Origin: Acidobacteriota bacterium
Lineage (GTDB): Bacteria > Acidobacteriota > Thermoanaerobaculia > UBA5066
Assembly: GCA_029567505.1 (NCBI GenBank)
Contig: JAKPXO010000044.1
Span: 1-40,135 of the forward strand
Direction: 5' to 3'
Length of the DNA: 40,135 nt
Of this stretch, positions 1 to 40,135 are shown piece by piece. The stretch's first letter is position 1; every line of letters begins with the position of its first letter. The notes below the pieces were generated by a model. The model made no database searches, was not told the origin of the DNA, and was given only the letters and a program-made list of their open reading frames with translations. The translations under genes were made by a program, and so were the position numbers.

Positions 1-410
1 CGGAGGTCCTGAAGCTCCGCGAGGCGGTGCCGGGGGACGACCCGCGGGACATCCACTGGCCCCAGACGGCGCGGCAGGGGAGGCCGATCATCAAGGAGCG
101 GGCCTCGGAGCTGGGCGGCGAGGTCGTCGTCCACCTCGACACGTTCCGCCCCGCGTCGGCCGGGCCCTCCTGGGACGCGGCGTTCGAGGAGGCTGTCCGG
201 CGCGCGACCGGCCTCGTCCTGACGATGCTCGCGCGGGGGGAGAAGGTCGGCCTCCTCTGCGGCGGGACGTTCGCGCCGCCCGCGAGCGGCCCGTTCCACC
301 GGACGACCCTCCTGACGGCGCTCGCGCTCGTCGCGCCGGGGGCCGAAGCCCCGCTCCCGCTCTCGCTCCCCGCCGGAACGACGCTCTACCACGTGCGGGC
401 GAGGGGCTGA
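1..410 (+). CDS. DUF58 domain protein, C-terminal part (5' truncated by window)
   Basis: The reading frame is open from the first complete codon at position 3, so the true start lies outside the window. The visible 135 or so residues contain the DUF58 signature: a GDDPRDIHW box followed by TARQGRPIIKE and a later acidic stretch. DUF58 proteins are usually encoded with a MoxR AAA ATPase and membrane or transglutaminase partners. Their biochemical role is not settled; a link to envelope complex assembly is commonly proposed. The gene ends three bases before the TgpA-like gene, so the two are very probably co-transcribed. An internal GTG at 27 could be mistaken for a start, but it lies inside the conserved domain. 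The family assignment is good; the function is inferred only from family context. Confidence 0.85.
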   Translation, partial: EVLKLREAVPGDDPRDIHWPQTARQGRPIIKERASELGGEVVVHLDTFRPASAGPSWDAAFEEAVRRATGLVLTMLARGEKVGLLCGGTFAPPASGPFHRTTLLTALALVAPGAEAPLPLSLPAGTTLYHVRARG

Positions 411-413
411 CCG

Positions 414-2543
414 ATGGCGAAGAAGCCGCGCCCCGACCCGGCGCTCCTCCCGTTCCGGCGGGAGAGGATACTGGCCGTCGGCCTCCTCTCCGCGCTCGCT
501 CCGATCCCGCTCGCGTTCACGGGGGCGTTGCCGCCCGCCGTGCTCCTCGTCTACCTCGCCGCGCTCGGAGTCGTCCTCGCGTTCGTGAAGGCGGGGCGCG
601 TCCCCTGTCTCGCGGACCGCTGGCTGAACCTCGCCGGCGTCGCCTACTTCGCCCTCTTCTGGTTCGGCGTCCGCTTCGGGGGGCGTTCGCTCCTCCGGAC
701 GGCGCTCCACATCCTCCTCTTCACGGCCGTCCTGAAGCTCGCGTCGATCAAGAGGGAGCGTGACTTCTCGGTCTCCCTCGTCCTCGCAACGTTCCTCCTG
801 GTCGCCTCGATGGCGACGTCGACGCATTCGACGATCCTCCTCTTCCTCGGCGGCTACGCGGCGGTGGCGTGGCCGCTCCTGTCGCGGTGGGCGCTCTGGA
901 GGGACCTCTCGGCCGCCCCGGACGAGTGGCGGCGCGACACACGCGCCCGGGAGATCCCCTCCCGGCGCGCGGTCGCGGCCTCGCTCGGCGCCGCGTTCGC
1001 GCTCGCGATCCCGATGTTCGTCCTCTTCCCGCGGCTGAAGACGTCGTACATCCAGGGGCTGCCGGGGGGAGACTCCGGGGAGAGCGGCTTCTCCGATACC
1101 GTCGACACGAACCTCTACGGACGGCTCCGCCAGAACGAGAGGGTCTTCCTGCGGGTCGTGGTCGAGGAGGGACCGCTCGTCGAGGATCCGCGGTTCCTTC
1201 GGATACGCCTCCTGGCGCACACGCGCTTCACGGATGGGGTCTGGCGGCCGCCGGCCGATCGCGGGCGCGTCGTGGCGTTGCGCGAGGGGAATCGCCTCTC
1301 CCTTCGCCCGTGGGGAGGCCCCCGGCCGGAGCCGACGCATCGCCTCTCTCTCGAGGTGGCGCCGCTCGGCATCCGGTTCCTGCCGTACCCGGTCACGGCC
1401 CTCTCGGCGTCCGCCTCTCCCGAGCTCGTGCGCCGCTGGGGCGTCGTCCCGCTCGTGAGGGACGATGATGGGAACTTCCGCCTCACCGTGGAGCCGCCGC
1501 CGCTGATGCGCTTCGAGGTCCTCTCGGCGGCCGAGCCCCTGGTCGACAGGACGCCGCCCGAGCCCGGGGACGAGGCGACGCGTCCGGTCGGGTCGGCGAC
1601 GATCCGGGACTGGGGCCGGGAGGTCGCGGCCGGGATCGACCCGCGCGCCGACCCGTGGCTCTTCGCGCGGCGGATCGAGGAGCACCTCGCGACCCGCTTC
1701 TTCTACACGCTCGACTCGGCGCGCTGGGGCCCCTCCGCCGTCGAGGAGTTCCTGACGAGCCGGCGATCGGGGCACTGCGAGACGTTCGCGACGGCGATGG
1801 CGCTCGTCCTGCGCGAGCACGGCATCCCGACGCGGCTCGTGACCGGCTTCGCCGGAGGCGAGCGGGGACCGTTCGGCTCCTACTACCTCGTCCGCGGCCG
1901 GGAGGCGCACGCCTGGCTGGAGGCGTGGTGCGGCCCCGAGCGGGGCTGGGTCTCCTTCGACCCGACGCCCGCCTCCGGGAGACCGCAGGTGACGCGCCTC
2001 GACGTCGTGAGGAGCGTGGGCCAGTTCTTCGGGAACCTCGAGTTCCTCTACGGCCGCTGGATCCTCGGTTTCGCCCAGGCCGACCAGGCCTCGATCGCGA
2101 CGACCGTCCGCGAGGCGATCGCGGCAGCGGAGGAGAAGGCGCGGGCCTTCGCGCGGGCCGCCTCCTCGATCGCGAAGGGGGATGGACCGGGCCGTCTCCT
2201 GCTCGGTGTCGTCGTCGCGGCGGCGCTCGCCGCGCTCGTCCTCCTCCTCGCGAGGCTCGCCCGAGGCGGCGGAGGCTTCGGCACGCGAGGACTCCCGCCC
2301 GCCTCGGCGGCCTACCGCCGGCTCCAGCGGCTCCTCCGCCGGCGGGGCGGCGCCTTGACGCCCGCCTCGGCGCCTTCGGAGACGCTCTCGGCGGCGGATC
2401 GTCTCGGCGTGGGCGGACCCTCCCGCGAGATCGTCCGGGCCTATGTCGCCGAGTCGTTCGGAGGGCGGCCGACCTCTCCGACCGAGGCGGAACGCCTCGC
2501 GACGCTCCTGCGCGAGGCGCGCGCGGCGCGTTCCCCCGGCTGA
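414..2543 (+). CDS. TgpA-like transmembrane transglutaminase (DUF3488-transglutaminase core-DUF4129)
   Basis: The 709-residue protein has several hydrophobic helices in its first 210 residues (DUF3488-like), then a periplasmic region with a transglutaminase core. The predicted catalytic triad is visible: Cys455 in SGHCETFATAM, His499 in EAHAWLEAW and Asp516 in WVSFDPTPA. A further hydrophobic helix lies near residues 598-616, followed by an arginine-rich cytoplasmic tail resembling DUF4129. This matches the order known for TgpA, an essential periplasmic-facing transglutaminase in Pseudomonas. The natural substrate in this organism is unknown; acyl transfer or proteolysis is possible for this fold. 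The start ATG is three bases after the DUF58 stop, which supports translational coupling. DUF58-TgpA pairing is a recurrent arrangement. Confidence 0.88.
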   Translation: MAKKPRPDPALLPFRRERILAVGLLSALAPIPLAFTGALPPAVLLVYLAALGVVLAFVKAGRVPCLADRWLNLAGVAYFALFWFGVRFGGRSLLRTALHILLFTAVLKLASIKRERDFSVSLVLATFLLVASMATSTHSTILLFLGGYAAVAWPLLSRWALWRDLSAAPDEWRRDTRAREIPSRRAVAASLGAAFALAIPMFVLFPRLKTSYIQGLPGGDSGESGFSDTVDTNLYGRLRQNERVFLRVVVEEGPLVEDPRFLRIRLLAHTRFTDGVWRPPADRGRVVALREGNRLSLRPWGGPRPEPTHRLSLEVAPLGIRFLPYPVTALSASASPELVRRWGVVPLVRDDDGNFRLTVEPPPLMRFEVLSAAEPLVDRTPPEPGDEATRPVGSATIRDWGREVAAGIDPRADPWLFARRIEEHLATRFFYTLDSARWGPSAVEEFLTSRRSGHCETFATAMALVLREHGIPTRLVTGFAGGERGPFGSYYLVRGREAHAWLEAWCGPERGWVSFDPTPASGRPQVTRLDVVRSVGQFFGNLEFLYGRWILGFAQADQASIATTVREAIAAAEEKARAFARAASSIAKGDGPGRLLLGVVVAAALAALVLLLARLARGGGGFGTRGLPPASAAYRRLQRLLRRRGGALTPASAPSETLSAADRLGVGGPSREIVRAYVAESFGGRPTSPTEAERLATLLREARAARSPG

Positions 2544-2605
2544 GGCCGGAACCGGGGCGGCGGGTTCTCCGTATCCGACGGAGAACGAACTCCCGAGGAG
2601 GCCCC

Positions 2606-3343
2606 ATGCGCCGATCCGCTCCCGTCGTCCTCGCCCTCTCGTTCCTCGCCGCCGGCTCCGCCGCAGCTGCCGAGCCCGCCTCGAAGGTCGTCGAGAAGAC
2701 GCTGCCGCTGGCGGCGGACGGCCGGCTCGAGATCGACACGTACAAGGGACGGGTGTCGGTCGCCGTCTGGGACCGCGCGGAGGCGTCGATCCGCGCGGTC
2801 GTCAGGCCCGACGGCGAGTGCGACCGCGCGGCCGAGCTCGTCGAGCGGACGAAGGTTCGGATCGAAGGGGGCGGCCGCGAGGTGCACGTCGTCTCCGACT
2901 ACGACGACCTTCCGAAGATCTGGTTCTCCTTCCGGGACGACTGCTCGTCCCGGCCGTTCGTCGAGTACGACATCCGCGTCCCGCGGGGCGCGACGCTCGA
3001 CCTCGACGACTACAAGTCGCGCATCTCGGTCGAGGGGCTCGGCGGGGACGTCTCGATCGAAACCTACAAGGGGGTCGCGCGCCTCACCGGGCTCTCGGGC
3101 CGCCTCGACGTGGAGACCTACAAAGGCGACGTCCGGGCCGAGCTCGAACAGGTCGCCGGGGACCTGAGCGTCGAGACCTACAAGGGCGAGATCGAGCTCC
3201 TCCTCCCGAAGGGCTCCCGCGTCGCCCTCGACGAGGAGATCGGCCGGCGCGGCCGGCTCGTCGCGGAGGTCGAGGAGACGCGATCCGGGCCGCGCCTCGT
3301 GGCCGAGACCTACAAGGGGACGATCCGGCTCCGGGAGAAGTAG
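2606..3343 (+). CDS. Secreted DUF4097-like repeat protein with TYKG motifs
   Basis: The 245-residue protein begins with a signal peptide (hydrophobic VVLALSFLAAGSAAAA, likely cut after AAAA). The ATG at 2606 is preceded by a GAGGAG ribosome binding site, whereas the open frame extending further upstream lies inside the transglutaminase gene. The mature part carries a repeated motif, TYKG or a close variant, at T45, D135 (DYKS), T153, T171, T191 and T235. Each copy is followed by a short alternating beta strand. The spacing of 18 to 20 residues in the middle copies fits the parallel beta-helix or adhesin-like fold of DUF4097/DUF4098 proteins. No catalytic site is evident. It probably acts in the periplasm or at the surface; the 62-base gap suggests it may share the upstream transcript. 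Confidence 0.75.
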   Translation: MRRSAPVVLALSFLAAGSAAAAEPASKVVEKTLPLAADGRLEIDTYKGRVSVAVWDRAEASIRAVVRPDGECDRAAELVERTKVRIEGGGREVHVVSDYDDLPKIWFSFRDDCSSRPFVEYDIRVPRGATLDLDDYKSRISVEGLGGDVSIETYKGVARLTGLSGRLDVETYKGDVRAELEQVAGDLSVETYKGEIELLLPKGSRVALDEEIGRRGRLVAEVEETRSGPRLVAETYKGTIRLREK

Positions 3344-3358
3344 CCCGGCACCCGGGCG

Positions 3359-4759
3359 TCAGTAGGCGTTCTCGTCGCGGAAGCTGCGGGTCGCGGTGAG
3401 CCAGAGGATGCGGAGGTCGAGGGCGAGGCTCCAGTTCTCGATGTAGTAGAGGTCGTACTCGATCCTCTTCGAAAGGCTCGTGTTCCCGCGCCAGCCGTGC
3501 ACCTGCGCCCAGCCCGTGAGGCCCGCCTTCACGCGGTGCCGGAGCATGTACTGCGGGTACGTCTCCTTGAACTCGCGGACGAACTCGGGGCGCTCGGGAC
3601 GCGGGCCGACGAGCGACATGTCGCCCCGGAGGATGTTCACGAGCTGGGGCACCTCGTCGAGCGAGGTGCTCCTGAGGAACGCTCCGACGCGCGTCCTTCG
3701 CGAGTCGCCCTCGCGCGCCCAGACCGCTCCGGTCGCGTCCTCGGCGCCGACGCGCATCGACCGGAACTTCAGGATGCGGAAGAGCCGGCCGTCCAGCCCC
3801 ATCCGCTCCTGCGTGTAGAAGACCGGGCCCCGGTCCTCGAGCCAGATCGCGAGGGCGACGAACGGGAGGAGGACCGACAGGCCGACGAGCCCCCCCGCGG
3901 AGAGGACGACGTCGATCGAACGCTTCACGAGCGAGTTCCACCCCTCGAGCGGGCGCTGCGTGAGGTTGATGACCGGCAGGCCGTCGAAGTCCTCGACCCC
4001 CGCCTTGAACGTGACGAACTGGAAGAGGTCGGGGACGAACCGGAGGTCGACCATCTCGTTGCCGACGTCCTTCAGGATCCGGAGCATCGTCCGGTAGGCG
4101 TCGACCGGGAGGGCGAGGAAGAGCGTGTCGACCTGGTGCGACTCGAGTAGCGCGCGGACGTCGGCCGTCGTTCCGAGAACGCGCAGCCCGCGGTGCTCGG
4201 CGTCCCTCCGCTCCGGGTCGTCGTCGGCGAAGCCGACCGGCTTGATGCCGGCCGCGGGGTGGTCGAGGAGCTTGTCCGCCACGGCGCGCCCCGCCTCGCC
4301 GGCGCCGACGACGAGCGCCCGGCGGACCCCGACGCCGGCGCTCCAGACCTTCTCGAGGTAGCGCCAGATCGCGAAACGGCCGAGCGAGACGAAGAGGACG
4401 TCCAGGCCGAGGAAGAGGACGAGGAGCGTCCGTGGCAGCGAGAAGGCGCGGGAGAAGGAGAGGAGCCCGACGAGGAGGAGGGTCGCGAGCGAGGCGGCGA
4501 TGAGGACCGCGAGAGCCTCGTCGACGAAAGAACGGTCCCTGCGGAGCGGGTAGAGGCGGTGGAAGTAGAAGACGACGGGCCAGAGGATCGCGAGGACCGG
4601 GAGGAGGCCGAGGTAGTTCGCGAACGGCTGGACGCCGAGCGGCGTCGGCCAGACGGTCTCGAACCGGATGACGTAGGCGGCCAGGAGCGCCGCGCACGTG
4701 GCCGCGACGTCGGACGCGAGGAAGGTCGCTCGGAGCCGCCGGGCCTGGTTCTGGATCAC
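3359..4759 (-). CDS. Polyprenyl-phosphate sugar-1-phosphate transferase (exopolysaccharide initiating enzyme)
   Basis: The 466-residue protein matches the WbaP/WcaJ/EpsE-type polyprenyl glycosylphosphotransferases, which transfer a sugar-1-phosphate from a nucleotide sugar to undecaprenyl phosphate at the inner membrane. The N-terminal half has four or so membrane helices, followed by a Rossmann-like nucleotide-binding region (ALVVGAGEAGRAVADKLL). The catalytic C-terminal domain shows the conserved strings KRSIDVVLS, YTQERMGLDG, FRILKFRSM, LRSTSLDEVPQL, GDMSLVGPRPERPEF and KAGLTGWAQVHGWRGNT. It starts with GTG at 4759, 18 bases after the preceding glycosyltransferase, and is the last gene of the operon. 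The transferred sugar cannot be read from the sequence; glucose or galactose is typical. Confidence 0.93.
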   Translation of the reverse strand: MIQNQARRLRATFLASDVAATCAALLAAYVIRFETVWPTPLGVQPFANYLGLLPVLAILWPVVFYFHRLYPLRRDRSFVDEALAVLIAASLATLLLVGLLSFSRAFSLPRTLLVLFLGLDVLFVSLGRFAIWRYLEKVWSAGVGVRRALVVGAGEAGRAVADKLLDHPAAGIKPVGFADDDPERRDAEHRGLRVLGTTADVRALLESHQVDTLFLALPVDAYRTMLRILKDVGNEMVDLRFVPDLFQFVTFKAGVEDFDGLPVINLTQRPLEGWNSLVKRSIDVVLSAGGLVGLSVLLPFVALAIWLEDRGPVFYTQERMGLDGRLFRILKFRSMRVGAEDATGAVWAREGDSRRTRVGAFLRSTSLDEVPQLVNILRGDMSLVGPRPERPEFVREFKETYPQYMLRHRVKAGLTGWAQVHGWRGNTSLSKRIEYDLYYIENWSLALDLRILWLTATRSFRDENAY

Positions 4760-4777
4760 GCGGTCACCGGGCGGATT

Positions 4778-5905
4778 CTACGGTTCGGCGCGGGGGAGCC
4801 CGTCCGCGAGGTCGGACCGCCCCGCCGCGAAGAGGGCTTCGCGGGCGGCGTCGAGGAACCGGGTCCGGAACGCCGCCTCGGAAAAGCGCGCGGCGTTCGC
4901 GACGAGACGCTCGCCGTCGAAGCGAGTGCCGCGGGCGAGGTCGATCGCTTTCGCGAGCGGCTCGGGCCCGGGAGAAGGGTAGAGGACCCCGGTGACGCCG
5001 TCGAGGATCGTCTCGAGAGCGCCCCCCTTCCCGAGCGCGACGACGGGCGTCGCGCAGGCCTGCGCCTCGAGGGGGACGATCCCGAAGTCCTCCTCGCCCG
5101 GCATCAGGACGAGCTCGGCCGAGCGGTAGAGCTCGCGGAGCTCCTCGTCGGACGGCGAGCCGGCGAACGTCACGTTCGCCCCGGCGAGGGCGCGGAGGCG
5201 CCGCTCCTCCGGTCCGAAGCCGGCGACGGTGAGCGGGAGGCCGAGCCGAGCCGAGGCCGCAAGGGCGTCGTCGACGCGCTTGTACGGCGCGAGCGCCGAG
5301 ACGACGAGGAGGCCGCGGCGCTCGCGAGGCGCCGGGGTGTAGAAGCGGTCGTCGACCGGCGCCGGGACGACGCGCGACGTCCGCCCGTAGAGGCGCGCGA
5401 TCCGCTCCCGGACGTTCTCGGAGTTCGCGAGGAACGCGTCGACGCGCGGCACCGTCGCCACGTCACGCGCGCGGAGAGGCGCGCGGACGAGGCGCGCCGC
5501 TCCCCGCGCGAGCGTTCCGCGGCCTCGCAGGTAGTCGTCGAACTGGTCGTGGAGATAGCGGACGGGAGTGTGGCAGTAGCAGAGGTGGAACGCGCGCGGG
5601 CCGCGCTTCGCGGCCTTGGCGACGCAGTGGGAGGTGGAGAGGACGAGGTCGAAGCCGGAGAGGTCCCACCTCTCGCAGGCCAGGAAGTAGACCGGGAGGA
5701 GCGAGCGGTAGTCGCGCCGGGGGGAGACGACGCGCTGGAGCCAGGTCGTCCTCACCTCCCGCGCCTCCACCTCCGGCGGGACCGACCCGGGGAAGTGGAA
5801 GAGCGTGAAGAGCGGCGCCCCGGGGAAGAGGCGCGCCAGCTCGCGCAGGACCTTCTCCCCTCCGCGCGTGCCGGTCAGCCAGTCGTGGACGAGCGCGACC
5901 TTCAC
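4778..5905 (-). CDS. GT4 family glycosyltransferase (WbaZ-like mannosyltransferase type)
   Basis: The 375-residue protein opens with VKVALVHDWLTGTRGGEKVL, typical of retaining GT4 enzymes in O-antigen and exopolysaccharide clusters. It contains the acceptor-side motif CYCHTPVRYLHDQFDDY, a mid-protein ANSENVRERI, and the donor-binding C-terminal motif MPGEEDFGIVPLEAQACATPVVAL, with the EX7E-type arrangement expected of GT4. It acts in the cytoplasm on a lipid-linked acceptor. The GTG start at 5905 overlaps the stop of the upstream glycosyltransferase by four bases (GTGA), indicating translational coupling. A longer upstream open frame reaches far into the neighbouring genes but lacks any conserved sequence. 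The donor sugar is not determined; GDP-mannose is common for this subgroup. Confidence 0.9.
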   Translation of the reverse strand: MKVALVHDWLTGTRGGEKVLRELARLFPGAPLFTLFHFPGSVPPEVEAREVRTTWLQRVVSPRRDYRSLLPVYFLACERWDLSGFDLVLSTSHCVAKAAKRGPRAFHLCYCHTPVRYLHDQFDDYLRGRGTLARGAARLVRAPLRARDVATVPRVDAFLANSENVRERIARLYGRTSRVVPAPVDDRFYTPAPRERRGLLVVSALAPYKRVDDALAASARLGLPLTVAGFGPEERRLRALAGANVTFAGSPSDEELRELYRSAELVLMPGEEDFGIVPLEAQACATPVVALGKGGALETILDGVTGVLYPSPGPEPLAKAIDLARGTRFDGERLVANAARFSEAAFRTRFLDAAREALFAAGRSDLADGLPRAEP

Positions 5906-7008
5906 GCACCCTCCGCCGCGTCCCGCCACGCCGCGGCGACTTTCTCGAACGTCGCCTCCCAGGTGAAGAGGCGGGCGCGCTCGCGCCCCCGCGCCGAGAG
6001 ACGCGCGGAGAGCGCGGAGTCGGACAGGAGGTTCCGGAGCGTCTCGGCGAGCGCGGCCGGGTCGTCCACGTCGGCGTAGAGGGCCGCGTCGCCTCCCGCC
6101 TCGGGGAGGCCGCCCCGGTCCGAGCAGACGACCGGCGTCCCGACGGCCTGCGCCTCCAGGACCGGAAGGCCGAACCCCTCGAGGAAGGACGGCATCGCGA
6201 GGGCGGAGGCTCCCGCGAGGAGGGGGACGACGTCCTCGTCGGGGACGACGCCGAGGTCGACGAGGCGGTCCTCGATCCCGGCGGAGGAGGCGGCGGCCCG
6301 CCGCGCCCCGCGACGCTCCGGCGCGCCGCCGGCGAGGACGAGCCGGTGGGGGAGTCCGTGCTCCTCGAGCCGGACGAACGCCTCGAGGAGGCCCGGGAGG
6401 TTCTTGTGAGGCTTGTCGTTCCCGAGGAAGAGGACGTACGGCGCGTCCAGTCCGCGCGCGCGTCGCACGCGCTCGATCGCCTCCGCGTCGACCGGGGCGA
6501 GGAAGCGCGGCCCGATCCCGTTCGGGACGGCGCGGACCTTCGCCGCGCGCGCGGGTGCGAACGCCGCGAGGTCGCGCCGGACCGCCTCTGAGACCGTGAG
6601 GACGACTCGGGCCGCGCGCAGGGCCCGCCGGAGCATCGTCGTCGCGTAGAGCCGCTTGGGGAGCGTCGCGTGCTCGGGCCGCTTCAGGTGGATCAGGTCG
6701 TGGATCGTCACGACGGTCGCGGCCGGCGGGAAGAGCGGGACGACGTAGTGCGGGGCGTGGAAGACGTCGAAGCGCGTCCGCGCGAGGGCCCGCCGGACGG
6801 CGGCCGGCTCCGTGAGCGAGTACTCCCTCGCCTCGCACGGCACCGCCTCCACGCCGGGCGGGAGGAGCGCCGCGTCGGCGGGCCTCACGAGCGCGACGAG
6901 GTCGTGCTCCCCCCGGGCGGAGGCGGCCCCGAGGAGCCCGCGGACGTAGGTGCCGATGCCGAAGTCGCGGAGCTTGCGCGCGTCGAGCGCGACCCGCAGG
7001 CGCTTCAA
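5902..7008 (-). CDS. GT4 family glycosyltransferase
   Basis: The 368-residue protein is a typical GT4 (GT-B fold) glycosyltransferase. It has the N-terminal glycine-rich region VALDARKLRDFGIGTYVRGL, the motif HAPHYVVPL, the central AVPNGI, YVLFLGNDKPHKNLPGLLEAF, and the C-terminal donor-site motif MPSFLEGFGLPVLEAQAVGTPVVCSD. It probably adds one sugar to a lipid-linked oligosaccharide in the cytoplasm. The best start is a TTG at 7008 whose bases overlap the upstream stop codon (TTGA), so the gene is coupled to its neighbour. TTG is a rare start, but no ATG or GTG gives a better-placed N-terminus before the conserved VALDARK. It resembles the gene upstream and may have arisen by duplication. 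Confidence 0.9.
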   Translation of the reverse strand: MKRLRVALDARKLRDFGIGTYVRGLLGAASARGEHDLVALVRPADAALLPPGVEAVPCEAREYSLTEPAAVRRALARTRFDVFHAPHYVVPLFPPAATVVTIHDLIHLKRPEHATLPKRLYATTMLRRALRAARVVLTVSEAVRRDLAAFAPARAAKVRAVPNGIGPRFLAPVDAEAIERVRRARGLDAPYVLFLGNDKPHKNLPGLLEAFVRLEEHGLPHRLVLAGGAPERRGARRAAASSAGIEDRLVDLGVVPDEDVVPLLAGASALAMPSFLEGFGLPVLEAQAVGTPVVCSDRGGLPEAGGDAALYADVDDPAALAETLRNLLSDSALSARLSARGRERARLFTWEATFEKVAAAWRDAAEGA

Positions 7009-8093
7009 GCGAGGGCCTCCTCGAAGAGCTCCCGGGTCCGTCGTGCGGCGGCCTCCCACGTGAAGAGCCGCGCCCGGTCGCGCCCGCGGCGCGCGGCCTC
7101 CTCGCGGAAGGCGTCGTCGTCGCAGGCCCGCTCGAGCGCGGCCGCGATCGCGCGGACGTCGGCCGGGTCGGGGAGGAGGCCGGCGTCGCCGACGACCTCG
7201 GGAAGAGACGAGGACGACGAGGCGACGACCGGGACCCCCTCGGCCATCGCCTCCAGGGCCGGGAGGCCGAACCCCTCGTAGAGGCTCGGGTAGGCGAAGA
7301 CGCGCGCCGAGCGGAGGAGCCCCGCGGCGGACTCCGGCGAGACCCAGCCGGGCGCCTCGATCCGGGCCGCGTGGCGCGAGCGGCGAAGGCGGTCGCGGAA
7401 GAAAGGCATCCCCCACCCGTCCCCTCCGGCGAGGACGAGGTCCGGGAAGTCGGGGCGCCGGTCCCAGATCGACTCCATCGCGGCGACGAGACGCTCGTGG
7501 TTCTTCCGCGGCTCGAGGGTCCCGATCGAGAGGACGTAGGGGCGCGCGCGGCACGGCGCCGTCGCGGAGCCGGCCGGGGGAGGGACGAGGCCGTTCGGGA
7601 CGACATGCGCCTTTCCGCCCGATTCCGGAAGGGCGAGGAGGAGGTCGTCCCGGGTCGAGCGGGAGACGCAGACGAGGGCCCGCGCCCTCCGGACCGTTCC
7701 GGGAAGGAGCGGGGCGAAGCCGGCGACGTTCTTCCGGTCGTGCCACTCGGGGAAGAGGATCGGCGTCAGGTCGTGGACGGTGGCGACTCCGGGAAGGGCG
7801 GAGGCGAGGGGCAGGACCCCGAGCGGGCCGTGGAAGACGTCCGCCCCGGCCCGGCGGGCCGCGAGCGGGGCGACCGTCTGGAGCCAGAGGGTTCCCGGAA
7901 GGCGGGGGCGGGCGGGCGGGACGACCTCGACCCGTCCCTCGAGGAGGGGGGGGAGGGTGACCGACCGGGGGGAGAGGAAGACGGCGGAGTCGCCCGGGAA
8001 GAGGCGGAGGAGCGCGTCGTAGAGCCCTTCGAGCGTCCGGCCGACGCCGGTTCTCGCCCCGGCGAGCGAGCGGGCGTCGACGGCGATGCGCAT
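7005..8093 (-). CDS. GT4 family glycosyltransferase
   Basis: The 362-residue protein is a third GT4 enzyme and the first gene of the polysaccharide operon. It begins MRIAVDARSLAGARTGVGRT and shows DVFHGPLGVLPL, ATVHDLTPILFPEWH, CVSRSTRDDLL, VVPNGL, a strand-turn region YVLSIGTLEPRKNHERLV, and the donor-binding FAYPSLYEGFGLPALEAMAEGVPVVAS motif with conserved glutamates. It probably transfers a hexose to a lipid-linked glycan in the cytoplasm. The ATG start at 8093 faces the fatty-acid operon across a 121-base divergent spacer, so the operon promoter should lie there. Sequence similarity to the next gene, particularly the shared FTWEA segment near both C-termini, suggests a tandem duplication. 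Confidence 0.9.
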   Translation of the reverse strand: MRIAVDARSLAGARTGVGRTLEGLYDALLRLFPGDSAVFLSPRSVTLPPLLEGRVEVVPPARPRLPGTLWLQTVAPLAARRAGADVFHGPLGVLPLASALPGVATVHDLTPILFPEWHDRKNVAGFAPLLPGTVRRARALVCVSRSTRDDLLLALPESGGKAHVVPNGLVPPPAGSATAPCRARPYVLSIGTLEPRKNHERLVAAMESIWDRRPDFPDLVLAGGDGWGMPFFRDRLRRSRHAARIEAPGWVSPESAAGLLRSARVFAYPSLYEGFGLPALEAMAEGVPVVASSSSSLPEVVGDAGLLPDPADVRAIAAALERACDDDAFREEAARRGRDRARLFTWEAAARRTRELFEEALA

Positions 8094-8180
8094 TCAGGGC
8101 ATGGTACCGCGCGACCAGCGCGGTCCGCCGGTCCCGGAGGGGCGTCGTCCGGAGCGGAACGGCCCGTCGGAGGCGCGTGC

Positions 8181-8186
8181 TACACT
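8181..8186 (+). promoter_or_regulatory. Candidate extended -10 promoter element of the fatty-acid operon
   Basis: TACACT is preceded by TGC, giving an extended -10 shape (TGN-TACACT) 29 bases before the yceD start. No good -35 hexamer is found 16 to 18 bases upstream, which is acceptable for an extended -10 site. It lies in the divergent spacer in front of the first gene of a nine-gene operon, where a promoter is expected. Confidence 0.5.
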
Positions 8187-8214
8187 CGCCGACCCTCCAC
8201 GAGGAGGGGTCGAG

Positions 8215-8727
8215 ATGGAACTGAATCTGGAAGAGGCGCTGGAGGCGCCCGTGGCTCTTTCTCACCGCCTCGAGGTCCCCGTGGGACGCCTCGAGCGGCC
8301 CGAGCTGCTTTCGCTCGAGCCGGTTGAGTTCTCGGGCACCCTCCAGAAGGCCGAGCCCGGGTTCGTCCTGAGCGGCGAGCTCGCCGTCTCAGGGCAGGCG
8401 GTCTGCTCGCGCTGTCTCGCGCCGGTTCCGTTCGCGAGCAGGGGGGACGTCTCCTGGGTCTTCGCGCCGGCTCACCGGCGGCCGACCGCGGAGGAGACGG
8501 AGCTCACCGCGACCGACCTCGAAGTCGTCTGGTACGAGGACTTCATCGTCCCGTTCGACCCGCTCGTCGAAGAGATGCTCCAGCTGGAGATACCCCTGAA
8601 GCCGCTCTGCCGGCCCGAGTGCAAGGGGCTCTGCCCCAACTGCGGCGCCGACCGGAACGTCGCCCCGTGCGACTGCCGAGAAGAGGGTGACGAGAGGCTC
8701 GCGAAGCTCAAGTCGCTCCTGTCCTAG
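8215..8727 (+). CDS. yceD: YceD/DUF177 family protein
   Basis: The 170-residue protein belongs to the DUF177 (YceD) family, almost always encoded directly before rpmF. It contains the conserved CSRCLAP motif in the middle and a cysteine cluster at the C-terminus (PECKGLCPNCGADRNVAPCDC), probably metal-binding. Family members have been linked to 23S rRNA and ribosome metabolism and, in plants, to rRNA accumulation; the exact activity is unresolved. The start ATG at 8215 has a strong GAGGAGG site seven or so bases upstream; the longer frame from 8086 runs into the opposite-strand glycosyltransferase promoter region. It is the first gene of the fatty-acid operon, the classical arrangement. Confidence 0.93.
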   Translation: MELNLEEALEAPVALSHRLEVPVGRLERPELLSLEPVEFSGTLQKAEPGFVLSGELAVSGQAVCSRCLAPVPFASRGDVSWVFAPAHRRPTAEETELTATDLEVVWYEDFIVPFDPLVEEMLQLEIPLKPLCRPECKGLCPNCGADRNVAPCDCREEGDERLAKLKSLLS

Positions 8728-8793
8728 GCCGCCGAAGGCGACGACGCCCCGATGCGCCCCCCGACACGAAACGATCCCGAGAGGTGAACTGCC

Positions 8794-8979
8794 ATGCCGA
8801 ATCCGAAGCACCGTCACAGCAAGACCCGCCGCGACATGCGGAGGGCACACGACTTCCTCCAGGAGCCGGGCCTCTCCAAGTGCGCCAGCTGCGGCGCGAC
8901 CAAGACCCCCCACCGCGTCTGCCCCGAGTGCGGCCACTACCGCGGACGGGAAGTCTCCGCCGGCGCCCAGAAGAGCTGA
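8794..8979 (+). CDS. rpmF: 50S ribosomal protein L32
   Basis: The 61-residue basic protein begins MPNPKHRHSKTRRDMRRAH, the standard N-terminus of bacterial L32. It carries a zinc-ribbon with two CXXC pairs separated by nine residues (CASC and CPEC). This is the zinc-containing form, as opposed to the cysteine-lacking paralogue some bacteria use during zinc starvation. It is part of the large ribosomal subunit near the exit-tunnel side. The position between yceD and plsX is conserved across many bacteria and links ribosome and lipid synthesis in one transcript. The start is preceded by GAGAGGTG. Confidence 0.97.
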   Translation: MPNPKHRHSKTRRDMRRAHDFLQEPGLSKCASCGATKTPHRVCPECGHYRGREVSAGAQKS

Positions 8980-9005
8980 TCGCGGCCGTTCCGGTCGCGT
9001 CCTGA

Positions 9006-10019
9006 ATGACCCTCGCCGTCGACGCCATGGGGGGAGACAACGCCCCCCGTGCCACCGTTGAAGGAGCCGTCGCGGCCGCCGTCGACTTCGGCCTCGACCT
9101 TCTCCTCGTGGGGCGCCGGCGCGAGCTGGAGCCCATCCTCTCGGCGACGAGCTACCGGGGGAGCCGGATCGACCTCGTCGACGCGGAGGAGGTCGTCGGG
9201 TTCGACGAGCCTTCGACGACGGCGCTCCGCCGGAAGCCCCGCGCCTCGATCCGCGTCGGAGCCGAGCTCGTCCGCGACGGCCGGGCGGAGGGCTTCTTCA
9301 CGGCCGGTCACACCGGCGCCGCGATGGTCACGGCCCGCTCCGTCCTCGGCGTGATCGAGGGGATCGACCGTCCCGCCCTCGGTGCGGTCCTCCCGGGTCT
9401 CGGGCGCAGGAGACTCCTCCTCGACGTCGGCGCGAACGTCTCGTGCCGCGTGGAGCACTACCGCGAGTTCGCGCTGATGGGTCACTTCTACGCCCAGGAG
9501 GTCCTCGGCATCTCGAGGCCGAAGATCGGCCTCCTCTCCGTCGGGGAGGAGGAGGAGAAGGGGACCGGGACGACGCGGGAGGTCTTCGGCCTCCTGCGGA
9601 AGTCGGGCCTGAACTTCGTGGGGAACTGCGAGGGGCGCGACGTCTACGGCGGGAACGTCGACGTCGACGTGATCGTCACCGACGGCTTCACCGGGAACGT
9701 CGTGTTGAAGGCGTCCGAGAGCCTTGCGCGGCTCGTCGAGGAAGCGCTGAAGCAGGAGGTCACCCGGAGCCTGCAGGCCTCCATGGGGTTCCTCCTCTCG
9801 CGCGACGCGTTCCGGTCCTTCAAGAAGCGGCTCGACTACACCGAGTACGGCGGGGCGCCGCTGCTCGGCGTGAAGGGGGCCGTCCTGATCGGGCACGGCA
9901 GCTCGAACGCCCGGGCGGTCCGGAACGGGGTCAAGGCCCTTCACGAGTTCGCCAGGCGCAGAATCCCCGAAAAGATCCGCGCGAAGGCCCGCGAGCTGGC
10001 GCCCCTGGCCGCACGCTGA
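9006..10019 (+). CDS. plsX: Phosphate acyltransferase PlsX
   Basis: The 337-residue protein is PlsX, a peripheral membrane enzyme that converts acyl-ACP and phosphate to acyl-phosphate, the acyl donor used by PlsY to make lysophosphatidate. The family signature AVDAMGGDNAPRATVEGA lies at the N-terminus, followed by the conserved AGHTGAAMV, LLDVGANVSC, IGLLSVGEEEEKGT, GNCEGRD, IVTDGFTGNVVLKASE and the C-terminal GGAPLLGVKG and IGHGSSN blocks. Length is normal for the family. The start ATG at 9006 leaves only four codons before the signature. It lies 26 bases after rpmF and 16 bases before fabH in the classical order. Confidence 0.97.
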   Translation: MTLAVDAMGGDNAPRATVEGAVAAAVDFGLDLLLVGRRRELEPILSATSYRGSRIDLVDAEEVVGFDEPSTTALRRKPRASIRVGAELVRDGRAEGFFTAGHTGAAMVTARSVLGVIEGIDRPALGAVLPGLGRRRLLLDVGANVSCRVEHYREFALMGHFYAQEVLGISRPKIGLLSVGEEEEKGTGTTREVFGLLRKSGLNFVGNCEGRDVYGGNVDVDVIVTDGFTGNVVLKASESLARLVEEALKQEVTRSLQASMGFLLSRDAFRSFKKRLDYTEYGGAPLLGVKGAVLIGHGSSNARAVRNGVKALHEFARRRIPEKIRAKARELAPLAAR

Positions 10020-10035
10020 AGAGAGGAGACGGGAG

Positions 10036-11019
10036 ATGTTCCACGCCGCGATCGCCGGCACGGGCCGGGCCGTACCCGCGAAGCTCCTGACGAACGCCGA
10101 CCTGGAGACGCTCGTCGAGACGACCGACGAGTGGATCACCACCCGGACCGGTATCCGGGAGCGCCACCAGGCCGCCGAGGGCGAGGTCCTCTCGGACTTC
10201 TGCGTGGAGGCCGCGAAGCAGGCGCTCGAGGCGGCGTGGCTCCAGGCGAAGGACCTCGACGCGATCCTGATCGCGACGGTGACCCCCGACCAGCCGATCC
10301 CGTCCATGGCCTGTCTCGTCCAGCAGAAGCTCGGGGCGAAGAAGGCCGCGGCATGGGACCAGAACGCCGGCTGCTCCGGCTGGCTCTACGGCCTCCACAT
10401 CGCCGACGGCCTGATCCAGGCGGGAAAGGCCAGGAACGTCCTGCTCGTCGGCGCCGAGTTCCTGACGCGCTACGTCGACTACACGGACCGGGCGACGTGT
10501 GTCCTCTTCGGCGACGGGGCGGGCGCGACGATCCTGCGCGCCACGAAGTCGGACCGGGGCGTCCTCGCCTCGACGATCCGGAGCGACGGCGAGGGAGCCT
10601 GCTTCATCCAGATGCCGGGGGGTGGCTCCTCGTTCCCGCCGACCCGCCCGGAGACGCTCGCCGAGCGTCTCCCGTTCATCAAGATGATGGGCGGGGAGAC
10701 GTTCAAGCTCGCGGTCCGCTCGATGGTGGAGGTCTGCAAGGACGTCCTCAACGAGAGCGGATTCGAGCCCGGAGAGGTTTCCTGGCTGGTCCCGCACCAG
10801 GCCAACGACCGGATCATCCAGGCCGTCGGCGAGCGGCTCGGGATCCCGCGGGAGCGCTGCATCGTGAACATCGAGCGCTACGGGAACACGAGCGCGGCGT
10901 CCATCCCGATCGCCCTCGACGAAGCGGCGCGGGACGGGCGCGTCAAGCGCGGCGACCTGATCCTGTTCACGGCATTCGGCGCCGGCCTCACGTGGGGCGC
11001 GGCGCTCGTGAGGTGGTAG
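10036..11019 (+). CDS. fabH: Beta-ketoacyl-ACP synthase III (FabH)
   Basis: The 327-residue cytosolic enzyme starts fatty-acid chains by condensing acetyl-CoA or a branched acyl-CoA with malonyl-ACP. The catalytic triad is visible: Cys113 in NAGCSGW, His254 in VPHQANDRII and Asn284 in ERYGNTSAAS. The N-terminal LVETTDEWITTRTGIRERH and the FGDGAGATIL block are standard. A residue change near the active cysteine (GCSGW rather than ACAGF) may affect starter-unit preference, but this cannot be judged by eye. The start ATG follows GAGAGGAGACGGG, a good ribosome binding site. It sits between plsX and fabD. Confidence 0.97.
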   Translation: MFHAAIAGTGRAVPAKLLTNADLETLVETTDEWITTRTGIRERHQAAEGEVLSDFCVEAAKQALEAAWLQAKDLDAILIATVTPDQPIPSMACLVQQKLGAKKAAAWDQNAGCSGWLYGLHIADGLIQAGKARNVLLVGAEFLTRYVDYTDRATCVLFGDGAGATILRATKSDRGVLASTIRSDGEGACFIQMPGGGSSFPPTRPETLAERLPFIKMMGGETFKLAVRSMVEVCKDVLNESGFEPGEVSWLVPHQANDRIIQAVGERLGIPRERCIVNIERYGNTSAASIPIALDEAARDGRVKRGDLILFTAFGAGLTWGAALVRW

Positions 11020-11021
11020 GA

Positions 11022-11960
11022 ATGGGCTCGCTCTCCTTCCTCTTCCCCGGGCAGGGCTCGCAGGTCGCCGGCATGGGCCGCGACCTCGTGAACGCGTTCC
11101 CCGAGGCGCGCGCCGTCTACGAGCGGGCCGACGCCGCCCTCGCGCCGTTCGGCCTCGCGATCTCGCGCGTCTCGTTCGAGGGGACCGACGAGGAGCTGAA
11201 GCGGACCGCGGTGACGCAGCCGGCGATCCTCGTCCACTCCGTCGCCGTCTTCGAGGTCCTGAAGGCGCGGGGCCTGACGCCGACGATGCTCGCGGGCCAT
11301 TCCCTCGGGGAGTGGTCGGCGCTCGTGGCGGCGGGGGCGCTCTCCCTCGAGGAGGCGGTCGTCCTCGTCCACCGGCGCGGGACGTTCATGCAGGAGGCAG
11401 TCCCGGCGGGGGAGGGGGCGATGGGCGCCGTGCTCGGACTCGACGGCGGCCTCGTCGCCGAGGCCTGCGCCGAGGTCGAGTCGGCGACGGGGGAGGCGGT
11501 CTCGGCGGCGAACTTCAACTCGCCCGAGCAGACGGTCATCGCCGGGACGACGAACGCCGTCGCGAAGGCCGGCGAGCTCCTCCGCCAGAAGGGGGCGAAG
11601 CGGGTCCTCCCGCTCCCGGTTTCGGCCCCGTTCCACTGCGCGCTGATGAAGCCGGCCGAGGAGAAGCTCGGGCCGTTCCTCGACGCGGCGCCGTTCTCCG
11701 ACCTCGCCGTTCCGGTCGTCACGAACGTCGACGTCCTCGCGAACCTCTCCGGCGCCGAGGCGCGCGAGTCGCTTCGCCGGCAGGTCTGCTCGCCCGTCCG
11801 CTGGGTCGAGACGGTCCAGCGCCTGTCGCGCGACACCGAAGGGGCGATCGAGGTCGGCCCTGGCACGGTCCTCGCGGGCCTCGCGAAGCGGATCGCGAAA
11901 GACTGGCCCGTCCGGACGACGTCGGACGCCGAGGGGATCGGGAAGCTCCTCGCCGGATGA
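11022..11960 (+). CDS. fabD: Malonyl-CoA:ACP transacylase (FabD)
   Basis: The 312-residue enzyme loads malonyl groups from CoA onto acyl carrier protein. It opens with the hallmark FLFPGQGSQVAGMGRDL. The nucleophile Ser94 is in AGHSLGEWSAL and the catalytic His205 in PVSAPFHCALM; the malonyl-binding arginine region lies in the HRRGTFMQEA segment. The start at 11022 is two bases after the fabH stop. A longer upstream frame overlaps fabH and is not coding. The stop overlaps the next gene by four bases (ATGA). Confidence 0.97.
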   Translation: MGSLSFLFPGQGSQVAGMGRDLVNAFPEARAVYERADAALAPFGLAISRVSFEGTDEELKRTAVTQPAILVHSVAVFEVLKARGLTPTMLAGHSLGEWSALVAAGALSLEEAVVLVHRRGTFMQEAVPAGEGAMGAVLGLDGGLVAEACAEVESATGEAVSAANFNSPEQTVIAGTTNAVAKAGELLRQKGAKRVLPLPVSAPFHCALMKPAEEKLGPFLDAAPFSDLAVPVVTNVDVLANLSGAEARESLRRQVCSPVRWVETVQRLSRDTEGAIEVGPGTVLAGLAKRIAKDWPVRTTSDAEGIGKLLAG

Positions 11961-12433
11961 CCACGAAGGCGACGACGAACGCCACCCGCGTCCTCGACGC
12001 GCGGAAGGCCGTCTACGCGCTCCGAACGTTCGCCGCGGCGGACTTCACCGCCGAGGAGGCCGCGGAGAAGCTCGGCGTCCCTCCCGGCGAGGTCTGGAAG
12101 ACGCTGGTGGCGAAGGGGGACCGGACCGGCCTCCTGGCCGCGGTGATCCCCACCGGGACGCGTCTCTCGCTGAAGAAGCTCGCTCGCGTCTCGGGCAACC
12201 GGACGGTCGCGATGGTCTCGCCCGAGGAGATGGAGAAGGCGACGGGCTACGTGAAGGGGGGCTGCTCGCCGTTCGGGATGCGGAAGGCGATGCCGCTCTA
12301 CGTCCACGAGGAGGCGGCGGCGCTGCCGCGCCTCTTCGTGTCGGCGGGCCAGCGGGGCGTCCAGCTCGAGATGGCGGGCGAGGCGTTCCTCGCCGCCGCC
12401 GGGGCGACCGCCGCCGACCTGATCGAGGAATAG
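11957..12433 (+). CDS. ybaK: YbaK/EbsC-type aminoacyl-tRNA deacylase
   Basis: The 158-residue protein belongs to the YbaK/EbsC group, which hydrolyses Cys-tRNA(Pro) mischarged by prolyl-tRNA synthetase. It shows the family's VLDARKAVYAL-type N-terminus, the lysine in TLVAKGD, the KLARVSGNRTVAMVSPEEM segment and the characteristic GYVKGGCSPFGMRKAMPLYV loop. It acts in the cytoplasm on free tRNA. The start ATG overlaps the fabD stop (ATGA), so translation is coupled. A tRNA-editing gene inside the fab operon is unusual; most fabD genes are followed directly by fabG. The eight-base gap to fabG shows that it is truly embedded in the operon. Confidence 0.93.
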   Translation: MTTKATTNATRVLDARKAVYALRTFAAADFTAEEAAEKLGVPPGEVWKTLVAKGDRTGLLAAVIPTGTRLSLKKLARVSGNRTVAMVSPEEMEKATGYVKGGCSPFGMRKAMPLYVHEEAAALPRLFVSAGQRGVQLEMAGEAFLAAAGATAADLIEE

Positions 12434-12441
12434 GGGGACTC

Positions 12442-13200
12442 ATGCCGCACGTGATCACGCTCGAGGGGAAAGTCGCGCTCGTCACCGGGGCGTCGCAGGG
12501 GATCGGCGAGGCGGTCGCCCGACGGCTCGCCGCCGCCGGGGCGACGGTCCTCGTCGCCGCCCGCAGCGAGGAGAAGGCCGCCGCGGTCGCCGCGTCGATC
12601 GCGGAGGCGGGCGGAGCCGCCGAGAGCGTCCGCCTCGACGTCTCCGATCCGGCCTCCGTCACCGCAGCCTTCAAGGGGATCGTCGAGCGGCACGGGAAGC
12701 TCGACGTCCTCGTCAACAACGCCGGGATCACCGACGACGGCCTCCTCCTGCGGATGTCGAAGGAGAGCTGGGACCGGGTGATCGCCACCGACCTGACCGG
12801 CGTCTTCCTCGTCTCGCAGGAGGCCGTGAAGCTGATGATGAAGAAGCGGGTCGCGGGGCGGATCATCACCGTCGGCTCCGTCGTCGGCCTGATGGGGAAC
12901 CCGGGCCAGGCGAACTACGCGGCCGCGAAGGCGGGCGTCGTCGGCTTCACGATGTCGCTCGCCCGCGAGATCGGGTCGCGGGGGATCACCGTGAACGCCG
13001 TCGCGCCGGGCTACGTCGAGACGGCCATGACAGGCGCGCTTTCCGAGGATCAGAGGAAGGCGCTCGCGGAGAAGATCGTCCTCGGACGCCTCGGGACGGG
13101 GGAGGACGTGGCGGGGGCCGTCCTCTACCTCGCCTCCGACCTCGGCTCGTACGTCACCGGAACGGTCCTGAACGTCAGCGGCGGCCTCCTCATCCCCTGA
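12442..13200 (+). CDS. fabG: 3-oxoacyl-ACP reductase (FabG)
   Basis: The 252-residue short-chain dehydrogenase uses NADPH to reduce 3-oxoacyl-ACP in each elongation cycle. The cofactor motif TGASQGIGEAVA lies near the N-terminus, NNAG in LDVLVNNAGITDDGLLLRM, and the catalytic residues are Ser146 (TVGSVVG), Tyr159 and Lys163 (NYAAAKAG). The C-terminal ASDLGSYVTGTVLNVSGGL is the usual ending. Its place between fabD and acpP supports the FabG assignment over other short-chain dehydrogenases. The start follows a GGGGGA site after the ybaK stop. Confidence 0.96.
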   Translation: MPHVITLEGKVALVTGASQGIGEAVARRLAAAGATVLVAARSEEKAAAVAASIAEAGGAAESVRLDVSDPASVTAAFKGIVERHGKLDVLVNNAGITDDGLLLRMSKESWDRVIATDLTGVFLVSQEAVKLMMKKRVAGRIITVGSVVGLMGNPGQANYAAAKAGVVGFTMSLAREIGSRGITVNAVAPGYVETAMTGALSEDQRKALAEKIVLGRLGTGEDVAGAVLYLASDLGSYVTGTVLNVSGGLLIP

Positions 13201-13222
13201 CGGGAGAGGAGCTTGGCTGCGC

Positions 13223-13250
13223 TTGAATTCGGCGGGAAAGCCGGTAAGAA
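13223..13250 (+). promoter_or_regulatory. Possible internal promoter before acpP
   Basis: In the 84-base fabG-acpP gap, TTGAAT (13223-13228) and TAAGAA (13245-13250) are separated by 16 bases, resembling sigma70 -35 and -10 hexamers. This is less GC-rich than the surroundings. An extra promoter would fit the high demand for acyl carrier protein, but this is only a consensus match by eye. Confidence 0.35.
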
Positions 13251-13284
13251 TCCAGCCGTTTCCGCCACAAGATGGAGGAGTTGA

Positions 13285-13530
13285 ATGTCGAACTCGATTG
13301 AGGACAAGGTCAAGAGCATCATCGTCGAGCAGCTCGGGGTCCAGGCCGAAGAGGTCAAGGCCGAAGCGAGCTTCGTCGACGACCTCGGCGCCGATTCGCT
13401 CGACACCGTGGAGCTCGTCATGGCCTTCGAGGAAGCCTTCGGCATCGAGATCCCGGACGAGGACGCCGAAAAGATCCAGAAGGTCAAGGACGCCGTCACC
13501 TACATCGAGTCCCACGCCAAGCCCGCCTGA
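13285..13530 (+). CDS. acpP: Acyl carrier protein
   Basis: The 81-residue acidic protein carries growing acyl chains on a phosphopantetheine arm attached to Ser38 in the [12 protein letters not shown] motif. The rest is the usual four-helix [19 protein letters not shown] at the start and [23 protein letters not shown] near the end. A good GGAGG site lies upstream of the ATG. It follows fabG after a longer gap than elsewhere in the operon and precedes fabF by 18 bases. Confidence 0.98.
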
Positions 13531-13548
13531 GCCCCGGTGACGGCCCGG

Positions 13549-14805
13549 ATGGACCACCTCGACGCCCGGGGACGCCGCCGGGTCGTCGTCACGGGGATCG
13601 GCCTCGTCTCGCCCGTCGGTCTCACGCGGGAGGAGAACTGGGACGCCCTCCTCGCGGGGCGTTCCGGAATCGGCGCCATCACCCGCTTCGACGCGGCGGA
13701 CTACGCCTGCCGGATCGCGGGGGAGGTGAAGGGATTCGACCCGGCCCTCTTCCTCGACCGGAAGGAGATCAAGAAGTTCGACACGTTCGTCCACTACGCG
13801 GTCGCCGCCGCGAAGGAGGCGCTCGCGGAGTCGGGGCTCGCGATCACGGAGGAGAACGCCGAGGCCGTCGGCGTCTGCGTCGGCTCGGGGATCGGGGGGC
13901 TGCCGCTCATCGAGGAGACCCACAAGGTCCTCCTCGAGAAGGGGCCGCGGAGGATCAGCCCGTTCTTCATCCCGGGGCTGATCGCGAACATGTCCTCGGG
14001 GCTGATCTCGATCCTGACGGGCGCGAAGGGGCCGAACACGGCGACGGTGACCGCCTGCGCCACGTCCGCCCACGCCATCGGCGACGCCGTGAACATCATC
14101 CGCCGCGGCGACGCCGACGCGATGATCTCGGGGGGGACCGAGGCGGTCGTCTCGCCGCTCGCCGTCGGCGGCTTCGCCGCAATGCGGGCGCTCTCGACGC
14201 GGAACGACGACCCGGCCGCGGCCTCCCGTCCCTGGGACCGCGACCGCGACGGCTTCGTCCTCGGCGAGGGCGCCGGCATCCTCGTCCTCGAGGAGCTGGG
14301 GCACGCGGTCCGGCGCGGCGCCGCCATCTACGCCGAGGTGGCCGGGTACGGCATGTCGGGCGACGCCCACCACATCTCGGCCCCCTCCGACGACGGCGAC
14401 GGTCCGTTCCGCGTCATGCGCAACGCGCTGAAGGACGCCGGCATGGAGCCGTCCGCGGTCGGCTACGTCAACGCGCACGGGACCTCGACGCCGCACGGGG
14501 ACAGGATCGAGACGATCGCCCTGAAGCGGCTCTTCGGGGAGGGGGCTCGATCCGTGCCCGTCTCCTCGACGAAGTCGATGACGGGGCACCTCCTCGGCGC
14601 CGCCGGCGGCTACGAGGCGGGCGTCCTCGCGCTGGCGATCCGGCGTGGGGTCCTCCCGCCGACGGTCAACTACACGACGCCCGACCCGGAGTGCGACCTC
14701 GACTACACCCCGAACGTCGCCCGGGAGGTCCGGGTGCGCGCAGGCCTCTCGAACTCCTTCGGCTTCGGGGGGACGAACGCCTGCCTGGTGATGAGGGCCG
14801 TCTGA
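13549..14805 (+). CDS. fabF: Beta-ketoacyl-ACP synthase II (FabF)
   Basis: The enzyme elongates acyl-ACP with malonyl-ACP in the cytoplasm. Counting from the ATG at 13549 (418 residues), the active site is Cys170 ([12 protein letters not shown]), His310 ([11 protein letters not shown]), Lys342 (SSTKSMTGH) and His347 (GHLLGAAGG). The glycine-rich ending [16 protein letters not shown] is standard. A GTG at 13537 would add four residues; neither start has a clear ribosome binding site, and ATG was preferred. It is the last gene of the fatty-acid operon, after which a hairpin appears. Confidence 0.96.
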
Positions 14806-14833
14806 CGCCCCGCCGCGGCGGCGCCGGCGCGCG

Positions 14834-14862
14834 GGACGGGCGATCGCTCGTCGATCCCGTCC
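14834..14862 (+). terminator. Hairpin after fabF (possible terminator without T-run)
   Basis: GGACGGG plus GATCG (with one bulged C) pairs with CGATCCCGTCC around a CTCGT loop, a stem of about 11-12 pairs. No T-run follows, so it may be a weak or factor-assisted terminator, or simply a structured leader of the kinase gene. TATGCT at 14873-14878 further downstream could be a -10 element for the kinase. Confidence 0.4.
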
Positions 14863-14899
14863 GCGATTCCCTCTATGCTCGGGGAGCCGGACGCGCCCG

Positions 14900-16390
14900 A
14901 TGAAAGCCGACCAGGTTCGCCGGAAGTTCTTCGCGGGAGTCCCCCGCTACGAGTGGATCGAGACGCTCGGGCAGGGGGGCGTCGGGATCGTCTACAAGGC
15001 GAAGGACCTCGAGCTCGACGAGGTCGTGGCGATCAAGGTCCTCTCGCCCGACATCGCCAAGGAGGACGAGGTCGTCCTCGCGCGCTTCAAGCGTGAGATC
15101 AACCTGAACCGGAAGATCAAGCACCCGAACGTCGCCCGTATGTACGACTTCGGGATCAGCGGCGAGTACCCCTACATCACGATGGAGGTCGTCCCGGGGA
15201 AGGACCTCTGGACGATGATCCGCGACGAGGGCCGGCTCCCGCCCGCGCGGGCGGTGCCGATCCTCCGCCAGATCGCGCGCGGCTGCTCGGCGATCCACGA
15301 GCTGGGCATCGTCCACCGCGACCTGAAGAGCCAGAACGTCGTCGTCGACGAGCAGGGCGCCGTCGCCATCGTCGACTTCGGCCTCGCGCGCTGGAACCTC
15401 GGCGGCGGCTTCACGCTCGACTCGATCATCCTCGGGACGCCGCAGTACATGTCGCCGGAGCAGGCGTCCGGCAAGACGGTCGACTCCCGGACCGACATCT
15501 ACTCCATCGGCATCATCGCGTTCGAGGCCCTCACGGGGCAGCTGCCGTTCACGGGCGACAGCCCGATCGCGGTCGCGATGATGCAGATCAACGACCCCGT
15601 CCCCGACCTCCTCCCGAAGTTCGCCGACGTCTCGCCGGACCTGCGCGCGATCGTCCTGAAAGCGCTGCGGAAGGACCCCGCGAAGAGGTACGCGACGGCG
15701 GCCGACCTCGAGGCCGACCTCGCGAACGCCGACCGGCTGCCGACGCCCCGCGAGGGGACGGTGCCGCACCCCGGGGGCGAGGACCCGCTCATGGCGCAGC
15801 TGGAGTCGGTACTCGGAGCGGTGGTCCTCCCGGCCCCGCCGGAGAAGCCGCGCCGGCCCTCTCCTTCGGACGCCTCGGCGCCGGTGACGCGCCCCTCCGT
15901 CTCTCCCCGTCCCGCGGCGGCGCGGCCGGCTCCGACGCCTCCGGCCGCGCCGGAGGCCCCGTCGCGGCCTCCGACCGTCCTGATCGTCGCCTCCGCGCCC
16001 GCCGAGCGGGCGGCCTGGAAGGCGGGCCTCGGCATCGGCCCCTGCCGCGTCCTGGAGGCGGGGAGCGGGCCGGAAGCTCTCGAGGCGCTCGTTCGCGAGC
16101 CGGCCGATCTCGTCCTGATGGACGTCGCCCTGCCGGGGATGGACGGATTCGACGTGACGCGGGTCATCAAGTCGCAGGCGAACCTCGTGGCCCTCCCGAT
16201 CCTCCTCGCCTCCGACCGGCTTGAGCGAAGCCACTACGCGTTCGGCATCCAGTCGGGCGCGAACGAGCTCCTCGTCAAGCCGATCGAGCCCGAGCGCCTG
16301 CGGGAGGCCGTCCGCGGCCTCCTCCGCCATCGCGGGTTCCCGGTCGAGGACGGTCCGGCGGGGGCGGGCCCGGTTGCCGGAAACGGCTGA
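14900..16390 (+). CDS. Ser/Thr protein kinase fused to a degenerate receiver domain
   Basis: The 496-residue protein has a Hanks-type kinase domain at about residues 18-280: glycine loop GQGGVGIVYKA, Lys46 in VAIKVL, catalytic Asp141 in HRDLKSQN, Asp159 of the DFG motif and the GTPQYMSPEQASG activation segment. All catalytic residues are present, so it should be active. A proline- and alanine-rich linker (about 300-355) leads to a receiver-like domain (about 358-484). This keeps the phospho-acceptor position Asp408 (LVLMDVALPGMDGFD) and Lys460 (LVKPIEP), but the acidic pair that binds magnesium is replaced by Ala364-Ser365. No membrane segment is evident, so it is likely cytoplasmic. Substrates are unknown; the adjacent coiled-coil gene is a candidate. 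Confidence 0.9.
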   Translation: MKADQVRRKFFAGVPRYEWIETLGQGGVGIVYKAKDLELDEVVAIKVLSPDIAKEDEVVLARFKREINLNRKIKHPNVARMYDFGISGEYPYITMEVVPGKDLWTMIRDEGRLPPARAVPILRQIARGCSAIHELGIVHRDLKSQNVVVDEQGAVAIVDFGLARWNLGGGFTLDSIILGTPQYMSPEQASGKTVDSRTDIYSIGIIAFEALTGQLPFTGDSPIAVAMMQINDPVPDLLPKFADVSPDLRAIVLKALRKDPAKRYATAADLEADLANADRLPTPREGTVPHPGGEDPLMAQLESVLGAVVLPAPPEKPRRPSPSDASAPVTRPSVSPRPAAARPAPTPPAAPEAPSRPPTVLIVASAPAERAAWKAGLGIGPCRVLEAGSGPEALEALVREPADLVLMDVALPGMDGFDVTRVIKSQANLVALPILLASDRLERSHYAFGIQSGANELLVKPIEPERLREAVRGLLRHRGFPVEDGPAGAGPVAGNG

Positions 16391-16442
16391 TCGCGGCCGT
16401 TTCCGCTTTACAAGGGCGGGGCAGAGTCCCGATCATCGGCCG

Positions 16443-17360
16443 ATGTCGCGCGACTCCGGGCCGGACGATCCCGTCGGAGAGGCGGAGGCTCACGCGGAGC
16501 CCGGCCGGCCGGCGGAGAAGCGGGCAGGCTACTGGGACCCCACGGCGTCCGGGCGTCACCAGATCAGCCGCCCGATCGCCATCGACGGCCTCCGCGCCGA
16601 CCGGGCCCGCATCGAGCTCGCGCCCCGCGTCGTCCGGCGCGGGGGCACCTACTACGACGACTCGTACCACGTCGTCGACGCGGCGGCGCGCCAGCTCGCG
16701 TCGATCTTCACGCTGGAGCAGCTCGTCATGGCGACGGTCGCTCTCCGCGTCCACATGCGACGCGGGCGGGAGCACCTCGGCCGGAAGCGGGAGCTGCAGG
16801 AGCGGTGGACGGTCCTCGCCCACCGGCTCATGAAGCTGCGCGCGGAGGAGAGGCACCTCGCGCTGCGCGAGCAGCGTATCGCCGAGGAGCACGCCAGCCT
16901 CGCGGGCGCGGAGTCGGAGCGGCCGGGCAAGGCCGAGCTCCTCACGCTCGAGGAGGCCGAGGTCGCGCAGGCCCGGCAGGCCTGGAGGGACGAGAGCCGG
17001 CGCGCCTGGGAGGCGTGGAGCCGCCTCGAGTCGGAGGAGGGGGCCCTCCTGGCCGGAGCGCCCGGCCTCGAGCAGACCGAGGACCTCAAGCAGCCGTACA
17101 TCCTCCTCCTCGTCGGGGCGCGGAGGGCGGCGCCGCGAAGCGTGGCGGCCGCGATGCACACCCTCGTCGACGCCCTGCAGCGGCCCCTGTCGCGGACCGA
17201 CCAGATGCTCCTCGAGATCGCGTTCCGCCGGTGCATCCGCGCGGGCTCGCCGGAGGACGAGCGGGACCTCGAGCGGTGGGAGCACGAGCTCCTCGCCGCC
17301 GCCGAGCGCGACTTCGCCGCGGAGTTCCCGTGGGCGCGGCCCTACCTCGGGAACGGCTGA
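16443..17360 (+). CDS. Hypothetical charged, helical protein
   Basis: I do not recognise this 305-residue protein. It has no signal peptide or membrane helix. The N-terminal 30 residues are acidic and probably disordered, followed by a segment with YWDPTASGRHQISRPIAIDG and a TYYDDSYHVVDAAARQLASIF stretch. Residues about 105-200 are rich in Glu, Arg, Leu and Ala with heptad-like spacing, suggesting a coiled coil. The C-terminal third looks like a separate helical domain. The ATG at 16443 is preferred because the frame upstream overlaps the kinase. It starts 52 bases after the kinase-receiver gene and may be its partner or substrate, which is inference from position only. Confidence 0.65.
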   Translation: MSRDSGPDDPVGEAEAHAEPGRPAEKRAGYWDPTASGRHQISRPIAIDGLRADRARIELAPRVVRRGGTYYDDSYHVVDAAARQLASIFTLEQLVMATVALRVHMRRGREHLGRKRELQERWTVLAHRLMKLRAEERHLALREQRIAEEHASLAGAESERPGKAELLTLEEAEVAQARQAWRDESRRAWEAWSRLESEEGALLAGAPGLEQTEDLKQPYILLLVGARRAAPRSVAAAMHTLVDALQRPLSRTDQMLLEIAFRRCIRAGSPEDERDLERWEHELLAAAERDFAAEFPWARPYLGNG

Positions 17361-17418
17361 CGGGGCGGCGGGGCCGCCGCGGCTCCCGCCGCGCGAAGCC
17401 CTGCCCGGACGGCGTCCC

Positions 17419-18225
17419 GTGTGCCTGATCGTCCTCGCCCTCCACGCGCACCCTCTCTACCCGCTCGTCGTCGCCGCCAACCGCGACGAGGCGCTCGCGC
17501 GGCCCTCGGCTCCGGCGGACTTCTGGCCGGACGCGGACGGCCTCCTCGCGGGACGGGACGAGGAGTCGGGCGGGACGTGGATGGGCGTCACGCGCTCCGG
17601 GCGCTTCGCCGCGCTGACGAACGTCCGCGACGGACGACCGCCCGAACCGCTCGCCCCGTCGCGCGGCGGGCTCGTCGTCCGTTTCCTCGCGGGCGGGGAC
17701 GAGCCTCTCGCGCACGCCCGGGCGGTCGCCGCCGAGCGCGTCCGGAGGAACGGCTTCAATCTCCTCGCCGGCGCGGGCGGCCGGCTCGCCTGGGTCTCGA
17801 ACGCCGGCGGCGGACCGGCAGAGGTGACGCCGGGCGTCCACGCGGTCTCGAACGCGGCCCTCGACTCGCCCTGGCCGAAGTCCCTCCGGACGGCCGCCGG
17901 CCTGCGTCGCGTCCTCGAGGACGGAGGCGCGATCGACCCCGAGGAGCTCTTCGCGATCCTGTCGGACCGTCGGATCGCCGCCGACGACGAGCTGCCGGAG
18001 ACCGGGGTCCCGCTCGAGGTCGAGCGGCTCCTGTCGGCGCCGTTCATCGTCGCGCCCGGCTACGGCACGCGCTCCTCGACGCTCCTCCTCGCGGCCCGGG
18101 ACGGCCGGGCCGAGCTCCTCGAACGACGCTTCGACACGTCGTTTCGCGAATCGGGGACGAGCCGTTTCGAGCTCGACTTCCCGGGCTGGAACGGCAGAGT
18201 CGAGACGCGGTTTCCGTCGTCCTGA
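17419..18225 (+). CDS. NRDE family protein (TANGO2-like)
   Basis: The 268-residue protein has the N-terminal MCLIVLALHAHP and the eponymous NRDE motif in VAANRDEALARPS, then GGTWMGVTRSGRFAALTNVR, RGGLVVRFL and FNLLAG, all typical of the NRDE (TANGO2) family. The cysteine directly after the initiator is conserved and resembles N-terminal nucleophile enzymes, though a catalytic role is unproven. Eukaryotic TANGO2 affects Golgi organisation and heme or lipid handling; the bacterial function is unknown. The gene starts with GTG at 17419 and lies just upstream of the decaheme cytochrome operon, from which it is separated by terminator-like hairpins, so co-function is not implied. Confidence 0.9.
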   Translation: MCLIVLALHAHPLYPLVVAANRDEALARPSAPADFWPDADGLLAGRDEESGGTWMGVTRSGRFAALTNVRDGRPPEPLAPSRGGLVVRFLAGGDEPLAHARAVAAERVRRNGFNLLAGAGGRLAWVSNAGGGPAEVTPGVHAVSNAALDSPWPKSLRTAAGLRRVLEDGGAIDPEELFAILSDRRIAADDELPETGVPLEVERLLSAPFIVAPGYGTRSSTLLLAARDGRAELLERRFDTSFRESGTSRFELDFPGWNGRVETRFPSS

Positions 18226-18252
18226 GATCGACCTTCAGGACCGCTGAATCTG

Positions 18253-18291
18253 GCCCTTCAGAGGGCTGATGCGGGTGCATCATTTTGTCTT
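18253..18291 (+). terminator. Tandem hairpins with T-rich tail after the NRDE gene
   Basis: Two adjacent hairpins occur. GCCCT-TCAG-AGGGC spans 18253-18266, and TGATGC-GGGT-GCATCA spans 18267-18282, followed by TTTTGTCTT at 18283-18291. The second stem is short but its tail is T-rich in a GC-rich genome, as in an intrinsic terminator. It would separate the NRDE transcript from the cytochrome operon. Confidence 0.55.
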
Positions 18292-18331
18292 CGCGCGCGT
18301 CTTTCGCCTCCGCGCGGATGACGAAAGCACC

Positions 18332-18362
18332 TATGATTCGCCCGGATTCGTTGGATCCGAAT
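18332..18362 (+). promoter_or_regulatory. Candidate promoter and operator of the cytochrome operon
   Basis: TATGAT (18332-18337) resembles a -10 hexamer; no convincing -35 is seen. Overlapping it, GATTCG occurs at 18335 and again at 18345, one helical turn apart, and ATTCG (18346-18350) forms a dyad with CGAAT (18358-18362). Such symmetry over a promoter suggests a regulator binding site. This is inference from base patterns. Confidence 0.35.
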
Positions 18363-18414
18363 ATGTGCGTCGACCCCAGTATTCCCCGCGACAAGGCTTG
18401 AAGGAGGAGATCCC

Positions 18415-20379
18415 ATGTCACTTCTGCAGCGCGGACTGATGTTCGTCCTGGCGGCGGGGACGCTCGCGATTCCGGCGTCCGTCCCGCCCGACACCAGGGC
18501 CGGCGGACGAGCTGCGGCCCCGAACGTGGAGCCGCAGACCGCGAGCGTCTACACCCCGGCGGACAAGGAGTTCTACCTGACCGAGGATCAGATGGACTTC
18601 ATCCGCCCTGGCTTCAAGGTCGTCTTCGGGACCGTCACCGACATGGCGCCCGGCAAGAAGCCGAGCGTCGAGGTGACTCTCCTCGACCAGTTCGACCAGC
18701 CGCTCGACCGCCTCGGCGCGAAGACCCCCGGCGTGATCTCCCTCCGGTTCATCCCGGCGACGTGGGACCCGGCCACCGGCTACTACGACGACCTCATCAA
18801 CTCGTCGAACGGCAACCCCTCCCGCGACAACACCGGCAAGTGGGAAGACCTCGGCGACGGCAAGTACAAGTACACGTTCGCCACGGCGATGCCGAACTTC
18901 GACGTGAACAAGCCGATGACGCTCGCCGTCACCGGCAGCCGGAACATGGTCGACTACCTCGGCAAGACCTACTACGTGAACACGTTCAAGGACTTCGTCC
19001 CGGCGACGGGCGCCGCGGCGACGACCTGGGCCGTCACGACGACCGCGAAGTGCAACGCCTGCCACGACCCGATCGCGGGACACGGCTCGAACTACCGCGA
19101 GGCGAAGACCTGCGCCCTCTGCCACAACCCGAACGACATGGTTGGCGACCTCCAGCCGTTCGACATGGGGATCTGGCACCGGATCCACTCCTCGAACCTC
19201 GAGGACGTCGGCGAGATCACCTACCCGCAGGCCTACCTGAACAACTGCGAGGCGTGCCACGACGCCAAGCAGCCCCAGGGCACCGCGTTCCTCACGAAGC
19301 CCGGCGCCAACTCCTGCGGCGGCTGCCACGCGAACATCGACTTCGCGGCGGGCGTCGGCCACCCGGCCCAGGCGGACGACAGCGCCTGCGCGAACTGCCA
19401 CCAGCCCGACAGCGGCCAGGAGTTCGACGCCTCCGTCAAGGGCGCGCACGTCCTCCTCTACGACTCCAAGCAGCTCAAGGGCCTCAAGGCCGAGATCCTC
19501 TCCGTCACGAACGTCGCCCCCGGCCAGAAGCCGATCGTCACCTTCAAGCTCAGCGACAGCACGGGCGCCCTCGATCCGAAGCCGTTCGGCTCGAACGTGA
19601 ACGTCCTCGTCGCCGGCCCGACGACCGACTACGCGACGTGGCCCTCCGTCCGGCAGAACGCCTCCGGCGCGACCTTCGACGGGACGAACGCGGTCTTCTC
19701 GATGAACTGGACGATCCCGGACGACTTCAAGGGCTCGCTCACGTTCGCCATCGAGTGCCGGCGCACCGTCCAGGTGAACGGCGCGAACTACACCGAGGGC
19801 GCGTACAACCCGCTCTACACGGCCGCCGTCACCGGGACGAAGGTCGATCGCCGCGTCGTCGTGACCGAGAGCAAGTGCCTCGCCTGCCACGACTGGCTCC
19901 CGCTCCACGGCGGCCAGCGCGTTCGGGTCCAGGAGTGCCTCCTCTGCCACGCCCCGAACGGTGACGACGCCTCGCGCCGGCCGGCCGGCGACGTCCCCGA
20001 GTCGATCCAGATGGCCCGCATGATCCACCGGATCCACTCCGGCGAAGAGCTCACGCAGGACTACACGGTCTACGGCTATGGCGGCACGCCGTACCACTTC
20101 AACGAGGTCGTCTACCCGGGCGACCGACGCAACTGCACCGCCTGCCACGCCTCCGCGGCGACGGCGAACCTGCCGATGCCGAAGGGCGCGCTGAACGTCC
20201 CGACCCCCCGCGACTACTTCACGCCCCAGGGGCCCGGCACGACCGCCTGCCTCGGCTGCCACGACACCCGGGACGCCGCCGCCCACGCCTACCTGAACAC
20301 CGCGGTGTTCGGCGAGGCCTGCGGCGCCTGCCACGGCGCCAACTCCGAGTGGTCCGTCGCGAAGGTCCACGCCCGCTAA
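18415..20379 (+). CDS. mtrC: OmcA/MtrC family decaheme c-type cytochrome
   Basis: The 654-residue protein has ten CXXCH heme-binding motifs, at residues 213, 233, 278, 301, 325, 488, 508, 574, 612 and 636. Five fall before and five after a long heme-free region. This reproduces the OmcA/MtrC plan: N-terminal beta domain (about 45-205), pentaheme I, second beta domain (about 345-480), pentaheme II. Such proteins sit on the outer surface of the outer membrane and pass electrons to metals or other acceptors. The N-terminus MSLLQRGLMFVLAAGTLAIPAS is a Sec signal, but there is no lipobox cysteine, unlike the Shewanella lipoproteins. The start follows AAGGAGGAG. It is the first gene of a three-gene conduit operon. 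Confidence 0.94.
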   Translation: MSLLQRGLMFVLAAGTLAIPASVPPDTRAGGRAAAPNVEPQTASVYTPADKEFYLTEDQMDFIRPGFKVVFGTVTDMAPGKKPSVEVTLLDQFDQPLDRLGAKTPGVISLRFIPATWDPATGYYDDLINSSNGNPSRDNTGKWEDLGDGKYKYTFATAMPNFDVNKPMTLAVTGSRNMVDYLGKTYYVNTFKDFVPATGAAATTWAVTTTAKCNACHDPIAGHGSNYREAKTCALCHNPNDMVGDLQPFDMGIWHRIHSSNLEDVGEITYPQAYLNNCEACHDAKQPQGTAFLTKPGANSCGGCHANIDFAAGVGHPAQADDSACANCHQPDSGQEFDASVKGAHVLLYDSKQLKGLKAEILSVTNVAPGQKPIVTFKLSDSTGALDPKPFGSNVNVLVAGPTTDYATWPSVRQNASGATFDGTNAVFSMNWTIPDDFKGSLTFAIECRRTVQVNGANYTEGAYNPLYTAAVTGTKVDRRVVVTESKCLACHDWLPLHGGQRVRVQECLLCHAPNGDDASRRPAGDVPESIQMARMIHRIHSGEELTQDYTVYGYGGTPYHFNEVVYPGDRRNCTACHASAATANLPMPKGALNVPTPRDYFTPQGPGTTACLGCHDTRDAAAHAYLNTAVFGEACGACHGANSEWSVAKVHAR

Positions 20380-20391
20380 CCACATGAGGAC

Positions 20392-20421
20392 GCCCGCCCC
20401 CCGGCGAACCGGGGGGCGGGC
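20392..20421 (+). repeat. Very strong GC hairpin between mtrC-like and mtrA-like genes
   Basis: GCCCGCCCCCCGG (20392-20404) pairs perfectly with CCGGGGGGCGGGC (20409-20421) around a CGAA loop, a 13-pair stem with a stable GNRA-like tetraloop position. There is no T-run after it, so it more likely stabilises the upstream message, or partly attenuates downstream expression, than ends transcription. Confidence 0.6.
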
Positions 20422-20466
20422 CTCCCGCCGGGCACGCACGGCGCGTCCGGCGGAGAGAGGACTGAG

Positions 20467-21354
20467 ATGGTGAAACGATTCCTCGGCCTCACCGGCCTCG
20501 TTCTCCTGGTCCTCGGGGTGACGTGGATTGGTGGACCGGCCCTCGCCGCGGACGCGCCGAGCTGCGGTGACTGCCACGAGCAGTCGAAGAGCTTCGGCGC
20601 GAACCCGCACGGGCGGGCGGCCTGCGACCTTCCCGGAGACGCGGCCTGCGCGAGCTGCCACGGCGACGGAAAGGCCCACATGGAGGCGGGCGGCGACGCG
20701 TCGCTCATCAAGGGCCTCCGCGGAGCCGACGGCTCCGAGACCTGTCTGACCTGTCACGACGTCACGACCGAGCACACCTCCTACCGCCACGGCGTCCACG
20801 GCGTCAACGACACCGTGAACTGCCTGACCTGCCACTCCGTCCACACGCCCAACGCGAAGGAGCCGAAGCTCCTCGCGAAGCGCCAGACGGAGCTCTGCGC
20901 CTCCTGCCACCAGGGGCCCGCCTCCGCGATGCGGAGCAAGGCCTACGTCCACCACCTCGACCGCGGCGGCATGACCTGCGCGTCGTGCCACGAGCCTCAC
21001 GGCCGGCGGGGCGAGGGCGCGCTGAAGCTCACGCGCCAGGGCGAGGCTCCGTGCCTCTCCTGCCACACCGAGAAGCGCGGTCCGTTCGTCTACGAGCACG
21101 GCGGCCCGACCACGGGCGGCATGACCGGCGGATGCCTCACCTGCCACGAGCCGCACGGCTCGAACAACCCCAAGATGCTCACCCGGTCCCGGGTCGACCT
21201 CCTCTGCCTCGAGTGCCACTCGACGCTCGCGGCGGGCGCCCTCGGCTCGCAGCCCCCGGCGACGCACAACATCTCCCTCCCGCGCTGGCGGAACTGCACG
21301 ACCTGCCACGTGGCGGTCCACGGCTCCAACCGGTCGCCGAAGCTGCTGAAGTAG
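20467..21354 (+). CDS. mtrA: MtrA/DmsE family decaheme c-type cytochrome
   Basis: The 295-residue periplasmic protein has a Sec signal peptide ending GPALAADA, then ten CXXCH motifs spread from residue 33 (CGDCH) to 277 (CTTCH). The size and spacing match MtrA/DmsE/PioA cytochromes, which form a straight heme wire inserted in an outer-membrane barrel. Histidines between the motifs, such as those in HGVHGVN and HHLDRGG, are candidate distal ligands. One extra cysteine lies in AACDLPGD, outside any heme motif. The protein would take electrons from periplasmic or inner-membrane carriers and deliver them to the surface cytochrome. The start has GAGAGGACTGAG upstream, and the next gene follows after 12 bases. 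Confidence 0.95.
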   Translation: MVKRFLGLTGLVLLVLGVTWIGGPALAADAPSCGDCHEQSKSFGANPHGRAACDLPGDAACASCHGDGKAHMEAGGDASLIKGLRGADGSETCLTCHDVTTEHTSYRHGVHGVNDTVNCLTCHSVHTPNAKEPKLLAKRQTELCASCHQGPASAMRSKAYVHHLDRGGMTCASCHEPHGRRGEGALKLTRQGEAPCLSCHTEKRGPFVYEHGGPTTGGMTGGCLTCHEPHGSNNPKMLTRSRVDLLCLECHSTLAAGALGSQPPATHNISLPRWRNCTTCHVAVHGSNRSPKLLK

Positions 21355-21366
21355 GAGGAGCCGGAG

Positions 21367-23307
21367 ATGCGCGCGAATCGATTCCTCCTCGCCGGCCTCC
21401 TGCCGGCGCTCCTCCTCGCCGGCGTCGCGTCCGCCCAGGACGTGCCGCTGGACGTCGAGATTGGCTACCGCTTCACCGACATCAAGGGCAACGAGGAGAT
21501 GTTCAAGAGCCAGCTCGACGAGGAGGACGGACTCCAGCTCCGCTCCCTCTCGTGGGGCCTCGGCGACATCCGCGACTCGAACGCCATCGACCACTTCCGC
21601 CTCGACGCCGCCGACCTCGGCGCCGGCCCGAACGGCCTCCTTCGTGTGGAGGCGGGCCGCACCGGCTACTGGAAGCTGAACGCCTCCTGGCGGCGCTCGG
21701 AGCGCTACTCGAACCTCCCGACCATCGCGAACCCGTTCCTCGGGGGCGGGTCGCTCGACAGCCAGCACTCCTACGACCGGACCCGGAACTCCGTCGACGT
21801 CGACCTCGAGCTCCTCCCGGGCAAGAAGATCCGTCCGCTCCTCGGCTTCAGCTACAGCCGCTACTCCGGCCCCGGGCTGACGACCTACCACGTCGGGCAG
21901 GACGACTTCCAGCTCCAGCAGGACCTCAAGGAGCGCGACACCGAGTACCGCGTCGGCGTCGCTTTCGACGCCGGCCCGGTCTCCGGCCAGGTCGTCCAGG
22001 GATGGCGGTCGTTCAAGTCCGACGAGAACCTGAAGCTCCTCGCGGGCTCCGGGAACGAGTCGGGCACCATCCTCGGCGTCCCCGTCTCGCTCGACTCGCT
22101 CACGCGCCGCTCGAAGGCCGACTTCGACACGCCGGTCACGTCGGCCGTCGTGAGCGGGAAGCTCGGCTCGGCGGTCCGCCTCACCGGCACGTACGTCCGG
22201 GCCGACGCCGACGGCGACGACACGAGCGACGAGACCCTCTCCGGCAACCTCGTCTCGTACGAGATCCTTCGCTACTTCAAGGGCCTCGCGGAGTCCTCGG
22301 CGGCGACGTCCGAGGCGCTCTCCTGGCGCGGCAGCATCCGGGCCGACGTCCACCTTTCGGCGGGCTTCGACCTCTCCACCGGCTTCACCCGGCGCAACCG
22401 GGAGCTCGAGGGCTACAGCCTCGTCAACGACCTCTGGGGGACGACGACGACGTTCAGCGGGTTCGACCCGCGCGACGTCTCGACGATCCTCGAGGCGCGG
22501 ACGCGTCTGGAGCGGAGCGAGGACATCTTCGACGTCCGCGCCAGCCTCAAGCTCGGAAAGGCCGTCACCCTTCGCCTCGGCTTCGTCCAGAACCAGGCCG
22601 ACGTCGACGTCGAGAACGACGCGGCCGAGGTCGTCGTCCCGGGCAACCAGGGCGGCTCCTACGACCGGCGCGTCCAGGCGATGGAGGGCGGCCTCGCGTT
22701 CAAGCTCGGCGGCCTCTCCCTCGGCGCCGACTACGTCCGCGAGCAGGCCGACGCCGCCGTCGTGCGCACCGATTTCCGGGAGCGCGACCGGCTCCGCCTC
22801 CGCGGCGCGTGGCAGGCCGCCAAGTGGCTTCGCGTCGGCGGCAACGCCGAGATCGTGGACACGTCCAACGACGACTTCGGCTACGGCTTCGAGGGCGACA
22901 TGAACACCTACGGGGGCGACGTCGAGATCGCGCCGTGGGAGTTCCTCACCTTCCGCGTCGGAGCCGGTCGGTTCGAGGGCGACCATTCGATCGCCTACCG
23001 GGTCCCCCAGACCTGGGCGAACGCCGACTCCGTCTACCGCGAGCGGGGCGACTCGCTCGAGGGCGGCCTCACGCTCAACCTGAAGCCCTTCGCGCTCGAG
23101 GCCCTCTACCGGACCTTCGAGAACGATGGCAGCTTCGCCTACGAGCTCGACCGGGCGCGCCTGCGCGCGTCCTGGGACTTCACGGAGCTCTTCGGCATCG
23201 CCGCGGAGTGGGACCTCGACGACTACGCCGAGACCGCCCGCACCTACGGGACCGGAGCGGACTTCAAGGCGAACCGCTACGGCATCTATCTCCGGATCCA
23301 CAAGTAG
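21367..23307 (+). CDS. mtrB: MtrB/PioB family outer-membrane beta-barrel protein
   Basis: The 646-residue protein has a signal peptide (LLAGLLPALLLAGVASA, cut before QD) and then a long series of amphipathic beta strands with aromatic girdles, such as GYWKLNASWRR, FSYSRYSG and LRLGFVQNQ. It ends in the strand RYGIYLRIHK. This matches the decaheme-associated MtrB/PioB barrels that sheath the MtrA cytochrome in the outer membrane. The whole protein contains no cysteine, so the N-terminal CXXC found in Shewanella MtrB is absent. The family call rests on context, length and barrel pattern. It is the last gene of the operon, with a strong terminator after it. Confidence 0.9.
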   Translation: MRANRFLLAGLLPALLLAGVASAQDVPLDVEIGYRFTDIKGNEEMFKSQLDEEDGLQLRSLSWGLGDIRDSNAIDHFRLDAADLGAGPNGLLRVEAGRTGYWKLNASWRRSERYSNLPTIANPFLGGGSLDSQHSYDRTRNSVDVDLELLPGKKIRPLLGFSYSRYSGPGLTTYHVGQDDFQLQQDLKERDTEYRVGVAFDAGPVSGQVVQGWRSFKSDENLKLLAGSGNESGTILGVPVSLDSLTRRSKADFDTPVTSAVVSGKLGSAVRLTGTYVRADADGDDTSDETLSGNLVSYEILRYFKGLAESSAATSEALSWRGSIRADVHLSAGFDLSTGFTRRNRELEGYSLVNDLWGTTTTFSGFDPRDVSTILEARTRLERSEDIFDVRASLKLGKAVTLRLGFVQNQADVDVENDAAEVVVPGNQGGSYDRRVQAMEGGLAFKLGGLSLGADYVREQADAAVVRTDFRERDRLRLRGAWQAAKWLRVGGNAEIVDTSNDDFGYGFEGDMNTYGGDVEIAPWEFLTFRVGAGRFEGDHSIAYRVPQTWANADSVYRERGDSLEGGLTLNLKPFALEALYRTFENDGSFAYELDRARLRASWDFTELFGIAAEWDLDDYAETARTYGTGADFKANRYGIYLRIHK

Positions 23308-23328
23308 AAGCCCGGACACGGAACCGGG

Positions 23329-23366
23329 AAGGTCGCCCTTGCCGAAAGGCAAGGGCGACCTTTTTT
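23329..23366 (+). terminator. Strong intrinsic terminator after the cytochrome operon
   Basis: AAGGTCGCCCTTGCC (23329-23343) pairs perfectly with GGCAAGGGCGACCTT (23348-23362) around a GAAA tetraloop, followed immediately by a T-run to 23366. The stem also has A residues on its 5' side, so it could serve both strands, ending the convergent glycosyltransferase transcript as well. Confidence 0.95.
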
Positions 23367-23432
23367 CGTGGGCGCGTCGGAGAGCCGGTGGGCGGCGTGT
23401 CCGCCGTCCCGCGGGCGGCGGATGCCTGAGGC

Positions 23433-24341
23433 CTACCGGGGTCGCGAGCGAGCACCGAGAGCCGCCCGGACGTACGCCCGGGCCTCGCCGACGAGCGAGG
23501 ACAGATGACCGAGCGCGACGATCGGGCCGCACCGTGCGAGCGCGCCGAGGCAACGCCCTCGCGCACACTGTCCGGTGACGAGCGCACCGATCCGGAGCGC
23601 GCGCACGGGTACGACGGTCGCGGCCGCCACGAGCGCGAGACGGAAGGGGCGATCCCGCTCCCAGTCGCAGCGGAGCGCGCCGAGCTCGAGGCCCCGGCGA
23701 TACCGCTCCCTGAGGAACCCGCGGGCGGTCTCGAGGTGGTGGTGCTCGACGACCGCGTCCGGGGCGAACGTGAGCCGGACACCCCGCTCGAGCGCGCGGC
23801 GGCTCCAGCTCGCATCGCCCTGCAGGACGTCTTCGGGTATGGGTCCCAGCTCTTCCCAGGTCGCCCGGTCCACGAGGACGTTCGCGGTCGGAGCATTGTC
23901 GACGGCGCGGGGCTCTCCGCCGGGGAGGACCTTAGAGAACTTGCAGATGTGGATCCCGGTATCGAGCCACCGGTCCCCGTGGTTCGCGATCGCTCCGACG
24001 ATGATCCCTCCGGCACGCTCCCAGGCGGCGACCATCCGCTCGATCCAGTCCGGTCGGGCATAGGTATCGGGATCGGAGAGAAGGAAGAGCTCTCCTCGCG
24101 CCATCGAGACGCCGAGGTTCCGGGCCGCATGCGGCAGCAGGCGGGTCGGGGAGACGTGGCACCGGACCTCCGGAAAGTCCCGCGCGACGATGGCCCCGGT
24201 CGTCCCGCCCGGGCCAGAGTCGACGAGGACGATTTCGAAGTCCGTGAACGTCTGCCGGCGCAGCGCGGAGAGGCAGCCCGAGACGGTCGCTTCGGAGCAG
24301 TAAGCGGGGAAGACGACGGAGACGCGGGGCGGGCCGGTCAC
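23433..24341 (-). CDS. GT2 family glycosyltransferase
   Basis: The 302-residue protein begins with the GT-A fold of family 2 enzymes: PRVSVVFPAYCSEATVSGCLSAL, the EIVLVDSG nucleotide-binding strand, and the metal-binding DXD motif as LLSDPDTYARPDW. An acceptor region GDASWSRRALERG and a HHHLETARGFLRERYRRG segment follow. C-terminal hydrophobic stretches (LALVAAATVVPVRAL and the following region) may anchor it to the membrane. It probably transfers a sugar to a surface glycan. The GTG start at 24341 overlaps the stop of the upstream gene by four bases (GTGA), so the two glycosyltransferases are translationally coupled. Confidence 0.88.
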   Translation of the reverse strand: MTGPPRVSVVFPAYCSEATVSGCLSALRRQTFTDFEIVLVDSGPGGTTGAIVARDFPEVRCHVSPTRLLPHAARNLGVSMARGELFLLSDPDTYARPDWIERMVAAWERAGGIIVGAIANHGDRWLDTGIHICKFSKVLPGGEPRAVDNAPTANVLVDRATWEELGPIPEDVLQGDASWSRRALERGVRLTFAPDAVVEHHHLETARGFLRERYRRGLELGALRCDWERDRPFRLALVAAATVVPVRALRIGALVTGQCARGRCLGALARCGPIVALGHLSSLVGEARAYVRAALGARSRPR

Positions 24342-25315
24342 AGTGGGCCGTTCGCGGTTCCGCGGCGCTCGACGATCTCGTAGCGGGTGAACCGGGCCGC
24401 GGCCCCACCGGGTCCGAAGAGGATCCCGGCCGCCTGCCCGAGAGCGGGGCCGAGCTGGCGGAGCCAGGCGTGAAGCCAGTGACGGCGGAGGACCCGGGCC
24501 GACTCCGGGTTCCTCTCGCGGAGCCTCCGCCCGTAGAGGACGAGGTAGTAGGCCGGGTAGACGGGGAAGAGGAGGACCGCGGCGGCCGTCCGGGCCAGTC
24601 CCCAGCCCTCCGTCCTCCTTCGCCAGCCGACCCAGAACCGGTGGAAGTGGAAGTCGGCGAGGAACGGCTCGAGGAGCGACGTCTCGTTGAGGTGGGCGAG
24701 CCGCGCGGCGGGCTCCTGCAGGAGCCTGCCGCCCCGGCGGCGCACTCCCTCCCAGAGGCAGATGTCCGAGAACGCGGCCGTCGGCAGCTCGTCTCCGAGG
24801 CCGAGCAGCGCCGAACGGAGGAAGCTCGTGTGGAATGGCGGCGCCATCGCTCCCTCGCCGCGGGCGAGCGGGGGACCGAAGAGGCCGTAGTTCATGACAC
24901 CGTTAACGTCGGCCTTGCCGATCCCCGGGTTCGCAACGTGCATCTCGGATGCGACGGCGGCCCACCCTTCCGCGTGAGCGGCGAGGACGGCGGCGGCCCA
25001 GCCCGGCAGCGCCCGGCTGTGCTCCTCGACGAGGGCGACGGCGCTCCCGCGGGCGGCGCGGATCGCGGCGACCCGCGCTTCGGCGAAACTCGTGTCCGGC
25101 GGCATCGGGAGCGTGACGACGGCCGGGTGAGAGGCGCCCTCCACGGGCGGCAGGTCGCTCCGGAGGTCGACGAGGAGGACCTCCGTCCGGTCGACGGCGT
25201 CCTGCTCGAGGAGCGATGCGAGGCAGCCCGCAGCGCGCTCTCTCAGCGGGCCGACGATGACGACGACGGAGAGCTCGGGAGAGGGGCCTTTGCCGGGCGG
25301 CGAAGTGGAGATCAC
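24338..25315 (-). CDS. GT2-like glycosyltransferase with EEH in place of DXD
   Basis: The 325-residue protein starts with PELSVVVIVGPLRERAAGCL and the EVLLVDLRSD strand of a GT2 fold. Where most members have DXD, it has EEH in ALVEEHSRALPGW, a variant seen in a recognisable subgroup of bacterial GT2 proteins with an acidic-His motif. A probable membrane-associated helix, AAVLLFPVYPAYYLVLYG, lies near the C-terminus. The start is GTG at 25315; its first bases lie inside one arm of an inverted repeat. It forms a two-gene unit with the following GT2 gene. Whether it is catalytically active with EEH is not known from sequence. Confidence 0.78.
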   Translation of the reverse strand: MISTSPPGKGPSPELSVVVIVGPLRERAAGCLASLLEQDAVDRTEVLLVDLRSDLPPVEGASHPAVVTLPMPPDTSFAEARVAAIRAARGSAVALVEEHSRALPGWAAAVLAAHAEGWAAVASEMHVANPGIGKADVNGVMNYGLFGPPLARGEGAMAPPFHTSFLRSALLGLGDELPTAAFSDICLWEGVRRRGGRLLQEPAARLAHLNETSLLEPFLADFHFHRFWVGWRRRTEGWGLARTAAAVLLFPVYPAYYLVLYGRRLRERNPESARVLRRHWLHAWLRQLGPALGQAAGILFGPGGAAARFTRYEIVERRGTANGPL

Positions 25316-25366
25316 GGAGCCTCGCAGCGGGGCAGGATCTTATCCCGGCCGTGCCGCGAGGCTCCG
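25315..25366 (-). repeat. Inverted repeat at the GT2 operon start
   Basis: An 11-base arm CGGAGCCTCGC (25315-25325) is complementary to GCGAGGCTCCG (25356-25366), with a 30-base loop that itself contains GGAT-CTT-ATCC. It fills the gap between the stop of the ABC permease and the GTG of the GT2 gene. It may separate the two transcripts or hide the start codon. No T-run follows. Confidence 0.55.
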
Positions 25367-25371
25367 CGACC

Positions 25372-26670
25372 TTACCGCATCGCCTCCATTGGCGAGAGGC
25401 GCGCCGCGCGCATCGCGGGATAGAGGCCGAAGACGAGCGCGAGGCCGAGCGCGACGCCCCAGGCGACGAGGAGGCCGACCGGGTTCACGACGAGGCCCCA
25501 CGGGAAGAAGTGGGAGAGCTTCTGGCAGAGGAAGGCGCCCCCCACGGTCCCGAGGAGCGCGCCGAGCGAGGCGAGGACGAGGGCCTCGAGGAGGAACTGG
25601 ACGAGGATCTCGGTGTCGGAGGCCCCCATCGCCTTGCGCAGCCCGATCTCGTACCGCCGGGATGCGTACGAGATGAGCATGACGGAGAGGACGCCGACGC
25701 CGCCGACGAGGAGGACCGTCCCCGCGAGCGCGGAAAGGATGACCCGCCAGGAGCGCATCTCTTCCAGGAACTGCGAATAGGCCTTCGCGGCCTCGGCGTC
25801 GAGGTCCTTGATCTCGGTGTCCTCGATGCCGTGGTGCGCCTGCCGCGCGCGGGAGAGGACGAGCGAGGAGACCTCCTCGAGGTCCTTCCCGCTCCGGAGC
25901 TTCACGGCGACGTGCGTCAGCTTCCGGTCCGGGTCGAGGCGGACGACGTAGGTCTCGAGCGGGACCATGAGCCCGTTCGCGTCGTAGTAGAGCTCCTCGT
26001 TGAAGACCATCAGCGGCGCGAGGACGCCGACGATCCGCCAGGGGACCCCCTCGATGACGACGTCCCGGCCGACGGGGTCCGCCCCGCCGAAGAGCTTCGA
26101 GGCGAGCGTGGCGCCGACGACGGCGACCGTGCTTCGCCGGCGTGCGTCGTCGGCCGTCAGGCCGCGCCCGAGCGAGACGGGGCGGTTCATGAAGACGGCG
26201 TAGTCGGGGGTCAGGCCGGTGACGAAGACGCGCTCGGTGCCGCCGGCGACCCGGACCGTCGTCCGTTTCGTCGCCCGCGGGAGGAACGCGGCGACCTTCG
26301 GATGGGGGACGGTGATGCGCGAGAGGTCGTCGAAACGGAGCCCCGGCGACATCGCGAACCGCTTCTGGTCCTCGGTCGTCTTCGGCTCGCGCGCCTGCAG
26401 GACGGCCGTCCCGTCCCACGCCATCCCGGCGAAGCCGGTCGAGACCTTGTCGAGGACCCCGTCGATGACGGACGTCAGGACGACGAGCGTGAAGACGCCG
26501 AGCATCAGGAGCGTGAGGGTCAGGATCGAGCGGAGCTTGTGGGACCAGAGCTCGAGGAGGCCGCCGCGGACGACCTCCAGGCCGAGGTCGAGGCGCGCGG
26601 GGAGCGAGTCCCGCCGGTTCCGGCGGGCCGGCGAGGCGGCCAAGGGGAGCCCGAGCGTGGTGCTACTCAT
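25372..26670 (-). CDS. FtsX/MacB-type ABC transporter permease (second permease)
   Basis: The 432-residue inner-membrane protein has the MacB topology: one N-terminal helix after a cytoplasmic leader (LRSILTLTLLMLGVFTLVVLTSVIDGV), a large periplasmic MacB_PCD-like domain, and three C-terminal helices (VILSALAGTVLLVGGVGVLSVMLI onward). The ending ARLSPMEAMR and the YEIGLRKAMGASDTEIL segment are hallmarks of FtsX-domain permeases of lipoprotein or antibiotic export. Its ATG overlaps the upstream permease by eight bases. The two permeases are of similar build but distinct sequence, so they may form a heterodimer with the shared ATPase. The substrate is unknown. Confidence 0.9.
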   Translation of the reverse strand: MSSTTLGLPLAASPARRNRRDSLPARLDLGLEVVRGGLLELWSHKLRSILTLTLLMLGVFTLVVLTSVIDGVLDKVSTGFAGMAWDGTAVLQAREPKTTEDQKRFAMSPGLRFDDLSRITVPHPKVAAFLPRATKRTTVRVAGGTERVFVTGLTPDYAVFMNRPVSLGRGLTADDARRRSTVAVVGATLASKLFGGADPVGRDVVIEGVPWRIVGVLAPLMVFNEELYYDANGLMVPLETYVVRLDPDRKLTHVAVKLRSGKDLEEVSSLVLSRARQAHHGIEDTEIKDLDAEAAKAYSQFLEEMRSWRVILSALAGTVLLVGGVGVLSVMLISYASRRYEIGLRKAMGASDTEILVQFLLEALVLASLGALLGTVGGAFLCQKLSHFFPWGLVVNPVGLLVAWGVALGLALVFGLYPAMRAARLSPMEAMR

Positions 26671-27913
26671 ACCGCAAAGCTTCCATGGGCGAGAGCCGCG
26701 AGGCCTTCCAGGCCGGGTAGAGGGCGAAGAGGAAGCCGAAGGCGCTCGCGACGAAGAAGGCCGCGAGGAAGCTGCCCGGCGCGAGGAAGAGCGGGATGTC
26801 GAGGAAGACGCAGATCCCCTTCGAGAACGCGATGCCGAGGAGGAGGCCGATGAGGCTACCGAGGCCGGTCAGGAGGAGCGCCTCCGTCATGAAGCTCTTG
26901 AAGACCTCGCGGCCCGAGGCGCCGATCGCCATCCGCACGCCGACTTCGCGGACCCGCTCGCCGAGGCTCGCGAGCTGGATGTTCACGTTCACCATCCCGC
27001 CCCCGATGAGCGAGAGGATCCCGGCGAGCATGAAGATCATGTTGTAGACCTGCCCCTGGCTCTCGCGCTTCCGGATGCGGGCCGCGATGTCGTCGATCCT
27101 CACGTCGTCCTGCTGGCGGTGGTTCGCCTTCAGGAGCGAGGCGAGGTCACGGGAGAAGCCCTCCATCAGGCTCAGCTCGGGGATCTTGAACGTCACGCGG
27201 TCGACCCTCTCGTAGCGGTCGCCGTTCATCCGGGCGGCGACGAGCGCCGCCGGGACGGCGATGATCCGGTTCCGCCAGGCCATCGCGTTCGGCTCGCCGT
27301 CCCGCCACCGGAAGACGAGCTCGCGAAGGACGCCCACGACGACGACCGGCACGTCGCCGACGCGGACCGTCTGCCCGACCGCCCCGCCGGACGGGAAGAA
27401 CGCGGCCGCCGCCTCGGCGCCGAGGAGGCAGACGGGAGAGCCCGCGGCGAGCTCCGTCGACGAGAAGGCGCGCCCCTCCTCGACGTCGTAACCGTTCAGC
27501 GGGAGGAAGTCGCCGCCGATGCCGCTCACCGAGCGCTCCTGGTCGGCATACGGAGATCGAACGCGGGCGCGGGCGAATCGCTGGACGCTCGTCGCGTGGA
27601 CGGCCTTCCGGTTCATCTCCTCGCCGTCAACGGCGTCGGCGTTTCGGAGGCCGAGGTTCGCCCGCTGCAGGGCGGTCGGGTTGCCGTCGCTCAGGGCGGC
27701 CGCGGGCTGGACGTTGAGCCGCTCGATGCCGCCGAGCTTCCTCCAGCGCTCGTCGGAGCGCCGCTGGCTCGAATCGGAGATCGAGAATCCGCCGAGGACG
27801 GAGGCGACGCCGACCATGATGCCGAGCCCCTGCAGGGCCGAGCGGCCGAGGTTCTCCCGGATCTCGATCCAGGCCTCGGCGACCCGCTGGCGGAAGGCGC
27901 CGGAGAAGCGCAC
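26663..27913 (-). CDS. FtsX/MacB-type ABC transporter permease (first permease)
   Basis: The 416-residue protein has an N-terminal helix (ALQGLGIMVGVASVLGGFSI), a periplasmic domain with VRSPYADQERSVSGIGGDFLPL, and three C-terminal helices ending ASRLSPMEALRYE. VREVGVRMAIGASGREVFKSF is the typical FtsX coupling region contacting the ATPase. It works with the neighbouring ATPase and membrane fusion protein in mechanotransmission-type export across the envelope. It starts with GTG at 27913, one base after the ATPase stop codon ends on this strand, and overlaps the next permease by eight bases, indicating one operon. Confidence 0.9.
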   Translation of the reverse strand: MRFSGAFRQRVAEAWIEIRENLGRSALQGLGIMVGVASVLGGFSISDSSQRRSDERWRKLGGIERLNVQPAAALSDGNPTALQRANLGLRNADAVDGEEMNRKAVHATSVQRFARARVRSPYADQERSVSGIGGDFLPLNGYDVEEGRAFSSTELAAGSPVCLLGAEAAAAFFPSGGAVGQTVRVGDVPVVVVGVLRELVFRWRDGEPNAMAWRNRIIAVPAALVAARMNGDRYERVDRVTFKIPELSLMEGFSRDLASLLKANHRQQDDVRIDDIAARIRKRESQGQVYNMIFMLAGILSLIGGGMVNVNIQLASLGERVREVGVRMAIGASGREVFKSFMTEALLLTGLGSLIGLLLGIAFSKGICVFLDIPLFLAPGSFLAAFFVASAFGFLFALYPAWKASRLSPMEALRYE

Positions 27914-27914
27914 G

Positions 27915-28604
27915 TCAGGCCGCCTTCGCCTCGGGGAGGCGGATCAGGCCGTCGTGGAGCTCGACGCGCCGCTCGGCGAGGGCGGCGATCGAGGGGTCGT
28001 GCGTCACGAGGACGACGGTGTGCCCCTGGGCGTGGAGGTCGCGGAAGAGGGCGAGGACCTCGGCGCCGGTCTTCGAGTCGAGGGCGCCCGTCGGCTCGTC
28101 CGCGAGGAGGAGGGCCGGGCGGTTCGCGAGCGCGCGGGCGATCGCGACGCGCTGCCGCTGGCCGCCGGAAAGCTCGGCGGGGAGGCGCCCCGCCTTCTCC
28201 GGGATCCCGACCTTCTCGAGGAGCTCGAGGGCCCGGGCGCGCCGCTCGCGGCCGCCGACGCCGGCGTAGAGCATCGGGAGCTCGACGTTGCGCGCGACGG
28301 TCGCCTTCGGCAGGAGGTTGTAGGTCTGGAAGACGAAGCCGACCTTCTCGTTGCGGATGCGCGCGAGCGCGCCGCCGGAGAGCCCTTCGACGGCCTGACC
28401 GTCGAGCGCGTAGGTGCCGTCCGTCGGCGAGTCGAGGCAGCCGAGGATCGCCATCAGGGTCGACTTGCCCGAGCCGGAGGGGCCGACGAGCGCGACGAAC
28501 TCCCCCCGGCGCACCTCGAGGTCGATCCCGCGGAGGGCGTGCACGGCGTTCCCGTTCAGGCCGAAGACCTTCGTGAGGCCGCGGGTCGCGATGACGGCGT
28601 CCAT
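27915..28604 (-). CDS. MacB/LolD-type ABC transporter ATP-binding protein
   Basis: The 229-residue ATPase has all nucleotide-binding motifs: Walker A GPSGSGKST, Q-loop VFQTYNLLP, signature LSGGQRQRVAIARAL, Walker B LLLADEPTGALDS and the H-loop VTHDP. Sequence around MAILGCLDSPTDGTYALDG and VARNVELPM places it with the MacB/LolD/FtsE group, encoded separately from the permeases rather than fused. It powers the two FtsX-type permeases encoded next. The start ATG at 28604 is two bases after the stop of the membrane fusion gene; the very long upstream frame is not coding. Confidence 0.95.
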   Translation of the reverse strand: MDAVIATRGLTKVFGLNGNAVHALRGIDLEVRRGEFVALVGPSGSGKSTLMAILGCLDSPTDGTYALDGQAVEGLSGGALARIRNEKVGFVFQTYNLLPKATVARNVELPMLYAGVGGRERRARALELLEKVGIPEKAGRLPAELSGGQRQRVAIARALANRPALLLADEPTGALDSKTGAEVLALFRDLHAQGHTVVLVTHDPSIAALAERRVELHDGLIRLPEAKAA

Positions 28605-28606
28605 GC

Positions 28607-29827
28607 TCAGTTGTCCTCGTCCTTCTCGACCTTCTTGCGGGTCGGGTCCTCGAGGCAGACCTTGTCGCCGGGGGTGAGGCCCGCGAGGACCTCGACGCGC
28701 TCGAGCGTCGCGATGCCGGCCTTCACCGGGACGGGGTTGAAGTAGTCCTTCCAGTTCTCCGAGAGCCAGACGAACTTCGCGCGGCCCGAGAGGCCTTCCT
28801 TCGCCTTCGCGACGGCCTTCGGCTCGAGGTCCTTCTTCAGGACGTAGGCGACGGTTTCCCCCTCGCGCTTCTGGAGCGCCTCGAGCGGGAGAGAGAGGGC
28901 CTTCGCCCGTTTCTCGCCGAGGATCTCCACGTTCGCGCTCATCCCGGTCCGGAACGCCTCGCCGAGCTCGTCGAGGGCGACCTCGATCTCGAAGACCTTC
29001 ACCTTCTCGACGAGCGTCGCCGCCGGGGCGACGAAGCGGACCTTCCCGCCGAAGACCTTCTGCGGGTAGGCGTCGAGCGTGATCCTCACGGGCTGGCCGA
29101 CGTCGACCTTCGCGATGTCGACCTCGTTCAGGTTCACCTTCACGATGAGCGACTTCAGGTCGGCGACGGTGAAGAGGACCGTACCGGCGTTGAAGGAAGA
29201 GACGCCCGAGGTGACCGTCTCGCCGAGCTCGACGCCCCGCTTGATGACGACGCCCGTCATCGGGCTCGCGACCCGGGCGACCTGCGAGGCGGCGGCCGAG
29301 GAGATCGGAATCCCGTGGTCCTCGACGATCCGGTAGCGCGTCCGGGCCGCCTTCAGCGACTCGGCGGCGACGTCGCGCCGGGCGACGTAGTCCTTCAGTG
29401 TCTCGTGCCCGACGAGGCCGGCGTCCCAGAGCGCCTGCTGGGCCCGCAGCTGCCGCTCGGCGTCCTTCAGGGAGAGCTCGGCCTGGGTCACGGCCGCGGA
29501 GACCTCGGAGAGAGACTGGGCCTGCGTGACGTCGGGCTCCACCTCGGCGAGGACGTCGCCCGCCTTCACGACGGCCCCCTCCCGGACGTTCAGCTTCACG
29601 ACGCGGCCCGACACGACCGACTTCACGTCGACCTTCGTGACCGGGTCGACCACGCCGACCTCCCGAACGCTGACCTGGAGGTCCTCCGCCGTGACCGTTC
29701 CGAGGCGGAACGGCAGGCTCTCGGCCGCGGCGGCGGGCTTCTCCTTGCCGTTGCGCGAGGCGAGGACGACGCCGGCTCCGACGAGCGTGATTCCGATGGC
29801 CGAGACGAGGACCCACTTCTTCTTCAT
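28607..29827 (-). CDS. MacA-like periplasmic membrane fusion protein
   Basis: The 406-residue protein has one N-terminal anchor ([23 protein letters not shown]), then a biotinyl-lipoyl half-motif ([25 protein letters not shown]), an alpha-helical hairpin (about residues 105-165), the second lipoyl half ([18 protein letters not shown]), a beta-barrel domain and a C-terminal membrane-proximal domain. This is the HlyD/MacA architecture that links an inner-membrane ABC transporter to an outer-membrane channel. The ATG at 29827 is preferred over an upstream frame because GGAG lies nine or so bases before it and the anchor follows at once. It is the first gene of the export operon. No TolC-like gene is in the window. 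Confidence 0.93.
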
Positions 29828-30008
29828 GGCGCGCACTCCGAGATCGTCGATCCCATGTACGGGTTCGTGTCCCTTCGGGCGGGAGATTCCGGCGAAGGTC
29901 GAGAGAGCGATACGACTGCCCGGTGAGAAGGTTCGTCGGGACGCCCGAACGAGGCGAAACGTCACAGTCGGGCCCGCGGAGGCTCCGGTCCGGCGCCGCT
30001 TCTACGGT

Positions 30009-33000
30009 ATGGTCCGCGCCATGGCGCCCGGCCCACGCGCGCTCGCCCCGGGGATCCTCGCGATCCTCCTCGTTGCTGACCCTGCGGAGGCGCTCGACCC
30101 CGGCAAGGCGATCTCCCAGTTCCGGCACGAAGTGTGGGGCGCGCGGCAGGGGCTTCCCCAGAGCTCGGCCGAGGCGTTGACCCAGACGCGCGACGGCTAC
30201 CTGTGGATCGGCACCCAGGAGGGGCTCGCGCGGTTCGACGGAGTGCGGTTCGTCGTCTGGGACAAGGCCTCGGCGCCGGAGCTCCGACACAACCGCGTTC
30301 TCTCTCTCCTCGAGGACCGCAGCGGCCGTCTCTGGCTCGGAACGGAAGGGGGAGGCCTGAGCGTTCTCCAGGACGGGACGATCCGGACCTTCGGGCGTTC
30401 CGAAGGGCTCGGGAGCGACATCGTGAGGAGCCTCGCCGAGGACGGCGCCGGAACGCTCTGGATCGGGACCGAGGCGGGCCTCGCGACCCGGTCCGGAGGC
30501 TCCTTCGAGACCCGCGAGGCGTCGCAGGGGCTCCCCGCAGGAGCGGTCCCGGCGGTCGCGGTGGACGAGGCCGGCGTCGTCTGGGCCGGGACGGACAGGG
30601 GGCTCTTTCGGCGCGCGGGGAAACGCTTCGTCGCGGCCGGCGTCTCCGACGCGGTCCAGTCGATCCACTCGGGCGCGGACGGGACGCTCGTCGTCGGGAC
30701 GGCCCACGGGCTGCGCCTCCTGCGGGAGGGGCGCGTCGAGGCTCTCGGCCGCGCGGACGGGCTTCCGGGCGAGGTCGTGAACTGCGCCCTGCGGGACCGG
30801 CGCGGGACCCTCTGGATCGGAACGTCCGGGGGACTCGCCCGGTGGGCCGGGGGTCGACTCTCGACGTTCACGCTCCGCGAGGGGCTTCCCGCGCCGAACG
30901 TCCTCGCCCTCCTGGAGGACCGGGAGGGGACGCTCTGGGTCGGCACTCAGGACGGCGGCCTGAACAAGCTCTCGGACGCGTCGTTCACGCCGTGGGGGAT
31001 CGCCGAGGGCCTCTCGGCGAACGTCGCCTGGGCCGTCTTCGTCGATCGGGACGGGGCCGTCTGGTCGGGGACCGACTCGGCGGGCGTCAACGTCCGGAGA
31101 GGGGAGCGGGTCACGACGATCGGCACGGCCGACGGGCTCGCCGCTCCGGGCGTCCAGGCGATCTGGCAGGCGCCCGACGGGGCCGTCTGGCTCGGGACCC
31201 GGGGAGGCGGGGTCAGCATCGTCCGGCAGGGACGGGTCGTCCGGACACTCCGGAAGGCGGACGGGCTCGCGAGCGACTCGATCTGCGCGATCACGGGGAC
31301 GCGGGACGGGAGCGTCTTCCTCGGCGGACGCAGCGGCGGGCTGACCCGGATCGGGCCCGACGGGACCTTTCGCAGGTGGGGAGCCGCCGAGGGCCTCCGG
31401 AACGAGACGGTCCACGCGCTCCTTCAGGATCGCGACGGGAACCTCTGGATCGGGACGAACGGAGCCGGGCTCTTCCGCTTCGACGGTGGCCGGTTCACGC
31501 GGTTCGGGCGCGAGCAGGGGCTCTCGATCGAGATCGTCAACACGATCCACGAAGGGGACGACGGGACGCTCTGGGTCGGGACCTACGGCGGAGGGCTGAA
31601 CCGCTTCCGCGACGGCCTCTTCTCGGCCGTGACGACGCGCGAGGGGCTCTACGACGACGCCGTCTTCGCGATCCTCCCGGACGGGCAGGGGAACCTCTGG
31701 ATCTCGTGCAACCGCGGGGTCTACGCCGTCTCTCTCCGGGAGCTCGACGCGGTGGCCCGCGGCGCGGCGCGTCGGGTCGGGTGCCGGACGTTCGGCGTCG
31801 AGGACGGGATGCGCAACCGGGAGTGCAACGGGGCGAACCAGCCCGCCGGCGCCCGGGGTCCCGACGGGCGTCTCCACTTCCCGACGATCGAAGGGGTCGT
31901 GACCGTGGACCCGGCGGGACTCCACAGGAACCCCGTTCCGCCGCCGGTCCACGTCGAGGTGGTGAAGGTCGACGACGTCGTCGAGTCGGCGCGGCGCTTC
32001 CTCGAGCTCGCGCCGGGGGCGCGCCGGTTCGAGTTCCAGTACACGGCGCCCAGCCTCCGCGTTCCCTCGCGGGTCGTCTTCCGGGTCAGGCTCGAGGGGG
32101 TCGACGCCGACTGGGTCGAGGTCGGCACGCGCCGGACGGCCTGGTACACGAGCCTCTCGCCGGGCTCGTACACGTTCCGCGTCGCCGCGGCGAACGAGAG
32201 CGGCGTCTGGAACGAGAGCGAGGCCTCCTTCGCGTTCCGCCTGAAGCCCCGTCTCGACCAGCGCCCGTTCTTCTGGCTTCTCATCGGGACGTTCGCCCTC
32301 GCCGTCGCCTACACGGGCTACCGCTTCCGCGTCGCGCGGCTCGAGGTCCGCGAGCGCGAGCTCGTGGAGGTCGTCGAGGAGCGGACCCGGAGCCTGCGCG
32401 AGGAGAAGGAGCGGACGGAGCGGGCGCTCGCGGAGGCGGAACGGCAGCGGGAGCGGGCGGAGGAGGCGGGCCGCGCCGCCGAGGAGGCGAACCGGACGAA
32501 GAGCGACTTCCTGGCGATGACGAGCCACGAGCTCCGGACGCCGCTCAACGCGATCCTCGGCTACAGCGAGCTGCTGATGGAGGAGATCTCCGAGCGCCGC
32601 CTCCCGGGGCTCGCCGAGGACGTCGAGAAGGTCCATTCCGCGGGCCGGCACCTCCTCGGCCTGATCAACGACCTCCTCGACCTCTCGCGGCTGGAAGCGG
32701 GCAAGCTCGAGCTCTCGGTCGAGGAGACGGACCTCGCCCCGCTCCTCGCCGGCGTCGTCACGACGATGCGTCCCCTCGTCGAGCGGAACCGGAACCGGTT
32801 CGTCACGGAAGGGACGGAGACGGCGGGGCGGCTCGTGACCGACCCGACGCGCCTCCGGCAGATCCTCTTGAACCTCCTCGCGAACGCCGCGAAGTTCACG
32901 CACGACGGGGAGGTCGCCTTCCGCGTCCAGCGGCTCGACGGGTCCGGAGGAGGCCGCCTCCGGTTCTCCGTGACCGACACCGGGATCGGCATGACCGAGG

Positions 33001-33239
33001 AGCAGGTGGGGCGTCTCTTCCGGGCGTTCGAGCAGGCCGACCCGCAGGTCACCCGGCGCTTCGGCGGGACCGGGCTCGGCCTCGTCATCACGCGCCGTCT
33101 CGCGCGGATGATGGGGGGCGACGTGTTCGTCGAGAGCCGGCCCGGGGAGGGCTCGACGTTCGCCGTCGAGCTTCCCGGGAGGTCCGCGGAACCGTCCCGC
33201 GCGGCCGATCGGGAGAGCGGATCTCAGGATCGTGTGTAA
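30009..33239 (+). CDS. Two-component regulator propeller sensor histidine kinase
   Basis: The protein is about 1076 residues. A signal peptide ([13 protein letters not shown]) is followed by a sensor of at least 13 propeller repeats with the form DGxLWIGTxxGL (roughly residues 40-580), enough for two seven-bladed beta-propellers. A Y_Y_Y-like domain (about 655-740) contains [18 protein letters not shown]. One membrane helix ([20 protein letters not shown], about 753-773) and a coiled coil lead to the kinase: His840 in [12 protein letters not shown]-box [10 protein letters not shown], and G-boxes DTGIGM and GGTGLGL. The protein ends soon after, with no receiver or DNA-binding domain, so a separate response regulator is needed. 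ATG 30021 is an alternative start. It is divergent from the export operon. Confidence 0.93.
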
Positions 33240-33260
33240 AATGTAGCTCCGACCCTGAGG

Positions 33261-33305
33261 GGGTTCCGGGAGGGTTCCGAGCGGCCTAGAATGCGGCCCA
33301 AGGAG
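33261..33305 (+). promoter_or_regulatory. Possible promoter region of the cDPG synthetase-like gene
   Basis: The 8-base sequence GGGTTCCG occurs twice, at 33261 and 33272, eleven bases apart, and TAGAAT at 33287-33292 resembles a -10 hexamer. AAGGAGA at 33299-33305 is a strong ribosome binding site deciding the ATG at 33315. The promoter call is weak; the ribosome binding site is clear. Confidence 0.4.
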
Positions 33306-33314
33306 ACTCCCTCT

Positions 33315-34637
33315 ATGGTGAAAGGCGTACGTCGGCTCGCGATCATCGGCGCTGCCGGCCGGGACTTCCACAACTTCAACACGACCTATCGCGACGACCC
33401 GTCGGTCGAGGTCGTCGCGTTCACCGCCACGCAGATTCCGGGCATCGCCGGACGCCGCTACCCCGTCGAGCTCGCGGGCCCTCGCTACCCGCAGGGGATC
33501 CGGATCGTCCCGGAGGACGACCTCGAGCGCCTGATCCGCGACGAGCGGATCGACGTCTGCGTCTTCTCCTACTCCGACGTCGCGCACGAGACGGTCATGC
33601 ACCTGGCCTCGCGCTGCATCGTCGCGGGGGCCGACTTCGAGCTCCTCGCGAACGACCGGACGATGATCCCGTCGATGGCCCCCGTCATCGCGATCACGGC
33701 GGTGCGGACCGGCGCGGGGAAGAGCCAGACGACCCGCTTCGTCTCCTCGATCCTCAAGAAGCTCGGGAAGAAGGTCGTCGCGATCCGCCACCCGATGCCG
33801 TACGGCGACCTCGCCGCGCAGGCCTGCCAGCGCTTCGCGAGCTACGCGGACCTCGACCACCACAAGTGCACGATCGAGGAGCGCGAGGAGTACGAGCCGC
33901 ACATCGACAACGGCTTCATCATCTACTCGGGCGTCGACTACGGGATGATCCTGAAGGCGGCCGAGAGCGAGGCCGAGGCGATCCTCTGGGACGGCGGGAA
34001 CAACGACCTTCCGTTCTACCGCCCCGACCTCCACATCTGCATCGCCGACCCGCTCCGCCCGGGCCACGAGATGCTCTACCACCCGGGCGAGGCGAACTTC
34101 CGCCGCGCCGACGTCATCGTCATCAACAAGTGCGACTCGGCCGACCCGAAGGCGATCGAGGCCATCGAGGCGCAGGCCGCGAAGGTCAACCCGAAGGCGC
34201 GCGTCCTCCGCGCGAACTCCCCGGCCACCTGCGAGAAGCCGGAGCTCGTCAAGGGGAAGCGGGTCCTCGTCATCGAGGACGGCCCGACGCTCACGCACGG
34301 AGGGATGACCTACGGGGCCGGCGTCGTCGCGGCGAAGAAGCTCGGCGTGGCCGAGATCGTCGACCCGACGCCGTACGCCGTCGGCTCGATCAAGGCGACC
34401 TACGAGAAGTACCCGAACGCCAAGGGGATCCTCCCCGCGATGGGGTACAGCCCGCTCCAGATCGCCGAGCTCGAGGCCACGATCGAGAAGACGCCGTGCG
34501 ACGCGGTCGTCTCGGGGACCCCGATCGACCTGACGCGGGTCCTGAAGATCGGCAAGCCCGCCACGCGCGTCCGCTACGAGCTGGAGCCCCTGGTCCCGGG
34601 TCTTCTCGACGAGGAAGTCGCGAAGATCATCCGCTGA
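33315..34637 (+). CDS. Cyclic 2,3-diphosphoglycerate synthetase-like protein
   Basis: The 440-residue cytoplasmic protein matches the family of the archaeal cyclic 2,3-diphosphoglycerate synthetase. It begins RRLAIIGAAGRDFHNFNTTYRDDP and includes VVAFTATQIPGIAGRRYP, a P-loop with Lys136 in AVRTGAGKSQTTR, and the GTPase-like NKCDSAD block. The archaeal enzyme makes the thermoprotectant cyclic 2,3-diphosphoglycerate from 2,3-diphosphoglycerate and ATP. Bacterial homologues are widespread but largely uncharacterised, so the product here is not assured. The ATG at 33315 has an AAGGAGA site eight or so bases upstream; a start at 33291 would lack one. A strong terminator follows, making this a single-gene transcript. 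Confidence 0.9.
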   Translation: MVKGVRRLAIIGAAGRDFHNFNTTYRDDPSVEVVAFTATQIPGIAGRRYPVELAGPRYPQGIRIVPEDDLERLIRDERIDVCVFSYSDVAHETVMHLASRCIVAGADFELLANDRTMIPSMAPVIAITAVRTGAGKSQTTRFVSSILKKLGKKVVAIRHPMPYGDLAAQACQRFASYADLDHHKCTIEEREEYEPHIDNGFIIYSGVDYGMILKAAESEAEAILWDGGNNDLPFYRPDLHICIADPLRPGHEMLYHPGEANFRRADVIVINKCDSADPKAIEAIEAQAAKVNPKARVLRANSPATCEKPELVKGKRVLVIEDGPTLTHGGMTYGAGVVAAKKLGVAEIVDPTPYAVGSIKATYEKYPNAKGILPAMGYSPLQIAELEATIEKTPCDAVVSGTPIDLTRVLKIGKPATRVRYELEPLVPGLLDEEVAKIIR

Positions 34638-34660
34638 TCCCGTCGTCCCCGATCCCGGAC

Positions 34661-34693
34661 GGCCCGCGGCAGGTGTCGCGGGCCTCTTTTTTT
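34661..34693 (+). terminator. Intrinsic terminator after the cDPG synthetase-like gene
   Basis: GGCCCGCG (34661-34668) pairs with CGCGGGCC (34677-34684) over an eight-base loop, followed by TC and a run of seven or more T residues. This is a textbook factor-independent terminator. Confidence 0.93.
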
Positions 34694-34768
34694 GCCCTGC
34701 CCCCGGAAGGGAGACGGACCCGGGTCGCGGCCTGAACTTCCCTCTCGACGGGACGTACAAGGAGAGCG

Positions 34769-35896
34769 ATGGGAACGCGCCGAGCGTGGGCGGAGCTCGC
34801 CCGCGAGACAGTCGAGAAGCTCGACTCGCGGGACGTGGCCGACCTCTACACCGTCGAGTGGGCCGACGCGCGGGGGGTCCTCCTCTCCGAGCACCGCGAG
34901 GCGATCGAAGGCGAGCGGCCCGGCTTCCGCCGCGGTCTCCTCCGAGCGAGCGCCCTCCTCCACGGCCTCGTGCGCCGCCTCTCGCCGGTCCGCCGTCTCG
35001 TCGTCGCTTTCGTCCTCCTCGGGGCGCTCGTCTCGTTCGTGAAGCTCCTCGGCGGCGGCTGGCCCTCCGACGCGAGCGGGACGGTCCTCACCCTCCTCCT
35101 CTGCCTCTTCCTGCTCCTCGTCCTCCTCGGCCTCGAGCTCGTCGACAAGCTTCGGTTCCGCGACGAGCTCGTCCTGGCGCGCCAGCTCCAGGCCGAGCTC
35201 GTCCCCCAGGTCCTTCCGGTCGTCCCCGGCTGGGAGCTCGGGGCGTTCAACCGGGTGGCCAACACGGTGGGCGGGGACATCTACGAGTTCCAGCCGCTGC
35301 CCGACGGACGGGTCGCCGTCCTCTTCGGCGACGCCTCGGGGCACGGGATGGCCGCCGGCCTCGTCATGGCCGTCGCCCACACCGCCTGGCGCCTGCAGAT
35401 CGAGCAGGACGCGTCCCCCGCGGCGGTCCTGACGACCCTCAACCGGATACTCTGCCGGACGGGGAGCTGCCGTGCCGCGGGGCCTCGCCAGTTCTTCGCC
35501 GGGATCGCGCTCCTGCTGCGGCCCGACGGGTCGTTCGAGGCCGCGGTCGCCGGGCATCCGCCGGTGCTGAGAGTCGACGCGCGGGGGGCCGTCGTCGAGC
35601 GCTTCGGCCGGGGCGCCTACCCGCTCGGCATCAAGGAGGGCCAGACCTGGGCCGTCGAGACGGGAGCCGTTGCGCCGGGTGAGTCGCTCGTCCTCCACTC
35701 CGACGGGCTCCCGGAGGCCCGGAACGCTCTCGGCCAGGAGTTCGGGGACGAGCGGACGCTCGCGGTCCTCGCCCGCACGGCCGGACGCCCTGCCGCGGAC
35801 GTCGCCGCAGCCCTTTCGGGCGAGGTCCTCTCGTTCCTGGGGAGGACGCCGGTCGGGGACGACGTCTCGATCGGCGTCCTGAAGCGCGCCGGCTGA
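34769..35896 (+). CDS. Membrane-bound SpoIIE/RsbU-type PP2C phosphatase
   Basis: The 375-residue protein has two membrane helices at about residues 75-93 and 105-125 (VVAFVLLGALVSFVKLL and VLTLLLCLFLLLVLLGL). The following phosphatase domain has ELVLARQLQAELVP, VANTVGGDIYEF, FGDASGHGMAAGLVM, LHSDGLPEARN and GDDVSIGVL. The aspartates of these motifs bind the metal pair. Such enzymes dephosphorylate anti-anti-sigma proteins (SpoIIAA/RsbV/STAS type) to control sigma factors or other partner-switch outputs. No STAS or anti-sigma gene is in the window. AAGGAGAG precedes the ATG. No sensor domain is obvious before the helices, so the input signal is unclear. Confidence 0.92.
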   Translation: MGTRRAWAELARETVEKLDSRDVADLYTVEWADARGVLLSEHREAIEGERPGFRRGLLRASALLHGLVRRLSPVRRLVVAFVLLGALVSFVKLLGGGWPSDASGTVLTLLLCLFLLLVLLGLELVDKLRFRDELVLARQLQAELVPQVLPVVPGWELGAFNRVANTVGGDIYEFQPLPDGRVAVLFGDASGHGMAAGLVMAVAHTAWRLQIEQDASPAAVLTTLNRILCRTGSCRAAGPRQFFAGIALLLRPDGSFEAAVAGHPPVLRVDARGAVVERFGRGAYPLGIKEGQTWAVETGAVAPGESLVLHSDGLPEARNALGQEFGDERTLAVLARTAGRPAADVAAALSGEVLSFLGRTPVGDDVSIGVLKRAG

Positions 35897-35937
35897 CGCC
35901 GGACGCGATCGACGAGGGCCGGCGAGAGAGCCGCCTC

Positions 35938-36077
35938 AGCCGAGAAACCTCAGTTCGCGCGTAAGTGAATGCAGTCACGCACGATTCCAAATGTGGCGCA
36001 GTTGAAACGGGTCACGCGAAGTGCTGCACAGGCAAAGCGTTACCACCGAAAGCGTCGTCAACTGGGGTTTCTCGGCT
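35938..36077. repeat. 140-bp element with terminal inverted repeats
   Basis: AGCCGAGAAACC-T-CAG (35938-35953) is the inverse complement of CTG-G-GGTTTCTCGGCT (36062-36077), with 15 of 16 positions matching. The 108-base interior is about 55% GC by hand count, clearly lower than the neighbouring genes, and contains inner dyads such as TTCGCG (35954) with CGCGAA (36015). No protein-coding sense is seen. It could be a small non-autonomous mobile element (MITE-like) or a structured RNA. The right end touches the stop codon of the tsaC gene. No target-site duplication is obvious. Confidence 0.6.
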
Positions 36078-37036
36078 CAGACGACGCGGGTCGCCGCCCG
36101 CTCGAGCCGGTCCATTACCGCCCGGAGAAGGCCCCGCCGCGGGAGGGCGTAGACGAGGAGGACGCTCCCGCGCCGCTCCGTCCGGAGCGCGTCGAAGAGG
36201 CCGTGGGCGATCTCCGCCGGCGTCGCTCCGAGCCGGACGGGACGCCGGCCGGGGAAGAGCGGCGCGTCGGCGTCGGCGCAGAGGAGCAGCGCCTTCGGGT
36301 CCGCGGCGAGCGCCTCGCGGAGCGCGGCCGCGCGCGAGCGCCGGAAGAGGACGAGCGGCCGGGCCGGCGCGTAGTGTCGATGGCGCATTCCCGGGCTCTC
36401 GGCTCGCGCGCGCGTCTTCGTCGCGACGACGAGGCCCGGGAGGACGGCCCGGAGCTCCTCGACCGAAATCGCCCCGAGACGAAGGACGCGGGGCGGATCG
36501 CCGAGGGAGACGACGGTCGACTCGAGCCCGTGGCGCGCGGCGCCGCCGTCCAGGACGAGGAGGCCGGGAAAGTCGGCCGCGACGTGCGCGGCGCGCGTGG
36601 GGCTCGGGCGGCCGGAGCGGTTCGCGCTCGGCGCCGCGACGGGGACCGCCGCCGCCTCGATGAGCGCGAGCGCGACCGGGTGGTCGGGGACCCGGACGGC
36701 GACCGTCGGGAGCCCGGCCGTGACGACGCCGGGGACCGCGCGCGTCTTCGGGAGGACGAGCGTGAGCGGGCCGGGCCAGAACCTCTCAGCCAGCGCCCGC
36801 GCCGCGGGCGGGAGGGAGCGGACCAGGCCGCGGAGCATCGGGAGGCCCGTCACGTGGACGATGAGCGGGTTGTCGTCGGGGCGCCCCTTCGCCGCGAAGA
36901 CCTTTCGGACCGCCTCCGGGTCGAGGGCGCTGGCGCCGAGCCCGTAGACCGTCTCCGTCGGGAACGCGACCGGCTCGCCCCTTCGGAGCGCGGCGGCGGC
37001 ACGACGGATGGCGGCGGGAGAGGCGGGAAGGAGCAC
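36077..37036 (-). CDS. tsaC: L-threonylcarbamoyladenylate synthase (long Sua5/TsaC2 type)
   Basis: The 319-residue cytoplasmic enzyme makes threonylcarbamoyl-AMP from threonine, bicarbonate and ATP for the universal t6A37 modification of ANN-decoding tRNAs. The YrdC domain (about 1-200) shows GEPVAFPTETVYGLGA, KGRPDDNPLIVHV, FWPGPLTLVL, VAVRVPDHP and PSANRSGRPSPT. A linker with SPGMRHRHYAP and a C-terminal Sua5 domain mark the long form rather than short TsaC. The stop codon coincides with the end of the inverted-repeat element. It is a single gene, divergent from the DUF4442 gene. Confidence 0.95.
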   Translation of the reverse strand: MLLPASPAAIRRAAAALRRGEPVAFPTETVYGLGASALDPEAVRKVFAAKGRPDDNPLIVHVTGLPMLRGLVRSLPPAARALAERFWPGPLTLVLPKTRAVPGVVTAGLPTVAVRVPDHPVALALIEAAAVPVAAPSANRSGRPSPTRAAHVAADFPGLLVLDGGAARHGLESTVVSLGDPPRVLRLGAISVEELRAVLPGLVVATKTRARAESPGMRHRHYAPARPLVLFRRSRAAALREALAADPKALLLCADADAPLFPGRRPVRLGATPAEIAHGLFDALRTERRGSVLLVYALPRRGLLRAVMDRLERAATRVV

Positions 37037-37103
37037 GGCGGGGCGGGAGTCTACGCGGGTTCGTGCAGAATGGACCTGCGCGCCGGCGCGCGGAGGAGGC
37101 GGG

Positions 37104-37619
37104 ATGGCGAAAGGGGCGGGCTCGCCGGGAAAGGCGATCCGGGATGCGTGGGAACGCTGCCGGAGGCTGCCGGCGGGCGAGAGGCTCTTCAGCTGGGCGC
37201 TCGGCCGGATGGTCCCCTACTCCGGCTCGATCGGCGCGGTCGTCCGCGAGCTCGCGCCGGGACGCGCCCGCGTGGAGCTCGCCGACCGTCGCCGCGTGAG
37301 GAACCACCTCGACTCGATCCACGCGGTCGCGCTGATGAACCTCGCGGAGCTCTCGACCGGCCTGGCGCTGAACACGTCTCTCCCCGACGACGCCCGCGCG
37401 ATCCTCGTGAGGCTGACGATCGAGTACGTGAAGAAGGCGCGCGGCACGCTCACCTCCGAGTGCGCCCTCGCGCCGATCGCGTCGAGCGAGCGGCGCGAGG
37501 TCGAGGTCGCGGCGGAGATCCGCGACGCGTCGCGGGAGGTCGTCGCGCGGGCCGCGGCGCTCTGGCTCGTTGGACCGGCCGGGGCGAGCGGGCGAGGGGA
37601 TCGGACGGACGCAAAATAG
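37104..37619 (+). CDS. DUF4442 hotdog-fold protein (putative thioesterase)
   Basis: The 171-residue protein resembles DUF4442/PaaI-like hotdog proteins: SWALGRMVPYSGSIGAVVRELAPGRARVEL, then RNHLDSIHAVALMNLAELSTGLAL with the conserved His and Glu region, and LTIEYVKKARGTL. Such proteins hydrolyse or bind acyl-CoA or acyl-ACP thioesters; the substrate here is unknown. The ATG at 37104 has GGAGGAGG just upstream, whereas the frame from 37008 overlaps the divergent tsaC gene. It is followed after four bases by a membrane glycosyltransferase-like gene, probably in one transcript. Confidence 0.85.
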   Translation: MAKGAGSPGKAIRDAWERCRRLPAGERLFSWALGRMVPYSGSIGAVVRELAPGRARVELADRRRVRNHLDSIHAVALMNLAELSTGLALNTSLPDDARAILVRLTIEYVKKARGTLTSECALAPIASSERREVEVAAEIRDASREVVARAAALWLVGPAGASGRGDRTDAK

Positions 37620-37623
37620 AGAC

Positions 37624-39261
37624 GTGACGCGTCCGTCCCGCCTCGTCCGGCTCGGTCTCCCTGCGCTTCTCCTCCTGACCGCCGTCCTCGCCGTCCTCGA
37701 CTCGCGGCGCGACGGCGTCACGGCCGACGAGCCGATCCACGTCGCCGCCGGGGTCCTCCAGGCGCGGCACGGCAGCTGGGCGGTGAACGTCGAGCTCCCT
37801 CCGCTCGCGAAGGAGCTTCAGGGCCGGGCGGCCCTTCACGCGGGCGCGGCCTCGTCGCCCCCTCTCTCGTTCCGGACTCTCTTTCTCTCCGCGCGCGCGC
37901 AGCTCTTCGGCGCCGCGGACCCCCTGAAGGTCCTCTTCGCCGCGCGCCTCGTCACGGTCGCGTTCCTCGTCCTCCTCCTCCTCTTCGCCTCGCGCGCGGC
38001 GGGAGGCGGGGAGGCGGGCCTCCTCGCCGCCGCGCTCCTCGCGGGGCAGACCGCGCTCGTCCCGCACGGCCACCTCGTCACGGCCGACGTCCCGGCCGCG
38101 GCGCTCGTCCTCGCCGCGGTGTGGGGCGCCCTCGCGCTCTACGAGAAGCCGACGGCGCTCCGTCTCCTGGCGACCGCCCTCGCCGCGGCGGCAGCCATCG
38201 CGACGAAGCAGACGGCGCTCGTCCTCCTTCCGCTCCTACCGCTCCTCGTCGTGCCGGCGCTCCGGATGTCGCGCGACCGGACGGTGACGCGCCGGTTCGT
38301 CCTCGTGGCGCTCGGCCTTCCGGTCCTCACGATGGCGCTCCTCTCCCTGATCCTCGGCCGTTTCGCGGCGACCGAGGCGGCGGTCCTCCCGACGCTCCTC
38401 CGGATCTACCAGCTCCCGGCGGCGGACGCCGACCTCGTCACCCGGATCGCGGGGCTCGACGAGGGGCTGGGTCGCTACGCCCTTTCGACGCTCTTCGTCC
38501 TTCGGCAGACCGGCGCCGGACGGCTCTCGTACTTCCTCGGAGACGTCTCCTCCGACCCCGGCCCCGCGTACCACCTGGTGGCGCTCCTCGTGAAGTCGCC
38601 CCTCCCGTGGCTCCTCGTCGTCGTCGCGGGTCTCCTCGCGTCGGTCATCCGAGCCCCCTTGCGCGCGAAGCTCCTCCTGTTTTCGGCCGGCGTCTTCCTC
38701 GCGGCCTCCCTCGCCGGGCCGAAGATCGGCGTGAGGCACCTCGCTCCCGTGATCGTCCTCCTCTCGGCGGGGGCCGCCGCCGCGCTCGGGGAGACCCTGC
38801 GGCGCCGCTCGCCCGCCGGCTACGCCGTTGTCCTCCTCCTGGTCCTTTCCCCGCTCGCGATCGGCCGCTCCGTCGGCCGGCACTCGATCACGGCCCGCCT
38901 CTTCCCGGAGACGCCGCTCGCCGACTCGAACCTCGATTGGGGGCAGGACCTGCCGCGGCTCGCCGCGCTCGCCGCCTCGCGCGGGATCGCGCCGGGCGAC
39001 CTCGGCGTCGCCTACTTCGGCGGCGATCTGCCGTCGTTCCGCGTCCCGGGCTGCGTCGACCTCCTCGCCGGCGACGCGCCGCTCCCGCGATTCGTCGCCG
39101 TCTCCCGCCAGCTCCTCCTCGTCGGCCCGGAGACGGTCTCGTTCGCCGACGGGCGGTCGAGAGCGGCGCGCGTCCTCGCGGAGCTGAAGGATCGCCGGGC
39201 GCGCGTCGTGGCGCGAGCGGGGGACTCGATAGAGCTCTTCGAGCTGCCGGCGCCGCGCTGA
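37624..39261 (+). CDS. GT-C type membrane glycosyltransferase (PMT/ArnT-like)
   Basis: The 545-residue polytopic protein has about ten hydrophobic helices. After the first helix, TADEPIHVAAG provides the acidic pair typical of the first periplasmic loop of GT39/GT83-like enzymes, and HLVTADVPAAALVL resembles their second conserved segment. The hydrophilic C-terminal domain (about residues 430-545) carries NLDWGQDLPRLAAL and AYFGGDLPSFRVPGC, found in uncharacterised bacterial members of this group. It would transfer a sugar from a polyprenyl-phosphate donor on the periplasmic side. The start is GTG at 37624, four bases after the DUF4442 stop; no strong ribosome binding site is seen, which suggests coupling. 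The acceptor is unknown. Confidence 0.78.
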   Translation: MTRPSRLVRLGLPALLLLTAVLAVLDSRRDGVTADEPIHVAAGVLQARHGSWAVNVELPPLAKELQGRAALHAGAASSPPLSFRTLFLSARAQLFGAADPLKVLFAARLVTVAFLVLLLLFASRAAGGGEAGLLAAALLAGQTALVPHGHLVTADVPAAALVLAAVWGALALYEKPTALRLLATALAAAAAIATKQTALVLLPLLPLLVVPALRMSRDRTVTRRFVLVALGLPVLTMALLSLILGRFAATEAAVLPTLLRIYQLPAADADLVTRIAGLDEGLGRYALSTLFVLRQTGAGRLSYFLGDVSSDPGPAYHLVALLVKSPLPWLLVVVAGLLASVIRAPLRAKLLLFSAGVFLAASLAGPKIGVRHLAPVIVLLSAGAAAALGETLRRRSPAGYAVVLLLVLSPLAIGRSVGRHSITARLFPETPLADSNLDWGQDLPRLAALAASRGIAPGDLGVAYFGGDLPSFRVPGCVDLLAGDAPLPRFVAVSRQLLLVGPETVSFADGRSRAARVLAELKDRRARVVARAGDSIELFELPAPR

Positions 39262-39283
39262 GTCGCGGACGCCCGAAGAGGAA

Positions 39284-39315
39284 GAGCCCCGGTCCGCGAA
39301 AGCGGGCCGGGGCTC
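39284..39315. terminator. Hairpin between convergent genes (bidirectional terminator candidate)
   Basis: GAGCCCCGGTCCGC (39284-39297) pairs with GCGGGCCGGGGCTC (39302-39315) around a GAAA loop; one position is a T-G wobble. It lies between two convergent genes, where a shared terminator is expected, but lacks a T-run on either strand. Confidence 0.6.
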
Positions 39316-39349
39316 GAAGAGGCGCTAGGCGCGCCGGCGAGGGGATGCG

Positions 39350-40135
39350 TCAGTTGGGGAGGAGCGTCCTCGGGTCGTTCGTGACGTTGTCGATGACGCT
39401 CGCGTAGGCGGCGAAGGCGCCGCCGGTCGTGGAGGTCGTCAGGAGGAGCTGAGCGTCGCGGACGGCGCCGCTGACGCCCATCCCCCCGACGAGCGGGCCG
39501 ACCTGGGTCATGCCGAGCGGGTGCAGGGAGACGCTGCGAGTTCCGAGGATCGCGCCGGAGGCCGAGAGAAGCGTCAGGTCGACCGTCACGATGGACGTGC
39601 CGGCGTTTGCGAGGATCAGGTTCGTCCGGAAGGCAGCGTCGTCGCGGATGCCGACGATGGACCGCGTCGTGCCGGCGGTGATGAGGCCGGAGGCCGGGAC
39701 GGCCGGGACCGACTGCCCGAAGAAGCCGGAGGAGACGCAGCTCTTCCAGTCGGTGAGGACGGGCGTCGCCGTCTGCCCGAGGACGTTCAGCGACGGGACG
39801 TTCGCCGTGACGCGGATCGCGCCGTAGTTGCCGTTCGCGAGGCTGAAGACCGATCCGAGGACGTCCTCGTACGTGACCGACTGATTCGGTCCGAGGACGA
39901 ACTCGGACGACTCGGCGCCTCCCGTTCCGTCGGCGTCGTGCCCGAGGAACTTCATCCGGTAGCGCGCCTCGGCGGCGCCGCGGTTCCCGATCGAGAGGGC
40001 CGTCGTGTAGTAGGCGCCTCCCTTGCCCGGGGCCTTCGCGGAGGAGGGGAGGATCCAGTGGAACTCGCTGCTCCCGGAGGCGAGGCCCCAGCCGAGGTCC
40101 AGCATCAGCTCGTCGGTGATGTCGAGCCGGTGCAT
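39350..40135 (-). CDS. Secreted protease-like protein, C-terminal part (5' truncated by window)
   Basis: The frame is open to the window edge, so the visible 261 residues are probably the end of a larger protein; the ATG at the edge need not be the start. The first visible residues, HRLDITDELMLDLGWGL, resemble the sequence that follows the catalytic zinc site in many secreted metzincin-like proteins of the form DLTxxLLxDLGW, so a protease may precede it. The rest is beta-rich, with Gly, Ser and Thr, and two Ig-like or adhesive segments (TTALSIGNRGAAEARYRMKF and RTNLILANAGTSIVTVDLTL). It would be an extracellular domain. The protease suggestion is inference only. Confidence 0.6.
   Translation of the reverse strand: MHRLDITDELMLDLGWGLASGSSEFHWILPSSAKAPGKGGAYYTTALSIGNRGAAEARYRMKFLGHDADGTGGAESSEFVLGPNQSVTYEDVLGSVFSLANGNYGAIRVTANVPSLNVLGQTATPVLTDWKSCVSSGFFGQSVPAVPASGLITAGTTRSIVGIRDDAAFRTNLILANAGTSIVTVDLTLLSASGAILGTRSVSLHPLGMTQVGPLVGGMGVSGAVRDAQLLLTTSTTGGAFAAYASVIDNVTNDPRTLLPN

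Follow-up and report, generated by a model that had tools for sequence, protein, structure and literature searches.

A probable MtrCAB-class electron conduit without a lipid anchor in Thermoanaerobaculia, with ImcH-like and CbcL-like cytochromes as candidate electron sources

Introduction

A three-gene cluster in an uncultured member of the Thermoanaerobaculia (Acidobacteriota) raises the question of whether it encodes an extracellular electron conduit of the MtrC-MtrA-MtrB type and, if so, how its surface cytochrome is retained and what supplies its electrons. The stretch of DNA analyzed here, hereafter the window, is 40,135 nucleotides long and corresponds to one contig (C136) of a metagenome-assembled genome of 5.1 Mb in 532 contigs, 96% complete. 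An earlier note, made from the sequence of the window, had read the cluster as such a conduit with non-standard features. Our analysis favors, with a probability of roughly 0.7, an acidobacterial anchor-free conduit of the MtrCAB class, in which electrons would pass from MtrA through the barrel to a surface MtrC and which is most likely fed by ImcH-like/CbcL-like cytochromes.

Organization of the operon

The mtrC, mtrA and mtrB genes lie on the same strand between positions 18415 and 23307 and form one operon with a strong terminator at its end (Table 1). The earlier description of two ten-heme cytochromes and a barrel in a single terminator-closed operon is borne out by the counts of CXXCH motifs (10 and 10), by the cysteine count of the barrel (0) and by the stability of the terminator, which a simple terminator scanner did not pick up but which folding reveals. 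Shine-Dalgarno sequences, read directly from the DNA, support the start codons of mtrC (AAGGAGGAGATCCCATG) and mtrB (TAGGAGGAGCCGGAGATG). The hairpin between mtrC and mtrA may play a part in processing or stabilizing the mRNA. Next to the operon are genes for a TANGO2-family protein and for glycosyltransferases. Among named records, the closest is a Thermoanaerobaculia metagenome-assembled genome whose MtrC is 85% identical to that of the window.

Table 1. Features of the operon, with coordinates in the window
Feature	Position	Strand	Basis
mtrC-like surface decaheme cytochrome, 654 aa	18415..20379	+	10 CXXCH in two sets of five; fold of four domains; lipobox cysteine absent; TIGR03507, PF22113, AF2 model
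GC-rich mtrC-mtrA intergenic hairpin lacking a T run	20388..20425	+	20377-20430 folds at -39 kcal/mol
mtrA-like periplasmic/transmembrane decaheme cytochrome, 295 aa	20467..21354	+	10 CXXCH; TIGR03508; 6r2q_A profile match
mtrB-like outer-membrane barrel, 646 aa	21367..23307	+	26 predicted strands, no cysteine; AF2 model, PDB match 6r2q_B
Intrinsic terminator of the operon	23325..23370	+	perfect stem, GAAA loop, T run, -34.2 kcal/mol; just 3' of mtrB stop

The decaheme cytochromes

The CXXCH motifs of MtrC lie at residues 213, 233, 278, 301 and 325 and at residues 488, 508, 574, 612 and 636, in agreement with the five-plus-five split noted earlier, and ten such motifs in a protein of this length are far beyond chance. 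The single non-heme cysteine is C448, which corrects the earlier note. MtrC scores 337.5 bits against the NCBIfam model TIGR03507 (OmcA/MtrC decaheme cytochromes; curated cut-off 209.3) and also matches PF22113. Its AF2 model, of modest confidence (mean pLDDT 71), is divided into beta, pentaheme, beta and pentaheme segments, and Foldseek places it closest to crystallized MtrC proteins (TM 0.52-0.59, E as low as 1e-26). The motifs, the predicted secondary structure and the structural matches all agree with the TIGR03507 architecture, in which beta domains set two pentaheme domains apart.

MtrA exceeds the curated cut-off of TIGR03508 by a narrow margin (196.5 versus 192.2 bits), and this model takes in both MtrA and DmsE types. 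A profile built from MtrA matches 6r2q_A, from the crystal structure of the Mtr complex, with an E value of 7e-46.

The outer-membrane barrel

The barrel scores only 10.4 bits (E 0.23) against PF11854 (MtrB/PioB), below the family threshold of 23 bits, whereas the MtrB of Photobacterium, a gammaproteobacterial positive control, reaches 510 bits. Alignment of the barrel profile with this single MtrB by hhalign was not significant, and a search of the PDB sequences with the same profile gave no relevant match. The AF2 model is confident (pLDDT 82) and contains 26 strands, the number reported for MtrB (PMC7198977). Among all PDB chains its best match is MtrB itself (6r2q_B, TM 0.67), followed by unrelated receptor barrels of the TonB-dependent and SusC types at 0.36-0.51. 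The barrel of a further genome (G022) matches the window barrel with an E value of 6e-13 and passes PF11854 with 34.4 bits, so the two families are joined transitively. By the curated sequence test, then, the protein is not a PF11854 member, and a profile search placing it outside MtrB/PioB was what the earlier note had named as grounds for rejecting its reading. The fold and the transitive homology rescue the assignment, and the barrel is probably a remote homolog of MtrB that would work as MtrB does.

Cysteines and the missing lipid anchor

Like the Shewanella MtrCAB complex (6R2Q), the window operon encodes two decaheme cytochromes and a 26-strand barrel, and its MtrC has four domains with five-plus-five hemes. 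It differs in its cysteines and in the divergence of its barrel from PF11854. The N terminus of the window MtrC is hydrophobic and weakly charged, contains no lipobox (LXXC) and is followed by no cysteine before residue 213. No lipobox cysteine is found in any of 29 MtrC N termini of Thermoanaerobaculia relatives, and the motif is absent as well from the conduit MtrCs of other acidobacterial classes. A misassigned start codon is ruled out by the strong Shine-Dalgarno sequence at the chosen ATG and by the absence of a lipobox from the upstream frame. The Photobacterium control has both a lipobox in MtrC and a CSDC motif in MtrB. Lipoboxes (LIGC, LVGC) are also present in an OmcA-like family of the same phylum (f39; about 890 residues), which may be of Holophagaceae-like lineage. 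These proteins belong, like the window MtrC, to the TIGR03507 decaheme family but are not linked to conduit genes, no mtrA or barrel being found within the flanks covered.

The window barrel has no cysteine in its 646 residues, and an N-terminal CXXC is missing from all 41 barrels compared (no C..C). Similarly, the CX8C redox (flavin) switch in domain III of Shewanella MtrC (PMC9973256) is absent from the window MtrC and was not found in 30 sequences. The two departures from the Shewanella type that the earlier note singled out, an MtrC without a lipobox and a barrel without cysteines, are real, but they characterize the acidobacterial clade as a whole and are not peculiarities of this locus or of a single genome. 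In vitro, a soluble Shewanella MtrC that lacks the lipid site still assembles with MtrAB into a working complex and conducts normally (PMC8415449), so the absence of an anchor is compatible with a working conduit.

Conservation across Acidobacteriota

Operons with mtrC, mtrA and mtrB on the same strand and the same 10/10/0 pattern of hemes are found in about 30 genomes across families of Thermoanaerobaculia. The gene order recurs in other acidobacterial classes, where the barrels are in most cases 21-25% identical (profile-profile E value 3e-86). Adjacency of mtrA and mtrB is invariant among loci with both flanks covered. The pairwise divergences of MtrC, MtrA and the barrel are correlated (r 0.55-0.85), with none of 2000 permutations as high. 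The MtrA tree mostly follows taxonomy and families, with exceptions such as G004, which lies within the group of another family, and G326, which comes from another class and falls inside Thermoanaerobaculia. Photobacterium sits on a long branch in this tree, so its position says little.

Operons with MtrAB only also occur in Thermoanaerobaculia (L084-L086).

The locus is thus ordinary for its lineage, and acidobacterial MtrCAB has been reported before. Group 5 of Baker et al. 2022 (PMC8805035) comprises acidobacterial mtrCAB clusters of Bryobacterales and unclassified Acidobacteriia in which, as in the window, the immediate cluster lacks a quinone oxidoreductase. Group 5 differs in a tetraheme gene that follows mtrB and is absent from the window, and the portion of that paper available to us mentions neither lipidation nor Thermoanaerobaculia.

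The electron source

The earlier note had called the electron source missing, and this is true of the locus, as no quinol oxidase gene lies within positions 18415 to 23307. Unlike Shewanella, the genome also yields no CymA-type gene in a PF03264 (NapC/NirT) search. The matches obtained are an NrfH beside NrfA (contig C386), an ImcH-like fragment (C457) and a weak sub-threshold match inside a CbcL-like protein (C204), which leads us to reject a CymA elsewhere in the genome.

The last two matches provide candidates. The CbcL-like protein contains 13 CX2CH motifs, a cytochrome b561 domain (PF01292, 57.9 bits) and five transmembrane segments by a crude hydropathy count, in keeping with a CbcL defined by a multiheme N terminus, about six transmembrane segments and a b-type cytochrome. 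The ImcH-like (NapC/NirT-type) gene is truncated by the contig end. A full-length homolog in a congeneric genome (G003) has three transmembrane segments, one CX3CH (CGEACH), five CX2CH motifs and 40.5 bits on PF03264, as expected of an ImcH with three N-terminal transmembrane segments, a CX3CH, 5-9 CX2CH motifs and NapC/NirT similarity. These architectures follow PMC6295460, and both proteins are named by domains and architecture, not by comparison with Geobacter reference sequences. G003 carries both the imcH-like and the cbcL-like gene on a single contig, no more than about 4 kb apart and collinear with C204 and C457.

In the genus to which the window belongs, separate contigs carry mtrCAB and the quinol oxidase genes. 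In 10 genomes from 7 families, imcH-like or cbcL-like genes are linked to mtrCAB. In G015, mtrC-mtrA-mtrB, two CbcL-like genes and imcH are all on one strand, and in G011 and G012 the genes downstream of mtrB encode an 11-heme protein, a cytochrome b and ImcH. G016, G038, G041 and G050 carry imcH and/or a cbcL-like gene within about 8 kb of mtrCAB. Linkage is also seen in other classes: imcH sits between mtrC and mtrA in G268, a CbcL-like frame opens directly after the mtrB stop in G364, and imcH is divergent from mtrC in G155. Co-occurrence of mtrB and imcH is significant by Fisher's test (24/3/11/23, p 8e-6), although the test takes no account of common descent and on its own is weak support.

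The Geobacter proteins are likewise inner-membrane multiheme quinol oxidases of the same architectures, but the 2018 survey records no mtrAB adjoining imcH (PMC6295460), whereas the acidobacterial relatives show this linkage. We found no earlier report of it in a partial search of the literature. Absent from the locus, encoded elsewhere in the genome and adjoining mtrCAB in relatives, the ImcH-like and CbcL-like candidates would, judged by their sequences, largely resolve the missing electron source.

Discussion

The reading of the locus as an MtrCAB-type conduit is supported by the profiles of MtrC and MtrA, by the modeled folds of MtrC and of the barrel and by the conserved operon; the score of the barrel below the PF11854 cut-off stands against it. 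In this conduit, the ImcH-like and CbcL-like inner-membrane cytochromes would oxidize the quinol pool, and electrons would cross the periplasm to MtrA, a putative ten-heme wire threading the 26-strand barrel. MtrA would hand them on to a surface-exposed MtrC, and MtrC may in turn reduce acceptors outside the cell, for example oxides of Fe(III) or Mn(IV). MtrC would be kept at the surface not by a lipid anchor but by its contact with MtrA and the barrel.

The same conduit could in principle run in reverse, with Fe(II) or some other donor outside the cell supplying the electrons, as in Pio and Mto systems, and an aerobic oxidase receiving them at the end. The genome does encode a heme-copper oxidase subunit I, the MtrAB-only operons belong to the same class, and homologs of CbcL, MtoC and MtrH are reported both from Fe(II) oxidizers and from Fe(III) reducers (PMC6295460). 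However, the operon includes MtrC, and ImcH homologs are reported in the same survey only from Fe(III) reducers. Furthermore, another member of the class, Thermoanaerobaculum aquaticum, is an iron reducer according to PMC9671151, which reports one MtrC and two MtrA in MAG mg007; the available text of that work gives no description of a barrel, an anchor or a quinol oxidase linkage. Outward flow is favored because of the ImcH homologs of Fe(III) reducers and this cultured iron reducer, and we regard inward flow as unlikely.

Less likely still is a DmsEF-like use, in which electrons would go to a terminal reductase outside the cell or to one particular soluble acceptor rather than to minerals. 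MtrA does lie just above the cut-off of a model that includes DmsE, but a full-length MtrC is present, and no molybdopterin reductase gene is seen beside the operon, where the neighbors are of the TANGO2 and glycosyltransferase families. That the barrel is an unrelated porin, with both cytochromes confined to the periplasm, is scarcely credible: the missed PF11854 threshold, the failed hhalign comparison and the unanchored MtrC would fit, but the prediction of 26 strands, the clear lead of MtrB among the structural matches, the intermediate barrel of G022 and the invariant mtrA-mtrB adjacency argue otherwise.

Beyond the outward-flowing conduit itself, we tentatively suggest, at somewhat less than even odds, that it represents a separate acidobacterial branch of Mtr systems: an anchor-free MtrC held only by contact with MtrAB, a barrel beyond MtrB/PioB, and supply by ImcH/CbcL instead of CymA. 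Such a system would be a hybrid of Shewanella and Geobacter types and largely vertical in its class.

The class of machine is already known; what is new is the anchor-free MtrC, the very divergent barrel and the Geobacter-type genes that adjoin mtrCAB in relatives. Since the standard profile misses the barrel, surveys of electron-transferring bacteria that rely on profiles may count too few Acidobacteriota. In Geobacter, ImcH and CbcL feed Omc, Pcc and Ext conduits; the linkage described here suggests a modular arrangement in which conduits of the outer membrane and gates of the inner membrane can be exchanged. It also offers a concrete quinol oxidase candidate for acidobacterial Mtr systems, a point left open in PMC8805035 and not seen in PMC6295460. 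Finally, the lipid anchor of Shewanella MtrC has no structural role in vitro (PMC8415449), and the anchor-less acidobacterial clade would provide a natural test of this in living cells.

Cytochrome genes related to mtrCAB

MtrAB operons also occur in other members of the class Thermoanaerobaculia (loci L084, L085 and L086), with barrels sharing 20-22% identity with that of the window; mtrC was not found within the stretch covered at each of them. In genome G022, an MtrAB operon is followed by a cytochrome cd1-like gene.

The window's own genome encodes a second MtrA-like decaheme on contig C464, scoring 170 bits against the MtrA/DmsE profile TIGR03508 (below the cut-off of 192.2), with a 7-heme protein 3 kb away. 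In genome G030, the genes immediately preceding mtrCAB encode a related decaheme and a 7-heme protein. An extra decaheme also adjoins mtrCAB in G267, and clusters with Photobacterium MtrA in a tree with long branches. At loci L119 and L124, CbcL-like fusions adjoin imcH-like genes, whose products are candidate quinol oxidases of the inner membrane.

Features in the window and at related loci
Feature	Location	Strand	Remarks
Serine/threonine kinase fused to response-regulator receiver domain	window 14900-16390		PF00069 + PF00072
TANGO2-family protein (NRDE)	window 17419-18225		directly upstream of mtrC
GC hairpin	window 20388-20425		between mtrC and mtrA
Two long ORFs	window 30134-34637	+	no Pfam match
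MtrA-like decaheme and 7-heme protein (C464)	L044 6390-8399 and 11703-12569	- and +	
Decaheme and 7-heme gene (G030)	L071 1513-4407		
Extra decaheme (G267)	L158 3912-4919	-	
CbcL-like fusions	L119 5780-8917 and L124 5153-8335		19 to 23 heme motifs

Other features of the window

The reading frame of the two long ORFs may be spurious, because HlyD and MacB genes occupy the minus strand in that region. The hairpin separating mtrC from mtrA is highly stable and lacks a T run; it could perhaps set the ratio of mtrC to mtrAB.
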